Shown one piece after another: positions 1 through 64,000 of a DNA stretch of 64,000 nt. A program made the position numbers and the translations under genes. Source of the DNA: Aphrocallistes beatrix. Lineage: Eukaryota; Porifera; Hexactinellida; Sceptrulophora; Aphrocallistidae. The stretch spans positions 2,232,001-2,296,000 of the forward strand of contig OY725502.1 in NCBI GenBank assembly GCA_963281255.1, in the 5' to 3' direction. The notes beneath the pieces are model-generated. The model was not told the DNA's origin. It did not search any database and saw only the letters and a list, made by a program, of their open reading frames with translations. Position 1 is the first letter of the stretch. Each line of letters starts with the position of its first letter.

Positions 1-186
1 TTACAGATATATATACTATATATAGTATATATACACTAAGTGGACAAAAGTATTTCAGTAGTGATCTTTTTATTCTCCCATGATGAAAAATATTAAATAA
101 TCATAGTAGTTTACAATATTGTATATTGAAGAGATCGACTTATATTGAATACTCTCTTATTTGGCATTACCTAATGACTTCAATTA

Positions 187-728
187 TCCTTACTATTAAA
201 ACTCGATTATTGTTTGTGTATATATATATATATCTGTAACGAATTGATTGAAGAAACTGCCAGGCACAGAAAGCTGATTTTTGGCATGTGGGAGTCTTTT
301 GGTTATGGCTCCAGTAAGTTCTGAGCTCAGAGCAAAATGTCGACTCATCATGGAATTATGACGTCATTGTCACATTTTTAAAAGTTAAGCAACACAGTTA
401 TTCGGGGATAACTCAGCCATTATAGGAGATAGAAGGCTGAAATTTTAATAGAATCTGTATACTAACATACCTCACATATGATGCGACTTTCATCAAAAAA
501 TGATGACTCATCACTTTGTTATGACGTCATCATTACGCATCAAAAATTTTAAAATTTTAAAATTTGGTGATTTTTCGAGTGATTTCGATTTTACAACTAA
601 GATGGACATATTTAGAGATGATATCTCCCTTATAATTAACCAATGTCACCTCCAGGCGACCGAAGGGAGCCTCCGGCGGACACAAAGTGTCCGCCAGCCG
701 CGCAGCGCAAGCAAGCGAAGCGCGCTTG
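187..728 (+). mobile_element. Helitron-like H1, complete copy
   Basis: Complete non-autonomous copy of 542 bp. It starts TCCTTACTATTAAAACTCG at 187, preceded by A at 186, has a (TA)n tract at about 217-234, then the conserved AACGAATTGATTGAAG body. The tail carries a hairpin GGCGGACAC-AAA-GTGTCCGCC and a terminal hairpin CAAGCG-AAGCG-CGCTTG at 712-728, and ends CTTG with T following. Insertion between A and T fits Helitrons, as does the 5' end; the canonical CTRR 3' end is replaced by CTTG. No coding capacity is seen. It lies upstream of the Tc1 transposase start and contributes 89 spurious in-frame codons to it. Confidence 0.75.
359..366. promoter_or_regulatory. CRE-type palindrome (TGACGTCA) in H1
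   Basis: A perfect 8-bp CRE/ATF-type bZIP site. A second lies at 522-529 and an AP-1 type TGACTCA at 504-510, all inside H1. The same sites recur at the same places in most other copies of the family. Binding is inferred from the motif only. Confidence 0.4.
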
Positions 729-766
729 TACCTTTTAAATTAACATGTAACAATTATATTTTCATA

Positions 767-1784
767 ATGCCCCGATCCAAGGAAATCTCGCTGGCTCTGA
801 GGAATCAAGCTGCAGGCCTTTCACGAGGAGGAAAGTCGATTCGAGAAATCGCCACAATTCTTGATGTACACGACTCTACAATACATTATATAATCAAAAA
901 GTATAAAAAGACCGGTTCAACGATGAATCAGACAAGGACTGGGAGACCTAAATCTATTTCTCTTAGGGCTTCACGTCAGTTGAAAACTATTGTGAAAAAT
1001 AATCGCACCAATTGTCTACAAAGCATTACAGAACTTTTCAATACTGGCAAACAAGTTTCTGTTCCTCAAAAGACTGTGAGCCGTAATCTGCATTATCAGC
1101 GTTTTCGCGCACGCAAACCTTGTAAAAAGCCACTGATAACAAGAAATAACAGACTTAAAAGGTTAGACTATTACAACAACCATAGGTTTTGGGAAATGAA
1201 GGATTGGAAAACCATAATATTTTCAGATGAATCCAGATTTAATTTGGTTCAACCCGACGGTAGAAAAAAAGTTTGGAGAGAAACACATGAGAGGTATATT
1301 CCGGAATGCACCCAAAAAACACTAAAAGGTTTTGCGGGTGCATTTCCTATGATAAAATGGGTCCGTTGATTGAAGTTAAGGGTAATTTAAATTCTCAGCT
1401 GTATATATCTAATATTTTAGAACCATTCCAAATTTTCTGGAGAAAGTTTCGGAGGAACAAAAAGCCCCCTTTATTCATGCAGGACAATGCTCCATGTCAC
1501 ACAGCAAAAATTGTAGACAAGTGGTTTGGATTAAAAAAAAAAGAAATTGGTGTGGCCTCCACAATCACCCGACCAATAAATACCCTATCGAAAGCGTATT
1601 TGACATTTTACTCAGAAATGTAAGGGAGAAGAAGATCCAACCGAAATCGCTAGTCGAGTTCCGAGACGTTCTAAAAGAAGAGTGGGAAAAAATCCCGATT
1701 GAAATGATTCGAGATTTATACAGAACACTACCGAAACGATTGAATGAAATTAAAATAATGAAAGGCCACGCAACCAAATATTAG
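767..1784 (+). pseudogene. Tc1-type transposase pseudogene
   Basis: Cut-and-paste transposase remnant of the Tc1 group. The chosen start is the ATG at 767 (MPRSKEISLALRNQ), which lies after the inserted Helitron; in-frame codons upstream belong to H1. An N-terminal helix-turn-helix region (residues about 20-50, SIREIATILDVHDSTIHYI) is followed by a GRPK motif near residues 59-62, then the first catalytic Asp in FSDESRF (residue 154). A frameshift near 1340 moves the frame to the segment with MQDNAPCHT, which carries the second Asp. Another shift near 1530 leads to the C-terminal part, where the family's DLNPIEN block reads NKYPIES, so its Asp is lost while the catalytic Glu remains. The frame ends at 1784. 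With two frameshifts the gene is dead. Recognition is by motif. Confidence 0.85.
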
Positions 1785-1992
1785 TCTACTTATAGAACTT
1801 TGGATAATGTTTGCATTGTCGGATTTAGTTTGCAATATTATCATAGTCTACAATATTATCATTGTATATTCAATTTCACTTCATTAATTAATGAACTCAT
1901 TATCAATGTTAGCGAATAATTTATAACTCATTAGGTGTTGAAATACTTTTGTCCGCTTAGTGTACACATTAATCGAGTTCTAATAGTAAGGA

Positions 1993-2511
1993 TGACATAG
2001 CTCTCGCAAATTGAATGAATTATCTATCATTAATAGACCGAATTTAGTACTATTTATAATGGTATTCAAAGGTTTTTTGCAAAGCAGTGGCTATTAGTTA
2101 ACTCTGAAATACCATGCTAGTATTTTTTAGTTTTACAGATTAAATTAGAATTTCGTTTTCCGACCTGGAAAGTTTTTTCCACAACGAATTATTTTGAACC
2201 ATAACCAATTTTTCGAGACATCATAACTGTGAGATAAATTAAATGAATTGGGATGGGTTTAATTTGTGTGCAATCCAAGTTACATACAATCCAAGTTACG
2301 ATACGATTTGGATCCGAAGTCGAAAAAATCGGGCAATTTTAAGTCTTACTAATAAATTTTGAGATCCATACTTTCAATAGAAAACCTCAGTTAATAATTG
2401 GTAAATTTGGCTAGTAAAGTTAATTGACATATTTTACCCCATCTTTCTATTGGAGTCACCATATAAACATCCCTCAATACGGGTAGCAATACCAAGTGAG
2501 TATATTACGGC
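1993..2511. other. Unassigned AT-rich stretch
   Basis: No open frame of note, terminal repeat or RNA signature. There is a local direct repeat of about 16 bases ('atccaagttac') around 2268-2300. It separates the Helitron/Tc1 nest from the 141-bp tandem array. Confidence 0.4.
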
Positions 2512-3075
2512 ATGCTAGAAACTTGCTTTAAACGGTTGACATTGGCTTTTCAGGGGTGTAGATTTCGAATATCATATTTTCGAGTAAGTTTGATAATTAA
2601 TTTGTTTACTTTTGTTTACAATAGATACATAAAGTAAACAAATCTCAACAATATGCTAGAAACTTGCTTTAAACGGTTGAGATGGGATTTTCAAGGGTGT
2701 AGATTTCGAATATCATATTTTCAGATCAATATGATAAATTATTTGTTTATTTTGGTTTACAATAGATACATAAAGTAAACAAATCTGAAAAATATGCTAG
2801 GAACTTGCTTTAAACGGTTGAGATGGGATTTTCAAGGGTGTAGATTTCGAATATCATATTTTCAGATCAATATGATAAATTATTTGTTTATTTTGGTTTA
2901 CAATAGATACATAAAGTAAACAAATCTGAAAAATATGCTAGGAACTTGCTTTAAACGGTTAACATGGGGTTTTCAGGGGTGTAGATTTAGAATATAATTT
3001 TCGAGTAAATTTGATAATTAATTTGTCTACTTATGTTCACAATAAGATACTTAAAGTATACAAATCTCTAAAAGA
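2512..3075 (+). repeat. 141-bp tandem repeat, four copies
   Basis: Four successive units begin ATGCTAG(A/G)AACTTGC at 2512, 2653, 2794 and 2935, a constant 141-bp period. Each unit holds AAACGGTTGA, a GTGTAGATTTCGAATATCAT block and an AATAGATACATAAAGTAAAC block. Units 2 and 3 are almost identical, while units 1 and 4 have diverged, as expected when inner units are homogenised. The same satellite lies inverted at about 30985-31410. The array abuts a Helitron-type tail (3076-3132), so it is probably internal to an F2-type element. Confidence 0.85.
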
Positions 3076-3132
3076 CTCTGCGAACACGCAGTGTCCGCAA
3101 GCCTCGCAGCGCAAGCAAGCGAAGCGCGCTTG
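3076..3132 (+). mobile_element. Helitron-like F2 3' tail
   Basis: GC-rich tail with GCGAACACGCAGTGTCCGC and the terminal hairpin CAAGCGAAGCGCGCTTG (3116-3132), ending CTTG followed by T. The inner tail sequence matches the F2 copy at 42889 better than the H family (short CACGCAGTGTCCGCA in place of the perfect hairpin). The body is presumably the tandem array upstream; no 5' end was found. Confidence 0.6.
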
Positions 3133-3416
3133 TATTATATTACAACAAAGAAGTTAGGACTACGTAGTTTAAAATATTTTAAGTCAAACTTGGCTGCCTC
3201 GTACAATGATTTCTACATAGTTAGAGTGAAGCCGCACATAGCAATGTATAGAAAAATATAACCTATTGCGCAACCATATGGTGACTAATCAAATTTTAAC
3301 AATGGATATGGGTACTTTGACACCATATTTATATATGCTGATAATACATCCCTAAACTCTATTGTGCTTTGTAAATGATTTAAGGCAACTCATGTATTAG
3401 TTCAACGGTCTTCCTC
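3133..3416. repeat. Unassigned stretch with a dispersed repeat
   Basis: Positions about 3258-3335 (AATATAACCTATTGCGCAACC and following, including CATATGGTGACTAATC and GATATGGGTACTTTGAC) recur in the same orientation at 52592-52665. The rest of the stretch has no recognised feature. The element type is unknown. Confidence 0.5.
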
Positions 3417-3480
3417 CGCATCCCTAGTCCCAAATCCGGAAGTTACTGTGAGGCCTTATATACAGTAGGCTATGCTGTGT
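3417..3480 (-). repeat. Copy of a 60-bp dispersed module
   Basis: Contains CCGCATCCCTAGTCC and GAGGCCTTATATACAGTAGG. Related copies occur at 11440-11489, 37137-37195 and, inverted in a palindrome arm, 37876-37945. On the minus strand it reads as a TATATAAGG box upstream of GGATGCGG. It directly joins a truncated Helitron (H2). Confidence 0.5.
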
Positions 3481-3747
3481 GCTCAACTTTTAAAAATGTG
3501 ACAATGACGTCATAATTCCATGATGAGTCGACATTTTGCTCTGAGCTCAGAACTTACTGGAGCCATAGCCAAAAGACTCCCACATGCCAAAAATCAGCCT
3601 TCTACGCCTGGCAGTTTCTTCAATCAATTCGTTACAGATATATATATACTATGTATACGTATATATAAATATACAATAATCGAGTTTTAATAGTAAGGAT
3701 ATATATATATATATATACAAACATTAATCGAGTTTTAATAGTAAGGA
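3481..3747 (-). mobile_element. Helitron-like H2, 5' half, with two stacked 5' ends
   Basis: Reverse-oriented. It contains the body from TGACAATGACGTCATAATTC to the GAATTGATTGAAGAAAC block. The 5' terminal motif occurs twice, ending at 3699 and 3747, separated by a TA tract. One terminus appears to have landed in, or been copied from, the TA tract of another. The 3' half is missing and the 60-bp module abuts it. Confidence 0.65.
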
Positions 3748-4697
3748 TATTCTGAAAGAGATCATACAAATCTGTAACTCTCTCGACTATCCCTAAGGAT
3801 AGCATTGAAAATTAATCACATTTAAAATAAGAGTAAAGAACCTTTGTAACCTACCTAGCTGTGATTAAGGTTTGGCGGAATGTATCAGGCGTTTCAGGAC
3901 CGACTAACTTAAGACATCTATTCATATATTCTAGCTGGATATTCGATCTTTGAGTTAGAGTTACATTGATATAAGAATATGGGTAACGGCTCGACACACA
4001 TATCTAGAAAAGTTAAAGAATAAATTTTAATAGAAAAGCTGTGCTTTACAATTACTGAATATTAGCATTCTCCAATCGTCCAAATTACGGAATTAGGAAA
4101 ATATTTTCGTTTGCTCAACTCATTTGAAGATTCCAGATAACATCTTAAGGTCAGGGAGTCAAAGAACTCTTTGCCTAAATTGAAAATAGCACATGGACAT
4201 TCCGCCCACAGACCGGCAGATCCTACCTATGAGTGGTTCACTTAACCAGGTTTTCGATTGAAATTGCTTGCCAATGGTTATGGACTCTTCATGTGATATT
4301 GAAAAATGTGTGGACAAAATTGAAGACTGCGCTCACAGGCATCATGCCGAAAGGGTGTTACTCTAGGAGCAAATGTACAAGTAATAATGGTGCAATTTTT
4401 TCGATACATGGAAAAACAATTTCAAAAAACTAAAGAAAAATCATAATAAAGAGTTAATAAAAAAACTAAAATGTGCAGTTATAGAACATGACGAACCTCA
4501 ATAAATGATAGATTTAAAGCGATATCATTGTCAAATAGCAAAACATCGTTGAAAAGAAGAAGAGAAAAATTTCCTTCGTAAAATGTCTAGATAAATAATA
4601 AATAATATTGTCAAAAAATATAAGGAATAATAGCTATTTTCAAACAACCATAAATATGAAATCATTTAATAACATTTAAAGAACATAACAAAGACTG

Positions 4698-4735
<38 letters not shown>

Positions 4736-5579
4736 GGAACGTCGAATAAGGGAGGGATTTTAGCACTGTAAACGCTTCTTGAAAATGAAAAATAGCTGCA
4801 TCATTGCTGTCTAAGACATTCTTTACAAAGCATTGTTCGGCCTGAAATGATTTTCGATTAAGAAATATAACCTAGAATAATGTTATATCCTTTCATAAGG
4901 AAGTCAGGTGATTATCTCATGCTCGAGTACCAGTGTGATGGAGTTCCATGACGAGATGGCTCAATTTTACTGGGTAAGAACAAATATAAGGCCGACAACA
5001 TCAAAGTCTGGATATTTGTTTAGCTTAGTATGCTTAGTATCGATTTTAAATTGTGTTTGTATGAATAAACAACATATTATACCTTCTTTGATTAAATAAT
5101 CTTACACTCATCATAAGATACATTATTGAAAGATAAGCTAATGAAAAATAATGCATGACATTTGATATTATAAACCTAATAAAATTTTATGTAGATATTA
5201 GACAATAGTTTTTTAAGTTATGGCATCAGTCAACCTATCGCGGAAGGTTTCTTTCAGCTAAGTTTTTGAAAATATTTATACCTTGATGGCTGCCCTTAAT
5301 AAACGATATAAATGCAGTTCGAAGTTAGTTTGGGGGGAAACCATTTCTCATTATTTTATATTAGGCTGAGTGCATCTCCTCCCATATAGTAGAAAGAACT
5401 GACCAATTTGGATCCATGCAGATTGCGAACTTTGATCGGGCTAGATGCAGTCAATTTTTGGATTAGAATGTACCACTTGCGTTGGAGATTTCATTTCTAA
5501 TAACTATGAACTTAGTAATGACTGCAAAAATTAAGTAAAATAATGGTAGAAAGTTTAGATTACATTAGATTAGTTAAAT
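3748..5579. other. Unassigned AT-rich stretch with a (TA)n microsatellite
   Basis: No convincing gene. An uninterrupted (TA)n run lies at about 4699-4731. Short open frames at 4233-4433 and 4908-5099 have no recognisable domain and look random. Confidence 0.4.
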
Positions 5580-5581
5580 TA

Positions 5582-6311
5582 CATAGGACATTCCAAAAGT
5601 TCTCGTCCCAAATCTGTATCTCAAATGAGAGTGAAAATAGGATATTTTCGATTTGTCCATTGTATTCCTTAAGGGATCAGCTTCCAATTTGTATATTGGT
5701 TTATTTTAAGAGGACAATTATTGTGGTTCCTATATTATATTTTTGGGGTTCCCTTTGATATATTTCAGTTCTGAGCAGATTTAGATTAAAACTGATCCCG
5801 CCATCCAATTCTACGCATCAACTAACATATAGATTGAATTCTCTGAAGTATTATAGTTTGAGGCTGATGGAATAATTGTATTTTGAAGTGGTTTACTACC
5901 ATTTTTGTCCCACTTTTTGAGTGGCGAAAATTGACAAAAAATCCACTAAAAGTGGCATGATTTTTTTCAACACGAGCAATACTATTGAACACCTCCTGAT
6001 TACTTTTTCAAATTGGTTCTTAATTATTTCACCTTTTAATGACCTTATTCTACGATTTTCACAACTTTTATTCTCCAAATTTAGTTTTAAGCCATTTTCA
6101 AAGGGAAGATTCCAACTTTTCGACACTACCCTAAACCGATGCATAAAAATCTAATATAGAAACCACAATAATTGTCCTTTTAAAATAAACCAATATATAA
6201 ATTGGAAGCTGATTGATCCCCTAAGGAATACAATGGACAAATTGAAAATATCCTATTTTCACTCTCATTTGAAATACAGATTTGGGACGAGAACTTTTGG
6301 AATGCCCTATG
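5582..6311. mobile_element. Inverted-repeat MITE (CATAGG ends)
   Basis: Arms of about 160 bp are inverted relative to each other. The left begins CATAGGACATTCCAAAAG at 5582 and the right ends in the complement of CATAGGGCATTCCAAAAG at 6311. TA flanks both ends (5580-5581 and 6312-6313), so a Tc1/mariner-type origin is likely. The 400-bp centre has an open frame on the minus strand (5896-6144, 82 codons) with no recognised domain. Confidence 0.7.
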
Positions 6312-6959
6312 TAAATAGCTGTCTAGTGAATGCATGGGGTTTTAGTAAATATTAGCTGTCGAGCTTTAGACTTCTTTGGAAATAAGTGGATATATTTTAC
6401 ACTTGTACAACTAGAATATTTTGTACATTTTAGTCATTTCGAGAGGATTTGATTTATTGATCAGGGGTTGCTTATAAGAAGAGCATTTAAATAATAAAAC
6501 GGTTCATTCTAGAAATTTTTCTAATTCTCAACGGTTACGAGTTGCACCAGAATTCACAGAAAAGTCAATGAGCAAATACTTTTACAATCAGTTTAACACG
6601 ACTGAAAGTACAAATATGGCTTTAAATTTGAACATTATTAAAGGTTCCATAATCTTACAAAGACTAAATTGGTGTATCCAGTTAACAAAGATACTTTTTG
6701 ATAAGTGGAGTGAGTTTATTAGTATACAACAAGATTACTAAAATACAATATTATGAAATCAGGTTAATGGATATATCAAAGCTTTAGATCAAAACCCATT
6801 TATTGATCATCTGTAAACTGAAGATCAGATAAAAATATTATAATACTGCATCTAGATGCATTGATAGAAAGTTTCAATATTATTCTCCGTTCGTACGCTA
6901 CTGTGCCTCTTGCACTATTGCCAGTCAAATTGTACCCATTACAAGATCTACTACATACC
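6312..6959. other. Unassigned AT-rich stretch
   Basis: No gene, terminal repeat or RNA feature was recognised. Confidence 0.35.
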
Positions 6960-7075
6960 AAATCGTCCCAAGTCAACTCGTCCTAAATGTCAACTCGTCC
7001 AAAATATCAACTCGTCCATAAAATGTCAACTCGTCTCAAATGTCAACTCATCCAAAGTAAACTCATTCCGAATAC
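6960..7075 (+). repeat. Minisatellite, AACTCGTCC unit
   Basis: About six imperfect units of 17-20 bp built on GTCAACTCGTCC with an A/T-rich linker (AAATAT or AAATGT). The same unit lies in inverted orientation at 8930-9058, so the two arrays form an inverted pair 2 kb apart. Confidence 0.75.
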
Positions 7076-7094
7076 AAACTTGTTTTATATATTG

Positions 7095-7658
7095 CAGGGT
7101 GATTTTTGGAAATGTAACTTTCATAAACACAGTCGAACCAGCTATAACGGCCACTCAATATAACGGTCAGCTGTCTATAGCGGTCATCAATGAACAGTCC
7201 CGTCCGAAATTCCATAATATTGAACCTGTGTATAGCGGTCAACTGCTCAACGCGGCCAGCGGCCACCCGTTTGTAGTACCTTGCTGACCCTAAACTGTGT
7301 ATAACGGCCGCTACCTGTCTATACCGGCCACTACTTGTCTATAACGGCCATCACCTTTTTCACCTCTATATGTGTTTATTACAGGACCTGTTACGAATTA
7401 TTGGATTTCTAAAAACTTATTGCACTACGTTGATACCTTAAGGGGATTAAGACAATCACCTGTACATAACGGTCACCTGTGTATAACGGTCAATTTTGTC
7501 CAGTCCCTTGGGTGGCCGTTATATACAGATTCCACTGTATATAGAATCTTGGATTTAATCAACAAAGAAATGTACACAAATAAGGTTCTTACATCATAAA
7601 AAAGTAAGTTACGTAAATATATATTTATAAGGTTAAAAAGTTTCAAAGAATCACCCTG
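7095..7658. mobile_element. Mariner-type MITE interrupted by a pogo-type MITE
   Basis: The left end is CAGGGTGATTTTTGGAAA at 7095; the right end is the complement of CAGGGTGATTCTTTGAAA, closing at 7658 and followed by TA. The left flank is TG instead of TA, one mutation. The inner element at 7130-7537 accounts for most of the length. No transposase remains. Confidence 0.65.
7130..7537. mobile_element. Pogo/Tigger-type MITE with internal ACGGCC minisatellite
   Basis: Ends are CAGTCGAACCAGCTATAACG and the complement of CAGTGGAATCTGTATATAACG. Repeated TATAACGGCCAC or TATAGCGGTCA units fill the subterminal parts. A shorter relative (175 bp) lies at 52311-52485. Its position inside the mariner MITE makes it the younger insertion. 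Confidence 0.65.
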
Positions 7659-8435
7659 TACAATAGAACAGGGAAGGTTGTCACAAGATGGATTAATACT
7701 AAAAGACCCAACTTCAAAGCTACTGTTTCTCAATCAGGCAATAAATTCCCACCTGGTGAGGATAGCTATATGTATATCATTTAGCGGGCATGCTAATTCA
7801 AGGAACGGTTCTCTTCCCTAAATTTAAATATTTAAAAATTACAGAACCGATCCGAGAAGTTCAGGTCCATTCCGTAAATTAGGTATACCAATGACATGCT
7901 TTATGCCTAAAATAATAGATTTGATTGGTACTCTGAGTTAGGTCAAAATGTGATGACATTAAAATATAATCTCAATCTTTTATTTAATTAAAATCTTTTA
8001 AATCTTATAAGGCCCACTATGTATCACATTCTCATCCATCCTCAGCAGGTCTTTTAGTCAGCTTTAAAATACGAATAGATGTCAAAAAGAAGGTCAATTC
8101 CCAGATATTTACTTCTGCACAAGCTATTGTTAATGGGGTTCTTATTAAATAAGTATACCCGGACATGACGTTCCACTTTGATTTGTTCTCATGTCACGTC
8201 GTAGAAATACTGTTTATGAATTGGGTTTAAAAAGTTTACGATATTGTTGAGTTTCATTCGTAATAATTTAAATAATCTTAATCAAGGCAAAGCTAGTCGA
8301 CCTACAAGTCAAACTTGTCCATGGGGAGAAGTTGACTCTGCGCCAAGAGAAGCCGTTTTGGTGGAGTCAAGATGGAATATATAGTGCTTGGGAAGACTAC
8401 AGATAAACCCTAATGACACTGAGGTATTCTAAAGC
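7659..8435. other. Unassigned stretch
   Basis: No gene, terminal repeat or RNA feature was recognised. Confidence 0.35.
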
Positions 8436-8648
8436 ATTGCTAGACAGATGTGCCCATCTAGTTGAACGCCAGAATAAATGCATTGAGAAGAAATTCTAGA
8501 CACATATTTAGTTCTTAATTTAAAAATTTGATTAGTGTATGCCGCCAGACAAATGTGCGCATATAGTTGGACCCACAGAATAAATGTATTGTGAAAACAT
8601 TCTAGACGCTTATTTAGTTCTTAATTCAGAAATGCGATTAGTGTATGT
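8436..8648 (+). repeat. Tandem duplication of about 107 bp
   Basis: Two diverged direct copies, each with CAGACA-ATGTGC-CAT-TAGTTG, AGAATAAATG, ATTCTAGACAC or ATTCTAGACGC, and GATTAGTGTATG. The joint lies near 8541. Confidence 0.7.
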
Positions 8649-8713
8649 GATTAGTATTACGAAATAATGGCGTTAGTAGCACGAATTAATGAAGAGTTAA
8701 TAATTATATAGTA

Positions 8714-8899
8714 CAGTTACGGTCGCTTATTATGAACCCGCTTAATATGAACATTCGTTTATTATGAACTAACCTCCTGGTCTCAATTTCAATTTTTAAA
8801 TAGGAATTGTATTGAATCAAGTTAGCATAATATGAAGTATCTCTATTATGAACAGATATTTTTGGTCCCCTGGTGGTTCACAATAAGTGACCCTGACTG
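8714..8899. mobile_element. Pogo-type MITE, 186 bp
   Basis: Inverted ends CAGTTACGGTCGCTTATTAT and the complement of CAGTCAGGGTCACTTATTGT; TA on both sides (8712-8713, 8900-8901). Inner repeats read TATTATGAAC. A partial copy in the other orientation lies at about 32083-32223. Confidence 0.75.
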
Positions 8900-8929
8900 T
8901 ATGTGCAAATTGTCAGAAAATTGAGGCAA

Positions 8930-9058
8930 GTTGACGAGCGAGAAACAAATATTGTTATTTGGTAGAGATTAAATAGGCACGAGTTGACTAAAAAATAGGA
9001 ACGAGTCGATCAAAAAAATAGAGTTGAGTTGGTATTTGAGACGAGTTGACTGGTCCGC
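8930..9058 (-). repeat. Minisatellite, inverted partner of 6960-7075
   Basis: Units of ACGAGTTGACT or ACGAGTCGATC with an AAAAAATAGG linker, the reverse complement of the unit at 6960-7075. Confidence 0.65.
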
Positions 9059-9309
9059 TCTTGTACTAGCCGAATCTTTTAGCAGAAATTATCATTTCTG
9101 GACTTACTAGTACTGAAATTAGTTAGTTTTTGCATATGTGAATCCTTGATGCCACGAAAATACTGAGTGGAAATCTGAAAATAGAACAGATTGAAATTGA
9201 TTTTTGATTGGCTATAATTCATAAAGCATATCTTTAAAATTCAATATCCATACTATTAAAACTCGATTAATGTGTATGTGTGTGTATATATATCTATATA
9301 GTATATCTA

Positions 9310-10298
9310 CAGTGCCCGGACAAAAGTATTCGACTACCACAGAAACCTCCATACAAATAGTATTAAAGTGGATCTGTACATAAAGGAATATGTACTCAAA
9401 CTGTGAGAAATACTCTATTTTTTGATTTTTAATTCCTAATCTACACATTCTAATTACTCATAATTGAGATCCTCAACTCAATTAGTAACTCCCAAAATTT
9501 TAAATACAGTCGACTCTCGTTAACACGTACACCAAGCGACCGTGGAGATTTGTACTCCTTATCCGGAGTACGTATTAACCGAAGTTCGTACATAGCCACA
9601 TTTGTCCAAAATACTTAATATACATAGTGATAACTACGTGAGAGTATGAAATTGTACTTGTCAAATAGAGAACTCATTATCCATGTTGTATTAACGAGAT
9701 TCGACTGTATTTTCATTGAGAAATATCTGTCTAGTATCTATCTACGTACATACTACGTACCATATTCAAAGTGCTTGTAGGCACACACCTGTTCGTATTA
9801 TCCGTGTTCGTATTAACCGATGTATTTAGTATTGAAAACGCACTGAAGGGGACCCACAAATCGTAATTATTATCCGATATTTCGTCTTATCCGTGTTCGT
9901 GTTAACCGGAGTTCGTTTGTATATATTTTGCAATAGATTAGGTTGGGGAATCAAAACTTGCACTTCTTATCCGATTGTACTCCTTATCCGTGTTCGTATT
10001 AACGAGAGTCGACTGTATCTACCTTTGATACTTGATGCTACTTGTCCCGAGTCACAGCCATTATATATGATGGCGATTAGTGACACAAAGTGGCAGAGGT
10101 TGATAATTTTCTACATGAGAATTAGTATTTGTATTGAAAGTTTCAAAAATTAGTAATTCGGATGTATAGTCTACGAATCTGAAATCAAAAATAGAATACC
10201 TCTTCTGTTTGATTACATATTCCATTATAAATAGATCCACTTTAATACTGTTTGTATGGAGGTTTTCGTGGTGGTCGAATACTTTTGTCCGGGTAGTG
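9310..10298. mobile_element. Mariner-type non-autonomous element, 989 bp
   Basis: Inverted repeats of about 65 bp. The left begins CAGTGCCCGGACAAAAG and the right complements as CACTACCCGGACAAAAG; TA lies at 9308-9309 and 10299-10300. It contains a nested MITE (9507-10015). The remaining inner sequence (about 10020-10110) resembles the centre of the mariner MITE at 60268. No transposase is visible. Confidence 0.75.
9507..10015. mobile_element. Pogo-type MITE, CAGTCGACTCTCGTTAA ends
   Basis: Near-perfect inverted ends CAGTCGACTCTCGTTAA, TA on both sides (9505-9506, 10016-10017). The inner part holds many copies of TTATCCG(T/G)GTTCGT(A/G)TTAAC. It is nested in the mariner-type element. Confidence 0.75.
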
Positions 10299-10316
10299 TA
10301 TATATATATCTATATA

Positions 10317-10858
10317 AAAGCGCGCTTTGCTTGTTGCACTCCGCGGGTGGCGGATACAAAGTATCCGCCGGAGGCGCCCTTTGGGCGCCTGGGATCACCA
10401 CTGATTAATTGTATGGAAGATAACATACCTAAATACGCCTGTACTACTGTTATAATCTATATCGCACGAAAAATCACCAAATTTGTCAATTTTTAAAATT
10501 TTATGTGTAATGATGAGGTCATAATATAGTGATGAGCCATCATTTTTTGATGATAGTTGCATCATATATGAGGTAGGTTAGTATACAGATTCCATCATAA
10601 TTTCAGCCTTGTAACTCCTATAATGGCTGAGCTATACTCGAACAACTGTATTGCTTAACTTTTAAAAATGTGACAATGACGTCATAATTCCATGATGAGT
10701 CGACATTTTGGTCTGAGCTCAGAACTTACTGGAGCCATAGCCAAAAGACTCCCGCATGCCAAAAATCAGCTTTTTGTACCGGGCAGTTTCTTCAATCGAT
10801 TCGTTAAAGATATATAAATATACGTATATACACATTAATCGAGTTTTGATAGTAAGGA
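10317..10858 (-). mobile_element. Helitron-like H4, complete copy
   Basis: Complete reverse-oriented copy of 542 bp. The terminal hairpin (AAAGCGCGCTTTGCTTG on the plus strand) is at 10317. Hairpins GGCGGATAC-AAA-GTATCCGCC and AGGCGCCC-TTT-GGGCGCCT follow, then the body with a CRE site, and the 5' terminus at 10858 next to T. In the middle hairpin both stem arms changed together (GGATAC/GTATCC instead of GGACAC/GTGTCC), which keeps the pairing. Confidence 0.75.
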
Positions 10859-10870
10859 TATATATATATA

Positions 10871-11058
10871 CAGTCGACTCCGCTTAATAGGGCCACTGTT
10901 TAATCGGGTCAGCCGCTTAATCGGGCCACTTTTGGCAGGACCGGAGTAGCTCTCACATATAGAAGCTAATACAAAATATTTTCGGTTAATAGGGTTCTCC
11001 GCTTAATCGGGCCAAAATGTCCCCTGACCGATGTGGTTCTATTAAGCGGAGTTGACTG
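10871..11058. mobile_element. 188-bp pogo-type MITE, copy 1
   Basis: Ends CAGTCGACTCCGCTTAATAG and its near complement; TA at 10869-10870 and 11059-11060. The family has four copies in this window (also 39152, 49943 and 59356), all in Helitron TA tracts. Confidence 0.8.
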
Positions 11059-11439
11059 TATATATATTCTCTAACGAATTGATTGAAGAAACTGCCGGGC
11101 ACAAAAAATTTTTGGCATGTGGAGGTCTTTTGACTATGGCTCTACTAGGCTCTGAGCTCAGATGAAAATGTCGACTCATCATGGAATTATGACGTCATTG
11201 TCGACTTTTTTTATAATTAGACATCTCAGTTTTTCGGCTATAATTCAGCCATTTTAGCCGATAGAAGGCTGAAATTTTAATAGAATATGTATATTAATAT
11301 TCTTCACATGTATGAAACAACTATCATCAAAATTGATGACACATCACTGTGTTGACGTCGCCATTACGCATCAAATTTTTAAAAATAGGCAAACTTGGTG
11401 ATTTTTCGTACGATATAGAATTTAAAAGTAGGACAGACC

Positions 11440-11640
11440 ATAGCCTATTCTAATAATGCCTCACAGTAAAATAACCAAGGATGCGGTAATAGCCGAATGG
11501 ATTAATACACGATTAGCCTAAAATCATTAACCATGTAGGATAGGCATTAAGAATATATTACCAGCATATATAAACATGGCATCAAAGTACATATATCCGT
11601 TGTCAAAATTTCGATTAGTCATCATATCATTGCGGAACAG
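11440..11640 (+). repeat. 60-bp module plus about 160-bp dispersed repeat
   Basis: The module (CATAGCCTATTCTAATAATG to GGATGCGG) is followed by a segment that recurs, diverged, at about 37185-37345: shared blocks include ATTACCAGCATATATAAA, ATATCCGTTGT and AAATTTCGATTAGTCATC. A CATGAT/ATCATG-type stem lies in the second copy. The sequence AATAGCCGAATGGATTAA is weakly like a tRNA Ser/Leu A box, but no B box is convincing. The identity is unknown. Confidence 0.45.
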
Positions 11641-11754
11641 GTCATTTTAAGGGTTGTAGCAACGTTATGATTTTTCCGAATTACCTTTTGACGTTTACAA
11701 TTTACTGTTTTCATTGAACAAGATCGCAAAGTTTCTTTACAATTCGGATATCGA

Positions 11755-12714
11755 GTGGCCATATCGGATAGAAGGTGTGTTTGGCTGCTAATAAAAATCC
11801 AAAAATCCACCCAGGCTACCTCGTTCAGACTAATGTTCGGTCGGGATTTCAATCCTGTTTATCTATTTGGTGCTTGTAAGTTTAAGCTCGAAGAGGATGA
11901 TCTAATATCAGGGGATGACTCCCCGCTTTATGATGGAGAAGTTCGTACAGTTGACATGCAGATTAACTCGAACGAATGGATCGAAGATATTGATTCCCAA
12001 CGTAATTTTGAATGACAAGTTGCACGAACTAATATCGATCAAGAGCAAAGGCGCCAGGAGCAGATATTTGATGCTAAAATTCACCGTAATAGGTATAGTT
12101 TTTTATTGAGCATAGCTTAGGTACTTTAATAATTAAGTTGGCAAGTACACTGCCTGAACAAAAGTATTCGTACACCCCATAATTCCCCATACAAATAGTT
12201 ATAATACTGATTTATTTGGCGAGTCAAGGTATTTAATTGGTAAGAGATACGCTTAATTTAACTTCAAATTCGAATTACTCACTTTTTGAAAACTTGAAAA
12301 CTTATAAAGTAGGTAATTTGAATGTGGAGAATTCGAATTTGAAGTCAAGTTAATTGTGATCTTTCACAAATTAAATATTCTTGAAAGGAAAAAAAATCAG
12401 TATTATAACTATTCGTATGGGAAATTAAGGGGTGAACGAATACTTTTGTTCAAGCAGTGTATAATAATCTAATAAATATTAGATCAAATATTGAACTATC
12501 AGATCACATTCTTGTCCGAAACATCGGAAAAGAAAAGAAACTCCCAGGGACCAAAACGGAACGCAAATACTTCGGGTCATTTCCTGTGGAGAAAATGACA
12601 AAAGGTCACATTATCATTACAAAGGATAAAAATCGAAGAAAGGTTCCGTTTAATCTTACCAAAAAATATTTGAGGCGTGCTGCACAGGTATATAATTTTG
12701 ACTTTTTTTTGTAG
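11755..12714 (+). pseudogene. Gypsy-type integrase C-terminal remnant, split by a MITE
   Basis: Two collinear pieces of a retrotransposon integrase. The first piece (11755-12109) contains STQATSFRLMFGRDF, the 'P-F-L-FGR' end of the catalytic core, an acidic segment, a TGA stop at 12013, and then in-frame helical sequence (QEQRRQEQIFDAKIHRNR). The second piece (12457-12714) contains LSDHILVRNI, then KYFGSFPVEK and RRKVPFNLTKKYL, which match the SH3-like C-terminal domain that reads 'GD-V-VR...GPF-V'. A mariner MITE (12148-12459) separates them. No LTRs, reverse transcriptase or gag were found nearby. This is an old fragment; the family call rests on motif pattern. Confidence 0.6.
12148..12459. 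mobile_element. Mariner-type MITE, 312 bp (CACTGCCTGAAC ends)
   Basis: Inverted ends CACTGCCTGAACAAAAG and the complement of CACTGCTTGAACAAAAG; TA on both sides (12146-12147, 12460-12461). Long inverted repeats of over 100 bp. A larger relative is at 60268-60743 and partial ones at 35438 and 57046. Confidence 0.8.
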
Positions 12715-12797
12715 AGTTATTAGAGGAACTGGGAGATGCTAGAAATGTGAAATTTGGCGGACAGGTAAATAATAATGAGTCTACGATTAAATTATAA

Positions 12798-13240
12798 GAT
12801 CTAAGCGAAATCTTCACACCTCGCAGAGATAGGTGACAAATTGTGCTGACCAATGAAATTCGTTTCTTTTATAAAAAAATACATTGGGATCTAAACAGTA
12901 GTGAATACAATTACAATGCATACAATCGAAGGTACTAATTGTGATTGAAATTCATTGGTTTAAGCATGAACCAATCAATTATCAGGTTTTTATAATGCGA
13001 TTTACACGATTATATTTCATATAAATGAATGAATACAGCTATTTTGAATCTATTACTAGTATTCGATCATTAAAAGTTATTTGATGGAGAAATTGATTGA
13101 TTATAGCAAATAACACATATACTTCGATTGTTGTAAACGTTACTCGACTGAAGTTTTTGGAGTCGTTCGAATATAATAATCTTTATAATGTGAACTTGTA
13201 GTTTGAAATTGATATTACATTCAGGATTAGTTAGCTTAAT
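12798..13240 (+). mobile_element. Helitron-like F2 fragment
   Basis: Matches the reverse complement of the F2 copy at about 43085-43510. Shared blocks include GATCTAAGCGAAAT, GATAGGTGACAAA, the caaatcaattatca-type segment and ATAGCAAATAACACAT. Both ends are missing. Confidence 0.55.
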
Positions 13241-13359
13241 GTTAAGCAAATTCGTTTTATCATAAACTCAATTTTCTTCTCCAGTTGTGAATTTATTATT
13301 AACCATAGATGTATGACATTTTTTTGGCAAGGAATTAGAAAAGCAATAGAGAGTTTTAC

Positions 13360-13985
13360 AGACTTCCCTAGAGAGGTATTTCCCAACCTTGACTCAACCT
13401 TGTTGACCTGAGTAGACATTGAGAGGGTGTCGTCGAGCCAAGTTCCAAGATTCTGTACTCCTTTGGAAGAAGAGATTCTCGACTCACCACAACAGAGATG
13501 CTATCAGTTGAACCTTAGATAGTTGTTGACGAGTCCCTATTATAAAAAACTCAGTTTTGGTGTCATTGATAAACAACTTGTTTGTGAGGAACCAAGAACT
13601 CGTCGCAGAGATGCAAGATTGGATGGCGGAGAAAGCAGAATCTTCAGTCGAGTTGGAACCGGATTTAAAAGAAAGATAGACCTGAGTATCGTCAACAAAA
13701 CAGTGCATGCCATGGAGGTGGGACCTAATAAGTTCGAAAAGAGGACTGGTATAGAGAATAAAGAGAAGCGGACCAAGACAAGAACCCTGAGGAACTCAGT
13801 GTTCAACCGGGATATTGGAGGAATCAGAACTCTTTTCGAGACGAATTGACTCCTATCAGAGAGGTAAGATTCAAACCAAGATAGAGAAGAGCCACAGATG
13901 CTGAAATGAGACTGGAGACGATTGAGTAAGATGATATGGCCGACAGTGTCGAAGGCTGAACTAAGATCAAGAAGAACAAGAAGTT
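13360..13985 (-). pseudogene. LINE reverse-transcriptase fragment (L2/CR1-like)
   Basis: Minus-strand remnant of a non-LTR retrotransposon ORF2. Reading from 13985 downwards it shows [20 protein letters not shown] (palm motif A), [15 protein letters not shown], then [15 protein letters not shown], then the catalytic block [11 protein letters not shown] (the family usually has YADDTQ) near 13700. Next come [20 protein letters not shown] and, after a frameshift near 13480, LDDTLSMSTQVNKVESRL. Several frameshifts break it. No endonuclease region is present. The second copy at 19216-20111 is the same family. Confidence 0.8.
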
Positions 13986-14274
13986 CTTAGAATTTATACG
14001 AATTCACAGAGAAATTTTAAGTGAGTTAGGGGGCAGACATAAATTAATTCTAAATCGTTGAAGTAGAAAATGATCCTTTTCCACTCGCTAATAGCCGATG
14101 AATAAGCCATTCTAGTCTCTTAAGGTATAGTTTACATTGTTGGACACCGGTAGTTTCAGAAAAAAAATTGTTTCAATTTATGAAATGGTTAGGTGCAACA
14201 CCCTAACATCAACGCTCTTCAGCTCCCCTATGTTGTAAGATTTTAAAATATTAACTTCAAATTTGATTAATGTT
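13986..14274. other. Unassigned stretch
   Basis: No feature was recognised between the LINE fragment and the MITE-like region. Confidence 0.35.
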
Positions 14275-14598
14275 TCAAGAAAACTTCTAAGATACTACTA
14301 TTCTTTATTTTCAAATTCTTCTTAGAATGACACCAATTCGAAGTAGATTTCTTAAAATCCGTACAGAATTTCAAAGGTTAAGAATTCTATAAGAATTCTA
14401 AGAAAAAAATGCGATTCTAAGAACTATTCGAAGATTCGATAAAATCTAAGAACAATTCTTAGAATCCGTAAAAAATTGATGTCACATAATTCTTTATGAA
14501 TTCTAAGAATTTCATAGCAATTCTGAGAGATATTCTTAGAATGGTATTTAGAATTAAATTAAGAACAATTCTAAGAACTTTAGTGAATAAGGCCGCAG
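14275..14598. mobile_element. Harbinger-like MITE remnant rich in TTCTAAGAATT
   Basis: Many imperfect TTCTTAGAAT / ATTCTAAGAA palindromic units. The right end is CTTTAGTGAATAAGGCCGCAG-like (14578-14598), the same terminus as the element at 24561-26349. No clear left end. Confidence 0.5.
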
Positions 14599-15327
14599 AA
14601 CAGGATAGCCTTTAAGGTTGGTGTTTCCTTCCAGAACTAACTCAAAAAGTTTTCATTATTTTCTCCTGAATTTTTTTTGTGGAAACTGTCCTCGATAAAT
14701 TATCTGCAAAAATACACTTTTCGGGAACTCAAGAATCAAGAAAAATTTTTTTTCCACAAATCACCTAATTTATAAAGGACATTCAAGGAAACTTCAATGG
14801 CTTATGCCTCTTTTACTCAATAATTCTTGGACGAAATTGTTGAATAAAGAAAAAAATAGGATTATAATTTTCAATTTTAATCCAATTAATTTTTTCTTTC
14901 CAATTTCGTTGCTACAATATTTTGAAGCATATTTTTGCAAGGAAAAATATTTTAACGTTTTTCTGATGTAGAATATCGAAAATATGTCTCTATCATTTTG
15001 TTCTAAGTGACGATATCTTTCCAAAACCGTCGAGTTTTTTACTCAACGACCTTCATAACTAAATATTCCTCCTTTGTAAAATTGATTTTTTAAAGTGCTA
15101 AAAACAGGCTACAAAGCAATTTTCTTCGGAAAGGCTTGATTTCCAATAGTTTTTACTGTATCCTTTTATTAAATAACATCCAAACATCCTTAATCAACAA
15201 CTTATAGTACTACTTAACTTCAAAATATGGCATATCAAATATTTTCACATCATGACACCTTCAAAAAGTGTGAAAAAGTTGTCAGTTATGACAAGGGACC
15301 CAAAAATGACCATGTCCGATAGTATCC
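14599..15327. other. Unassigned AT-rich stretch
   Basis: No gene, terminal repeat or RNA feature was recognised; a 76-codon frame at 14794-15024 (minus strand) has no domain. Confidence 0.35.
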
Positions 15328-15604
15328 GACCTCAGACGAAAATGTCGACCGATCATGGAATTATGCCGTGATTGTCACCTTTTTAAGAATTAGAAAATAC
15401 AGTTTTTATGAATATAACTCACCCATTTTAGGTGATAGAAGGCTGAAATTATAAAACTGTGTATATTAATATTATTCACAATTCATACAACAATCTTAAA
15501 AATGATTAGTCATCACTCTGTTATGATGTTATCATTACGCATCAAAAATTGATAAATTGACAAATTTTTGAATTTTCGAGTGATATCGATTACAGTCAGA
15601 CGTA

Positions 15605-16556
15605 CAGGGTGCTTCAACGATTGCTGATTTCGAGAGGAATTATTTTGACATTTATGAATAACAAAAAAGCAAATAGTGAGCAAATTATATTTCCTTTTTT
15701 TACTATGACGCGATTCAAACGAAGCCCAAATTCAGGATGACTTTCTTGCAAGTAAGTCGTGTTATCGTTGACACAAAGCTCTCAATCTCATTCTTCAATT
15801 CATCTAGGGTTTGTGGTTTATTTTTATAAACATTGTCCTTACAGTTACTTGAATGTCCTCCTCCACTTGCGCAGGGGAACGCTGAATCTGTCCTACGCCT
15901 GAGTTCGGAATCTGTCCTACGCATGAGTTCGGAATCTGTCCTACGCCTGAGTTCGGAATCTGTCCTACGCCTGAGTTTGGAATCTGTCCTACGATTATTC
16001 CGAGTTTTCCAGTGGGTTTTGTGGGTTTTTGTGTGGGATATCCTGTGGGAATGGGTTTTGAAATTACATTCCCACGGCAACCCTGACAGATTCCGAACTC
16101 GAAATAATCGTAGGACAGATTCTGAACTCAGGCGTAGGACAGATTCCGAACTCGAAATAATCGTAGGACAGATTCCGAACTCAGGCGTAGGGACAGATTC
16201 AGGCGTAGGCAGATTCCGAACTCAGGTGTAGGATAGATTCCGAACTCAGGTGTAGGACAGATTCCGAACTCGAAATAGTCGTAAGACAGATTCCGAACAG
16301 TTTGGTTGTAGGACAGATTCCGGTAGTATCGTTGTACAGAATCAGGCGACTCTTGCGCAGAACCTTTGAATACTATTGATTTTTATGGTAGAATTCCACC
16401 ATTTTGATCTTCTTTTGTTTTTCATTTAGTGTGTCCATTTTCCAAACAGAAATGTCGGAAGGTGCTAAACAAGACTTCAAAAGGAAAAGATGATCAGTAA
16501 AAAACTTAACAGGTAATTACGTATTACTTTGGTGATACAATCACTGAAACACCCTG
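15605..16556 (-). mobile_element. Mariner remnant with inverted minisatellites in place of its core
   Basis: Ends CAGGGTGCTTCAACGATTG and the complement of CAGGGTGTTTCAGTGATTG; TA at 15603-15604 and 16557-16558. On the minus strand an N-terminal transposase piece starts at 16438 (MDTLNEKQKKIKMVEFYHKN, a helix-turn-helix start typical of mariner). A C-terminal piece lies at about 15836-15715 (NKPQTLDELKNEIESF, like the closing helix of mariner transposases). The DDE core between them is absent and its place is taken by minisatellite DNA (15882-16330). Confidence 0.6.
15882..16330. repeat. 24-bp minisatellite in two inverted blocks
   Basis: The unit is GGAATCTGTCCTACGCCTGA followed by GTTC. 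About four to five units run on the plus strand at 15882-15992. About eight to nine units run on the opposite strand at 16086-16330, where some carry a GAAATAATCG variant. The 90-bp spacer holds GTGGGTTTT-type repeats. The two blocks can fold into a long hairpin. The 121- and 132-codon frames here are by-products of a unit length divisible by three. Confidence 0.85.
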
Positions 16557-16674
16557 TACAAGTATTTATAGATGATATCTACCTTATAATTAATCATTGT
16601 GAGCCTAGGCGCCCAAAGGACGCTTCTGGCGGACAAAAAATGTTCGCCAACCGTGCATCCCAAGCAAGCATATA

Positions 16675-17280
16675 GCTGTTGCTGAAGATAAGATATAAAA
16701 TGTTTCAATAATAACAATGTGTAAATGCGAAGAAAAATATACATTTACCTCATTAGTAGGAAATAGTGTGATATCAGGTGGATTATCATTGAGATCTGTA
16801 ATTTTAATTATGAAAAATATAGGATCACTGAAAAATATGCCATCAAATACTTCTAGAGATATTCTAAATAAAGAAAATAATGACTTACAATCAAAGCTAG
16901 ATTAAAAATGAGACCATTAGAGTACAATCCAGCACCATAATATGAACACGAATTTAGAAAGTTATAAATCAAGAAAGTTATAAATCAAATCAAAATTTAT
17001 AATATTTTGCAAACGTATCAAAAATTCAAAACCATATTCACAGCCTAAATATGTCAAAATCTTTAACTCCTGGGAACTATCTAGCTACACCCCTGGTAAA
17101 TAAAAAATGAGTCACTCAGAGACTTTTTTGATTTAATCAGATTAAGCATTCAAAAGGTAAATATATCGACAAATTTCAAACTCATTCTAAGGGGGCTTTT
17201 TGTGTAATTTTGCAATCTTGACTTCCCAACCGTAATTTTCTCTTAATTATAGGTTTCTTTGAAATTTTTAATCCTTAAGG
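16675..17280. other. Unassigned stretch
   Basis: No supported feature; a 62-codon frame at 16717-16905 has no domain. Confidence 0.35.
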
Positions 17281-17665
17281 TTTTATAGATAGATAGATAT
17301 ACCCTCCGAATCTGTATGGATTTTGAGGGTTCTCATGTGGTAAACTAGGTGAGGTGGGAAACCTGCTGATAGTTGCTGACTGAGGTGTATGCAGCATGTG
17401 TGTGTATATGATAGCGTGATTACAGAGAAAAACTCGGCTAACAGTAGGTAAGAAAGAAAGCACATAGCTTTACTTTAAACGAGAAGACATCCTTAGTGCT
17501 TTCAGCTTTATAAAAGTTCTGCAAAAGTGTTGGTTCAGATTACATTGCCGAAGCAATGTAATTGAGAGCAAAATGCAAATGATTAGGGCGAGGTTTGAAC
17601 CCGTGACCTAACTAAGTCTTGGTTTTCAAACGCTCCAACTACTGCACCACCCTAGCAGATTTCCA
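17281..17665 (-). mobile_element. tRNA-headed SINE
   Basis: On the minus strand from 17665 there is an A box (GGTGCAGTAGTTGGAG, 17632-17651 on the plus strand) and a B box (GGTTCAAACC, 17593-17602), spaced as in a tRNA. An AGGGTGG / TCGCCCT acceptor-like pair encloses them. The anticodon arm does not fold, so this is not a working tRNA. About 300 bp of tRNA-unrelated sequence follows, ending in (TATC)3 at 17288-17302, like the 3' tail of an L2-type LINE partner. RNA polymerase III transcription is inferred from the boxes. Confidence 0.6.
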
Positions 17666-18143
17666 TCAGCCTTGATCGCATTCCGGGTCCATATTTTCTT
17701 ATATACTGTTGGGTACAATGTAAAATACGCCCAATCTATAAATCTATAACTTTTATTTCCGCGGGTATACAAAAGAATACACCATGTAGAACCCAATTAT
17801 CGAATTACTTTATAAAGGAGGGAATAAAAGCAATACAATTTGATTATAAAAACTGCTGAAGAAACAAAATTACCTCCTATCCTGAAGATCAGGCTCTTGT
17901 TCTGGGGTAGAAAAATTTAGAGAAAAGGTAATACTCCTGAGGATCTAGGTATTAAAAAAATAATAAAAAAATAAAGAAAATGGGATATGAATTTTATATA
18001 CTTATCCATATTAAAAACTTGTTTTATTAAATACTTTATACTATCCTATCAAAATATTCGCACACGCCAATATTCTCTCTTTAACCCCGCATATACCAGA
18101 AGTGTTGCGTCATTTCCTGTTTAAGCTATTTGGGGGAATTATA
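17666..18143. other. Unassigned stretch
   Basis: No gene or terminal repeat was recognised. Confidence 0.35.
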
Positions 18144-18469
18144 TTAAGGATACTGCCCGCGAAAACATCTTGGTTGGGCTTGCAGCATATTATGAAATGA
18201 AAGCTACAGTAGAAACTCTATAAGTGGGGTCTCTATATTTGGGGTATCTTTTTATGCGTGGCAAATTTAACCAACTGATAGTAAATGTGCCAAGAACCCT
18301 CTAATTATTTTCCTTTTTAGTTGCGCTAAACTTTAGGGGGTCAAACTCCTAAAATTCAAAATAACCAACTTCGATTTGATGGTAGACCATTCATTAATTG
18401 AATGAAATCACTGATAATTCATTTTTCTTATTTTTGGATCAAGCAAAGATTTCCCGGGTAGTACCCTGA
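18144..18469 (-). mobile_element. TTAA-family element, short decayed copy
   Basis: Begins TTAAGGATACTGCCCGCGAAAA at 18144; the inner GATGGTAGACCATTCATTAAT block matches the other TTAA copies. The right end (GATTTCCCGGGTAGTACCCT, near 18469) is a weak version of the terminus. Mostly deleted. Confidence 0.5.
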
Positions 18470-18893
18470 AATTTGGGAGCAGTCGTCGATCAAGGTTAGT
18501 CAAGGAGGATAAATTTTGAAACAGGGGAAAAATTGGTTCACATCCTTAGTTTTATCAGTCAAGATATGCTCAATTTAGAATCTTTGGATCCTGGGACGGT
18601 CAAAACAGAGCTCTAAATTGCTGAATTAAATATTCAAGGATATTTATCAAATATAGAAATAAACTTATGTAATCGTGAGAGTGTCAAAAGCTAAACTTAG
18701 CATTATATACATTATGGTAATGAATTACTTCTGGTGGTACAGGATGAAATAATTTTTTCAAAGAAATTGAGCAATTTATTAGGAATCTTCAACTCTAATA
18801 ATTCGAATATGTAGATTAGAAACAGAATCAAGATTCATAGAGTTCTAAAGGTTGGTTTGGATAGATTTCCTCCAAAAAACAATTTACTAGTTA
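18470..18893. other. Unassigned stretch
   Basis: No gene or terminal repeat was recognised. Confidence 0.35.
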
Positions 18894-19206
18894 CAAGCGC
18901 GCCTCGCTTGCTTGTGCTGTGCGACTGGCGGACACTTTGTGCCCGCCAGATTGGCCCTTTGGGCGCCTGGGGTCATATTGATTAATTACGAGGGAGATAA
19001 CATCTCTAAATACGTCTGTCCTACTGTTATAATCGATATCGCAAAAAAAATCGCCAAATTTGCCATTTTTGTAAATTTTTGATGCGGCTGATATTATAAT
19101 AGAATGTGAATATTAATATAGTATCCCACAAATGATCAAACTATCATTAAAAATTGAAGACTCATCACTCTGTTGTGACGTCATGCTTACGCATCAAAAC
19201 TTTAAA
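18894..19206 (-). mobile_element. Helitron-like H6, head-to-head chimera
   Basis: From 18894 the copy is reverse-oriented (CAAGCGCGCCTCGCTTG tail, then hairpins, then body) until TTTTTGATGCGG at about 19085. There the sequence switches to the opposite orientation of the same family (GCTGATATTATAATAGAATG ... TGACGTCATGCTTACGCATC) to 19206. The internal inversion or template switch is visible in the sequence. A LINE fragment follows. Confidence 0.6.
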
Positions 19207-19215
19207 ATTTGATCC

Positions 19216-20111
19216 TTACGAAAATCATATATGGTTCCCTCTCCGCTGGGCATTTTCCTTCCCTCCGGAAGCCCGCCATCATCTTGCCCAAACCTAAAAG
19301 ATCAAATCTCGATCCCATCTTCTCCAACTATCGCCCTATTTGAAATCTTTCTTTCATCTCAAAGATAGCTGAGAGGGCCGCTTCCATCCAGGTCGTGAAT
19401 CATCTTACATTACACCATCTCTTCCCCGAGACACAGTCTGCCTATCGAAAGCATCACAGTACGGAGACTGCGCTCGTGAACGTCACAAACAACATCATCC
19501 ACAGTAAGAATCACCAACACGTATCCCTTCTGGATCTTATTGATCTTCTTCTGAAGATTCTGCTTTCTCCGCTATCCAATATTGCATCTCTGCGATCCGT
19601 TCCTGGCTCCTCACCAAAAAGTTGCTTATCAATGACACCAAGACTGAGTTCCTTATAATAGGGACTCGTCAACAACTATCTAAGGTTCAAACTGATAGCA
19701 TCTCTGTTGGTGAGTCGAGAATCTCTTCTTCCAAAGAATTACGGAATCTTGAAGTTCGCTCGACACCCTCTCAATGTCTACACAGGTCAGCAAGGTTGCC
19801 TCTTCCTGCTTCTACTGCATCTAGAACATCCGGCGTATTAGAAAGTATCTCTCTAAGGAAGTCTGTGAAACTCAAGTTAATGCTCTTATCAAATCTCGTC
19901 TTGATTGCTGTAACAGCCTCATGTATGGTTGCCCATCATCCCACTTAGCTCGACTCCAGTGAGTCCAGAACAGTGCAGCCAGGCTTATCTACAATGTCTC
20001 CCGCACCTTCTCGTCATCTCCTCTTCTTATCAACCTCCACTGGCTGCCTGTTAAACATCGCATCATCTTCAAAATTATCCTCATAACTTACAAAGCCATC
20101 CATTCTCTTGC
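19216..20111 (+). pseudogene. LINE reverse-transcriptase fragment (L2/CR1-like), internally deleted
   Basis: Plus-strand remnant of the same LINE family as 13360-13985. In order: LPKPKRSNLDPIFSNYRPI with LSFISKIAERAAS (finger region); TQSAYRKHHSTETALVNVTN, a block highly characteristic of L2/CR1-type reverse transcriptases; LLDLIDL (motif A, cut short). A deletion then removes the palm centre including the YADD block. After it come [20 protein letters not shown] and, through frameshifts, VQNSAARLIYNVS with LLINLHWLPVKHRI and KIILITYKAIHSLA (thumb and C-terminal part). No endonuclease. A minisatellite follows at once. Confidence 0.82.
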
Positions 20112-20200
20112 AAGACCCGATAAACAAAATAACCCGATGGACAAAATAACTCGATAGACAAAACGATCCGATAGACAAAATAACCCGATAGACAAAAAAT
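20112..20200 (+). repeat. Minisatellite, ATAACCCGATAGACAAA unit
   Basis: Five imperfect 17-18-bp units (ACCCGAT(A/G)(A/G)ACAAAATA) follow the LINE fragment. The length and layout resemble the AACTCGTCC minisatellites at 6960 and 8930. Confidence 0.75.
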
Positions 20201-20499
20201 CCAAAAGTTGCACATAATTGGTTACAAATTGAATAAGGCAGGTATTCTTCTATTCTTACACCGTTAAGTACGTACTACAAAGAGAAAATTGTTAGTTTTT
20301 CTGCACATAGTCTCGTATGTCGCCCTGCTTTTGCGGAAGTGACCTGATTCCATTTTCAACTTCAATGATCGCTGGAGGTATCTTTCCGGTAAAATGGATA
20401 AATCTATGCCCTATATGTTGTATCCCCCGAAGACAATCCTCTGTTGACTTCAACGCCCCATCATATCCTCACAATCGCTATCGCTGGATTCTCCACTGG
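20201..20499. other. Unassigned stretch
   Basis: No supported feature. Confidence 0.3.
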
Positions 20500-20905
20500 T
20501 AGGTTTTGTAACTTCTTCCATCGCCTGGTCCTGATAGTTGCACATAATTGTTCGATACTAAGTATCCACAAAACAAGACTCGCCAACTGGTTCCTGGTCC
20601 TCAATAGCAACAATTTTTAGAACTTCATTATCTCCTTGATCAGCCCCCATTTCTAAATCTGATAATATATCTTCCTGACGTAATTCAGACTAACTCCAAC
20701 AGTTCTTGATTACTTCTGAGGTGACTTGATTCCATGGCCTTAACCATTTGGAGTGCTTCCTTCGCATAAGGAAAAAAAAACGGTTTTTTGTCAAAAGCAG
20801 TACATACAGTTTCTGTCTGCAGTGACATTTTAGTGATCGAATCACTCCCTGGTCACACGGCTGCAGTTTTAGTATAATTAAGCGTAAATGTCCTCCACGA
20901 GTCAA
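20500..20905 (-). pseudogene. Tigger/pogo transposase C-terminal fragment
   Basis: Minus-strand fragment of a DDE_1-type (Tigger/Jerky) transposase. It reads LKLQPCDQGVIRSLKCHCRQ, the block around the third catalytic acidic residue (normally QPMDQGVIRSLK). A helical segment ends VTSEVIKNCWS, then a stop and an acidic tail in frame (LSDLEMGADQGDNEV). Only the C-terminal quarter remains, with a stop and a frameshift-prone run of nine T/A. The head and core are absent on this strand. Confidence 0.75.
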
Positions 20906-21532
20906 GCCATCATATTTTTAATGATAAAGATGATCTTAAATTAAATAATATAGGTAGGAGGAAGTAATTAAAATCAAATATAGTTGTGTATATATGCTAA
21001 TTGAACTCAAAAGCATGATTTTCATGGAGAAAAAAATGACGGGAGGAATAGTGAAATAATTTACCAAGAGTACCTGATGGTTAAACTAGTCAAACATATT
21101 CCAGTTTTAATCAATAAATATCATTCTAGACCAAAGAATCATAGCAGAAAATATAAGAGAAGAAAAAAACAAAACCCCACTCACCGTTTGATAGTCATTG
21201 ATAGTTGCACTGCCCGAAATAATGAGAACTACAGAAATACAAATGTACAAATAAATTATAGAACAAAAATCATATTTTGTTAGAAAATATTCTACAATGA
21301 CAAAAGTTTCGAACATGATATTATTTTATTTCCAATAAGTACTCAAAATGGAGCTACGTATTTGTATAGAGAAAAATTTTCAAACTAAAAATTACTCCTT
21401 GTTTAATTCATGCATAATTTCTGCACATTTGAATTAACAATTTTAGAAGAATTCTAAATGCTAAAAAAACCCAACAAAGTTCACATTGTTTAACATAAAT
21501 TTAGTCTAACGACTATACATAATGGTAAAAGC
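20906..21532. other. Unassigned AT-rich stretch
   Basis: No supported gene; the overlapping small frames at 21077-21316 lack any domain. Confidence 0.35.
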
Positions 21533-21660
21533 GCTCACTGCTTGCTCGAGCTGCACAGTTGACGGGCACAAAGTTTCCGCCACATGCGGCCTTTGGGCGC
21601 CTAGGGTCACGGTCACATTGATTAATTACAAGGTGGATAATATTTATAAATATTTATGCT
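21533..21660 (-). mobile_element. Helitron-like H7, 3' tail only
   Basis: Reverse-oriented GC-rich tail (TGCTTGCTCGAGCTGC, CCTTTGGGCGCCTAGGGTCA) and the adjoining body up to GGTGGATAATATTTATAAATA. It is cut at a TA by the Tigger element beginning at 21664. Confidence 0.55.
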
Positions 21661-22060
21661 ATACAGTAAAACCTCTCAGATCCGGACAGTGCCGTCCATA
21701 CAGTTTCCGGATCTTAGAATTGTTCGGATTTCAGAATTTTGTCTAGCATATTATGCAAACCGTGGAAGCGAACAGTAATGGGAACTTATATCACAGCGGG
21801 TTCCAATTCCTTGTAGGGCGGCGATTTGTACATTATTTTTGGAAAGATAGGAATTTTTCTCATTTAGATTTGGGAGAAATCAGCAGATAATTGAAAGTTA
21901 ATGGATTTATTTCCGCCATATAAGCAATCCCGTGTGGTGAATATTTTATACGGGCTGTATACTTCTCAGTTTCAAAATGGGATAAGTTTAATCTTATTAT
22001 CCAGGTATTAACCTTATGCATCCGCACAAAATGTGCACACAAGAAGCATATTAGTTGAAC

Positions 22061-22400
22061 TTTATTCTGAGATCCGGACAGCTCTAAAATTCAGCATTCT
22101 GACATCCGGATATTATCTATTTACTTTCCACCCATAATTGTGTACTCTCGTTTCTAATTATCATTCACATATATGTTTGTATTGAACTCAAATACGTATA
22201 ATTTATTCTGGGATCCGGACAGCTCTAAAATTCAGCATTCTGACATCCGGACATTATCTATTTACTTTCTACCCATAATTGTGTACTCTCGATTCCTAAT
22301 TATATCATTTACATGTATGTTTGTATTTAACTCAAATATAATTTATTCTGAGATTCAGACACTCTAAAATTCAGCATTCTGAGATCCGGACAAATACATT
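22061..22400 (+). repeat. 140-bp tandem repeat in the Tigger 5' region
   Basis: Units start TTTATTCTG at 22061, 22202 and 22342 (the third partial). Each holds GATCCGGACAGCTCTAAAAT and CCCATAATTGTGTACTCTCG, so the terminal-repeat sequence itself has been amplified. Confidence 0.8.
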
Positions 22401-22515
22401 TTTTCTTTTCGTCCATATATTATAAATTTCAGTAAGCTCTGACTTCCGTACGTTTATGAGCATTAGTATAAAGTAGGGGATAAATATTGTTCTCTATTCC
22501 ATCCAACTCAGAATA

Positions 22516-23345
22516 ATGGCGACTGCAAGCAATAAGTCTGGAGCTTAAGTTGAATATCATTACAGAACTGCTGAAGGGAAAGTTATTGCAGATATTTTTA
22601 AATGATCGAAATCGACAGTAAATGATATTTGGAAGCAGAGGGAAAAGATTGAACAACATATAACAAGTTGATATAATCCCACTCTTGCTAAAAAGCGATG
22701 CATAGTGAGGCAAGTTCACTTCCCAGAACTTGATAAGGCATGCCATATTTGGTTTCTGCAACTGCACTCAAAGGGCGCTCCAGTATCAGGCAAAATTCTG
22801 CAAGAGAAATATTTGCAGTTATTTCCAAAACTATATCCTCAAAGTAATCTGGGTGCATTCAGTGCGAACTCCGGTTGGCTTCAGAAGTTTGCCATCTTCA
22901 TGGCATAAAAGCAGCTAAACTCCAAGGAGGGCGCTCTCAGCAGACATCTCTGCAGTAGATCCCTATCGCAAGAAACTACAGAATGTGATAGAAAAAGGAG
23001 GGTACACTCGAGATCATATCTTCAATGCAGACGAGACTGGCCTTTGGTGGAAATTAATGCCATCAAAGTCTCCCATTTCCGGTGGTGAAACAAATGTTAA
23101 GAATTTCAAACAATCAAAAGACAGAGTGACTTTGCTTGGGTGCGCTAATGCTTCCGGATCTTGTCAACTCCCGCTGGCCTTCATACATAAGAGTATGAGG
23201 CCTCATTGCTCCAAACACACCAATATGGAATCACTCCCAGTTAGCTATTTTGCAGAAAAACGATCTTGGATGGATGCCTTAAATTCTCTTGAAAAATCAC
23301 AAAATATGTCAATTTTTCATATTTTGATGATAATAATAATTTAGA
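22516..23345 (+). pseudogene. Tigger/pogo transposase pseudogene, 3' truncated
   Basis: N-terminal two-thirds of a DDE_1 transposase. From the ATG at 22516 there is a pogo-type helix-turn-helix with stops (KSTVNDIWKQREKI). Next is a CENP-B-like second DNA-binding domain (FPELDKACHIWFLQLHSKGA, PVSGKILQEKYLQLF, 22705-22905). After a frameshift the catalytic core begins (HIFNADETGLWWKLMPSK, first Asp codon at 23030). The frame continues through RVTLLGCANASGSCQLPLAF, LPVSYFAEKRSWMDAL and breaks off, so the second and third acidic residues are missing. Dead copy; the domain order is standard for Tigger. Confidence 0.85.
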
Positions 23346-24560
23346 ATATACAGTAGTTGTTGAATAACTATCTTCTGACTAGAAGAATCGTATTGTCGAA
23401 ACTAAATGTGATTTCCAATTGATATTGCTCCAACCTTATAAATTTAAACTGATTTTTTTAAAAAATTCAAAATTGCCAAAGCAATTAAGAGATTATAATC
23501 TGTATAACTTGAAAAATATTATTGTTATACATTTATATAAGTATTTGAATACATTTGAAAGGGAACATGCCACTTCCTATTAGCATCTAATACATTTGGA
23601 ATCGCAAAGTTTTAAAATTTTCAAAATACATGAGAATTTATAAAAACTATGATCCATAAAATACATTGTTCCATATCAATATTTATCGTTTACTAATGTA
23701 TTATGAGCTTAGTAATAGGAAGTGGTCTATTGCCAAACAAATACATTTAAATATAATGTATAACAATAACAGTTTTCTAAATATACATTCAAAAAAGATA
23801 GCGTTTCCATAGCTACGTAGGGAACTTAATAACAACCAACCTGCTTAATGGATTCCTCATATACCATCACATTCTATTCGATGATAGTATATTTATCATG
23901 TCTAACTATAACAATTACGATTTATAACTAATAATGCCGTATATGGTAAGGTATGAAACCGCAAAAAGCAAAAATTAAAAGCAATCAACTGAAACGAATT
24001 TGTCTAATGGATTTCACGTTTATAACATCATATTCGTCAAAAATACTACAATAATTAACGATTTAGTAAAGGACAAACAAAATTTGGAGCCTTGCCCACC
24101 GAAAATCCCTACGGTGGCATCCCCTCGTATTTTCCTTCCAAAATATGATTTTAAATAGTAACAAATATCATAATTTACTATAAACAAATATAAAAAACAT
24201 TAATATCATTTAAATATTTATCATTCTGAATCAGACATTTCTATATATGGCCATTCGATTCAAGTCTCCTGAATTCCGCCCAGAATTTTGAGAGGAGTAC
24301 GGGTACTTTTTTCGCGCAAAATATATTTAACTACTAAAATCAAGTATCAAGCCTTCCTTATCATCAAATGGTCACGAAATCGATTTTTTGATCCTGATCC
24401 TACTAAATGTGTATATTTCAAATTTGCCTTTAGTATTTCTTAAGTTGGTTTGCATTGGTTTTCGATAAAAACCAATTTAGTAAATTTTTGTGTAAATGAA
24501 CGAACGCATTGTTTATCTGTGATAAAAAATGTCAACAAAACGAGTAATATTTAGAGATCA
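23346..24560. other. Unassigned AT-rich stretch
   Basis: No gene, terminal repeat or RNA feature was recognised over 1.2 kb. Confidence 0.4.
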
Positions 24561-26349
24561 GCAGCCGTATTCACAAAGATCTTAAGCACTAAGATCGATC
24601 TAAAGATAGAACTTAGAAATAACGTTAGGGTTAATATGATTAGAATATAGCATTATACTAATCAAATACAAAACTGAACTATAATATTAGTAATGGTAAG
24701 TGGTCATTTATTATTGATCTAGTGAAAATAAACTATATTTCTTCTTTTTGAGCAAAATTGGGGCAATTAATGTCAATATTAGGAGCAAAGAAGATTGATT
24801 AACCCACTCCTGTAAGACATAGCTTTTATCTGTGTAGTTGTACCGCCTGGAATGCCTGCTGGTGAGTCTCTTACAATATATGTGGTGAAATGCTTGTTTA
24901 ACTTTGAATTCTATTATGAAAATTGAAAATGTTTTATGTATGCAATCTATAATTATTCTACACTAGTCAATATCAAAGGAAGAGCTATCAAATAGCATAA
25001 GTTGTATCTCATGAATTCATAATATTATACAAGTATTAAACAAAACATTTAAAAACAACAAGTGTATTTGTATATTGTAACATGAAAACCTCTCAAGACA
25101 AAATATAAACACTGGATATGAGAAAAACAATAAATTTAACTCTATCGACGTTAAAATTTCTGCGTCATTTGGTGTTACGAAATAATTGGTGTCATTAGTG
25201 GTTATGGTAAGTCGGCGTCCTCCCGTGTACGTATATAAATTGCTGCTGAGTACTTGCATTAACAATACCAAAACAAATGGACAAATCCCGCAAAGCAAAT
25301 TGGACCAGAGAAGAAGAGTGCAGTCTTATTAATGAAATTGAGTCAGCAGGTGAGATTTTGAGAGGCTCAGGAAATTCTGCTGACAAAAACAGGAAGCCAG
25401 AAATACTGGAGGGGGTACAAACACTGCTGGACAGGTAGAAGACGAGGACATGCAATTATATCAGCAGATAGAAGTATTTCCTACTCTGCAGATCGGGTAA
25501 CAGAGATGTTTCAAAACACCCTTGCTTTTAGCGGAATTACAGATGCTTCTGATCTTTTTCAAATTCCAGCTGAGAACAATGAAATTCCAATAGCATCAAC
25601 AGTATCAGCTGCAGGTCCCGTTGAATTTGAAGATACTCCAATTTTAGAGTCTCCAGAAGTTGAAATCCCGACAATATATACTCGTAAGCCATCAAAGAAA
25701 AGTCGGAAGAGAAGGCGAACTGTTGATGAGCAAGATGATTCGGCCGAACTCTTGAAGGCTGCAGACTTACTTCCATTACAGCAGGTTGATAGAAGAGCAG
25801 GGGACTATTATAGATTGAAACGTCAGAGACTGCTGGAAAAATCATTGTGAATAGGAAAATGGGATCAAAGTGATTATTATCAGTCATGTTAATCAATATA
25901 TAAAGCCTGTCTCTATAATTGTGCATATTAGAATGAGTGTATGATTATATGATCAAAGAATGTATGTTTGTTTATTCATACAAATTCAAGAAGAATTTGC
26001 CACGAATATAGCATGTGATACATGTTGCGATGTTACACACAATAAGAGAAATGTTTTTAAAATATTTAAATTTTATTTGAAGTCTAATATCAATCAAGGT
26101 AGATTAAATGTTCGATAGAAGTAAGTTTGAATAACATTTATGGAGTAATTAGTGAAAATCGAATCAATTCCAATACTTAAGACACCTCCATAGGTTGCTT
26201 AAAGTTCGGTCTTAAGTTCGGTCTTAAGATCGAACTTAAATCTTAGTGAATACCAATCTTAGTGAATACGACTTAAGATCGAACTTAAGACTTAAGCACT
26301 AAGATCGATCTTAAGATCGATCTTAAGTTCTTAGTGAATACGGCCGCAG
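24561..26349 (+). mobile_element. Harbinger-like element with a Myb-like gene only
   Basis: Ends are inverted: GCAGCCGTATTCACAAAGAT at 24561 and the complement of CTGCGGCCGTATTCACTAAG at 26349. The subterminal parts are full of AAGATCGATCTTAAG palindromes. The only coding material is a Myb-like protein (25277-25850). No DDE nuclease frame is present, so this copy would depend on a transposase in trans. The Harbinger assignment is inferred from the Myb-like protein and end style; the target duplication could not be defined. Confidence 0.5.
25277..25850 (+). pseudogene. Myb/SANT-like transposon accessory protein, frameshifted
   Basis: The start is the ATG at 25277: MDKSRKANWTREEECSLINE, which has the NWT-EE pattern of the first helix of Myb/SANT-like domains found in Harbinger accessory proteins. 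The frame fails near 25390. The reading continues in the frame of 25506 (KYWRGYKHCWTGRRRGHAI, then MFQNTLAFSGITDASDLFQI). It proceeds through a low-complexity acidic part, a basic stretch KPSKKSRKRRRT (a likely nuclear signal) and a C-terminal helical DYYRLKRQRLLEKSL. In known Harbinger systems the Myb-like partner binds the transposase and element ends. One frameshift is required, so it is listed as a pseudogene. An intron was considered but no clear splice pair was seen. Confidence 0.5.
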
Positions 26350-26485
26350 TTCCAAGATTGGGAGCATTGCCAAGTTAACAATGCTGCGACTGGAACTTTC
26401 TCGAACTAGTTTCCATAAGACCCAGTTTCTAAACATATTAATCAATGTGAGCCTAGGTCCAAAGGATGGTCCAAAGGATCTCAAA

Positions 26486-26732
26486 TATGTCACAACTCTC
26501 ATAAAAATGATGACTCGTCACTCTGTTATGACGTCATCATTATGCTTCAAAAATTGAAAGTTGAAATTTTTGTGGTTTTTCAAGTGATATCGATTATAAC
26601 AGTAAGGTAAACGCATTTAGAAATGTTATCTACCTTATAATTAATCAATGTGAGCCTTGGCGCCCAATGGGTGCCTCTGGAGGACACAAAGTGTCCGCCA
26701 GTCGCGCAGCGTAATCAAGCGAAGCGTGCTTG
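26486..26732 (+). mobile_element. Helitron-like H8, 3' half
   Basis: From ATGATGACTCGTCACTCTG with a CRE site, through CGATTATAACAGTAAGG and TTATAATTAATCAATGTGAG, to hairpins GGACAC-AAA-GTGTCC and CAAGCG-AAG-CGTGCTTG, ending CTTG at 26732. The 5' half is missing. Confidence 0.65.
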
Positions 26733-26749
26733 TATATGTGTATATATAT

Positions 26750-26900
26750 CACGGTATTATACAGCTCTCCAGAGATACGCTCCTAATCTCAAACTCCTAA
26801 AGTTTCATATGCCAAAATCGACAAATAACATTATAATATAGGGTAAATTATGTATTATACTAGATTTTCACGATCCTAAACACTGTGAAATTTCAGCCCC
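26750..26900 (+). repeat. Dispersed repeat, CGGTATTATACAGC type
   Basis: Recurs in the same orientation at about 43676-43810; shared blocks are GGTATTATACAGC, CCAGAGATACGCTCCTAATC and CCTAAACACTG. Type unknown. Confidence 0.55.
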
Positions 26901-27179
26901 CTCTACTTTTAGATAAATACACACAATTTAAAATATAGATATTGATTCAAATATATAAATATTTACCTTGGGAATGAGAGTCAAAATACCACTGAAGGCC
27001 ATTGCAGCCTTCTGAACATTGAAGATCCAAAAGTATTGAGTCAGACGAATTTGTAATAACAATTAGACGCGCTAGCTAAAATACATAGATATATAATGCA
27101 CCTAAAAGTTCCACAACTTAAACAGTTAAAGTATGCATGGCAAATATATTTGGATAGGGTATAGTAGTAATTAGTCCAG

Positions 27180-29940
27180 GACCACGGGGGGGTCACGGAG
27201 AAATTTGAGAAGTATGAACTTTTTTGGTGGTTTTACGTTCTTGGGATCCCTTTAACCAAAATTAAGCCCATGCCACTTTGGCATTTTTGGATAATATGAA
27301 AATCCTACTAAATGATCATGTAGAGTGTTTTATGTTTATTTGAACTTAAGAAATATAGGGGAGCAAAACAAGGGGTCACTTGATGGGGTTACTAGGAGGT
27401 TTGAGATTGGGATGTTGCACATTCCTGCGTTGTCAAGGAAATATTCAGCTCGAATATGGTCATGTGACCCCTCAAATTTTTTCAAATTTTATGCTGAATA
27501 GGTATATCAATTAAAACATAATTGAGTATGCTATTGCTGGTCCAACCGAGATTGGTAGGCATGGGCATTTACAGTCAGGGGGTAGTCACATGAAGTTTCC
27601 AAACCGGGCCAAGGCGGGGGCAGATAAAAAACATATGGGGCCCTTCCTATGATTTTGGCTTTGGTGATCGAATGAATCTGGGGCCACAGAATCAAATCCA
27701 GGGCAAATGTCCCAAATTATTGGCAGTGAACTTTAACATCGTGTAATATTAAACGAATGTTTAGGAATATTATTACAATTTCAGGATGACTTATGCGTTT
27801 TCATCGTATATACAGGCACGTAGCTACGGGGGGGCGAACATTTTATCTTGCTAATATCCTAAATACCAGTAAAGTTTCTGTATAAATGTACAGTTGGGTC
27901 GATCCTGGCAGGCAGAAACAATAAAAACTAGTTTCCGTCGACATGTAATTAGGAAAATGCTAGTAGAATATTGCGAAAATACTACCAATACTGAACTTTT
28001 AAAACACAAATGAACCTTTTTACTATTCGATAGTCAACTGTTTCACATCAAGGAAATTCGAATAAATCAGAAATTTAGGCAAAAGGTTTTCTTTCTGATC
28101 GTTAGATACTCAAATATGGTTATAGTGAAAGAATAATATCGGTGAATCCAGAAAAATAGGATAGAATTAAACTGATATATTACAAGTATAATATGTTGAG
28201 AGATTACAATTACCCAGTATAGTTCGTAAATTCCTACTTGTATTATCATTTGGTTTCTCGTGTTTAGTTAAATCGCCGCCACCAAATTTACATTCTGTCG
28301 AGCACTTTTAGTTAGTATAAATAGAATTGGGGGGGCAGATGCCCCTTGCCCCTCGGGAGATCTTCCACTAAGTAAAAACAATCCACCCTTCTGCAGTGTC
28401 CAACCATCTCGATTTTGCTTTAAAAGCCCGAATCCACAACTTCGGTCGGGATGTGAAAAGCCCGATTTTACATTTTAGTCGAAATTTAGTAATATATAGT
28501 GCGTAATAGTCTGTAAATATTGAACATGTCGTAAATTTTCCAGCTAAGACTAGTGAATTCAATTATTTCAATAATAATCAATGGCTAAAAAGTAATAAGG
28601 GACATGACAATAAACATTTAAGCTCAAATTGGAAAAATATAAGGTACCACCATTTTGAATAAGGTTTCTTTCCCAAAATAACTTGCACATGATTAAATGG
28701 AGAATACAAAATTCTGTAGGTTGCAATTAATGTAATTGGGTTCAGATGAATATAGGGAGTCCAAAAAATGTCATTCGATGGGTGGAATAAAAGAATGGGA
28801 ATGGAATGTTCTCACATTCCTGATGCATTCAGGGGTTTGCTAGGAAAATTACTCCCAAGTATGGCTTTGTGACATATCAAATCGAAGTCAATTTAACTGC
28901 GAGTTAAAATTTGATAATTCAAAGTAGATTGGAACACATTCCAAAATGTTACCTAAGGGGGGATTTTCGGCAATTTCCTATCGGACAATAAAATCAGCGA
29001 CCTCGATTTCAGGACTTCCCCTTTTTGGATTCCTTAAGAATTTTTATATAACAAGTAAGATACCTTTATGATCCTAAAACAAGTCAAATATATTATGTTG
29101 TAACTTGTCCGAGGTCATCTGCTAATATGAATGGACACTTTGCTAGAATCTAATAAAACATCGAAGAATATATTCAAATAATATAATGTTGAAACATAGT
29201 TTTAACATACGGTTATATTAAATCTGTCATTGTGATCTTGATCAGAGACATAGAGACCGTTGCCATTGAGTATATTAACCGGAGGTCCATTCTAGATAAA
29301 TAAATATGTAATAATGAAAAATAATAAGTACTAAAATTGGGAGATTCTTTCAGATAGCTAGATGAAATGGAACAAATATGCAACACTAAAGTACTAATTT
29401 CAAGACTCAAAAAAAGGATGGTTCAGCACCGATCAAATTGTGTGTAATTTTATTCACTTCCTTTGATTTTGGAAGTGGCGAGGACTAATGAAACACCCTG
29501 TACTTGTAAAGATTTCCAGTCATAATTAATTGTGCTCCACCCAAGAATTATGATACGTGTATAAGGGTGGTCTGTTTTTAATGAATTTTTCCTGATTCAG
29601 TTACCAATCTGTAAATTTTGGAGGTTAGGCATGAAAAGCTTATACTAAAGATTTTTGCTCGAAATATTATGATTTGATCCCTGCGCACTATGCTCGAAAT
29701 TTTCTACATTTTCAAAGTACTGAAATAAGTCCCCATTTAAGTAAATCCAAGTAAATGATAATATAGAGTGTTGATATGTACATATTCGAACTCAGTAAGT
29801 GTAGCGGAGCAATACAACTGGTCACTCAATAGGGTAAATACGAATAATGAGATTAGAATGTTGTCGCATGCCTGTGTTGTCAAGGAAGATTTTTCTTCAA
29901 ATATAGTCATGTAACCTCTCAAATTTCCACAATTTTATGA
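27180..29940. repeat. Degenerate repeats of about 200 bp, three copies
   Basis: Three diverged, same-direction segments at about 27300-27490, 28670-28880 and 29740-29940. They share GGGATGTTG/GGAATGTT(C/G), CATTCCTG(C/A)(G/T)T, a GTCAAGGAAGAT-like block, and AATATGGTCATGTGACC or its variants. A similar GGAATGTTGCTACATTCC segment is in the palindrome at about 37480. No long frame. Origin unknown. Confidence 0.4.
29565..29725 (+). repeat. 160-bp repeat, inverted partner at 32985-33145
   Basis: Contains TTTTTGCTCGAAATATTATG and GCTCGAAATTTTCTACATTT; the partner carries the complements of both (AATATTCCGAGCAAAAATAT and AATGTAGAAAATTTCGAGC). About 85-90% alike by eye. Confidence 0.6.
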
Positions 29941-30044
29941 TAATAACGAATATAAATGTATAAAGTGATTCAGTATCAGATAAATTAATTTAGTGCTTCT
30001 GAATTCATTATTTCCTAAAGAAAAGCCATCGGAGAATAGAGGGG

Positions 30045-30965
30045 TTAGGTAATTATTTACTTTAACTTAATGTAGTATCAAACTTGTAATTAGAAAGAGC
30101 ATTATAATTTCAGGATAACTTCATGTATGTTATTTTCTTACTATATATACATTGCTTTGAGTCACACTATCATACCATGTGATTACCCAGCATCTTTTCT
30201 AGAATTCAAACTCATTCTTTGTCTCAGTTTTTTGACAAAATTCCAACAACATTTTGCTATGGTATAGCAATGTTTTCTTCTATACCGCTTAATTTAGTTA
30301 AAGAGATATCTAAGCATGTATATATCTTGTAGCTATGCATTTCTTAAGGATTTGTTCAAAGTATTCAGCAAGATATAGGTTCTGAAAGTCAGAATTAGGA
30401 GTGTGATTGAGGCCCGCAGAGATTAACAATGTAAAAAGTGGAATTTAGGCCATAAAATTCACAATTTTAAACTTAACTTGTTTAAAGTAATGGTTTAACT
30501 AATAATTAGTGCTATTTGTGGGTATTGACCATAAATACAATTATTGTTTCTCAAATTAAAATTTTTTTCTCGGGAAATTTGATTTTTGTAGGGTAATCAC
30601 TTGAACACTCCTAATTCTGACTTTCACAACCTATATCTTGCTGAATACTTTGAACAAATCCTTAAGAATTGCATAGCTACAAGATATATACATGCTTAGA
30701 TATCTCTATAACTAAATTAAGCGGTATAGAAGAAAACATTGCTATACCATAGCAAAATGTTGTTGGAATTTTGACAAAAACTGAGACAAAGAATGAGTTT
30801 GCATTCTAGAAAAGATGCTGGGTCTTCACATGGTATGATAGTGTGACTCAAAACAATGTATATATAGCAAGAACATACATACATGAAGTTATACTGAAAT
30901 TATAATACTCTTTCTAATTACAAGTTTGATACTACATTAGGTTAAAGTCTAGTGCCAATAATTAT
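30045..30965. mobile_element. Foldback element, 360-bp inverted arms
   Basis: The left arm (about 30045-30405) and right arm (about 30600-30965) are inverted copies, roughly 95% alike by eye: CTTGTAATTAGAAAGAG, GATTTGTTCAAAGTATTCAG and CATTTTGCTATGGTATAGC recur as complements. The spacer is about 195 bp. The right outer end ATGAAACACACTGTA resembles a mariner CAGTGTGTTTCAT terminus; the left terminus is decayed. No coding frame. Confidence 0.7.
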
Positions 30966-30984
30966 GAAACACACTGTAAATATG

Positions 30985-31410
30985 ATTTTATTTACTTTAT
31001 CTAAATATTGTAGACAAAAGTTAACAAATAATTTAGCATATCGATCTGAAAATATAATATTCGAATTCTACACCCCTAAAAAACATATGTAAACCGTTGG
31101 AAGCTAGTCTCAAGCCTATTTTTGTCATTTGTCTACTTAATGTATCTATTGTAAACAAAATTAAACAAATAATTCATCATATCGATCTGAAAATATGATA
31201 TTCGAATTCTACACCAATAAGAAACCGATGTCAACCGTTGGAAGTTAGCCTCTAGCCTATTTTTGCCATTTGTTTACTTTATGTATAAATTGTAAACAAA
31301 GGTAAATAAACAATTAATTTATCTTTTCGATCTGAAAATATGATATTCGAATTCTACTCCCCTAAAAACCCCATGTCAACCGTTGGAAGCAGGTCTCTAG
31401 CATAATTTTC
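30985..31410 (-). repeat. 141-bp tandem array, inverted copy of the 2512 array
   Basis: Three units; TCGAATTCTACACC-type blocks recur at 31061, 31202 and 31347 (periods 141 and 145). The minus strand matches the units at 2512-3075 (GTGTAGAATTCGAATATCAT, CAATAGATACAT, CAACGGTT). It lies beside an F2-like Helitron end, as the other array does. Confidence 0.8.
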
Positions 31411-32080
31411 AAAATTCGTCAAATCGTGTGAAAATATGTATATAAAGGTGTGAAAATATACACATAACCTTTTTACTGCCATACACTATAATAAATTGAT
31501 ACATCTATATAAGTTATTGCTTTGAAGTATTAGTTACAATGACAGCCTACAATAGTGTCGTATAATGATTTCTATTGTGAGAGTGCTGTACATAGTATTG
31601 TATATAAAAGGTGTGAAAAATTGTTTCCATTTTTTTGCAGAGGTGTGAAAATTTCGCTTAGATTTTCGAACTTTATCTGAGATTCATCATTTGACACCTA
31701 CATGCCAATTTTCGTATTTCTACGACTTGCCAATTCTTCAATCAATTCGGACAGACAAACAAACAAAAATCCTAGCATTTTTATATACACTAAGCGGACA
31801 AAAGTATTTCAACACTTGATTCTTTTTTGCAATACATTACGATACATTTAAGATATCAAACATAAGTTGTGGCTTTGAAGTATTAATAATAACTACAATC
31901 TATTGTAGTGCCGTACAATGATTTCCATTGTGATAGTGTAGTAATCTATTTTGTAAAGAAAAGGTGTGAAAAATTGTTTTCATTTTTTTTGTAGAGGTGT
32001 GAAAATTTCGCCTAGATCTTAGAACTTATTCGTATATTCATCATTTGACACCTACATGCAAAAAAATATGTTCAAAAAAT
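31411..32080 (-). mobile_element. Helitron-like F2 5' end, partly duplicated, with a Tc1 terminus
   Basis: 31480-31785 contains the F2 5' region in reverse (GGTGTGAAAATTTCGCTTAG, CATTTGACACCTACATGCCA, TTCTTCAATCAATTCGGACA, then AAACAAACAAA). At 31788, after TA, a lone Tc1 terminus begins CACTAAGCGGACAAAAG, identical to the right end of the 34-1962 element. From about 31850 to 32075 the F2 segment repeats (direct duplication of 31490-31720). Confidence 0.55.
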
Positions 32081-32082
32081 AT

Positions 32083-32223
32083 GTTCATAATAGAGCTACT
32101 TCATATTAAGCGAACTTAATTCAATAGAAATCCTATCTAGAAAATGAAATTGGGATCAGGAGGTTAGTTCATTATAAACGAACGTTCATATTAAACGGGT
32201 TCATAATAAGCGACACTGACTGC
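32083..32223 (-). mobile_element. Partial copy of the 8714 pogo-type MITE
   Basis: Shares AACCTCCTG-type centre, AACGTTCATATTAAACGGGT and TCATAATAAGCGACACTGACT with 8714-8899, in reverse. Its left end is decayed. Confidence 0.55.
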
Positions 32224-32251
32224 AACACTAATTCAATGGGGTAACATTATA

Positions 32252-32731
32252 AAAAGCGCGCTTCGCTTGCTTGCCCTGCGCAGCTGGGGGAACTTTATAT
32301 CCGCCGGAGGCGGCCTTCGGACACCTGGGCTCACATTGATTAATTATAAAGGAGATAACATCTCTAAATATGTATGTTTTACTGTTAAATCGATATCACT
32401 CGAAAAATCATCAAATTTCTCAATTTTTCTATTTTTGAAGCATAATGATGACGTCAGAACAGAGTGACGAGTCATCATTTTTGTGTTTTGATAGACATGT
32501 GAATAATATTAATAAACACATTCCATTAAATTTTCAGCCTTCTATCTTCTAAAATGGCTGAGTTATAGTCGAAAAAGTAAAATTTCTAACTCTACAAAAG
32601 GTGACATTTTCATCTGCCGTCAGAACTTAGTGGAGCCATATCTAAAAGAGTCCACATGCCAAAAATCAGCTTTCTGTGCCTGGCAGTTTCTTCAATCAAT
32701 TCGTTATATTAATCGAGTTTTATAGTAAGGA
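32252..32731 (-). mobile_element. Helitron-like H9, complete, without a TA tract
   Basis: Full reverse-oriented copy of about 480 bp from AAAGCGCGCTTCGCTTG to the 5' terminus at 32731 (TCCTTACTATAAAACTCG on the minus strand). In contrast to other copies, the terminal motif joins the AACGAATTGATTG body with only ATAT between them. It carries a TGACGTCA site near 32448. It shows the core element without the microsatellite and has no insertions. Confidence 0.7.
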
Positions 32732-32984
32732 TAAATTTGTATTGTTAAAATATGAAGGATATTATTTTGTTACGATTGCTCTTTAAAACGCGGTTTCTCA
32801 GTGTTATTGAAAGATATAAGATTATAAATATTCATTCTAAGCATAGAGACAAAGAAGATAATGTTTGGGTGTTCGTATTGTAAGAATGAAGTGTTCGGTT
32901 TAGCGAGGATTCAGATTAGCGGGGTATACTATATTAACACTATATATCGTCATTTACTAGGATTAACTAAAAAGGGAAGTTGTG

Positions 32985-33145
32985 TCTGTACTTTGAAAAT
33001 GTAGAAAATTTCGAGCGAAGTGCGCAGGGGTCAAATCATAATATTCCGAGCAAAAATATTTAGTGTAAGCTTTTCATACCTAGCCTCCAAAAATTTACAG
33101 AAGGGCAACTGAATCAGATGAAATTAATTAAAAACGGTCTACTTT
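32985..33145 (-). repeat. Inverted partner of 29565-29725
   Basis: See the partner entry; ends and both conserved blocks are present in reverse orientation. Confidence 0.6.
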
Positions 33146-34560
33146 AACATGTATTAAAATTTTGAATTCAAGGAATACAAAATTGACTATATAATATTCG
33201 GAAGCACACCTAACATCGATTTTGAGAAACACAGATTGAGAACCACAGTCATATTATCTCTCATAAATATGATTTATAGATGTTAAATAACTGAAGGGTA
33301 AAGTTTAAGGTTAAATATTGGGTTAATTAGAGGTCAAAATTGAAAATTGTTAAGAAATCCCGTTTTTGGAGGAGGGGAAAGAGGGTAAAATTTATATTTT
33401 TGAACCACACCACACCAAGCACCCTTTGGAGGCTTTAAGTTAACTAAAATTTGCACTTGGTTCAATCATCCTAAATTCAAATTTTGACGAAATTCCAACT
33501 TCAAGCCCTTAGTGGCAGAATAATTCGGTTCACTAGTGTGTACAAAATTTTACTACTACAACTTTAGTGGATATTTGCAAACTTAAACATTTTCGAAAAG
33601 CCAATGATGTCAGGTATCCGAAAACCAATGTATTCAATTTGCTAGAGAATATTCGTATGGTGTAAATCTACGATGCAATATGTTGCGTCATCTTCACTTC
33701 ATTTGATATTCAGCACCCAATAACTCGAGAATGAGGAGATATTAAAATATATTTATGACAAATAAAAATTTGAATAAGGATGCCACTACAACATGAGAAC
33801 AATTTTTGCCGAGTCATCATCACTTAATCTTGATATCATCAAGATTAAGTGATGATGACTCGGCAAAAATTGAGATCAGCTTAAATTTATTGATTTAAAA
33901 TTGGAATAGAAGGAGTTTATTAAGACAGTGTGAGGCCTTTTTCATTCCTAAATCAATCTGAGATTATGAAAGGTGCCAGGACCGATTTAAAATAATGACT
34001 GCCATCATTAACTTGTTAATTATTCAGCCTTTAATAACTCGAGAACGAGAAGAGTTTGAAATAAAATCATGACAGCTGGAATGTCCAATATGGATGTCTC
34101 TCTCAAAGGAGAACATGATCTAATATCATTACTTATAATGATAAAGCAGAAAGTGAAATTTCCATTCTCAACCTAGTGAAAAACTTAATATTGTGTAAAG
34201 TATACAGGTTTGACCACTGCCACAATAATAACTCCAAGGTTTTAATTAAGCATCATCGCTACTTTCATCAGTGCATCCACAAACCCGGGAATCTTCGCTA
34301 TTGTGGCACAGAGAGCTACATAAACATAAGTCAGTACATGTTAAGTCCTTTGTTTGACACGAACACCATTTCGATGAACAGTCTACTTTGAACTGACATC
34401 TCACCATATCGAGGATTGCCCCGAGGGCAGGTAAAACATGTCATTAATGGGTTCAGTTGACCAATGAGATTCAATTCTTTTCATCTCAGATTAAAGAAAA
34501 TGAAGCTTCGTGAGGATTTTTGAGGAATGTTGCTATTCCTTATAAACAGTATTACAGGCG
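33146..34560. other. Unassigned stretch with two degenerate direct repeats and a perfect hairpin
   Basis: TAATAACTCGAGAA(T/C)GAG recurs at about 33718 and 34029 with similar surroundings, a diverged direct repeat about 310 bp apart. Between them lies the hairpin at 33800-33872. No gene was recognised. Confidence 0.4.
33800..33872. repeat. Perfect 35-bp hairpin with 3-nt loop
   Basis: The arms 33800-33834 and 33838-33872 are exact complements (starting CAATTTTTGCCGAGTCATCA), and the loop is ATC. No flanking direct repeat is evident. Confidence 0.85.
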
Positions 34561-35437
34561 GTTAAGACAATGCTTCGGGCTAATTGGATGGATTATTCCA
34601 TGATCTTCCATGGCCGGCGCCATGTTTTATCGGCAGTGAGTGTCCTAAGAGGGATTTCCCTGAAAGTGGGTGTCCATTTATAGAGGGATATAATATTGTA
34701 CAATATGATAAAACAAGACGCAGTGGGTGTCTGGATACCCAGGACACCCCCGGCCCTGTCTTCATATCAACTGAGATTTTTGCAGCCCCCAATTATTCCC
34801 CATCGAAAATAGTTATTAAGTTAGTTTATGTGTGAACCGACATGCTTATCAACTGTACCAGCTCCTGTATTTTCATCATCCAAGACATTCTATACAATTG
34901 AATTACCAGTTAGTCTGTTTTCTATTTGCATTTTCATTCATTATTTTAATCATTCTTATATACGATCGTTATATACATACAAGCAGAAGTAGAAAATCTT
35001 ATATTTGGAAATTAATAATCGATAGGATTTAAGTCAGTTTTCCAATTCATCACTTTTCGATTGTAAATGCATCACAAGATCTACTCAGCAAGCTTATCTG
35101 ATTGGGAACCCATGGAAAATTCACACTTGACAAAAATTTGCATATTAACATTCTTTTTTGTAGACAATTTACAATACCCACAATTCAATTTAATAGAAGT
35201 AAATAAAATTTCAATAAAAAGTTTATAAATATTCCTCTAGATGATCACGGTACTCCACTCGACCGCGATCAAATCAGCGAGCCCAAATGATCTAAACTTC
35301 GAAAAATGAGAAATTAGAATTTACAATAGGAAATTCATTATCTGATACAGTATTTTTGCATTTTATATATGAATAGACCAATGTTGCAATCGAATAGTTC
35401 TATATTCGGTTAGACCAAATACGTGGTACTAGTAATA
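34561..35437. other. Unassigned stretch
   Basis: A more GC-rich patch at 34600-34770 carries an 83-codon frame (34584-34835) rich in Cys and Pro, with no recognised domain. CCCCCGGCCCTG near 34750 resembles a hAT terminus, but no partner end or 8-bp duplication was found. Nothing else is recognised. Confidence 0.3.
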
Positions 35438-35640
35438 CACTGCCTAAACAAAAGTATTCGCACACCCCATAATTCCCCATAAAAATAGTTATAATACCGA
35501 TTTATTTAGTGAGTCAAGGTATTTACGTAATTGGTAAGAGATTCGCTTAATTTAACTTCAAATTCGAATTACTCACTTTTTAATATTTCAACTTGTTTAC
35601 ACTCCCACAAGGATAACCTTGGAATATACCCACTTTATCA
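35438..35640 (+). mobile_element. Mariner-type MITE, left part (CACTGCCTAAAC end)
   Basis: The left inverted repeat follows TA and matches the MITEs at 12148 and 60268 for over 100 bp (CCCCATAATTCCCCAT, GTAAGAGATTCGCTTAATTT). The right end is missing. Confidence 0.65.
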
Positions 35641-35781
35641 GTTCTAATATGTAAATATTGAAAATTCAAAAAAATGTAGACTATATTTCGTTCTTATATA
35701 AGTTAGCTGAAAACGGAGCTCAATATAGATTATGAATAAATTCAATAAATTTACGAATATTCACTAAACATATTATTTAGA

Positions 35782-36269
35782 CAAGCGCTTCGCTTGCTTG
35801 CGCTGCGCGGCTGTCAGACACTTTGTGTCCGCCGGAGCCGCCCTTTGAGCGCCTGGAGTCACAATGATTAATTATAAGGGAAAAAATATCTCTAAATATG
35901 TCTGCCCTATTGTTGTAATCGATATCGCACGAAAAATCAAAAAATTTATCAATTTTAACATTTTGATGCGTAATGATGACGTCATAACACAGTGATGAGT
36001 CACCATTTTTTTGATGATGGTTCATTTGTGAGGCATATTAATATACACATTCTATTAAAATTTCAGCCTTCTATCACTTAAAATGGCTGAGTTGTGTTGA
36101 AAAACTGAAATTTCTAATTATAAAAAAGGTGACAATGACGTTATAATTCCATGATGATTCGACATTTTCGTCTGAGTTCAGAACTTACTGGAGCCAAGGC
36201 CAAAAAACTCCCACATGCCAAAAATTAGCTTTCTGCGCCCGGCAGTTTCTTCAATCAATTCGTTACAGA

Positions 36270-36302
<33 letters not shown>
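35782..36302 (-). mobile_element. Helitron-like H10, body and TA tract
   Basis: Reverse-oriented, from CAAGCGCTTCGCTTGC through hairpins and a CRE site (about 35978) to CAATCAATTCGTTACAG and a long TA tract (36270-36302). The palindromic element starts in the tract; the 5' terminal motif beyond it was not found. Confidence 0.7.
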
Positions 36303-38402
36303 GGGGAATTCCATGTCAAAAAACCAAAAATTTCACCACCATCAACCGATTGATCTGAAATTTGCTGTGTGACAGGGCACGTATATGTCTTTACTTTTGT
36401 GAAAATTTCAGATCAATCGGTTATGTGGTTTTTGAGTTATGACGTCACAAATTTTTGAATTTTTTTGCTGTTTTGAACAAGGATTTTCACAATGGTAAAA
36501 TCCCATCCCATTTTAAACTCGAATAACTCGAAAAATATTCATCAAATTCTTTCATAAATTGCAATACTTATGTTTTTACATATGGAGAAAACGAAAAACT
36601 TGAGTAAATTAAGTTTTGAGTTCCTTTTCTTTGTGAAAACTGGAACTGAAACCAACTCCCGAAGCAAACCGGAACTATGACGTAACAAAAATGTATATTT
36701 TTGAAACTGTTTTATTTTGGGGTATTTTACTGTTTATATTCATAATTCATTGTATAAAAAAATTCATTTGGTTTCCATATGTTCTCTTTGAGTTATTCAC
36801 ATTTTTGTACCTGTAAACGCTTTCTATATATAATTCAAAATTTTATGCCTTTTGTAAAAATATAAAATTGACCTGACAACTCTCAATTCTACCATTTTGA
36901 AGATGCTTTTTTGTCTTCCTCTATAATATCACTAATTCTTACAACATTCTGCAATTGATATGTGCACTTGGAATTATAAGTATGTTGTATATTTGACCGC
37001 AGACAGACTAAACATAAACAGTGCAATGTTGTTGTTGCCATGTACGTAATAGGAATGCAATAAATGTCACCAATGAGTTGAAAAGTTAATTTTAGAGGGC
37101 TAATATTTGCTAAACAATCCGATATTTAGTCCGAACATAGTACTCTGTATATAAGGCCACCCATCTAAATCTCAAAAATGGACCAGGGATGCGGTCGAAG
37201 ATGGTTGATCAAATACATGATCTGCCAAAAATCATGAACGACGCAGAATAGAGCTTCGAAATGTATTACCAGCATATATAAATATGACGCCAGAGTATCC
37301 ATATCCGTTGTTAAAATTTCGATTAGTCATCATATGATTGCACAATAGGTTATATTTGGGACCACATTTAGTGAATTTCAGAGGTTGTTTAAGGGCACTT
37401 CTAAGTTTGTTTTAATATAGTTTCTTTGTATAGAACTGAGCTGTGAATGGGTTGATGCGAAAGTGAATATTTTTCATGGAATGTTGCTACATTCCAGCGT
37501 TGCTATGAAAACGCATTTTGATCAGTTGAGGTCATATCTTGAAAACCGCAATAACTATGCATTCAAATTTGATCTTATTTGATAGCCAATAGACTATTTC
37601 CTATAAAGCCATAACATAATTTACACGTCTAAATTCAATGGTTTGCGAGTTATTAGACAAATTACCAATTGTGACCAAAGTGATCATTTGTCTAATAACT
37701 CGCAAACCATTGAATTTAGACGTGTAAATTATGTTATGGCTTTATAGGAAATAGTCTATTGGCTATCAAATAAGATCAAATTTGAATGCATAGTTATTGC
37801 GGTTTTCAAGATATGACCTCAACTGATCAAAATGCGTTTTCATAGCAACGCTGGAATGTAGCAACATTCCATGAACCGCATCCCTGGTCCATTTTTGAGA
37901 TTTAGATGGGTGGCCTTATATACAGAGTGCTATGTTCGGACTAAATATCGGATTGTTTAGCAAATATTAGCCCTCTAAAATTAGCTTCTCAACTCATTAG
38001 TGACATTTATTGCATTCCTATTACATCGCAACAACAGCATTACACACTGTTTATGTTTAGTCTGTCTGTGGACAAATATACAACATACTTATAATTCCAA
38101 GTGCACATATCAATTGCAGAATATTGTAAGAATTAGTGATATTATAGAGGAAGACAAAAAAGCATTTTCAAAACGGTAGAATTGAGAGTTGTCAGGTCAA
38201 TTTTATATTTTCACAAAAGGCATAAAATTTTGAATTATATATAGAAAGCGTTTACAGGTACAAAAATGTGAATAACTCAAAGAGAACATATGGAAACCAA
38301 ATGAATTTTTTTATACAATGAATTATGAATATAAACAGTAAAATACCCAAAAATAAAACAGTTTCCAAAATATACATTTTTGTTACGTCATAGTTCCGGT
38401 TT
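36303..38402. mobile_element. Large palindromic element, right arm runs into an assembly gap
   Basis: The left arm is 36303-37662, the loop 37663-37685 (23 bases) and the right arm 37686-38402. Near the centre the arms match almost perfectly for over 180 bp. The left arm has an extra 280 bp (about 37195-37474) absent from the right. The right arm stops at the N run 370 bp short of the left arm's outer end (GGGGAATTCCATGTCAAAAA). No coding frame. It lies in a Helitron TA tract. Confidence 0.8.
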
Positions 38403-38602
38403 NNNNNNNNNNNNNNNNNNNNNNNNNNNNNNNNNNNNNNNNNNNNNNNNNNNNNNNNNNNNNNNNNNNNNNNNNNNNNNNNNNNNNNNNNNNNNNNNNN
38501 NNNNNNNNNNNNNNNNNNNNNNNNNNNNNNNNNNNNNNNNNNNNNNNNNNNNNNNNNNNNNNNNNNNNNNNNNNNNNNNNNNNNNNNNNNNNNNNNNNNN
38601 NN
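38403..38602. other. Assembly gap, 200 N
   Basis: Exactly 200 unknown bases, probably a fixed-size placeholder. Open frames drawn across it are meaningless. Confidence 0.98.
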
Positions 38603-38637
38603 ATTTCAACCTCAGGTACTACATCGCCTATAATAGA

Positions 38638-39151
38638 CAAGCGCGATTCGCTTGCTTGCGCTGCGCGGCTGGCGAACACTTTGTGTCCGCCGGAGGCTCC
38701 CTTCGGTCGCCTGGGGTCACATTGATTAATTATATGGGAGATAACATCCCTAAATTTGTCTGTCCTACTGTTATATTTGATATTGCACGAAAAATCACCA
38801 AATTTGTCAATCTTAAAATTTTTGATGCGTAATGATGACGTCATAACAAAGTGATGAGTCATCATTTTTTGATGATAGTTACATCATATGTGAGGTATGT
38901 TAGTATACATATTTTATTAAAATTTCAGCCTTCTATCTGCTATAATGGCTGAGTTATGCTCGAATAACTGTATTGCTTAACTTTCAAAAATGTGAAAATG
39001 ACGTCATAATTCAATGATGAGTCGACATTTCCTCTGAGCTCAGAACTTACTGGAGCCATCATAGCCAAAAGACTCCACATGCCAAAAATTAGCTTTCTAT
39101 GACCTGCAGTTTCTTCAATCAATTCGTTACAGATATATATATATATATATA
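38638..39151 (-). mobile_element. Helitron-like H11, body and TA tract
   Basis: From CAAGCGCGATTCGCTTG at 38638 through hairpin GGCGAACAC/GTGTCCGCC, AGGCTCCCTTCGGTCGCCT (the same variant as H1), CRE sites at about 38836 and 38999, to TTCGTTACAG and a TA tract holding a pogo-type MITE. No 5' terminus was found. Confidence 0.7.
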
Positions 39152-39321
39152 CAGTCGACCCCGCTTAATAGGGCCACATCGGTCAGAGGACATTTTGCCC
39201 CCATTAAGCGGAGGACCCTATTAACCGAAAATATTTTGTATTAGCTTCTATGTGTGAGAGCTATTCCGGTCCTGCCAAAAGTGGCCCTATTAAGCGGCTG
39301 ACCCGATTAAACAGTCGACTG
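39152..39321. mobile_element. 188-bp pogo-type MITE family, copy 2 (170 bp)
   Basis: Ends CAGTCGACCCCGCTTAATAG and GTCGACTG; TA on both sides. The right arm lacks about 18 bp compared with the other copies. Confidence 0.75.
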
Positions 39322-39323
39322 TA

Positions 39324-39874
39324 CTATATCTTCAATAGTTTTTAAGCATTGACATCGAGCACTTTCGGGGCCATAGAGAGGTTTGATGTCCGAACTTTAC
39401 CTACAATATACTATAACTTACGAACTAATGGTCGGATCTGAACAAATTTTTTTAAAAACTGTTCAGAATTCTTTTCTATACACAATAGCTAATATCACAA
39501 CGGCCATTTCCCGAGCATTTTAGAAATGAAGTCCCTCATAAAGATATTTTTGATTGGATTTTAAGTGCCTCTTTTTCTAAATTCATCTGTTTTATAATAT
39601 TTAAAGGGGCCAAAACCATTTTGAGGTTCATATAATTGAAAAAATATTAGATAAGTTAGAAAATAATTGATGAATGCGCCGCAAAACCACGAATAACTTT
39701 CCGATTTTTAATACGACTGAGCTTTAGGTGCTCTGTTCTAGAATATCAAAATAAATACCGTCCAACAAGTACAATTAGATGGTAGACTAATCAATAATCC
39801 GATGGAATTAGCAATAAAAAATTTCACCATTTTATTTTATGTCAGTCGATGTTTTTCTAGGGCGGTATCCTTAA
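39324..39874 (-). mobile_element. TTAA-family element, partial
   Basis: Reverse-oriented outer 550 bp of the family. It runs from CTTCAATAGTTTTTAAGCAT to the terminus GGGCGGTATCC and TTAA (39871-39874). It matches the first 560 bp of the 43928 copy (GGTCGGATCTGAACAAATTT, CTCGGGAAATGGCCGTTGTG complements). Confidence 0.7.
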
Positions 39875-40277
39875 GTCTGTCAAATCTACAAGTATATGAA
39901 TAACCTTTAAAACATAATACTGGTTGATTTTTCGAGGTTGTATAACGTGATGCCAAATGTAAGAAAATGTATTGTTTGATTGATGAATTAACTTGTTTCC
40001 TCAATGTATAATGTGAATATAATGTGAATTATTGATCTTGATCACATTCATAATTCCAATCCAAATTGACTTTCGCTGTTTTGTGGGTTCGCTAAAAGAA
40101 GTAGTCGCTTAACTACGACTTCGCGCAAATGAGTTCGCTCAAACGGGTTTCTCTCAAATGGATTTCACTCAAATGGGGACCAATCCTTCGTACCACCAAT
40201 GCTATCATATACAATGATGATAACTTTTGTATAGTAACAAATTTCAGAAATAGTTAATATTGAAAAAGAGTAATTAA

Positions 40278-41360
40278 GGATACCGCCCTCGAAAAAACAT
40301 ATGATTTGCATTACAGCATACGATGAAAGTAGAGCTATAAGAGATGTTAAGCGTGGGGAGGTATCTCCATCAAGAAATACTGGCACATTCCAAACCGTTT
40401 TTGATTCTCATTTCTAGATTTTGAGATACAGTGTCTCAAAGTCTGTTTTTTTAATTTTCCGCTAGCACATCTTAATGGTAGAAATTTAGGCACTCAATGA
40501 ATTGTTTAGGACATACCAAGGAATCAAATGCTTCCAAAATCGAATCATAGATAGTCTACCATATTTGCAACTTCATAGGACCAGAAGAAAGTTAAAATGA
40601 CAAATATTGTAAATTTTATCGGTGTCCGAAAAAAAAGGGCCAAAAATGTCTTTTTTTTTTGGGAAATCATGAATAAAATCACCGAGTTAGAATATATCCA
40701 AAAAATGGTGGTCCTACGTTCATCGCCTAATGATATGAAACAACTCTTGAAATTTTCAAACTTCTATCTCAAACCTCAAACCAAATTTGAGAAATAATTC
40801 TGTAAAGACGGTCAATTTTGAAATTTTAAAGTCCCGAGATATAGAGATTTTAAGTTTAGGTGTTAAGAAGAATGTAAAATGAGTTATTAATAATGCACAT
40901 AAGCATCCACAGACATTTATTCGCATCCATACTGTTGATTTAGGGGTTTTGAAACGATCAGAATTTTATTTCTGAATATCTGAGATCAAACTTGCGATTT
41001 CCCGAGGATTATATAAATGAACTCCCTTATAGAGCTATTTTGTTTGGATTTTATTTGCCCATTCTTTTAAATCTTTGTGTCTTATAATCTCCAAAGGTGC
41101 TAAAACAATGTTAAGGTTCATATCATTAAAAAAATATCAAATAAGTTAAAAACTAATTGGTAAATGAGTTAAAATCCTCTAATAATTTTTCAATTTTTAT
41201 TAACGCTAAACTTTAGGGGGTTATTTCGCAAAAAATAAAAAAAAATGCCGTCCAAATAGTGCTATCAGATGGTAGACCGATCAGTAATACAATGAAATTA
41301 GCAATAAAACATTATGCAGTTTTTTTTTACGCCAGGCAAGATTTTTCGAGGGCGGTATCC
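40278..41360 (-). mobile_element. TTAA-family element, 1.08-kb internally deleted copy
   Basis: Ends GGATACCGCCCTCGAAAAA and its complement; TTAA on both sides (40274-40277, 41361-41364). The sequence matches both ends of the 54756 copy but lacks about 1 kb of the middle. A 66-codon frame (40597-40797) is not conserved in sister copies. It sits in a mariner-type MITE whose remains are seen around 40170 and 41365-41526. Confidence 0.8.
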
Positions 41361-41527
41361 TTAAGTTGAATGCTTATAAAGTGAGAAATTTGAATGTGAA
41401 AGAAGCGAATTTTAAGCCATATTTACTATATCTGTTTCTGATTAAATGTTATTGACACAAATGGATTAGTATAAAAACAGTTTGGATGTGAATATTGGGG
41501 TGTAGGAATACTTTTGTCCAGGGAGTA

Positions 41528-41777
41528 TATAATTCAGCCATTTTAGATGATAATAGTCTATATAATAAGTAGTATATTAATATATTATCTCAAATATAAT
41601 CGCACTCTCATCAAAAATTGATGATTTTTCGAATGATATCGATTATAACAGTAAGACAGACGCATTTAGAGATGTTATCTATCTCATGATTAATTAATGT
41701 GAGCCTAGATACCCAAAGAGCGTTCTGGCGAACAAATTGCGGCAGCCGTACAGGGCAAGCAAACGAAGCGCAGTTGT
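41528..41777 (+). mobile_element. Helitron-like H12, 3' half
   Basis: Plus-oriented, from ATAATTCAGCCATTTTAG through CGATTATAACAGTAAGACAG to the decayed tail GCAAGCAAACGAAGCGCAGTTG. The preceding mariner-type terminus (GAATACTTTTGTCCAGGGAG, about 41506-41526) abuts it. Confidence 0.55.
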
Positions 41778-42888
41778 TTTTATATCTACCATATATTCCT
41801 TATATAGGTGGTACAATTTTACATCTAGTAAGCAATTTAACATTTGAATTTTTATTCTCACAAGCGCGCTTCGCTTGCTTGCGCTGCGCGGATGGCGGAC
41901 ACTTTGTGTCTGCCAAAGGCGTCCTGCGGGCGCCTAGGGTCACATGGATGAATTGTAAGGGAGATAACATCTCTAAATACGTCTGTTCAACTGTTAAAAT
42001 CGATATCGCACGAATAACCACCAAATTTGTCAATTTTTAAAAATTTGATGCTTAATGATGACGTCATAACAAAGTGCTGAGTCATCATTTTTTAATGATA
42101 GTTGCATCATATGTGAGGTATATAATATGCACTTTCTTTCAAAATTTTAGCCTTCTATCACCTAAAATTGCTGAGTTATGATCGAAAAACTGAAATTTCT
42201 AATTCTAAAAAAGGTGACAATGACGTATTAATTCCATGATGAGTCAACATTTCCGTCTGAGCTCAGAACTTAGTGGAGCCATTGCCAAAAGACTCCCACA
42301 TGCCAAAAATCAGCATTCTGGGCTAGGCAGTATCTTCAATCAATTCGTTACATATATATATATATATATATAAATATATATACAAGCGCGCTTCACTTGC
42401 TTGCGCTGCGCGGCTGGCGAACACTTTATATCCGCCGGAAGCGCCCTTTGGGCGCCTGTGGTCACATTGATTAGTTATATGGGAGATAACATCCCTAAAT
42501 TTGTCTGTCCTACTGTTATATTTGATATTGCACGAAAAATCACCAAATTTGTCAATTTTTAAAATTTTGATGAGTAATGATAACGTCATAAAAAAGTGAT
42601 GAGTCATCATTTTTTGATAATAGTTGCATCATATGTGAAGTATGTTAGTACACATATTCTTTTAAAATTTCAGCCTTCTATCTCCTATAATGGCTGAGTT
42701 ATGCTCGAAAACTGTATTGCTTAACTTTTAAAAATGTGACAATGACGTCATAATTCCATGATGAGTTGACATTTTGCTCTGAGCTCAGAACTTAGTGGAG
42801 CCATTGACAAAAGACTCCCACATGCCAAAAATCAGCTTTCTTCACTAGGCAGTTTCTTCAATCAATTCGTTACAGAGATATATATACA

Positions 42889-43650
42889 CAAGCTCGCTTC
42901 GCTTGCTTGCACTGCGCGGCTTGCAGACACTGCATGTCCGCAGATTTACCCAGTGGGCGCTTGGTGATATTAGGGAAACAATACGTCGCTTTCTTGTTTT
43001 ATGCTAAATACGCTGGATTGTCATTTGTCTACGGTTAGATTAATGAAATCAGAACTGTAGCAGAAATTTTGTTTCGTGATAAATATAATTTACTTCGTAT
43101 TAAGTCAACTAATCCTGAATGTAAGCTCAATTTGAATATACAAAGTTCGTATTGCTAAAGATTATTATACTTAAATAATCAATTCTAGTCCATGTCGTTT
43201 CAAGTTATTTTATGATCGAATTGATTGATCGTAGCATATAACACACTTTAATTGTTGTTACAATCAAATTATAGACTCAAAATAGCAGTATTCAATCATT
43301 TATATGAAATAGAATCGTGTGAATGGCGTTATAAAAGGCTGATAATTGATTTGTTCTCACATAAACCAATGAATTTCAATCACAAATAGTTCTTTGATTG
43401 TATGCATAAGTCACTACTATTTTATTCCAATGTATTTGCATTATAAAATAATCGAATTTGATTGGTCAGCACATTTTGTCACCTATCTCGGCGAGGTGTA
43501 AACATTTCGCTTAGATCTTCGAACTTAATCCTAGATTCATCATTTGACACTTACATGCCAATTTTAGTATCTCTACGACTTGCCAATTCTTCAATCAATT
43601 CGGACAAACAAACAAACAAACAAATCATAGTGTTTTAACATATATGATAT
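42889..43650 (-). mobile_element. Helitron-like F2, nearly complete
   Basis: The 3' tail CAAGCTCGCTTCGCTTGC with GCAGACACTGCATGTCCGC is at 42889. A 600-bp F2-specific body contains TTTTGTCACCTATCTCGGCG and CTTAGATCTTCGAAC. The 5' region CGACTTGCCAATTCTTCAAT, CAATTCGGACAAAC and (CAAA)n ends near 43650. It shares the tail hairpin and the GAATTGATTGAAGAA motif with family H, but not the body. Confidence 0.65.
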
Positions 43651-43675
43651 ATATATATACACACCAGGGTATTAT

Positions 43676-43860
43676 ACAGCCTTCCAGAGATACGCTCCTA
43701 ATCTAAAATTTCTAAATTTTCATACGCCTAAATTGCTAAATAACATTGTAATATTGAGTAAATTGGTTTTTCTGAATTTTGACGCTCCTAAACACTGCAG
43801 CTTGAAATCATGTCTAAAGGAGCGTCTCGCGCTCCTAGATAATTCCTTGATACACACATA
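43676..43860 (+). repeat. Dispersed repeat, CGGTATTATACAGC type, copy 2
   Basis: Matches 26750-26900; it also has GCGTCTCGCGCTCCTAGAT near its right side. It sits in the TA tract of H14. Confidence 0.5.
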
Positions 43861-43887
43861 CACATTAATCGAGTTTTAATAGTAAAG

Positions 43888-43918
<31 letters not shown>

Positions 43919-43927
43919 CAACATTAA

Positions 43928-45845
43928 GGATACCGCCCTCGAAAAACATCGCCTGACATTAAAAAAAAAGGTGAAAGTTTTTATTGCTAATTCCATCGAA
44001 TTATTGAGTAGTCTACCATCTAAACGTACTTGTTGGACGGTATTTATTTTGATATTTAAGAACTGAGCACCTAAAGCTCAGTCGTACTAGAAATCGGAAA
44101 GTTTTTCGCGGTTTTGCGGCGCATTCATCAAATATTTTCTAACTTATCTGATATTTTTTCAATTATATGAACCGCAAAATGGTTTTGGCCCCTTTAAATA
44201 TTATAAAACAGAAGAATTTAGAAAAAGAGGCACTTAAAATCCAATCAAAAATATCTTTATGAGTGACTTCATTTCTAAAATGCTCGGGAAATGGCCGTTG
44301 TGATATTAGCTATTGTGTATAGAAAAGAATTCTGAACAGTTTAAAAAAAAATTTGTTCAGATCCGACCATTAGTTCGTAAGTTAATGTATATTGTAGGTA
44401 AAGTTCGGACATCAAACCTCTCTATGGCCCCGAAAGTGCTCGATGTCAATGCTTGAAAACTATTGAAGATATATAATCTATTATAGTCTTAATAGAAAGG
44501 ATATATATGATAATATATAGGTTCCTCAAACATCTCTTTGTCTAAAAGTAAATATTTCTTGACTTATCATCGATTTTATTGTACTACAAATTCTATGGAG
44601 AACTTTGAATATATTAGAAAATGGCGAATCTTGTCATGAAATAAGTAGCTATTATACTCAAAAAACAATGCAATAGTCACTAGCAATGTATACAGAAATT
44701 TTGAAGCACTCAACATGATTATTTTGGAAGTTCAAAGCATTTATCTCCAAAATTCGGTCAAAGCCCCCCATTTATGGTCCAAAAACAGATTCCTCCATAT
44801 CTCGGGAAATATACACCCAAATTCTTAGCTCTCAATTCCTAATATACTTTTCAAGAAGGTATATATCTGATTCTTAAATAATCAGTGTACTACATGGAAT
44901 GGAATGCTAAGTTCCAAATTTTTATCACGTGATGACGTAGCATTTTTCGAAAATCCTAACTTGAAAACTAAAAGTCGTTGACTCTCGCTCTAACTTCCTA
45001 ATATACTTTTTAGAAGCTCTTTATTCATTCTAAACCGATGAATTTTACTTTGTAGTGCTAGGAATATGAATTATATTCCCTATTTGGTTCAAAATTTACG
45101 GGGTTAGAGGCCTCAAGTAATTTGTGAATTTTCAGTATAATTTTGCTATTTTCACCAAAATCTGTTGGAATACATCTAATTAATTAGTATACATGCGATT
45201 AAATGCCAATGTATGCTTTTATTTATCGTTAATACCTCATTTTACATCGTTCTTAACATCAAAACTTCAAATCCCTATATCTCGGGACTTTAAAATTCCA
45301 AAATTGACCGTCTTTCAAAAATTTTAACTCAAAATTACTTTGAGATAGAGGTTTGAAAATTTAAGGATTGTTCTATATCATTAGGCGATGAGCGTAGGAC
45401 CACTCGATTTTCGATATCTTATAAATTTGTGATTTTATTGCTGATTTCCAAAGAAAATCGGGCTTTTTTCGACGTTTTTTGGCGAATTTTTTTCAAACCC
45501 CTATAAAATTAACAATTTTGGTTATTTTAACTTTCTTTTGTTTCCATGCGATTGCAAATTTTATAGACTATATATGAATAAATTTTCGAAGCATTTGATC
45601 CAAACATGTGTTTCAAAAAAATCACAGAGTGGAGGAGAGCTTACCATTAAGATGTGCTAGGGAAAAACGGGAAAAAACGGACTTTGAGACGCTGTAACTC
45701 AAAAAATAGGAATGCGAACCAAAAACTGTTTAGCATGTCTCAATATTTTTTAATTGCACTACCTGTCCACGCTTAACATCTTATATATCTCTATTCTTGG
45801 TATATGCTGTAATCCAAACCTATGGATTTTTCAAGGGCGGTATCC
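43928..45845 (+). mobile_element. TTAA-family element, 1918 bp, non-coding
   Basis: Ends GGATACCGCCCTCGAAAAA and the complement of GGATACCGCCCTTGAAAAA; TTAA on both sides (43924-43927, 45846-45849). The target was the single TTAA in a Helitron 5' end (ACATTAATCGAG), so the duplication is proved by the intact sister sequences. No frame over about 60 codons is shared with other copies. TTAA target choice is the habit of piggyBac-type transposases, but the end sequence is not the usual CCC type. Confidence 0.85.
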
Positions 45846-45869
45846 TTAATCGAGTTTTAATAGTAAGGA

Positions 45870-46824
45870 TGCATTGAGTCAGGTATAATATTCTTTATCA
45901 GTCAATAAATTAAAAGCCAACTATAATGTTAAATCCCTGGATTCTGATTGGCTATACATTTTGAAACTTTTTGTGAAGAGGTGTGAAATATTTTCACAAC
46001 CTAGGTTAAATCTCCACGAATGATATTTCTTCCAACATTTTGATAACTATCGATCTTAGTTTACACGTATATATTGATGAAACATACCTGTTCTAGAGAG
46101 GGATAAAAGGAAAATGAATAAAAAATTACACAATTTTATTATAGAGCCTGGGTTGGAATCAACGTATACCAGGAACGTAATGATTTTCGTTTGTGTTTTT
46201 GATGCTGTTTGTAATAATTCTTCCGTCTAACTAATCCTATTCACGACAGAGCTCCATTTCTGAATATTCTTTTTTGTTTAAATAGTCGATTATGTTCAAT
46301 TGTTCAAAATGAAAACATCGCCATTATATTTAATTTAGCAATCTAATTATAATGAATATTTCTCTAATTATAATTACGACAATATACATGCTATTGACGT
46401 AAGATTAATGTGCTCCAGATCATAATATAGGGAGGAAAAAGTCAAAGAATGGTCGAATTTAGCTTAGCGAGCGATCAATTGGAGGTTCTTGGGACTTGCC
46501 GCAAGAAGATATTAACCTCTAACATTCATCTTGATGATACTTTAGATGCTTTTACGGTAGGAGTACACATATTACTGTTTTACGATCATTTGAATGGAAA
46601 TATGCATTTATGGTTGAGAAATATAGGGTTGGATTTCCTCAGTCCCCTCATTTCCTTTGATATTACGATATGATGCAAATATATTATTACCACTTATTCT
46701 TTAAGCTGCATGAAAAATTGATATTATCAACAGATAACTTCATTCTGAATTTGAGGTCATAAACGTTGAAAATATAGCCGCCTGGAACATCCATTTAATA
46801 AGCTATTTGCAACATTTCGAAATC
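45870..46824. other. Unassigned stretch
   Basis: No supported gene; a 74-codon frame (46449-46673) has no domain. A short F2-like patch (TTCTGATTGGCTATACATTT, GAGGTGTGAAATATTTTCAC) is seen near 45945-46005. Confidence 0.35.
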
Positions 46825-46832
46825 CATATCAG

Positions 46833-47299
46833 CAGGGCCGGCGACAGAATTTAACCCCTCCATCTCTTACCCGCTTCTCTTGACGTTTTTGCGGACCTGA
46901 TTTATGAACATAGGACATAGACTTTATTTTGAAATATTTAGTAATTGAAATAGAGCAATTTCTATAATTCCATATTTTATATCGTGGTGAAGGAATTAGA
47001 TTAAATAATAAGGTTTCAAACAATGGAATAAATTAATGACAATTTATTAATGACAGAATCCTTTGTTTGCTAAGTGTGATATTGATCATAGCAATTATTC
47101 TATTAGTGAAAACTGAAACAAAGGAATTCATATTGTGATACAAGCTTATTATGTACATACAAGACACAATTACAATGGACATCTTAAATCCTAAAGAAAC
47201 TATTACATGCCGACCTGGGGCCCCTATTTACCCCGGGGCCCCTATTTACCACGGGCCCCCCGGTTTTACCCCAAGCTACCCCCCCTGTCGCCGGCCCTG
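46833..47299. mobile_element. hAT-type MITE with perfect 8-bp target duplication
   Basis: The 15-bp inverted ends CAGGGCCGGCGACAG are exact. CATATCAG lies directly outside both ends (46825-46832 and 47300-47307), the 8-bp duplication typical of hAT. 467 bp, no transposase. The right half holds GGGGCCCC(T)ATTTACC repeats. Confidence 0.92.
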
Positions 47300-47307
47300 C
47301 ATATCAG

Positions 47308-47811
47308 TACAACTTGTAGTATTTAGAATAAGTTGTATCATGCATAATGGCCTCTAAAGAGTTGAGAGGGACGAAGCTAATTATACTGTAGGTGGACCAA
47401 GTTGTCATTCTCGGAGGACATCAGTTTCCGATCGTTTTATCCTCCTCAGGGATGCTGCGTTCATGTTCACCGCGGTGTGTCTGAAAGTTACATTCGTGCA
47501 CTTGAGTAGGTACCATTTCTCCTCGCCGTGATCAAATCCCATAAACTCATGAATGGCTCCATGTGATGGTTCGTCCACAAATCCAAATTGAGATGAATTG
47601 AACAGCTATCATAGACGAAATGATCAACCTACTCATCTAAACAAACTGAACCAACTGAACCGACTAAACTGAAAGAACGCAGGTCAGCTCGTGAACGAAG
47701 TAAACTAACGCTAGGGGAGTTGAAATTAGGAGGTCAACGTGAACACACTGAACGTGCTCAATTTGAGATGAACTGAATTGCGTTTGTTAAGTCGGTTTTT
47801 GTGAAAACATT
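47308..47811. other. Unassigned stretch, more GC-rich
   Basis: No repeat ends or gene recognised. It is a rare patch without visible mobile DNA and could be single-copy host sequence; repeated CAACTGAACCGACTAAACTG-like words occur near 47640-47770. Confidence 0.3.
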
Positions 47812-47893
47812 AGGGACCAGCCTTCGTACAGAAAGTTTTAATGGTCTCAACTATTTTCAAAAATTTCTCGGAACCGGTAGATTTTAGGTCATC
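47812..47893 (+). repeat. Fragment of the 59575 foldback element
   Basis: GGGACCAGCCTTCGTA, then TTTTAATGGTCTCAACTATT and CTCGGAACCGGTAGATTTTA match the loop and inner right arm of the foldback at 59575-60250, with the loop in the opposite orientation. Confidence 0.6.
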
Positions 47894-48160
47894 AACATAT
47901 ACAAGCGGGCATCGTTTGCTTGCGCTGCGCGACTGCGCTGCGCGACTTTGTGTCCGCCAGAGGAGCCCTTCGCCTGGAATCACATTGACTAATTTAAAGG
48001 GAGACAGCATCTCTAAATGCGCCTGTACTACTTTTATAAACGATTTCGCACGAAAAATCACCAAATTTGTCAATTTTTTAAATTATGTTGCGTAATGATG
48101 ACGTTATAACGGGGTGATGAGTCATCATTTTTTGATGATAGTTGTGTTATATGTGATATA

Positions 48161-49492
48161 CAGGGTGTCAGATAATTATTTTCAAATTTTAATTTGATTA
48201 TATGCGAAGAAGTAGATGATGCAGGCATATATCAATCATTTTATGTGTTCATTTATGATAATATATTAATAATCAATTTTATAACCATCTCCATCTATTA
48301 AGAGACGGCATCTTTTAGGCATAGAAGACCAGTAAGGCTCTAGGAATACAGGATCGATATTGCTCCAAATGTCATTAAGCTCACTTTTAAGGGCCAAAAT
48401 GTTCTTTGGACTGCGTTTGGACAGTTCGTACTTGATCCAACCAAAGAGATTTTCTATTGGATTAACATCTGGACTTTGGCTTGGCCACTCTAACCTCCTA
48501 TTAGGCATATTTTCGTTCATCCAAGCCTTTGTTGCCTTCGAGGTGTGCTTTGGATCGTTGTCCATAACCAAAACCCACTCTTTATTGTGAAATACTTTTG
48601 CTTGTGCTAATAAATGAACCTCCAATATCTTTGTAAATAGGGACGAGTCAAGATTTTGAGTGAATATGCATAAAGGAAATGTTCCTACGGACGAAAATGC
48701 AGCCCAGATGTGTATTTTCTGTGTATGTTTGCAAGTAGGTTGCAGGCGAATTTGACCTTTTTTGGTCCACATTCTGACACGACCTCTTGATAGCCATATA
48801 GAAGCTTCATCAGCAAAAATTGAGTGTTCCCATCTTCTTGACATATTGCACTTAGCCCATTCTACCCTATAAAGGCGATTCTTTTCGCTTAACATCGGAA
48901 TTTTTACTGGATACGGCTTCGAGTACTCAAGGTTACGAAGACATCTGTGTACTGTATCTCGAGAGATAATCACTGGTGATTTTGATGTCAATGTTCGTAT
49001 AGAGGTAGTAGGATCCAAGCTGATGGATTTCGCGACAAATTTCTTTATTTGAGGAATAAGTTTAGAGGGTCTACCTGCGCCTTTCTTGTGTTTAATCCCA
49101 ACTCCTGATTTAATGCTAGAATTTACATTGTAAACAGTCCTGGTAGACACACCTACAAGTCGACTAATTTCTTCAATCGAGTGCTTTTTACCATCTAATA
49201 AGATTCGTATGTGAATGCGCTTTGATAATTGAGACATAATAGAACAAATTATCTAGCAAATAATTGTAAAAATATCAATAAATAAAAATCAATAAAAAAA
49301 GTCGCGTCATCATGATGACGTAACGATTTCAACCTAAAAATCAAATTGTCCACTTAAATGAATGATTTTAAATTTAGTCAAAGCCTACTTAGGTTCATTT
49401 CCACCAGCAAAATGCAGCTAGTCATAGTTGCTCTAGGTTCTGAAACCATGAATGATAAAACAATGTTTTGAAAATAATTATCTGACACCCTG
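48161..49492 (-). mobile_element. Complete Tc1/mariner-type element (1332 bp)
   Basis: The 26-bp inverted ends beginning CAGGGTGTCAGATAATTATT are identical. TA at 48159-48160 and 49493-49494. A single gene fills it. Perfect ends and an open transposase frame suggest recent insertion. Confidence 0.93.
48266..49237 (-). CDS. Tc1-like transposase, DD35E spacing, intact
   Basis: A 323-residue cut-and-paste transposase that would bind its 26-bp ends and excise and insert at TA. The first ATG (49237) is chosen; it lies about 255 bp inside the right end and the protein has normal family length. N-terminal helix-turn-helix (residues about 19-40, IEEISRLVGVSTRTVYNV), AT-hook-like GAGRPSKL (53-60), second helix-turn-helix (about 65-105). 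Catalytic residues are D143 (FADEASIW), D226 (VMDNDPKHTS) and E262 (SPDVNPIENLFGWIK). Exactly 35 residues lie between D226 and E262, against 34 in classic Tc1. No stops or frameshifts, and all three acidic residues are present. It is the only transposase in the window that could be active. Clade membership beyond Tc1-like is not claimed. Confidence 0.93.
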   Translation of the reverse strand: MSQLSKRIHIRILLDGKKHSIEEISRLVGVSTRTVYNVNSSIKSGVGIKHKKGAGRPSKLIPQIKKFVAKSISLDPTTSIRTLTSKSPVIISRDTVHRCLRNLEYSKPYPVKIPMLSEKNRLYRVEWAKCNMSRRWEHSIFADEASIWLSRGRVRMWTKKGQIRLQPTCKHTQKIHIWAAFSSVGTFPLCIFTQNLDSSLFTKILEVHLLAQAKVFHNKEWVLVMDNDPKHTSKATKAWMNENMPNRRLEWPSQSPDVNPIENLFGWIKYELSKRSPKNILALKSELNDIWSNIDPVFLEPYWSSMPKRCRLLIDGDGYKIDY

Positions 49493-49736
49493 TATTAATA
49501 TACAGATTCTATTAAAATTTCAGCTTTCTATCACTTAAAAGGGCTGAGTTATGGTTGAAAAACTGGAATTTCTGATTTTAAAATAAGGTGACAATGACGT
49601 CATAATTCCATGATGAGTCAACATTTTCGTCTGAACTCAGAACTTGCCATAGCAAAAAGACAAAAATTAGCTTCCTCTACTTGATAGTTTCTTCAATCAA
49701 TTCGTTACAGATATATAGTATATACGTATATATATA

Positions 49737-49942
49737 CAAGCGCGCTTCGCTTGCTTGCGTTTTGCGGCTGGCGGACACTTTGTGTCCGCCGGATGCGCCT
49801 GACATCATAATTCCATGATGAGTCGGAATTTTCGTCTGAGCTCAGAACTTAGCGGAGCTATAGCCAAAAGACACCCAATTGCCAAAAATCAGCTTTCTGT
49901 GCTTGGTTTCTTCAATCAATTCGTTGCATATACAAGTATATA
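49737..49942 (-). mobile_element. Helitron-like H16, internally deleted
   Basis: Tail hairpins at 49737 join directly to CATCATAATTCCATGATGAG, so about 300 bp of the body is missing. The remainder runs to CAATCAATTCGTTGCAT and a TA tract occupied by a pogo-type MITE. It starts in the TA tract of H15. Confidence 0.65.
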
Positions 49943-50130
49943 CAGTCGACTCCGCTTAATAGGGCCACATCGGTCAGAGGACATTTTGCCCCGATTAAAC
50001 GGAGAACCCTATTAACCGAAAATATTTTGTATTAGCTTATATGTGTGAGAGCTATTCCGGTCCTGCCAAAAGTGGCCCGATTAAGAGGTTGACCCGATTA
50101 AACAGTGGCCCTATTATGCGGAGTCGACTG
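49943..50130. mobile_element. 188-bp pogo-type MITE, copy 3
   Basis: Ends CAGTCGACTCCGCTTAATAG and CGGAGTCGACTG; TA on both sides. Sequence nearly identical to the copies at 10871 and 59356 (inverted relative to them). Confidence 0.82.
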
Positions 50131-50147
50131 TATATATACATATACAC

Positions 50148-52310
50148 TACAATACCGATTTACGAATTGTTTGGGAGCAAAAGTGTTCGTTAAATCGATA
50201 TTTATTACCTATTTAAATCTGGTAGTATTTTATAAATTATGGGTGGGTTTAAAGAAATATTAAAAATAGCCGAACTAGCTTTAAACAAGTCAACCATGAC
50301 TTTGAGATAAAACATGATACAGGATAAAACAATTGTCCTGCTAAATGAATACCTACCGTCTCGCTTTTCTCTTTACCTTGGTGGCAATTATGCAATTATT
50401 TTATCTGGAGCTCTTTGATTAATAACAGATATTTACGGACACCCACAAGCCACAACCACAAATTTCTAATCTGACCACAATTCTATTTACTTTGTTGTGT
50501 ACTTCTGGTTTTATGTTGACCTTATTATACACTACACTTTGTATCGATTTACGAATTATTTCCAAATAACCCCCACAAAAATCTTGCTTCCTAGTAGTAT
50601 AAATCGAATTTTATTTCTTCCCCTGATTTACTTACTTGTCTAATCAAATGGTATATAATATTATTGCGACGACAAAGAAGAGAAATTCACGGAGCTTAGG
50701 GGTTAAACAAGAGATTTATAAAAAACTAAAAACTGGGACAACACCATCAGAGATTGAAAAAGAATATGGACTTTCAAGAACTGCTATTTATTAGTGAACT
50801 CAAAAAATTTTCATGACCCAAGATAGAAGAATTCTTGAAAACTAACCCAGATTTGAAGGATAGAAAGACGATGAAAAGTAGTGCCAATCCTGAGCTGGAG
50901 AATGCTTTGCTGATGTTTTTTCAGCAACAACGTGCCTTAGGGAAACCTATCTCGGGTTGTCTTCTTAGGGAGAAGGCAAATATTAACAAGAAAAGCTAAT
51001 AACAAAAGGAGTACTCGACCATGGTTATACTTACAACGATGACGCTGATTTAACTGATGGATTTGTTAATCGCTTTAAAGGGCGACATAGCATTCCTCAA
51101 CTGAATTTTTATGGTGAAAAAGCAAGCGCGGACAAAGGTGCTGTAGGTCCATTATCAGAAAAATTTCAGGAATTGATTGTCAAAGAAAATCTGAGTATAT
51201 AACAAATATACAACTGTGATGAGACTGGATTATGCTTGCGCTCAATCCCAACTACGACATTAGCTGGACCCGAGGTAAACAAAATCGAAGGAACCAGATT
51301 AGACAAATATCATGTCACTTTAATGCCATGTGCAAACGCATCTGGCACACACAAACTCCAATTAGTGTTCATTTACAAATACGAAAACCCTCGCGCATTA
51401 AAACGTGTTAATAAGAAGAACCTTCCAGTTAGTTACTATAATCAGGCCAAAGCATGGATGAACAATTTTATTTTTGACAGATGGTTTAATAGTGAATTTG
51501 TTCCTCTAGTGAGAAAGCATTTGAGGTCAATCGGAATAGATGGAAAAGCAATACTGGTCCTAGATAATGCTCCTGCACATCTGAAATTCCTAAAAGAAGC
51601 TAATGTTCATCATGTTGGTCCGGAATATAAAATTTTTTGTGTTTTTCTTCCTGCGAACACAACATCAATTCTTCAGCCGATGGACCAGGCAGTCTTAGAT
51701 ACCCTAAAGAGATATTGCAGGAAAAAGTTGATGTGTACAGCGTTAAATGAATTGAATGAGGAAAAAACAATGATTGAAGTAAAAAAGAACATAACAATAA
51801 GAGATGCTATTCATTGGGCTGCTGAAGCATGGTAAGATATTAGTCCTTATACAATATTTTCAAGTTGGAACAGCCTACTGCCAGAAAAGTGTATTATGGA
51901 AGTACCTGATCCCACAACAAGTGACGGCAACGAAGAAGAATTTCCACTAAAGAACTGGTTGGATTCAAGTTATGATGAACTCGATCCTGGCTTCCAGTTG
52001 ATGAATGATGAAGAAATCCTCGAATTTTGCAAAGAAGAGAAAGCACCTGTAGAGGAGCCACTAGAAGAACTGATCCCCGTTCTGGATGTCTTGCCTATTT
52101 CTGAAGTTGTTCTTCTACTCCATGATATCATGTTTACTCTGGAGAATGACGTCAATAGCACCAAGCATGAACTTTTGATGTTCCGGGGAGTTTTAAACAG
52201 AGGGCGGCTTTGAAAATGTAGCGGTATTGCTGAATTTACTTTTCTCTCTAGATTGATTCATACGAATTTACTTACAGAACTTAGTTGGTATCATTACCCA
52301 TTGCATTATA
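50148..52310 (+). mobile_element. Tigger-type element, degenerate
   Basis: Encloses a long transposase pseudogene. The presumed left end CACTACAATACCGATTTACG follows TA. CGTTAAATCGATATTTA words recur near both sides (50190, 52490-52550), but a clean right terminus was not found, so the limits are approximate. Confidence 0.5.
50648..52213 (+). pseudogene. Tigger/pogo transposase pseudogene, near full length
   Basis: DDE_1-type transposase of about 500 residues with several stops and two frameshifts. From the ATG at 50648: pogo-type helix-turn-helix (KKRNSRSLGVKQEIYKKLK, then PSEIEKEYGLSRTAIY and a TAG). In another frame comes a CENP-B-like DNA-binding part (NPELENALLMFFQQQRALGK), followed by FVNRFKGRHSIPQLNFYGEK. 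The catalytic core has its first Asp at 51218-51220 (NCDETGL), its second in LVLDNAPAHL, and its third in TSILQPMDQAVLDTLKRY. After a TAA at 51833 the same frame continues into an acidic C-terminal tail (LDSSYDELDPGFQLM) to 52213. All three acidic residues survive but the gene cannot be translated whole. Confidence 0.85.
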
Positions 52311-52485
52311 CAGTAGAACCTACTATAACGGCCACTCTATATAACGGTCACCTGTACATAGCGGCCACTTTCAATAAGTCTCCATATGACCTCCCTTAGT
52401 ATAATCAACCTGTGTATAGCGGCCACCGGCACATAACGGCGATTTTGGCTAGTCCCTTCGGTGGCCGTTTTGAAAGGTTCCACTG
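52311..52485. mobile_element. Pogo-type MITE, 175 bp
   Basis: Ends CAGTAGAACCTACTATAACG and the complement of CAGTGGAACCTTTCAAAACG; TA at 52309-52310 and 52486-52487. Inner TATAACGG(T/C)CAC units as in 7130-7537. Confidence 0.78.
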
Positions 52486-52591
52486 TAGTTCTTTAAATCG
52501 ATATTTAATATCCATTGAATCAATATTTTGTGTTCGTTAAATCGATATTTTATTTTCATTAAACGGCCTCTGAAAATCACAAAATTTGTCA

Positions 52592-52665
52592 CAAATATAA
52601 CCTATTTCGCAACCATATGGTGACTAATCTAAATTTTCACAACGGATATGGGTACTTTGACGCCA
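52592..52665 (+). repeat. Dispersed repeat, second copy of 3258-3335
   Basis: AATATAACCTATTTCGCAACC and GATATGGGTACTTTGACGCC recur from 3258. Type unknown; an F2 fragment follows at once. Confidence 0.6.
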
Positions 52666-52870
52666 ATATATTTGCATTATAAAATAATCAAATCTGATTG
52701 GTCAGCACATTTTGTCACCTATCTCGGTGCGGTGTGAAGATTTCGCTTTGATCTTCGAACTCCATTCTAGTTTCATTATTACTTACCTGTGTGCCAAATT
52801 TTACGTTTCTAGCACCTCCCAGTTCCTCAATCAATTCGCACAATTAAAAAAAAAACCCATTGCGTTTTAA
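52666..52870 (-). mobile_element. Helitron-like F2, 5' part
   Basis: GATTGGTCAGCACATTTTGT, CACCTATCTCGGTGCGGTGT, TTCCTCAATCAATTCGCACA and an A-run ending near 52865 match the F2 copy at 42889-43650. Confidence 0.6.
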
Positions 52871-52879
52871 TATATAAGA

Positions 52880-53040
52880 TACTGATAATTTAGATATAAT
52901 CCAAACAAATTTTGGTGAATATAGCAAAGGTATAGTGAAAATCCCTAATTTCCTTGAGGCTCCTAATCCCGAGTATTTTGAACCAATTGGGAATGATAAT
53001 TTAAGACTGAATTATCATTCCCAATTGGTTCAAGTCCCGA
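52880..53040 (-). mobile_element. TTAA-family fragment ending in a perfect hairpin
   Basis: 52930-52985 matches the complement of 62925-62990 in a TTAA-family copy (GTGAAAATCC-C-AATTT, CCTAA(T)CCC-GAGTATTTTG). It runs into a hairpin with exact 24-bp arms (52978-53001 and 53010-53033) and an 8-base loop, where a short piece of the element is duplicated in reverse. Confidence 0.6.
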
Positions 53041-53268
53041 GATGGGAATATCTCACGCTTTATCATCGATTTCGAAAATTGCACTCTTTAAATTTGCAAT
53101 GAAATTGGAAAAACATTTATACAGCTTAAAAATAGTCAAAATCTGAATTTGAATGCTTTTCTTTTTAATTATCCCATTATTTATCATTATCACTTAATCT
53201 TTTAGAATCTTGACTAGTAAAACAAATATTTTATTAAACAAAGAGTGTCAGTTTGACTTTAAATCTAA
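53041..53268 (+). promoter_or_regulatory. Upstream region of the NHL gene
   Basis: 228 bp of AT-rich DNA before the start codon. No TATA box at a fixed distance could be singled out. The start context is TCTAAATGG, with the favourable G at +4. Confidence 0.25.
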
Positions 53269-54132
53269 ATGGCTGGGGCTTTTGATTATAGTCTTGAAAG
53301 TGCTGTCTCTAATCCCCCGAACGTTTTGAAATGGAAACTGTCAGAACCTGATTCTTTGGTGTATTCCAATGGAATTTACTACATTCTTAATGGTGCAACT
53401 AAGAATATTGAACTTTTATCTTCTTCTGGTGAAATATTAAACGAAATATCACAATTTTCTTATCCTTGGGGAATTTCTATTTCATTAGAATATTTGTTCG
53501 TTTCAGATGTAATGCGTAATGACATACAAATATTTACGCTTTCGGGTATTTATGTTAAATCCTTAGGTAAGCTTGGCAACTCAATTGGTGAATTTGATAA
53601 TCCAGCCGGAATATTTTATTCAGAGGTTGCTAAAAAATTATTTGTAGCAGATTGCTACAATAATAGAATTCAAGTATCAACCGGCGAATTCAAATTTAAT
53701 AACACTATTGGAGATAAATTGGTTTGTTTTCCAAAAGATGTATGTTTAAATTCATCTTTGCAGGTTGTAATTCTAGATGAAAGCCCCAAATGTTTGAAAA
53801 TCTTTAATTTGGCTGGGGATTTAATGATCCAATTTGCAACTCTTGGAAAAGAAATCGGGAATCCCTGGAGTATATCGGTTTGTCATTCACATATATTTAT
53901 AACTGATGATGAAATTCCTGGTTTCCTGGTTTATACAGAAGAGGGTAATTGTGTTGGGAGATATGGGTCTATAGGAGATAAACCTGGAGATTTTGCTACA
54001 AACTCCCCCACTGGTATCTATTTTAATAATGAGGAAAATTCAATATTTATTTGTGATAAATATAATGATCGTATTCAAGTATTTCATCTTTCTTCGTTTA
54101 ACTTTCCTCTCTCTTTGACAGAGAAATTTTGA
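53269..54132 (+). CDS. NHL-repeat beta-propeller protein
   Basis: A 287-residue protein in one uninterrupted exon. At least five NHL-type blades can be seen. They lie at residues about 66-92 (YPWGISISLEYLFVSD), 108-137 (EFDNPAGIFYSEVAKKLFVAD, then CYNNRIQVS, the best match), 152-180 (weak), 197-224 (weak, with FITDD) and 243-273 (SPTGIYFNNEENSIFICD, then KYNDRIQVF). The pattern P-GI-hydrophobic...-V-D--N-RIQVF is the NHL signature. A propeller of this size is expected to bind protein or RNA. Unlike TRIM-NHL proteins it has no RING, B-box or coiled coil, and there is no signal peptide or membrane segment, so a cytosolic role is likely. The neighbours are all mobile elements, and a lone mariner-type terminus lies 190 bp downstream. 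It is the only clear host-type gene here. The exact function is unknown; a missing upstream exon is possible. Confidence 0.85.
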   Translation: MAGAFDYSLESAVSNPPNVLKWKLSEPDSLVYSNGIYYILNGATKNIELLSSSGEILNEISQFSYPWGISISLEYLFVSDVMRNDIQIFTLSGIYVKSLGKLGNSIGEFDNPAGIFYSEVAKKLFVADCYNNRIQVSTGEFKFNNTIGDKLVCFPKDVCLNSSLQVVILDESPKCLKIFNLAGDLMIQFATLGKEIGNPWSISVCHSHIFITDDEIPGFLVYTEEGNCVGRYGSIGDKPGDFATNSPTGIYFNNEENSIFICDKYNDRIQVFHLSSFNFPLSLTEKF

Positions 54133-54279
54133 TTTTATATTTCTTTCTTTGGGAATGCATTGCATTATTTGAGAAATGTATATATATATCGTTATTTTTG
54201 GATTTCAAAATCAGATTTTCAGTAGCTGTCGTGAGTTTAATGAATCGGCCTCAATGGAGAGACCCATTTAGTATTATTT

Positions 54280-54325
54280 ATGATGCAAAGCAATATGGTG
54301 TTCCAATACTTTTGGCCAGGTAGTG
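54280..54325 (-). mobile_element. Lone mariner-type terminus
   Basis: GTTCCAATACTTTTGGCCAG then GTAGTG and TA: a right-hand terminus of the CACTACCTGGCCAAAAG type. No matching left end was found upstream of the NHL gene, so it is an isolated end. Confidence 0.5.
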
Positions 54326-54344
54326 TAACTGTGCAATTTTATGC

Positions 54345-54613
54345 GATAGAAAGCTGACATTTTAATGAAATATATATATTAATATTCTTCACATATGATA
54401 CAACTCTCATCAAAAATTGATGACTCATCACTCTGTTATGACGTTATCATTTCGCATCAAACATTGATACATTTTGTGATCTTTCGAGTAATATCGGTTA
54501 TGACAGTAAGACAGACGTATTTAGAGAAATGTTGTCTACCTTATAATCAATTAATGTGAGCAAACAAAAAGTGTCTGCCAGCTGCGCAGCACCAACAAGC
54601 GAAAAGTGCTTGT
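54345..54613 (+). mobile_element. Helitron-like H17, 3' half
   Basis: From ATTAATATTCTTCACATATG through TGACTCATCACTCTGTTATG to the tail CAACAAGCGAAAAGTGCTTG. The two inner GC hairpins are lost. 5' half absent. Confidence 0.6.
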
Positions 54614-54755
54614 GAATTTTTAAAACAGGTGAGAAAATTGACTAAATTTCCTCAAAAAGTGCTTGTTACGCAATATGATGGTGAAAATATGCACTTTGAT
54701 TGCGTATTCGGGTACTCTGATATGTGTTTTATATATGGTAGTAATTCATTTTTAA

Positions 54756-56813
54756 GGATACCGCCCTCGAAAAACCTTGCCTGGCGTAAAAAAAAACAGC
54801 AAAATTTTTTATTACTAATTTCATTGTATTACTGATCGGTCTACCATCTGATAGTACTATTTGGACGGTATTTATTTTGATTTTTGTGAGTTAACCCCTA
54901 AAGTTTGGCATTAATAAAAATCGAAAAATTATTGGAGGTTTTTGACTCATTTACCAATTAGTTTTTAACTTATTTGATATTTTTTTAATGATATGGACCT
55001 TAACATTGTTTTGGCACCTTTGGAGATTATATAACACAAATATTTAAAAGAATGGGCGAATAAAATCCAAACAAAATAGTTCTATAAGGGAGTTCATTTA
55101 TATAATGCTCGGGAAATCGCAAGTTTGATCTCAGATATTTAGCGATCACTGGGTCAGAAATAAAATTCTTATCGTTTCAAAAAAAATTTGTTCGGATCCG
55201 ACCATTTGTTCTTGAGATATCGCTTATTATAGGTAAAGTTCGGGCATAATATCTCTCTATGGTTCCGAAAGAGGGCGATGTCGTATCTTAAAAACTATTG
55301 AAGATATATAATCTATTATATTGTTAGCTAAAAGGATATATGCGAAAATATATAGGTTCCTCGAACATTCCTTTGTCAAAAAATTAATAATTCTCGACTT
55401 ATCATTGATTTATTTGTAATACAAATTCTATGGAAAACTTTGAGTATATTAGAAAATGGCGAATCTAATCATTAAAATGTTTCCAAATGTGGCTATTATG
55501 CTAAATAATAAATACACTTGTCGTTAATAAGGTGTGCAGAAAAATTGGAGAACTTTTGATAATTATTTTGAAAGTTCTGGCCTTGGACCTCGCAGATTCG
55601 GTCAAAAACCCCCCATTTAGGGTCCAAAAAGAGATATCTCTCTATCTCTGTAAACATAAGTCCAAATTCTTAGTTCTCACTTCCTAATATACTTTTTATG
55701 AGTGTACATATATGATTTTTTGATAATAATTGCACTACACCCTATGGAATGAAAAGTTTTAGATTTTTGTCATATGATGACGTAGCATTTTTCGAAAATC
55801 CTAACTTTGAAACTAAAAGTCGTAGACTTTCGCTCTAACTTCCTAATATACTTTTCGGAAGCTTTTTAACCCTTGAAAGCATTTGGGATTTTTCTATTTA
55901 TACTAGTAACCCCAAACTTGTATGGCTTCCCCATTGAAAATGGCTTAAACCGGAAATGACGCAACACATTCCTGTGGCAAGCGTGGGTTAACCATTCTAA
56001 ACTGATAGATTATACCTCGTAGTGCTAGGAATATGAATTATTATTCACAATTATCCCAAAAATATTCGGGGTTAGGGGCCTCAAGAAATTTGTGGATTTT
56101 CAGGGTACTCTTGCTATTTTTTCTAAATATTTGGTTCAAATATACCTAAATCAACAGTATAAATGAGAATAATTGTCTGTGAATACTTTTGTTCATTATT
56201 AATAACTCATTCTACATTCTTCTTGACATCTAAACTAAAAATCTCTATATCTCGGGACTTTAATATTTCAAAATTGACCGTCTTTACAGAATTTTAACTC
56301 AAAATTGGTTTGAGATAGAGGTTTGAAAATTTCAAGAGCTGTTTCACATTATTTGGCGATGAACGTAGAACGCATTTTTTCGATATCTTCTAACTTGGTG
56401 ATTTTATTCCTGATTTCCCAAAAAAAGCAGACATTTTTGGCCCTTTTTTGGCCCTTTTTTTTCGAACACCGATCAAATTTACAATTTTTGTCATTTTAAC
56501 TTTCTTCTGGTGCTATGAAGTTGCAAATATGGTAGACTATCTATGATTTGATTTTGGAAGCATTTGATTCCTTGGTATGTCCTAAACAATTCCTTGAGTG
56601 CCCGAATTTCTACCATTAAGATGTGTGAGCGGAAAACGAAAAAAGCAGACTTTGAGACACTGTACCTCAAAAACTTGAATTGAGAATCAAAAACGGGTTG
56701 GAATTTGCCAGTATTTCTTGATGGAGATACCTCCCCACGCTTAACATCTCTTATAACTCTACTTTCATCGTATACTGTAAACCAAATCTTATGTTTTTTC
56801 GAGGGCGGTATCC
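54756..56813 (+). mobile_element. TTAA-family element, 2058 bp, longest copy
   Basis: Ends GGATACCGCCCTCGAAAAA on both sides, inverted; TTAA at 54752-54755 and 56814-56817. Compared with the 43928 copy it has extra sequence (for example around 55880-55980). It keeps the same order of blocks (GGGAGTTCATT, TCGGATCCGACCATT, CTAACTTCCTAATATACTTT, CTCGGGACTTTAA). No conserved open frame. Confidence 0.85.
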
Positions 56814-57045
56814 TTAAGTTCTATCGTGCTTAAGAAAAACTTTGGTTCATGTTGTGAAATCTTCCTAAGACCAATTCCAGGTCAATTCATCCATTCATTT
56901 CACTAACATCAACCGATTTGCCTGAAAGTTGGTGGCACGTAATCTCTTAAATACTTATTGAACTTGTGTAAGTTTCAAATCGTTTGGTCCAGCTTTAACA
57001 TCATTAATTTTGGACCAATCGGGCATAAAATGACAAATCTGTATA
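56814..57045. other. Short unassigned stretch
   Basis: Holds TCACTAACATCAACCGATTTG, weakly like the outer arm of the 36303 palindrome (CACCATCAACCGATTGATCTG). Nothing else was recognised. Confidence 0.3.
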
Positions 57046-57420
57046 CCCTGCATGGACAAAAGTATTTGTACAACCCAAAATTTACCATATAAATAGTTAT
57101 AATACTAAGCTATTTAGCAAGTCGAGGACATTTAATTTGGAAGATACAAGCTTTATTTAACTTCAAATTCAAATTTTCCACATTCGAATTACTCAATCTA
57201 TAATCGTTCCATTCGATTACTCACTCAAAAGGTTAAACATTTTCAAACTCGGCTACCTCGTACCACCAATACCATCATATACAATGGATAACTCGTGATA
57301 TGCGCCATATGTTTGCAAATGTTTGTAAAGTGAGTAATTTGAATGTGATAGAAACGAATTATTAACGATTTACCGTATCTGTTACTGATTAAATATTACT
57401 AGTGTTATTTTAGCGGACTA
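57046..57420 (+). mobile_element. Mariner-type MITE remnant
   Basis: The left end CCCTGCATGGACAAAAGTAT follows TA and resembles the CACTGCC-type MITEs. The inner part (ACCTCGTACCACCAATACCA, GTAAAGTGAGTAATTTGAATG) matches the MITE broken by the TTAA element at 40278 (40180 and 41380). The right end was not found. Confidence 0.5.
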
Positions 57421-59307
57421 TTCAGCGGCGGATTCGCATGTCATGTTCAAACATGAACAACTCAGTAAGTAGAGAGAAAATCTATTTATACCATCTTCTA
57501 GAGGAGCATTGGTGTATTCATATTTGATATGTGAAATTTTAATATCCAGCATAATGAGTAAGCAGTGACACTTTTAGTCCGTATCTGGTGGAATACTTCA
57601 GTAAGTATGAAGGCTAGCAATTTACCATTTAACTACATGAAGATTAGCTTTGATGCACCCCTGAGTCTCATTTTCGGGAATAAATTTCTAATGGAAGAGC
57701 CAAAATTTGTATTCAATAGTTTGGCAATAGACATAAACTTCAGAATGGTATCAAACTACTTGCTAATAAGCTTATCAGGTAATTTCGTTTCACTATAATG
57801 AATGTAACATTTATTTACGACGCGGCTTTGATAAATCATGAATACTAAAGTGCAATTGTAAAGTTACCATCTTTGATATGCTTAGAATAACTCTGACATT
57901 AATAAAATCAATTCTATTGAGTTTCTGGACTCTGCTATTGACTAATTAAGATGTGCAAGTATAGCACTCTCCCAGTGTTGTTATTTTAATATACTTTCAT
58001 TTGAGCGAGTAAATCGTATAATTTCCATTATTAGAAGTGTAATCCGCATGTGTGGAATACTTCTTTCGAATCGCCATCTGTATATTGGATCAATATATGA
58101 TGAATCTATCAATAGACATATTGATTTATGAAAAATAGGAACTTTTTGTGTGGTACATTCTTTAGAAATGTGCGTTGGACGTACTCTACCTTCCAGGTTA
58201 TGACAACAAAAGAAAATGAATTTATTGGCAATTTTCAAATAAAATATCTCGTTCTACAAGATCTGAATCAGTGATAATATCGGTAGTGTCACTATCAATA
58301 TTCTCTCTGATTAGTGAGACAGAAAAGGCACTCCGTTTTTTAAATCAGATAATCTCTGACGCAACCTAGGTACAAATTTGAGATTTGTTTTTTCATTTTT
58401 AGCTGCATTATTTTTCTTTTCTTTTCTAACAACGGTTGGCTTCCAAACAAGATTTCTCATTCAGAAGTAAATCCAAAAAAAAAATGGATTTACACTTCTC
58501 ATAAATTATGTTAAAATGTTTCCCAAATGGGGATTTATCGCGATAGGTCATTTTAGACAAAAAAATTTCTATTCAATACTATCCTCGGGTTCAACATATT
58601 CATCATCAAAACTTTCACTATAACTAATAAGTCGCCCTGTAACATTGATATATTTTCCCATTCACCCAAAGCAAAATAAAATTTCCCATTTGAAATAAAT
58701 ACTAGGGGGATTTATTGCATCGTCAAGATTCTCGATCACTTTTAGAGTAGTTATTTCAACGTCCAAGCAATCAAGTTCAAGATCTTGATTTGATTGTGGG
58801 ATATCTAACATGGAGGTTCATTTATGACAACTATGACTATCATTATCTCCACTCTTAGATAGCTTACCAATTCTAACAAGATCTGCACACCCTTGATATA
58901 ACACCTTATCATCGGACTTGTTCAATTCACCCTTAAATGGCATCTCAGTAGCTACTAAGTCTTTTATGTTACCACGATTCTTCATCTCTCTGTTGACTCC
59001 GTGCATCGATATGCACATTTTCGCCATAAAGAGAATTGCTTGCTCTCCGGTTTTCCTTATGTAGTGTTGAATTGAATGATGTAAGACTCTCCGTATTGTT
59101 AATATTTTCTGACTTGGAATTATGGAAGCAGTCAGAAGAAAAGCGAACGATATGGGAAATTCGAATTGTAAAATACAAAATGCGAGATGTGGAATGCGAA
59201 AAAATGTATTAAACTTCAAGTTTGAATAATGTTAGTTAGATGGTAAAAAATAAGATTTATATAAGAATTAGGCTGGAGTGAAAGGAAAAATGAGGAATAT
59301 TTAATTA
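57421..59307. other. Possible single-copy stretch with coding relics
   Basis: No repeat ends in 1.9 kb, the longest such stretch. Short frames at 57565-57798 (+) and 58818-59219 (-) have no domain. On the minus strand between 58810 and 58250 several short frames look protein-like: LDIPQSNQDLELDCLDVEIT, KYINVTGRLISYSESFDDEY, VRKEKKNNAAKNEKTNLKF, and NIDSDTTDIITDSDLVERDI. They are separated by stops, so they could be a decayed acidic/basic protein or exons. No identity is offered. Confidence 0.3.
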
Positions 59308-59355
59308 TCCCTACTATTAAAACTCGGTTAATGTGTATATGTGTATATATATATA

Positions 59356-59540
59356 CAGTCGACTCCGCTTAATAAGGTCACTGTTTAATCGGGTCAGCCG
59401 TTTAATTGAGCCACTTTTGGTAGGACCGGAATAGCTCTCACAAATAGAAGCTAATACAAAATATTTTCGGTTAATAGGGTTCTCCGCTTAGTCGGGGCAA
59501 AATGTCCTCTGACCGATGTGACCCTATTAAGCGGAGTCGA

Positions 59541-59543
<3 letters not shown>
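59356..59543. mobile_element. 188-bp pogo-type MITE, copy 4
   Basis: Ends CAGTCGACTCCGCTTAATAA and CGGAGTCGACTG; TA on both sides. Same length as copies 1 and 3. Confidence 0.82.
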
Positions 59544-59574
<31 letters not shown>

Positions 59575-59575
<1 letters not shown>

Positions 59576-60250
59576 GGTGCTCCAAGAAATTCCAAAGTTT
59601 GAATCTTATGATGCACACTCTTTAAATAGTTTACCTTGATCACCAAGTATTCACCATAAAATTTTCATGCAATTTGGAGATGGCTTAGTGGTCGCGCAAG
59701 GTAGCCTCCCCTTCGTGCTAATTTATGTTGGGATATGTCTGGGTTGAGGCCAGAAGTTGTAAAAAGCGTACTTCTGACATTTAAATAAACTAGTAGCTTG
59801 ATTTTTGTAATATTTGAGGGTGGTTTTATTCAGCTAATAATACATTTTAATAACCTAAAATCTACCGGTTCCGAGATATTGGTAGAAACAACTGGGACCA
59901 TTAATAATTTCAAGTATGAAGGCTGGTCCCAACTGTTTTCACCAATATCTCGGAACCGGTAGATTTTAGGTTATTAAAGTGTACTATTAGCTGATATAAA
60001 ACCACCCTCAAATATCACAAAAATCAAGCTACTAATATATACAAATGTCAGAAGTAGGCTTTTTACAACTTCTGGCCTCAACCCGGACATATTCCATTAT
60101 AAATTAGCACGAGGGGGAAGCTACCTTGCGCAATCACTAAACCATCTCCAAATTGCATGACAATTTAATGATGAATACTTGGTGATCAAGGTAAACCATT
60201 TGAAGAGTGTGCATTATAAGATTCAAACTTTGGAATTTCTTGGAGCACCC
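59575..60250. mobile_element. Foldback element, 326-bp arms, 23-nt loop
   Basis: The arms 59575-59900 and 59924-60250 are inverted copies starting GGGTGCTCCAAGAAATTCCA, with few mismatches. The loop is 59901-59923. TA at both borders (59573-59574, 60251-60252). No coding frame. Confidence 0.88.
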
Positions 60251-60267
60251 TAATATATATATATATA

Positions 60268-60743
60268 CACTGCCTGAACAAAAGTATTCGTACACCCCAT
60301 AATTCCTCATAAAAATAGTTACAATACTGGTTTATTTAGCGAGTCAAGGTATTTAATTGGTAAGAGATACACTTAATTTGACTTCAAATTCGAAGTCTCT
60401 ACATTCAAATTTCCCACTTTATAAGTTTTCAACTTAATTGTTCTTCTTCAAGATTTAGTATTTTCAGTATTTGCTTTCCTATGCCACATGTCACGAGTGA
60501 TCACCATTGTATATGATGGCATTGGTCGTATGAAGTGGCACATTATGAAAATTTTTAACCTTGTGGGAGTGTAAACAAGTTGAAAGATTAAAAAGTGGGT
60601 AATTCGAAAATGGAGAATTGGAATTTGAAGTTAAATTAAGCGTATCTCTTACCAATTAAATACCTTGACTCGATAAATAAATCAGTATTATAACTATTTG
60701 ATGGGAAATTATAGGGTGTACGAATACTTTTGTTCAGGCAGTG
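60268..60743. mobile_element. Mariner-type MITE, 476 bp (CACTGCCTGAAC ends)
   Basis: Inverted repeats of over 110 bp starting CACTGCCTGAACAAAAG; TA on both sides. The centre contains CACGAGTGATCACCATTGTA and an ATATGATGGCATTGG block shared with the 9310 element. Full-length relative of 12148. Confidence 0.85.
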
Positions 60744-60756
60744 TATATATATATAT

Positions 60757-61282
60757 CAAGGTTGAAACCGATTGAACCGAATATCAGTATTCATGAATAG
60801 TTCCTGAACCGAATGCGAATACTGTTAATATTCGGTACTCTAACGGTTAGAGTACCGAAATTATCAGTATTTGTATTCTGTTAGAGTCTAACCGAATACA
60901 AATACTGATATTATTCGGTACTTTATAAATTCTAATGCTGCGCAGCTGAAATAAATAATATTTATTAGAGGACTGTGAATTGTTATAGTACTATATGTTG
61001 ACCTATTTTACAGATAGTGACTGGATATGAGAGGTAAATTAGTTAGAAAATATATTATAACCAAGGTTGAAACCGATTTAACCGGATATAAATATTCATG
61101 AATATTCCCTAACCAAATACGAATACTGATAATATTCGGTTAGTTCAACCGAATACGAATACTGATATTCGGTCACTCTAACCGAATGTGAATACTGATA
61201 TTCGGTTCCCAACCGAATATCAACTATTTGCCAAATCGTTTTTGGTCTAACCGAATATTGAACTATTCGATTGCAACCTTGA
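60757..61282. mobile_element. CCGAATA-rich inverted-repeat element
   Basis: Outer ends CAAGGTTGAAACCGATTG and the complement of CAAGGTTGCAATCGAATAG. The inside is dominated by CCGAATA / TATTCGG words and GAATACTGATA. A second internal start CCAAGGTTGAAACCGATTTA at 61058 suggests two tandem copies. No coding frame; superfamily unknown. Confidence 0.55.
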
Positions 61283-61292
61283 TATATATAGG

Positions 61293-61781
61293 GCATTAGT
61301 CGATCCTCAAAAGAAGGATCTAGATCCAGATCCCCATCCTAACTTATAAAAGCATCTTCGAACCGATAACGATCCTAATTTTATAAAAGGATCTTCGATC
61401 CAATCACGATCTCCAAAAGATCCTTTCAATAATAGTCAGAGGAATATCATTTTTAGTAGAGCTCCTGGAAGGAGATGCCTTATGGCATGGACAGCGTGGA
61501 ATGTCCGTCCGTCTGCGGCAGCCTGGGGCGTACTTAGTGCTTAAGTTAGTTTTCAAATCATAAAACACATTAAAAAACTATATTTAATCAACATAAATTT
61601 CAACACTTTCACCTCCAACTTGGGGATTAAAAAGAAAAGGATCGGATCGAATGCATTGAAAGTTTCGATCAGATGCCGATCCCGATCCTACTTTTAAAAA
61701 GGATCGTCGATCCGATCCTGATCATCAAAAAAAGGATTGCGATCCGGATCTTTCGATCATGGATCGAAAGATTCTAATGCC
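61293..61781. mobile_element. GATC-rich element with GGCATTAG ends
   Basis: Short inverted ends GGCATTAG/CTAATGCC. Many GGATC-GATCC words near both sides (AAGGATCTTCGATCC, AAAAGGATCGTCGATCCGAT). No coding frame; superfamily unknown. Confidence 0.5.
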
Positions 61782-62241
61782 ATATATATATAAATATCTG
61801 CAACGAATTGATTGAAGAAACTGCCATGCACATAGAGCTGATTTTTTGCACGTGGGAGTCTTTTGGCTATGGCTCCAATAGATTCTGACCTCAGAACATA
61901 ATGTCGACTCATCATGGAAATATGACGTCATTATCACCATTAGAATTTTTAGTTTTTAACTATAATTCAGCCATTTTAGTTATTTGAAGTCTTAAATTTT
62001 AATAGAATGTTTATATTAATATACATCAAATATGATACAACTCTCAACAAAAATGATGACTCATCACTATTATGACGTAATGATTGCGTATCAAAAATAG
62101 AGAAATTTCAAATTTTGTGATTTTTCGAGTGTAATCGATTATAACAGTAAGATGAACCTACTTAGAGAGATGTTATCTACCTTATAATCAATGTGGCCCG
62201 GCACCCAAAGCAGTGCATGCAAGCGAAGCGGGCTTGTTTAT

Positions 62242-63636
62242 GTGCATCTAATCGTACTTGTTGGACAGTATTTCTTTCGATTTTTATGAGTTGACCCCTT
62301 AAAGTTTAGTATACTAAAAATTGAAAAATTGTCGGGGGTTTTTCGGCGCATTCATCAATTAGTTTCTTACTTATTTGATATTTATTTAAAGCTATGGACC
62401 TCACAATTGTTTAGGCCACTTTAGAGATTATAAACCACAAAAATTTATTCAAAAAAGGATTTAAAATCCAATCAAAATAGTTCTATGAGGGAGTTCATTT
62501 TTAAAATGTTCGGGAAATGGCCGCTGTGATATTAGCTATTGTTCTAAAATAGAATTCTGATTATATTTTTTTAAAATTGTTCACCATTTGCCCGTAAGTT
62601 AGCGTATATTATAGGTACAGTTCGGACATTATACCTCTCTATGGTCCGGGAAAAGGTCGATGTCAAATCTTAAAAACTATTTAAGATATATAGTCAATTA
62701 TTTTCTTAAATGAAAGTATATATATGATTCTTTGATAATAATCGTACAACGTCCTATGTAATGTTAAGTTTTTTTTTTACATTTTTATCACGTGATGACG
62801 TAACATTTTTCGAAAATCCTAACTTGAAAACTAAAAGTCGTCGACTCTCGCTCTAACTTCCTAATATACTTTTTAGAAGCTCTTTATTCATTCTAAACCG
62901 ATGGATTCTATTTTGCAGTAGAGTATTAATTATATTTCCCAATTGATTCAAAATATTCGAGGGTTAGGGGTCTCAAGAAAATTTGTGGATTTTCACTATG
63001 CTTTTGATATTTTGACGAAAATTTGTTAGAATATATCAAAATTCATCAGTATAAATGCGATTAAATGCCCATGAATGCTTTTATTTATCCTTAATAGCTC
63101 AATTTTACACCATTCTTAACATTAAAACTTTAAATCCCTATATCCCGGGACTTTAAAATTTCAAAATTGACCGTCTTTAAAACAAAAAGAGTCAAAATTG
63201 GTTTGAGATAGAAGGCTGAAATTAGTTGTTCATTATCATTGTGCAATACACGTAGGACCACTCGATTTTCGAGATCTTATAAATTGCTGATTTTATTGCT
63301 GATTTCCAAAAAAACTGGCATTTTCCCCGTTTTTGGCAATTTTTTCAAACCCGTATAAAATTAGAAATTTTGGTTATTTTAACTTTTGTCCCATGCGATA
63401 GTAAATATGATAAACAAAAAAATGGAGGATTGTCTACCATTAGGATGTGCTAGCGAAAAACGGAAAAATCAACTTTGAGACGCTGTAACTCAAAAACTAG
63501 AAATGCGAACCAAAAACGGTTTGGCATGCCTCAATATTTTTTAATTGCACTACGTGCCCACGTTTAACATCTTATATATCTCTCAACTTAATATATGCTG
63601 TAAGCCAAACCTAAGGATTTTTAGCGGGCGGTATCC
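62242..63636 (+). mobile_element. TTAA-family element, 5' truncated copy
   Basis: Starts within the family at CGTACTTGTTGGACAGTATT and runs in the same order as the 43928 copy to the right terminus GGGCGGTATCC and TTAA (63637-63640). The left end is missing and abuts the tail of H18. No coding frame. Confidence 0.75.
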
Positions 63637-63640
63637 TTAA

Positions 63641-64000
63641 GAGCGTAAATACCTATGGATAATTGCTAAGTTTGTCTAAATCACACCCTAGTTGGTTACC
63701 AGTATGAAGTTTATGCCTATTGCCAAACTAGTAGATACTAATTTTGGCCCCCTGCCATTCAATCAGTTTTATGAATTTATTCTCAAAATGGACAACAGTG
63801 GTGCGCCAAAGACCATCTCTATGTGGTTAAAATGGCTAACAGCATTCATACTTGTGCTGTGATCAAATGATAGAGGAGGTATTGTAGTTGTCGAGATAAC
63901 CTATTGAATCGTATATAGACCAGTGGCAATCCTAGGGAGGGAATTTTGCTGCGGATACAAAACCATGGCCCCTGTTCCTGGCCCGTGATATTAAGAATCG
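63641..64000. other. Unassigned right edge
   Basis: No gene, repeat end or RNA feature was recognised in the last 360 bp. Confidence 0.35.

Follow-up and report, generated by a model that had tools for sequence, protein, structure and literature searches.

The DNA analysed here (the window) is a stretch of 64,000 nucleotides from the hexactinellid sponge Aphrocallistes beatrix (GenBank assembly GCA_963281255.1, contig OY725502.1, positions 2,232,001 to 2,296,000 of the forward strand). Close to its end (window 59308-62236), five different elements lie in a row inside the (TA)n tract of a single Helitron-like copy (Table 1). This arrangement had been described in a first-pass annotation of the window, and its coordinates and main anatomy were confirmed: the 5' motif begins at 59308, the body runs to a CTTG end at 62236, and five inserts bordered by TA repeat are found in between. 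All five inserts (P, F, M, E4 and E5) belong to repeated families. Further full or partial copies of P and M were present at other loci examined. F, whose target duplication is unreadable inside the TA repeat, has a second full copy in the Helitron tract of locus L008 (812-1494) and partial copies at L034, at L032 and at window 47798-47901.

Table 1. Features of the two multi-occupied Helitron tracts (window coordinates).
Feature	Position	Strand	Remarks
Helitron 5' end, A followed by TCCCTACTATTAAAACTCG..., and first piece of the TA tract (59344-59355)	59308..59355	+	AT before CCTTAC in 55/58 matches
P, putative pogo-type MITE, 188 bp, 26-bp TIR CAGTCGACTCCGCTTAATA	59356..59543	+	TA flanks; 2586 exact ends genome-wide
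TA tract piece between P and F	59544..59572	.	
F, long foldback, 682 bp, arms 90% identical, ends TTAGGGTGCTCC / GGAGCACCCTAA	59572..60253	.	
TA tract piece between F and M	60253..60267	.	
M, putative mariner-type MITE, 476 bp, nearly all inverted repeat, CACTGCCTGAACAAAAGTATTCG ends	60268..60743	.	TA flanks
TA tract piece between M and E4	60744..60756	.	
E4, about 525 bp, ends CAAGGTTG; 8-bp target duplications elsewhere (hAT-like)	60757..61281	.	7 other places, 84-88% identity
Short TA piece between E4 and E5	61282..61290	.	
E5, about 495 bp, ends TAGGGCATTA, one end altered in this copy; hAT-like 8-bp duplications elsewhere	61289..61784	.	32 other places among 40 scored
Last TA tract piece ahead of the body	61783..61792	.	
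Helitron body, CTGCAACGAATTGATTGAAG to 3' end ...GGGCTTG, followed by T	61793..62236	+	Body word TGTAACGAATTGATTGA, 4232 exact copies
Second multi-occupied tract	9247..11433	+	5' motif 9247, TA, M2 9310-10298, TA, inverted Helitron about 10316-10858, TA, P 10871-11058, TA, body 11069-11433

The carrier belongs to a non-autonomous Helitron-like family, present in thousands of copies, in which (TA)n lies between the 5' end and the body. The 100.5-Mb genome contains 5220 matches to the body-start word with up to three mismatches (0 for the control), and the exact 17-letter body word TGTAACGAATTGATTGA occurs 4232 times; exact-word counts of this kind capture only the better-preserved copies. Like canonical Helitrons, the family starts with TC (TCCTTACTATTAAAACTCG) and is inserted between A and T without duplication, as read from the flanks: an A precedes the T of the 5' TC (AT ahead of CCTTAC in 55/58 matches examined) and a T directly follows the 3' CTTG in 51/53. 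The flanking bases are thus A and T, and not the two T of the Helentron/HINE target. Hairpin stems were found in the last 74 nt of the 3' tail (z = -5.9) when this was assembled by hand from the window copies; the last 23 nt alone gave a 6-bp stem no better than shuffles (33/200 as good). The window copy itself has a decayed tail (z = 0.6). The 3' end is CTTG and not the CTRR of canonical Helitrons, and for this reason "Helitron-like" is the strict label. The genome contains 106 matches to the Helitron Rep domain PF14214, three of which, among those listed, are in ORFs of 1947-1970 aa. At 10 Rep loci, whose element ends lie beyond the extracted sequence, the 5' motif, the body start and the terminal CTTG motif were absent at the thresholds used; one Rep locus (L018) gave a single weak match to the GC-rich tail stem.

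A few rearranged copies were seen besides the regular ones. Head-to-tail arrays, in which (TA)n and body are repeated without the 5' motif, are present at window 42353-42941 and 49495-49799 and at L043, and look as if they had come from rolling-circle read-through or same-strand insertions. Extra body-less 5' ends, tandem or inverted and joined by TA repeat, were observed at window 3650-3750 and at L046, L056 and L023:8490-8553; these may have been left by recombination between tracts. The window also holds 200 consecutive N next to a Helitron 3' end (about 38400-38600). A 141-bp tandem repeat forms two arrays in it, apart from each other and in opposite orientation (2512-3073 and 30987-31409), the units of which look related by eye.

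As regards the elements that occupy the tract, P and M show the TA duplication and the terminal inverted repeats of pogo/Tc1-mariner MITEs (self inverted repeats were seen), with TA ahead of the end in 24/26 P-type and 10/10 M-type matches. The superfamily names that we give to the two are presumptive, being based on end sequences. The window contains a 199-aa DDE_1 transposase fragment (51236-51835), which represents a possible kind of partner for P MITEs, and a Tc1-type element (47900-49710) within an interrupted Helitron body, with a 323-aa transposase ORF (48266-49237, DDE_3).

E4 and E5 are separate families. Among 40 scored places, only the window copy gives a single match across both, while seven match E4 only (query 1 to 525-529, with the ends as predicted in 7/7) and 32 match E5 only (24/32 start at query 522-538 and 29/32 end at 1023-1025, the rest being shorter). 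A fragment of E4 and an E5 occur near each other on C18, at a distance of about 0.7 kb. Target duplications of 8 bp, read by eye, flank all seven other E4 copies (four perfect, three with one mismatch) and 6/11 distinct E5 copies (four perfect, two with one mismatch), the latter number deriving from 13 places read, two pairs of which were identical. hAT transposons duplicate 8 bp and prefer the target nTnnnnAn, which we take TATATATA to fit. On the basis of the duplication size, E4 and E5 are probably hAT-like. None of the seven other E4 copies is in (TA)n, and neither is any of the six E5 copies with a readable duplication. Of the 11 distinct E5 copies, two are in Helitron bodies, one clearly lies in a Helitron tract and another probably does. 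One E5 has a 5' motif on one side and an M end on the other (L107/L108), and another, within TA-rich DNA, is flanked by P and by a reversed Helitron 3' end (L103/L104). These data suggest that, of the two families, E5 at best has a preference for the tract. The occupants had been described as TA-targeting transposons, which is too narrow, considering that E4 and E5 make 8-bp duplications and that Helitrons, with their A/T target, land there too.

The tract belongs to the Helitron and predates the insertions. In fact, the tract is empty in 1003 exact copies genome-wide, where 8-38 nt of mostly TA-rich repeat separate the 5' word from the body word. Each Helitron copy adds new (TA)n, as had been proposed. 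The opposite order of events, in which the inserts produced the tract from a duplicated TA grown by slippage, would agree with the fact that P, M and related elements duplicate TA, and with the TA pieces around the five inserts, which sum to more than the usual empty tract. Nevertheless, this origin is extremely improbable. Besides the evidence of the empty copies, P does not itself bring the repeat: 2158 of the 2586 exact P ends are not at TATATATA (the remaining 428 adjoin it), and P copies with plain TA on each side exist. The target duplications of E4 and of many E5 copies are 8 bp of differing sequence and not TA. We therefore rejected it as a general account, in agreement with the first-pass annotation, according to which such an origin would have undone its reading. 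It is possible that existing TA pieces grew later.

Occupancy of the tract recurs. The second multi-occupied tract of the window (Table 1) holds an M2 element within which a Q element (about 9501-10021) is nested, and L008 is another pile-up, where F and P are in the order opposite to that of the window copy. At five of the 12 body starts in the window (11069, 36268, 39132, 49929 and 61798) the tract carries another repeated element, three starts (42353, 42875 and 49710) adjoin another Helitron at its 3' end, and at the remaining four (234, 3637, 10809 and 32709, the last almost without tract) the 5' motif is in place. The tract of the Helitron copy at window 186-730 is unoccupied. The annotation had listed the same position as occupied in copies H0, H3, H10, H11, H14, H15 and H16: the recurrence holds, but the list as written could not be matched to copies.

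The shares of occupied tracts given here come from samples, since a genome-wide figure needs exact words on both sides. The first sample (264 kb) was made of the window and 20 pieces of 10 kb taken at 1-Mb steps on contigs C1-C3. It gave 28 body starts, two of which were dropped. Among the 26 classified, nine have the 5' motif in place, nine have another repeated element and six have another Helitron (three inverted 5' ends and three tandem), the upstream DNA of the other two being unassigned; a missing 5' motif alone can also mean truncation. Another 20 loci were drawn from 100 listed exact matches on C1 by taking every fifth. They yielded ten with the 5' motif in place, six with another Helitron end and one with a Q element (L048), three (L039, L050 and L052) being left unassigned. 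L048 had been considered as two MITEs in one tract, which was rejected in favour of one Q element of about 521 bp. Whole Helitrons also land in the tract, as in the case of the inverted copy at L049. Genome-wide, exact words of P/Q-type (pogo-type MITE) ends adjoin the body side of the Helitron 80 times and the 5' side 82 times; 16 pairs of 5'-side and body-side junctions lie on one strand at an element-sized distance, 9/16 of them at 168-172 nt.

This recurrence could be due either to repeated landings or to amplification of a few composite elements. Helitrons can carry passengers, and one or few of them might have taken up MITEs long ago, so that the occupied copies would be their descendants. 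The first six P-carrying Helitron copies, other than those counted below, all have P in the same orientation, as a common descent would predict. However, among the first 32 of the 80 body-side junctions each end of P is turned towards the body 12 times (six of the others are Q and two are unassigned), which brings the total, with the first six, to 18:12. On a tree of 35 bodies, the 12 carriers require nine changes, against a mean of 10.3 after shuffling (122/500 shuffles were as low), and are not clustered; this tree is weakly resolved (3/32 inner branches starred), a point in favour of the composites, and 10 of its 12 carriers were chosen as carriers, the window copy being labelled by hand. 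Moreover, the order of P and F is reversed between L008 and the window, and the gap to the body varies from 9 to 30 nt among ten loci. Hitchhiking was dropped as the main account on the evidence of the orientations and of the tree, and we consider it very unlikely. Independent landings are supported: the insertions look mostly independent, with room for a few small composite lineages.

The preference of P for (TA)4 over other TA was then expressed per site. A 200-kb systematic sample, drawn from contigs C1-C3 only, contains 17,156 TA sites, of which 192 are the end of a TATATATA. The whole genome has 70,567 of the latter, at a lower density per kb, the sample being richer in (TA)4 than the genome. 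With the share from the sample, P ends per oriented site are about 18-fold more frequent at (TA)4 than at other TA; with the genome count set over 8.6 million TA scaled from the sample, they are about 24-fold more frequent. Outside Helitrons, the share of P ends at (TA)4 could be inflated by TA growth that followed insertion. As for the Helitrons of the 264-kb sample, 9/26 tracts hold at least one other element (217 TA were counted before 24 of the starts), and the bodies have two insertions at 1047 TA, one of which is the Tc1-type element at 47900-49710. The tract is thus a strong landing hotspot relative to ordinary TA sites (approximately 18- to 24-fold for P at (TA)4), in line with the landing pad proposed in the annotation.

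A different result was obtained when Helitron tracts were compared with other (TA)4 sites. Out of 100 P ends at (TA)4 (the first listed of the 428, from C1 to part of C3), 14 are on the body side of an exact Helitron tract, as compared to 12.3% of oriented sites (p = 0.54); 24 of the 100 are at one side or the other of a Helitron tract. The value of 12.3% is based on 8493 forward (TA)4 sites for 2076 forward bodies, which scale to about 17,300 when all 4232 bodies are taken; on the reverse strand the count was per body (1671/2156) and was thus left out of the site total. The "other" (TA)4 sites still include decayed Helitron tracts and so are not purely free microsatellites, and the genome-wide insertion rate refers to P only. 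We looked for an excess of P landings specific to the Helitron and did not find it in this comparison. It could still be argued that chromatin, neighbouring DNA or a replication intermediate makes the Helitron tract a special pad, favoured over other (TA)n. Long (TA)n does coincide with Helitrons (12/20 tracts of at least 12 bp in the systematic sample and 10/14 in the window), and the 95% interval of the P share (7.9-22.4%) leaves room for an excess up to about 1.8-fold; with 14/100 against 12.3%, however, a special pad seems to us very unlikely. Since P shows no excess at Helitron tracts over other (TA)4, nothing about the Helitron itself is needed: the landing pad is ordinary (TA)n and the Helitron is an abundant vehicle that supplies pads. 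The portable landing pad of the first-pass annotation therefore stands as far as the new (TA)n brought by each copy and the hotspot relative to ordinary TA are concerned; the part that finds no support is any special property of the Helitron microsatellite beyond that of (TA)n, since in the comparison that the annotation itself had set as a refutation the density of P in the tract shows no clear excess over other (TA)4.

How much of the genomic (TA)n is supplied in this way can be estimated. About 17,300 of the 70,567 (TA)4 sites (24.5%, an estimate) lie within 26 nt before the exact body word. With looser words, 87/192 (TA)4 sites were Helitron-associated in the 200-kb sample and 61/107 in the window. 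One may go further and suppose that the Helitron is the main supplier of such insertion sites in the genome, that its target, not being consumed, sets where several groups of DNA transposons and its own kind accumulate, and that the tract may even act as a decoy sparing the body and the ends needed for mobility. We regard this extended version as rather doubtful.

On the whole, it is probable that an abundant Helitron spreads a generic (TA)n that several DNA transposons prefer. Each Helitron transposition would install a fresh (TA)n, and the latter would be a preferred target of unrelated DNA transposons, namely pogo/mariner-type elements, at least some hAT-like elements and Helitrons. Insertion would leave TA repeat on both sides without using up the target, and because TA repeat remains on both sides of the insert, insertions can follow one another, here five times. 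The cause would lie in a target preference at integration, for DNA that may be flexible, easily distorted or nucleosome-poor, rather than in unequal survival, and the leftover repeats would presumably regrow. This would be a countable case of one transposon building a habitat for others. The attraction seems to lie in (TA)n itself, which hints at a DNA shape or accessibility common to unrelated integration reactions.

Microsatellite-targeting MITEs have been described in plants. As far as the accessible text of the report goes, MuTAnT of Medicago is such an element, is named alongside Micron of rice and TAFT of maize, and has 204/218 copies of one family in perfect (TA)n (PMC4486113). The present elements resemble these three, judging from the same text, in that non-autonomous DNA elements lie inside (TA)n with TA repeat remaining on both sides. 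Unlike MuTAnT as described there, only 428/2586 P ends adjoin (TA)4, the target is used by several superfamilies, and much of the (TA)n is transposon-borne. Microsatellites are also carried by the non-autonomous Helentrons DINE-1 and HINE (PMC4067079), which, according to the part of that paper available, prefer TT or T-rich targets and have subterminal inverted repeats, whereas the present family, with its A/T site and TC start, is closer to canonical Helitrons. Among the entries listed by a search, judged by titles and the starts of abstracts and in a collection outside of which most subscription papers fall, we found no report of a Helitron-borne (TA)n common to several superfamilies. The landing-pad idea itself is already published: in the accessible portions of these articles, TE-borne microsatellites are proposed as landing pads (PMC3411680), and the same is stated in a review for microsatellites around TEs (PMC12477314). 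Both, in those portions, argue from association; here the carrier is Helitron-like, the tract is seen to precede the insert and a per-site rate is available for one family, which makes the present case a strong and counted one.
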